DNA of 5,209 nucleotides from Dehalococcoidia bacterium (GTDB lineage: Bacteria; Chloroflexota; Dehalococcoidia; Dehalococcoidales; Fen-1064), in the NCBI GenBank assembly GCA_003153075.1, contig PMBW01000310.1:252-5460 (forward strand), written 5' to 3'. The notes beneath the pieces were generated by a model that had not been told where the DNA came from, did not search any database, and was given only the letters and a program-made list of their open reading frames with translations. The position numbers were made by a program, and so were the translations under genes. Below are positions 1 through 5,209 of this stretch, in pieces (position 1 is the first letter of the stretch; each line of letters opens with the position of its first letter).

Positions 1-20
1 CCCATGTAACCGCTGGGCAT
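1..20 (-). CDS. 5' end of a gene running off the left edge; possible aldehyde:ferredoxin oxidoreductase
   Basis: Only the first six codons and two bases of a seventh are present. Read on the minus strand they give ATG CCC AGC GGT TAC ATG GG, that is M-P-S-G-Y-M-G. The start is supported by a strong Shine-Dalgarno, GGAAGGAG, with five bases between it and the ATG. A regulated-looking promoter lies about 210 bases upstream. The N-terminus (M-x-x-G-Y-M-G) is the way many tungsten-containing aldehyde:ferredoxin oxidoreductases begin, usually followed by K-[IV]-L-x-V-[DN]-L. Those enzymes oxidise aldehydes to acids in the cytoplasm with ferredoxin as electron acceptor. The existence of a gene start is well supported. 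The function rests on seven residues and is a guess from family knowledge; any other protein starting this way would fit equally well. Confidence 0.55.
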
Positions 21-25
21 CGCTG

Positions 26-33
26 CTCCTTCC
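26..33 (-). promoter_or_regulatory. Ribosome binding site of the left-edge gene
   Basis: On the minus strand this reads GGAAGGAG, a near-perfect anti-16S match, with five bases (CAGCG) before the ATG at 20-18. It is the main evidence that a real gene starts at the window edge. Confidence 0.7.
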
Positions 34-199
34 GACAAAATCAAATTTATGTAAATATTTGAAAAATGATAAAAATTAGTATTGGTGAATAACCTAATTT
101 ATTAGTGCTGCCGTCAACTGCTTTTCTTCAAGGTTCGGTCTATTTAAAAACGTACCGCATGTAACACATGCTTCGTATTGGTTGAAAACAGGCAATTTC

Positions 200-214
200 T
201 AATGTATATTCGTA
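200..214 (-). promoter_or_regulatory. Degenerate copy of the second operator (TATGAA-N2-TTCATA type), left promoter
   Basis: On the minus strand this reads TACGAATATACATTA. It matches 12 of 15 positions of the perfect copy in front of the 780-2603 gene (TATGAATATTCATAA). Its centre is 31.5 bp downstream of the first operator's centre, as in the plus-strand promoter at 2780-2848. Taken alone it would not be called; the position shared by all three promoters makes it credible. Confidence 0.45.
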
Positions 215-231
215 CGGGAATATCATATGAA

Positions 232-246
232 TTAGAACCATGCTAA
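232..246 (-). promoter_or_regulatory. Operator 1, left copy (TTAGCA-N3-TTCTAA)
   Basis: On the minus strand this reads TTAGCATGGTTCTAA, an inverted repeat of 6-bp arms around TGG with one mismatch. It covers the -10 box of the promoter at 240-268, so a bound protein should block RNA polymerase. A further half site, TTAGCA on the minus strand at 250-255, lies in the promoter spacer. The same element is repeated at 2676-2690 and 2802-2816. Confidence 0.6.
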
Positions 247-268
247 CATTGCTAATAATATTTGTCAA
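240..268 (-). promoter_or_regulatory. Promoter of the left-edge gene (TTGACA-N17-TAGCAT)
   Basis: On the minus strand there is a perfect -35 TTGACA (268-263), a 17-bp spacer, and the -10 TAGCAT (245-240). Transcription should start near 233 and run leftward into the gene at the window edge. The -35, the spacer length and the non-consensus -10 are identical to those of the two promoters in the 2604-3082 region. Confidence 0.65.
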
Positions 269-487
269 TGGAATGCGGTTCCGGTTATTGACGCTTATTA
301 TCCTAAAGCTGCGGCTGCAGCCAACGAAATCAAATTGAAGCAAGTGCTTCAAGACGCCTATGAACGCGTAGCAATTCACCATTTCGTGGTATCTTTGCTT
401 CATCCAACGGCATTCGCGATTTGCCAGCTGTGGATAAAGGATAGTTGCAATGCGCAAGCCCGGTTGATTTGGATGGGGTCGGGATAG
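251..487 (+). pseudogene. Remnant of a family-5 solute-binding protein, C-terminal piece only
   Basis: The frame is open from 236 to the TAG at 485-487 and has no credible start codon or ribosome binding site. The segment VPVIDAYYPKAAAAANE followed by KQVLQDAYERVAIHHFVV and AFAICQLWIKD lines up without gaps with the C-terminal part of the intact SBP in this window (DPVYDAMVDKANADLDD up to FYTPWFHG). Shared positions include PV-x-DA, KA-x-A, and the Trp before the final segment. The usual tail ending in W-[IL]-D-Q-x-L-K is missing, lost through frameshift or truncation. The remnant's 5' end overlaps the leftward promoter at 240-268, so the gene was probably truncated when that promoter region was joined to it. 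The assignment is by manual alignment with modest identity. The alternative is a chance open frame, but the conserved spacing argues against that. Confidence 0.5.
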
Positions 488-504
488 CCAATATTGCCGG
501 GCTT
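456..504. repeat. Inverted repeat, 8-bp arms, 33-base loop
   Basis: AAGCCCGG at 456-463 faces CCGGGCTT at 497-504, a perfect 8-bp stem. Inside the loop TTGG (469-472) can pair with CCAA (488-491), giving a two-part hairpin. It sits at the end of the SBP remnant. No T-run follows, so it is not a standard terminator. It may be a relic of the old gene's 3' end. Confidence 0.4.
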
Positions 505-779
505 CATCAGGATTCCGGATAGATAACTAATTTAACAGTCCCGGGTATTATAAAAATCCAGAATGTAAATTTAATGAGACAATTTTAACAAGCATGATCA
601 GCTTATCTATTAATGAATCTAACTTCCTATGCGATTAACGGAAGCATGTTCTGACTAACTTTTATTAGAGTAGGGGGGCTGGTTTGCGTAATTGTTGTTC
701 ACTATTTAGTTGCCCCCCTACTCACCAATATCGTTTAAGTATTACTTGTATCTATTATTGTCACGCTATTTTAAAATTT
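488..779. other. Non-coding stretch between the SBP remnant and the intact SBP gene
   Basis: No supported gene is seen in these 292 bases on either strand. Stop codons are frequent and no ribosome binding site precedes a useful start. The only notable element is the perfect stem-loop at 668-723. The left part probably contains further decayed sequence downstream of the SBP remnant. Confidence 0.5.
668..723. repeat. Perfect 12-bp GC-rich stem-loop downstream of the intact SBP gene
   Basis: GAGTAGGGGGGC (668-679) faces GCCCCCCTACTC (712-723), a perfect 12-bp inverted repeat with a 32-base loop. For the minus-strand SBP gene it starts 57 bases after the stop codon, where a 3' hairpin would protect or end the message. 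No U-tract follows on either strand and the loop is long, so a classical intrinsic terminator is doubtful. A transcript-stabilising hairpin or a tiny inverted-repeat element are alternatives. No target-site duplication is evident next to the arms. Confidence 0.6.
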
Positions 780-2603
780 TTAGTTGCCCATAGATTTCTT
801 TAACTTCTGGTCGATCCACATATACGGAGCTAGTGAAGTCTGATATTGCGTTTCACCCTGATAACCGTGGAACCATGGTGTATAGAAATCCAAAGCAACT
901 TTTTTCCCTAACATCACACTATATTGCATCTTAATGCCATATAAGTCTGCTGCTTTAATATCCGCCATTGCCGATTTATCGTCAAGGTCAGCATTTGCCT
1001 TATCAACCATTGCATCATATACGGGGTCAAGTATATGATTGTACGAATTACGTTTGGCTTGTTTAGACCAGTAGTTATAGAGTGAATTTAGTGGCGGAGT
1101 TGTCCCTGCCCACCCTACATATTGGCTCATTTCCTGCTGCCCGGTAGTGATATAGGCAGCAAAAGTGGCAGGATCCATTACGTTGATTTGCATATCAACG
1201 CCGATAGCGGCGAAATAGGATTTTACTATCTGGTACATTTCCACATCACTATTGCTTGATATAGCAAAAGTGGTTTTAAAACCCTGAGGGTAACCGGCCG
1301 CAGCCAGCAGTTTTTTAGCACCGTCCGGGTTATATGCATAGCTGTCTTTAACATCTTGCGGCCACTCCGCGTAGGGAGCATTGTACCCCTGAATCGCTAC
1401 GCAGCCAGTCGGCAGCCCATCGACATAACCGCCGTAATGAGTTTTTGCTATTGTCGGTAAGTCGACTGCCATCTGCAATGCTTTCCGGACATTAATATCG
1501 CTAAAGGGTTTCTTGGGGATCATCATCATCATACACTCACCAAGGTCCGGCCGGGTTACAAAAAGTAGATCAGGGTTTGTTTTCTTCAAACTTGCTGCAA
1601 CATCGCTGGTTACGTTCTGCACCAAATCAATCTTACCCGTTCGCAGTCCAGCCAAAGCTGTAGCCGGATCAGGTATGACCAGCACCCGAATTCCATCGGG
1701 ATAAGGTAACTTATTCTTTGGGTATTTATAATCGTATAAGTAGAAGTTTGGGTTTCTGACGGCAGTGATGGAGGAGCCGCGAACGTAGTCGTTTAAAAGA
1801 TATGGACCTGTGCCGATAACATGATGCCAGTCATTGACATCACCCCATTGCTTGACTGCATCCGGAGGCATCATGAAGTTATAGGACGCGAGATCAATAA
1901 GCGCGCGGAACATATTACTGGTAGGGATCCTGTTCTGGAAAACAACGGTATTTTGATCAGTCGCGGTCACAGATGTTATATCCGCATAATTAGATTTAGG
2001 GAAAAGCGCGTTGGGGGGGAAACCTGCCAGGCCAAGATTTCGATTCCAGTTCCATGCTATATCGGAAGCATTAACTGCTCTGCCGTTCATCGGCGGTATA
2101 TCCTGCCAAACTGCGGCTTTTCGTATATGGAAAGTATAAGATGTCCAATCCGGAGCTATATCCCAACTTTCAACCAGGTTACCGGCATAGTCAGCGATAG
2201 GATTAAAACCGGTTTTAAAGTCGTTTACATTACGGTCAACTGACAGGTCGAACATAGTCATCTGTCCATAAAACAGACCGAGGGTTTGTGCTGCTGTGCT
2301 GCCCGAAGCACCTAACCCGCTATAGAATGTATCCCAGACACCGTAGTCTTTATCGATACGAAAGTTAAGAAACCCGCCATACTGTGGTGTGCCCGCGGGG
2401 GATGTAGTCGTAGTTGGTTTTGTCACCGGTGTTGAGGTTGTAACCTGAGTTTGGGTCGGTTTAGAAGTTTGAGTTGTTGTTGGCGAAATAGGCGTTGATG
2501 TTGAAGTTTTACTTGGTGTTGTAGATGAGGTCGAACAGGATACTAATAAGATAGCAGCGATAATCAGCGAGAGTAAACTCAACCATGTAAATTTATGCGT
2601 CAC
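780..2603 (-). CDS. ABC transporter substrate-binding lipoprotein, family 5 (peptide/nickel/opine type)
   Basis: This 607-residue protein is a surface lipoprotein that captures a small solute, classically oligopeptides, nickel chelates or similar compounds, and passes it to an ABC permease. Residues 1-22 form a lipoprotein signal peptide (TWLSLLSLIIAAILLVS) ending in lipobox L-V-S-C with Cys23 as the lipidation site. Residues 24-72 are a Ser/Thr/Pro spacer, and the mature fold begins at PQYGG (73-77). Family hallmarks follow: LVESWDIAPDWTSYTFHIRK, GTGPYLLNDYVRG with RNPNFYLYDY, INVRKALQMAVD, and near the end WIDQKLKKSMGN. Cys357 is followed by four consecutive Met, which is odd. The start is GTG at 2603, with GGAGG at 2614-2610 six bases before it. 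No permease or ATPase gene is in the window, so it is an orphan SBP here. Its promoter and two operators lie upstream at 2642-2712. The substrate cannot be told from sequence. The family assignment is secure. Confidence 0.93.
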   Translation of the reverse strand: MTHKFTWLSLLSLIIAAILLVSCSTSSTTPSKTSTSTPISPTTTQTSKPTQTQVTTSTPVTKPTTTTSPAGTPQYGGFLNFRIDKDYGVWDTFYSGLGASGSTAAQTLGLFYGQMTMFDLSVDRNVNDFKTGFNPIADYAGNLVESWDIAPDWTSYTFHIRKAAVWQDIPPMNGRAVNASDIAWNWNRNLGLAGFPPNALFPKSNYADITSVTATDQNTVVFQNRIPTSNMFRALIDLASYNFMMPPDAVKQWGDVNDWHHVIGTGPYLLNDYVRGSSITAVRNPNFYLYDYKYPKNKLPYPDGIRVLVIPDPATALAGLRTGKIDLVQNVTSDVAASLKKTNPDLLFVTRPDLGECMMMMIPKKPFSDINVRKALQMAVDLPTIAKTHYGGYVDGLPTGCVAIQGYNAPYAEWPQDVKDSYAYNPDGAKKLLAAAGYPQGFKTTFAISSNSDVEMYQIVKSYFAAIGVDMQINVMDPATFAAYITTGQQEMSQYVGWAGTTPPLNSLYNYWSKQAKRNSYNHILDPVYDAMVDKANADLDDKSAMADIKAADLYGIKMQYSVMLGKKVALDFYTPWFHGYQGETQYQTSLAPYMWIDQKLKKSMGN

Positions 2604-2641
2604 TTCTTGCCTCCGTTCATAATAATTATTCGATCTTTTAT

Positions 2642-2663
2642 TCCTTATGAATATTCATAAGGA
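2642..2663 (-). promoter_or_regulatory. Operator 2, perfect 22-bp palindrome in the SBP leader
   Basis: This is a gapless perfect palindrome with half-site TCCTTATGAAT. Its core, TATGAA-TA-TTCATA (2646-2659), is the same as at 2834-2847 and near 201-214. It lies about 15 to 36 bases downstream of the predicted start of transcription of the minus-strand SBP gene. A loopless palindrome favours binding of a dimeric protein over an RNA hairpin. A repressor here would act as a roadblock, or would cooperate with a protein on operator 1 about 30.5 bp away. Confidence 0.65.
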
Positions 2664-2675
2664 TTTTGATAAATA

Positions 2676-2690
2676 TTAGCAACATGCTAT
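2676..2690 (-). promoter_or_regulatory. Operator 1, SBP (minus strand) copy
   Basis: On the plus strand this reads TTAGCA-ACA-TGCTAT, 6-bp arms with one outer mismatch. It contains the -10 box of the leftward promoter at 2684-2712. It is the same element as 2802-2816 and 232-246. Confidence 0.65.
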
Positions 2691-2712
2691 CATGGTTCCC
2701 CAGTTTTGTCAA
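2684..2712 (-). promoter_or_regulatory. Promoter of the 780-2603 SBP gene (TTGACA-N17-TAGCAT)
   Basis: On the minus strand there is a perfect -35 TTGACA (2712-2707), a 17-bp spacer, and the -10 TAGCAT (2689-2684). Transcription should start near 2677, giving a leader of roughly 75 bases before the GTG. The architecture matches the other two promoters exactly, and the -10 is covered by operator 1. Confidence 0.7.
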
Positions 2713-2779
2713 TTATATAATTTTCAACTAAAAAGCGAATTAGCATTTTTTAATGTAGTAAAATCTGACTGTAAATACA

Positions 2780-2808
2780 TTGACAAATCCCTTTAACGGT
2801 GTTAGCAT
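2780..2808 (+). promoter_or_regulatory. Regulated promoter facing the second SBP gene (TTGACA-N17-TAGCAT)
   Basis: There is a perfect -35 TTGACA (2780-2785), a 17-bp spacer, and the -10 TAGCAT (2803-2808). Transcription should start near 2815 and run rightward, with about 268 bases of leader before the ATG at 3083. The promoter diverges from the SBP promoter at 2684-2712, with the two -35 boxes 67 bp apart. Confidence 0.7.
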
Positions 2809-2816
2809 GGTGCTAA
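2802..2816 (+). promoter_or_regulatory. Operator 1, perfect copy (TTAGCA-TGG-TGCTAA)
   Basis: A perfect inverted repeat of 6-bp arms with a 3-bp centre. It overlaps the -10 and the expected start of transcription of the rightward promoter. Its size and placement are typical of a MarR-family repressor site. The MarR gene at 4700-5149 is the nearest candidate regulator; this link is inferred. Confidence 0.7.
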
Positions 2817-2832
2817 TTTGCATTATTTTCCA

Positions 2833-2848
2833 CTATGAAGTTTCATAG
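2833..2848 (+). promoter_or_regulatory. Operator 2, rightward promoter copy (CTATGAA-GT-TTCATAG)
   Basis: Perfect 7-bp arms around a 2-bp centre. The centre is 31.5 bp downstream of operator 1's centre, close to three helical turns. The bases after it, GGGAATAA, resemble those after the copy at 2642-2663 (AGGAATAA), so the similarity between the two promoters extends into the leaders. Confidence 0.65.
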
Positions 2849-2931
2849 GGAATAACCTATTGAATGTCTGTTAGTTATATTTTAAAACAAATACATTATA
2901 TATACACCAATTACAATTAAGGACTTTTATT

Positions 2932-2986
2932 ATAGCTGCAGAGAGCCGATACAAGAACTGAAAACATGCCTGCTGCAAGTTGCTAT
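2932..2986 (+). other. Possible structured leader RNA hairpin ahead of the second SBP gene
   Basis: ATAGC-TGCAG (2932-2941) can pair with CTGCA (2973-2977) and GCTAT (2982-2986), leaving a 4-base bulge AGTT and a loop of about 31 bases. The loop includes CAGAGAGCCGA-like sequence reminiscent of T-box leaders, but no T-box antiterminator core or terminator is present. A tiny ORF (2965-2991) lacks a ribosome binding site. The function is unknown, and it may be decayed sequence. Confidence 0.3.
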
Positions 2987-3004
2987 TGTTAATTTAACCG
3001 AAAC

Positions 3005-3021
3005 AATTGACTGAATTGACT
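3005..3021 (+). repeat. Tandem direct repeat AATTGACT
   Basis: AATTGACT occurs at 3005-3012 and again at 3014-3021, a 9-bp period. The second copy supplies a -35-like TTGACT. It could be a small duplication or a pair of activator half sites. Confidence 0.45.
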
Positions 3022-3043
3022 TGGCGCTAAGGTGAACCATAAT
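3016..3043 (+). promoter_or_regulatory. Possible second, proximal promoter of the second SBP gene
   Basis: TTGACT (3016-3021), a 16-bp spacer and CATAAT (3038-3043) each differ from consensus by one base. A start near 3050 would give a short leader of about 33 bases. It lacks the operator modules seen at the other promoters, so it could give unregulated basal expression. It is moderately supported because AT-rich DNA often yields such matches. Confidence 0.4.
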
Positions 3044-3072
3044 TTTATTGTTAATAATTTCAACGTTATACA

Positions 3073-3079
3073 AGGAGGT
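3073..3079 (+). promoter_or_regulatory. Ribosome binding site deciding the start of the second SBP gene
   Basis: AGGAGGT sits just before the ATG at 3083, with four bases between GGAGG and ATG, which is slightly short. It makes ATG 3083 far more likely than the upstream in-frame GTG at 3032, which has no proper site. Confidence 0.75.
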
Positions 3080-3082
3080 AAA

Positions 3083-4591
3083 ATGAAGTCAGATACTCAA
3101 AGGGCACACACTACACGGCCAACCGATCAGAAAACCAGGACAGCAGCGGCGGTGGAACCGCAATACGGAGGAGTGCTGCGAATCGCCAATACCTATGTGC
3201 TCCCACCCAGGATGGGTGTTCCGGGAAGAATAAATGTAGGCGGTATTCATATATTGCCGATGGTTGAAAATTTTTTCCGGGTTGACCGAGCCGGCAAATT
3301 AGTGCCGCATTTGGCGGAATCATATGAATATGATAATGACGGGCTGAAACTCACGTTGCGGTTGAGAAAGGGCGTGAAGTTTCATGACGGTACTGACTTT
3401 AATGCCGAAGCCGCCAAATGGAATTTGCTGAAGGCCCGGGAAAACAACGCAACCTTAAAGAACCTGTTATCCGTCGATGTAATTGACGAGTACACCATAT
3501 TATTGAACGTAAAAAGCTTTAGCAACCACTTTTTGACTTGTCTTGCCTATAATGGTGGATGCATCCTGTCACCGACGGCCTATAAAACCTACGGCGAAGA
3601 TTATTGCTTGTTGCACCCGGTCGGCACCGGCTCGTTCAAATTTGCGAGTTACGAATTGGACGTCAAACTGACGGTGGAGCGGTTCGACGGCTACTGGCAG
3701 AAGGGGAAACCCTATCTGGATAAGATTGAGATGCTCTATGTTCCCAACATGATAAAAGCCACTAATATGTTAAGGCAGGGGGAAGTGGACGTCGTTCTGA
3801 ATATTAATGGCGAGTCTGCCGATCTACTAAAATCAGAAGGATATGTCGTCACCGAACTGCCCTGGACGATGGAAGGGCTGAACCCCGATTCAAAAAATGC
3901 CGATTCACCGTATCACGATAAGCGGGTGCGTCAGGCGGTCGAGTACGCTATCGACCGTCCGGCGATGGCAAGAGACCTGGGGCACGGCTACTGGCAACCC
4001 CTTACCCAGCTGGCCACCGATGCAGTCTACGGCTACAATCCGGCCATCGAAGACCGCGCCTACAATCCGGACAAGGCCCGACAGCTGCTGGCAGAGGCCG
4101 GGTATCCCCACGGTTTCAAGACAAAATTAATCGGGGGAGAGGGCATGTAACTCGCGAAGATCTTCGCGGAGATAAAGAAATATCTGGCTGTCGTCGGGAT
4201 CGACGTTGAGATTGAAATCGCTGAACCGGCGATATGGAAACAATACCGGGCGGATAAGCCGTGGCACAATGCCATGTTAATGAACCATTACGCCACGGAT
4301 CCGAACTTCACCTGGTCTGTTTTCGGCTTCCACAGCAGCAAAGAGTACGGACACACCAGCCAGCTGAGAAACTTCGATAATATCGTCAACGATATGTTAC
4401 AGGCGCGGGACTATGATACGATGGCCAAAAACACCCAGCGATTGATCAAACATGTGCATGATGAAGCAGTGGTAATTCCGCTGATCATCGACACCTCTAT
4501 CGCCGCTACCAGTACAAAAGTCCACGACCTGCAGTTCTACGAGATTCATTTGATGCTTTGGCTGCCGGAGAACGGTTGGAAAGAGCAGTAG
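3083..4591 (+). pseudogene. Family-5 ABC substrate-binding protein gene with in-frame stop and no signal peptide
   Basis: Read through one stop, this frame encodes about 502 codons of a family-5 solute-binding protein. It shows PQYGGVLRIA at residues 26-35, LAESYEYDNDGLKLTLRLRK, VKFHDGTDFNAEAAKW, PVGTGSFKFASYE, DKRVRQAVEYAIDRPAMA, and YNPDKARQLLAEAGYPHGFK. TAA at 4148-4150 (codon 356) interrupts it, yet the same frame stays coding to the TAG at 4589 (LAKIFAEIKKYLAVVGIDVE onward, VVIPLIIDTS near the end). A single C-to-T change from CAA would explain the stop. The N-terminus (MKSDTQRAHTTRPTDQKTRT) is hydrophilic: no signal peptide, no lipobox, so even a full product would stay in the cytoplasm. 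Upstream sequence contains no lost signal sequence in frame. The gene is visibly more GC-rich than the MarR gene and the flanks. A truncated 355-residue product lacks part of lobe II. It is probably a recent pseudogene; a sequencing error or recoding remains possible. Confidence 0.8.
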
Positions 4592-4596
4592 TTATG

Positions 4597-4621
4597 AGCT
4601 GTTTTCCGGTGACGGCTTTTT
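4597..4621 (+). terminator. Weak candidate terminator after the second SBP gene
   Basis: AGCTGT (4597-4602) can pair with ACGGCT (4612-4617), six pairs including one G-U, with a 9-base loop. Four more T follow (4618-4621). The stem is short, so termination would be partial at best and some transcription could continue into the MarR gene. Confidence 0.3.
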
Positions 4622-4699
4622 GCGATCATTAAATCTCACCCGTACCGGTAAATAGTGTAAAAGGGTATTTTGCTACATTATTGATAGGAAGAATTGATT

Positions 4700-5149
4700 A
4701 TGAAAAAAGCAGCAAAGCCAATAACGAAGTTTGACTTATTCCTGTTAATGGGCAAAATAAACCATTTAACCTATCTATCCAGGCAAAAAGAATTAAGCCA
4801 CTACCATATTCCAAGCCAGCAATTTTATGTTTTGCGGATTATACAGGAATTGGGTACTCAGGCTACGTTGACCAAAGTCGCAAAACACGTTGAACGTAAA
4901 ATCAATGTCATTTCCAGGCAGACTATTAGCATGGAAAAAGACGGATTGATCAAGCGTATCAAAGACACACCAAAGTCAAGACTTTTAAGAATGGAATTGA
5001 CGGACAAAGGTCTTGAAATGATCAAAATCGGCAAGGACAGTAAAACGATCGATACTATATTGTCGGTTTTAACAGAAAAAGAGCTTCAGGCCATGTATGT
5101 AAGCCTGAACAAGATATTAGGTAAATTAAAAGAAGGAATTGAAGTCTAG
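4700..5149 (+). CDS. MarR-family winged-helix transcriptional regulator
   Basis: This 149-residue protein has the usual MarR length and layout. N-terminal and C-terminal helices (about 10-33 and 104-149) form the dimer interface. The winged helix-turn-helix spans about 40-101, with TLTKVAKHVERK (56-67), the recognition helix in INVISRQTISMEKDGL (68-83), and the wing IKRIKDTPKSRLLRMELT (84-101). Such dimers bind palindromes in promoters and usually release DNA on binding a small ligand, often a phenolic or organic acid. ATG at 4700 is chosen over TTG at 4694 because AGGAAGA (4686-4692) is seven bases before it. It follows the broken SBP gene by 108 bases on the same strand with only a weak terminator between, so co-transcription is possible. 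I infer that it may control the operators at 2802-2816, 2676-2690 and 232-246. None of those elements lies directly upstream of this gene. The ligand is unknown. Confidence 0.92.
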   Translation: MKKAAKPITKFDLFLLMGKINHLTYLSRQKELSHYHIPSQQFYVLRIIQELGTQATLTKVAKHVERKINVISRQTISMEKDGLIKRIKDTPKSRLLRMELTDKGLEMIKIGKDSKTIDTILSVLTEKELQAMYVSLNKILGKLKEGIEV

Positions 5150-5159
5150 TTTCAATTCC
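5135..5159 (+). terminator. Hairpin straddling the MarR stop codon
   Basis: GGAATTGAA (5135-5143) faces TTCAATTCC (5151-5159), a perfect 9-bp stem with a 7-base loop containing the TAG stop (5147-5149). The tail (AGCGTTCTTAATTT) is only moderately T-rich. It may be a weak intrinsic terminator or a hairpin protecting the 3' end of the message. Confidence 0.5.
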
Positions 5160-5189
5160 AGCGTTCTTAATTTAATGATAGACTAAAAA

Positions 5190-5202
5190 GTCAGATACTG
5201 AC
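5190..5202 (+). repeat. Small inverted repeat at the right edge
   Basis: GTCAG (5190-5194), ATA, CTGAC (5198-5202) make a perfect 5-bp hairpin followed by ATCTTTA, where the window ends. GACT-AAAA-AGTC (5181-5192) overlaps it. It could belong to a terminator or to an operator of the next gene; the window is too short to tell. Confidence 0.3.
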
Positions 5203-5209
5203 ATCTTTA

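Follow-up and report, generated by a model that had tools for sequence, protein, structure and literature searches.

In Escherichia coli, MarR has two palindromic sites at the marRAB promoter. One is close to the hexamers of the promoter, the other lies further downstream, and their sequences are alike. The CIRCE element, a second system that invites comparison, consists of 9-bp arms separated by a 9-bp gap (TTAGCACTC-N9-GAGTGCTAA). The MarR-type regulator encoded beside rdhA is presumably the protein named RdhR. Genes for MarR-type regulators are described as adjoining rdhA in Dehalococcoidia (PMC4959651), and an account of Dehalococcoides describes an rdhA motif (PMC11109978). Typical MarR proteins are presented as homodimers that bind 16-20-bp palindromes and repress through overlap with the -10 or -35 element (PMC12016517). 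The 5,209-nucleotide stretch of Dehalococcoidia DNA analysed here (the window) resembles MarR repressor systems in general in that a MarR gene is linked and the promoter region contains an AT-rich inverted repeat, but the predicted site with the best conservation is 24-26 bp long and falls downstream of the -10. It shares with the rdhA-linked regulators the bacterial class and a MarR-type gene beside the target, the targets in this case being SBP_bac_5 genes. A literature search of open-licence papers found no printed account of an SBP_bac_5/MarR promoter regulon. Two palindromic sites at one promoter are not new in kind, because marRAB has two MarR sites; in contrast to marRAB, however, the two palindromes described here are unlike in sequence and are found apart in relatives. 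The outer arms TTAGCA...TGCTAA of one of them recall CIRCE/HrcA, but CIRCE was rejected, as the window arms are 6 bp and the gap 3 bp, compared with 9 and 9 in the consensus.

The first-pass annotation had described three promoters (A, B and C) with TTGACA, a 17-bp spacer and a -10 TAGCAT embedded in TTAGCA-N3-TGCTAA (palindrome 1). We recovered this first half of the design at 268-232 (-), 2712-2676 (-) and 2780-2816 (+) and, in agreement with the mismatch reported for two copies, found one mismatch each in A and B and none in C. A search for TTGACA-N17-TAGCAT-NNT(G/T)CTAA permitting up to 3 mismatches returned 3 window matches, all of them exact, while 200 dinucleotide shuffles gave a mean of 0.01 matches and none (0/200) contained three. 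The -10 is TGn-extended in each case (3/3). All three window promoters have a strong design in which a palindrome, probably a repressor site, follows shortly after the predicted start point.

Table 1 Promoters, palindromes and genes of the window.
Feature	Position	Strand	Details
Probable gene start behind A	1..20	-	AGGAG then ATG at 20-18; cut by window edge; ~210-nt leader; read from sequence
Downstream operator of A (putative)	195..220	-	Degenerate, 26 bp; score 11.3 with A-free matrix
Palindrome 1 of A	232..246	-	TTAGCATGGTTCTAA; 5/6 pairs
Promoter A	240..268	-	TTGACA 268-263, 17 bp, extended -10 TGTTAGCAT, TAGCAT 245-240
SBP_bac_5 solute-binding lipoprotein gene	780..2603	-	Pfam 1.1e-66; lipoprotein by eye; ~75-nt leader from B
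Downstream operator of B (putative)	2640..2665	-	AATCCTTATGAATATTCATAAGGAAT; core palindrome exact; leave-one-out score 26.4
Palindrome 1 of B	2676..2690	-	ATAGCATGTTGCTAA; 5/6 pairs
Promoter B	2684..2712	-	TTGACA-N17-TAGCAT; -10 TGA-extended
Promoter C	2780..2808	+	TTGACA-N17-TAGCAT; -10 TGT-extended
Palindrome 1 of C	2802..2816	+	TTAGCATGGTGCTAA; 6/6 pairs
Downstream operator of C (putative)	2828..2853	+	TTCCACTATGAAGTTTCATAGGGAAT; leave-one-out score 13.1
SBP_bac_5 gene behind C	3083..4591	+	SD AAGGAGG; ~265-nt leader from C; by eye without signal peptide
MarR-family regulator gene	4700..5149	+	Pfam MarR 6.3e-6; downstream of SBP gene behind C

A second palindrome, TATGAA-N2-TTCATA, had been reported at all three promoters. 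B (2646-2659) and C (2834-2847) match it perfectly, but A reads TACGAA-TA-TACATT, with 3/12 mismatches. When up to 3 mismatches are allowed the window contains nine such sites, the two exact ones being B and C, against 4.2 expected; because 2/200 shuffles also reach nine, A does not count as a match by this 14-mer. The earlier judgement that three matches were very unlikely to arise by chance therefore stands for the first half of the design (0.01 expected), but not for the second palindrome at A, which is at chance level by the 14-mer. The downstream palindrome exceeds this description, the 14-mer being flanked by outer arms ATCC/GGAT. A 26-bp symmetric matrix built from the seven sites other than A gives A a score of 11.3, with p 0.002, the lowest value that 500 shuffles allow; A is therefore probably a degenerate member of the same family. 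In leave-one-out scoring, B, C and each of five sites in the related Dehalococcoidia genome G001 likewise reach the p floor of 0.002.

In G001, five promoters combine TTGACA and TAGCAT with a 24-26-bp palindrome, ATCCnTATGAAnnTTCATAnGGAT, that begins 16-21 bp after the -10. SBP_bac_5 genes lie behind four of these five modules, and the fifth runs off its contig; in the window, B leads into an SBP_bac_5 gene and C into an SBP_bac_5 gene followed by the MarR gene, which supports the proposal that the promoters form one local regulon. The exact first-half pattern was matched 4 times in G001 (control 0), and the downstream palindrome is present at all four promoters as well as at the weaker L199. 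The matrix alone revealed a further promoter, L105:6955 (TTGACA-N18-TAGCAT); here 18 bp separate the -10 from the operator, and palindrome 1 is absent (1/6 pairs). The TTGACA-N14-TGnTA backbone, to which promoter A also conforms, is an ordinary strong promoter of G001 (70 matches, control 0), and the sigma-70-type extended -10 pattern (TTGACA, 17 bp, TGnTAnnnT) occurs 70 times in G001 and 41 times in G002, with 0 matches to the reversed-pattern control in both. Within this background, an SBP_bac_5 gene lies at most 2.2 kb downstream of 5/7 TAGCAT promoters in G001 (one of the 7 is cut short by its contig end), compared with 16/63 of the others (p 0.022).

By itself, the second palindrome is less distinctive. 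A scan of 14 family genomes returned 4 sites in G001 and 1 in G005, a weak enrichment over control in G001 (4 versus 2 sites) and none in G005, where the counts are equal; in G006, G013 and G014 control sites outnumber matches. Three of the 4 G001 sites are at TAGCAT modules and the fourth lies directly behind TTGACT-N17-TAAACT, while one of the seven matrix matches of at least 14 bits (L146:1343) has no adjoining promoter. Among relatives, a palindromic site at the promoter is conserved in one genome, G001.

We consider it likely that these are strong promoters of SBP genes, repressed by MarR paralogues at one operator just past the start, with the palindrome at the -10 having at most an auxiliary role. 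The three window sites would be members of a multi-copy SBP_bac_5 promoter family (peptide/nickel-type ABC solute-binding protein) in a Dehalococcoidia lineage, each a strong sigma-70-type promoter of the form TTGACA-N17-TGnTAGCAT. The main operator would be the single 24-26-bp palindrome 16-21 bp after the -10, placing it roughly between +10 and +40 relative to the inferred start. Bound at this operator, a MarR-type dimer whose gene neighbours its targets would prevent open-complex formation or promoter escape. Release would come with a ligand, presumably a substrate of transport or its product; the start sites, the binding by MarR, repression and the inducer are all predictions. The palindrome over the -10/+1 would consist mostly of the extended -10 plus a start-site TAA, and at some of the promoters it may serve as a second, weak site.

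The first-pass annotation had instead proposed that two MarR dimers, or one tetramer, occupy the same DNA face at two functional operators per promoter, which we regard as unlikely. Both palindromes do occur in 7/8 modules (3 window, 5 G001) if palindrome 1 is counted from 4/6 pairs, but this figure is biased upwards because the palindrome-1 search first found four of the five G001 modules. The centre distances given for the window (31.5, 30.5 and 31.5 bp) were right; over the eight modules, however, they range from 28.5 to 33.5 bp, half a helical turn, so that neither a fixed spacing nor the common DNA face is supported. Exclusive co-occurrence fails as well, since each palindrome is found without the other. 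The downstream palindrome accompanies poor versions of palindrome 1 at L105:6955 (1/6 pairs) and L146:4148 (3/6), with L230 (1/6), L226 (3/6) and L221 (3/6) as weaker cases; L221 retains CTAA despite its 3 pairs and is not a strong example. L237 likewise has 3/6 pairs. Conversely, the downstream operator was not found at L077, L100, L101, L102 and L178, palindrome-1-like promoters (4-5/6 pairs) of other genomes (p 0.25-0.75), and three of the seven G001 TAGCAT promoters have only 0, 2 and 3 palindrome-1 pairs. In favour of two operators, CTAA stands at the symmetric position behind TAGCAT in 4/7 G001 promoters, compared with 2/63 elsewhere (p 5e-4); because of this enrichment the first palindrome is not pure accident, and a wholly accidental origin was rejected. 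We also rejected TAGCAT plus CTAA as a class-wide operator, as a near-exact palindrome-1 promoter occurs in only 2/393 sampled genomes of the class, with 4 of the 5 sites in G001, and the G189 site (L178) lacks the downstream operator (p 0.25). As a rigid two-operator composite the design does not hold up: compared across relatives, it appears to resolve into an ordinary promoter plus one operator.

Returning to repression at a single downstream operator, the proposal that MarR regulates these promoters is retained in that MarR is the leading candidate, its genes lying near the modules in the window (4700-5149) and at two in G001 (L106 and L107, divergent from the target); no MarR match lies within the fetched stretches of L103, L104 and L105. 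The L106 and L107 operators sit between the divergent MarR and SBP genes, and that of L107 is also immediately next to the -10 of an oppositely directed promoter, TTGACA-N16-TATAAT (read from sequence), as expected for a DNA operator common to divergent genes. G001 has 16 MarR matches and G002 has 10, yet no first-class operator turned up at promoters of G002. In the same downstream place, 12/63 non-TAGCAT promoters (by pattern) have an operator of a second class, ATATTCGnTAnCGAATAT, and 6/12 of these stand at SBP genes. Among the 26 MarR genes, second-class matches (p<=0.01) occur at L154, L164 and L166, all with recognition helix NTLS.QMTRM, and the first-class operator at L106 and L107, with helix SRQ (MarR groups assigned by eye); L161, of the second group, nevertheless scores for the first operator class (p 0.007). 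An attempt to link every MarR gene to an operator class did not succeed, as for 20/26, including the window's own, neither class gives a match at p<=0.01 inside 330 bp, and the MarR-operator link appears loose. It is improbable that the two palindromes are read by separate regulators, such as a global protein acting over the -10 and a local MarR downstream. The palindromes are found apart and several MarR groups coexist within one genome, as such an arrangement would have it, but a near-exact palindrome-1 promoter in 2/393 genomes, largely in G001, is unlike a global operator, and no candidate protein emerged.

We think it very unlikely that the downstream palindrome acts as RNA, forming a 5' leader hairpin that alters stability or translation. 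It does lie inside the inferred transcript, and folding of A, B, C, L204, L224 and L210 gave -10.8 kcal/mol for B (z -5.1), -10.1 for C (z -4.5) and -7.7 for L204 (z -2.9), better than nearly all shuffles. However, A folds at 0 kcal/mol, i.e. no fold, shuffles fold as well in 48/200 cases for L224 and 36/200 for L210, and the L107 site also abuts the opposite-strand promoter. That the modules are recent copies of one sequence, their common design being silent on function, is scarcely credible: A and C form an 84-nt inverted repeat (70%) and agree at 48/92 positions outside the promoter motifs, above the other pairs, but A-B (31/92) and B-C (35/92), with operator positions counted, are modestly above chance, and another genome has the same design with different spacers.

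More tentatively, the lineage may wire many SBP genes singly. Each would have a strong promoter of the standard kind and, downstream of it, an interchangeable operator recognised by one member of a large set of MarR paralogues whose DNA specificity is diverging; some copies in relatives, though none in the window, would add a structured non-Rfam leader RNA before the SBP gene. If true, each promoter would act as an addressable slot, and the pairs of operator and regulator would form a natural series in which to follow the divergence of DNA specificity after duplication. If the preferred single-operator reading is right, regulation in a peatland Dehalococcoidia group, known here only through metagenomes, would be mapped for the first time, and one genome would offer an unusual set of paralogous MarR regulators, operators and targets in which the splitting of specificity after duplication could be tested.

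In relatives, a covarying leader RNA without Rfam match separates promoters of this kind from SBP genes, and it was found in 26/393 sampled genomes; its model (R1) gave no match on the window up to E 10, nor did Rfam at gathering threshold over the whole window. No relative was found in genome contigs with SBP1 or in viral contigs with the MarR alignment, and a near-match search of window 2600-3300 against plasmids gave no match. The window MarR has 146 homologues at E<=0.001, with 120 among the matches listed. The SBP_bac_5 gene behind C is interrupted by an in-frame TAA (4148-4150); its two pieces were searched apart, and piece 2 matched only NCBIfam nickel_nikA (3.3e-5). A similar gene in L107 forms a single open frame (7195-8688).

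The first-pass annotation had described three promoters (A, B and C) with TTGACA, a 17-bp spacer and the -10 TAGCAT, the last lying in a palindrome TTAGCA-N3-TGCTAA (palindrome 1; six possible pairs). This was borne out by a search for TTGACA-N17-TAGCAT-NNTKCTAA with up to three mismatches, which found three exact matches in the window and no others, whereas 200 shuffles averaged 0.01. Among related Dehalococcoidia assemblies, TTGACAN16-18TAGCATNNTNCTAA has four exact matches in G001 (control 0) and no match in G002. TTGACAN17TAGCATNNTGCTAA with three mismatches gave 16 matches in G001 (control 1) and 10 in G002 (control 0); with two mismatches, five of 14 family genomes had a match and the controls none.

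So that promoters were not picked via palindrome 1, the backbone TTGACA-N14-TGNTANNNT was enumerated in G001 and G002. It is, as judged from sequence, the ordinary strong promoter in both, because there are 70 and 41 matches, respectively, against 0 for the reversed pattern in either. All 70 G001 places were examined, and the 62 bases 3' of each -10 were read. TAGCAT serves as the -10 in seven of the 70, and five of these seven have a gene of the solute-binding protein (SBP) family SBP_bac_5 within 2.2 kb downstream, compared with 16 of the 63 others (p 0.022). The remaining two are L210, which runs off its contig, and L237, without a downstream SBP_bac_5 gene.

The same second palindrome, TATGAA-N2-TTCATA, had been reported 3' of all three -10s. 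B and C carry it exactly, whereas A departs from it at three positions, and the window holds nine sites with at most three mismatches against 4.2 expected. When scored with a longer matrix derived from seven other sites, A reaches 11.3 (p 0.002, the lowest value that 500 shuffles allow) and is probably a degenerate member of this downstream-operator set. All five G001 sites considered, the four exact promoters and the weaker L199, carry ATCC-N-TATGAA-NN-TTCATA-N-GGAT, variably degenerate. With each site left out in turn, the matrix gave p <= 0.01 at 5/7 TAGCAT promoters of G001 and at 9/63 others (approximately 0.6 expected), six of the nine leading to SBP_bac_5 genes. Outside G001, the operator was not found at seven promoters: five from the two-mismatch search (L077, L099, L100, L101, L102), the TAGCAT promoter L249 of G002, and L178 in G189 (p 0.13-0.75). 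The genome-side control of the matrix is slight, covering 348 kb of G001 stretches, overlaps included, with the columns permuted four times. Seven matches reach >=14 bits, against 0 in each permutation; five are training sites and the others L105:6955 and L146:1343, the latter without a promoter. Lowering the cut-off to 12 bits gives 10 against 1-3, and at 9 bits the 20 matches do not exceed the 5-25 of the permutations. A separate scan for the palindrome across the 14 family genomes gave four sites in G001 (two in its control) and one in G005 (control one), while controls exceeded matches in G006, G013 and G014. Three of the four G001 sites lie at exact or weaker TAGCAT promoters and one behind TTGACT-N17-TAAACT. 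By itself the scan is not strong; what counts is that its sites coincide with promoters. Taken at sequence level, the promoter family with its downstream operator is real and lineage-specific.

The proposal that both palindromes form one composite, bound on a single face of the DNA, did not hold. Recomputed centre distances agree with those first reported (31.5, 30.5 and 31.5 bp for A, B and C), but the five G001 modules give 31.5, 33.5, 33.5, 28.5 and 32.5 bp, the shortest being L199, whose palindrome 1 is the weakest. Because the distances in the eight modules differ by as much as five base pairs, or half a helical turn, they do not support a same-face constraint; the operator also occurs without palindrome 1. 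In favour of palindrome 1, CTAA at the symmetric offset follows TAGCAT more often than other -10s (4/7 vs 2/63, p 5e-4), and TAGCAT promoters average 3.7 of six pairs at gap 3 against approximately 2 elsewhere. TAA also occurs in the same few bases at 24 of the 63 non-TAGCAT promoters, as would be expected of a start-site preference, which counts against palindrome 1. Pairing is poor at several promoters (L194 0/6, L199 2/6, L237 3/6). L105:6955 combines TTGACA-N18-TAGCAT and a good operator with 1/6 pairs, and the gene behind it matches GH42 and DUF5597; L146:4148, L230, L226 and L221 have the operator with 1-3 pairs, L221 nonetheless with CTAA. Near-exact palindrome 1 promoters are almost confined to G001 (four of five sites across 393 genomes scanned). 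Palindrome 1 is therefore at most auxiliary.

Binding of a MarR protein at the downstream operator is the leading inference. RNA polymerase would engage the near-consensus -35 and extended -10 and start 6-8 nt beyond the -10, close to the conserved TAA; a MarR dimer bound at roughly +10 to +40 would impede open-complex formation or promoter escape, and a ligand freeing MarR would induce the SBP gene, which fits uptake control. That the operator acts instead as an RNA hairpin is less likely: the B, C and L204 sites fold well as RNA, but the A site does not, and for L224 and L210 many shuffles fold equally well.

At E<=0.001, 146 homologues of the window's MarR protein were found; among the 120 listed, one is named as coming from a Dehalococcoidales bacterium. 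An alignment of 42 homologues matched at least 72 loci in genome contigs; among the matches listed, the seven closest (L001-L007, 51-76% identity) all lie in two Dehalococcoidia assemblies from fen, fen_1014 (G001, 16 matches) and fen_1064 (G002, 10 matches). One MarR family is thus greatly expanded in assemblies of 2.8 and 2.1 Mb, respectively. At 12 of the loci examined, MarR and SBP_bac_5 genes stand divergently no more than 1 kb apart, possibly with small genes between them. By eye, the recognition helices form at least two groups, SRQ and NTLS.QMTRM, and a second operator class, ATATTCGnTAnCGAATAT, matches by pattern at the same downstream position in 12 of the 63 non-TAGCAT promoters. 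Scoring 330 bp upstream of 26 MarR genes for both classes gave a site at p <= 0.01 for six; neither class was found in this interval for the other 20, the window's MarR included. Second-class sites (L154, L164, L166) all belong to the second MarR group, and first-class sites to the first group (L106, L107) and the second (L161); L161 counts against a clean class-to-group rule. The L107 operator also adjoins an opposing TTGACA-N16-TATAAT promoter at its -10. If confirmed, many regulators and operators wired within one genome would be more interesting than the promoter family itself.

Features of the window and leader RNA copies in relatives
Feature	Location	Strand	Remark
SBP_bac_5 C-terminus remnant	272-484	plus	36/68 identical (53%) to SBP in L107
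SBP_bac_5 lipoprotein (by eye; SBP1)	780-2603	minus	
Second SBP_bac_5 gene	3083-4591	plus	signal peptide absent by eye; in-frame TAA at 4148-4150
MarR-family protein gene	4700-5149	plus	
Leader RNA	L107 1380-1536	minus	L253
Leader RNA	L106 region		L261
Leader RNA	L154 5459-5620	plus	
Leader RNA	L007 4293-4448	minus	
Leader RNA, 23 places	L253-L275		further loci L276-L303

The window (43% G+C) looks like a zone of SBP-copy turnover, because it holds an SBP remnant and an interrupted second SBP gene; a similar gene in L107 (7195-8688) is one unbroken frame. Such turnover would explain the promoter repetition; outside the motifs, A and C agree at 48/92 positions and the other pairs at 31/92 and 35/92. 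Between the remnant and SBP1, a perfect 12-bp inverted repeat (GAGTAGGGGGGC / GCCCCCCTACTC, 668-723, plus) encloses a 32-base loop. SBP_bac_5 proteins lacking a signal by eye are also encoded at L107 2312-4000, L147 3989-5674 and L153 1554-3236; these and the window's have MarR and signal-bearing SBP genes nearby, and are possibly cytoplasmic binding proteins.

Between such promoters and SBP genes in relatives (L107, L106, L154, L233, L007) lies a leader RNA of approximately 130-150 nt, with a long closing stem and conserved CCAGGGTACTG and CCTCCCGTGATnGGAGCCCTGGGAGTAATCGGG; its model did not find the element in the window. A six-copy model placed it at no fewer than 23 places in at least eight of 14 family genomes (for some, the best 150 candidates were scored). 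In the 23 copies, aligned to the model, covariation is strong, with changes on both sides in 25/39 pairs and pairing in 91.6% of cells (35-55% on sliding), although six of these copies went into the model, towards which the alignment is biased. With a 23-copy model and stricter filters, 26 of the 393 genomes sampled from the class were found to carry the RNA. Rfam 15 gave no match to the element at gathering for seven loci, nor by E-value for one L107 stretch, 13 of the 23 loci and 14 of 28 new loci, and the RNA is a candidate riboswitch. Its neighbours include SBP_bac_5 genes and, in other genomes, ribonucleotide reductase, radical SAM and SBP_bac_11 genes, a reductive-dehalogenase-like gene (at Pfam cut-off only) and, by eye, ABC permease-like genes. 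Elsewhere, a c-di-GMP-II riboswitch (Rfam; L146 4249-4332, plus) lies directly 3' of the operator-bearing promoter at L146:4148, followed by genes named by eye as NTF2-like and ferredoxin/nitroreductase-like.
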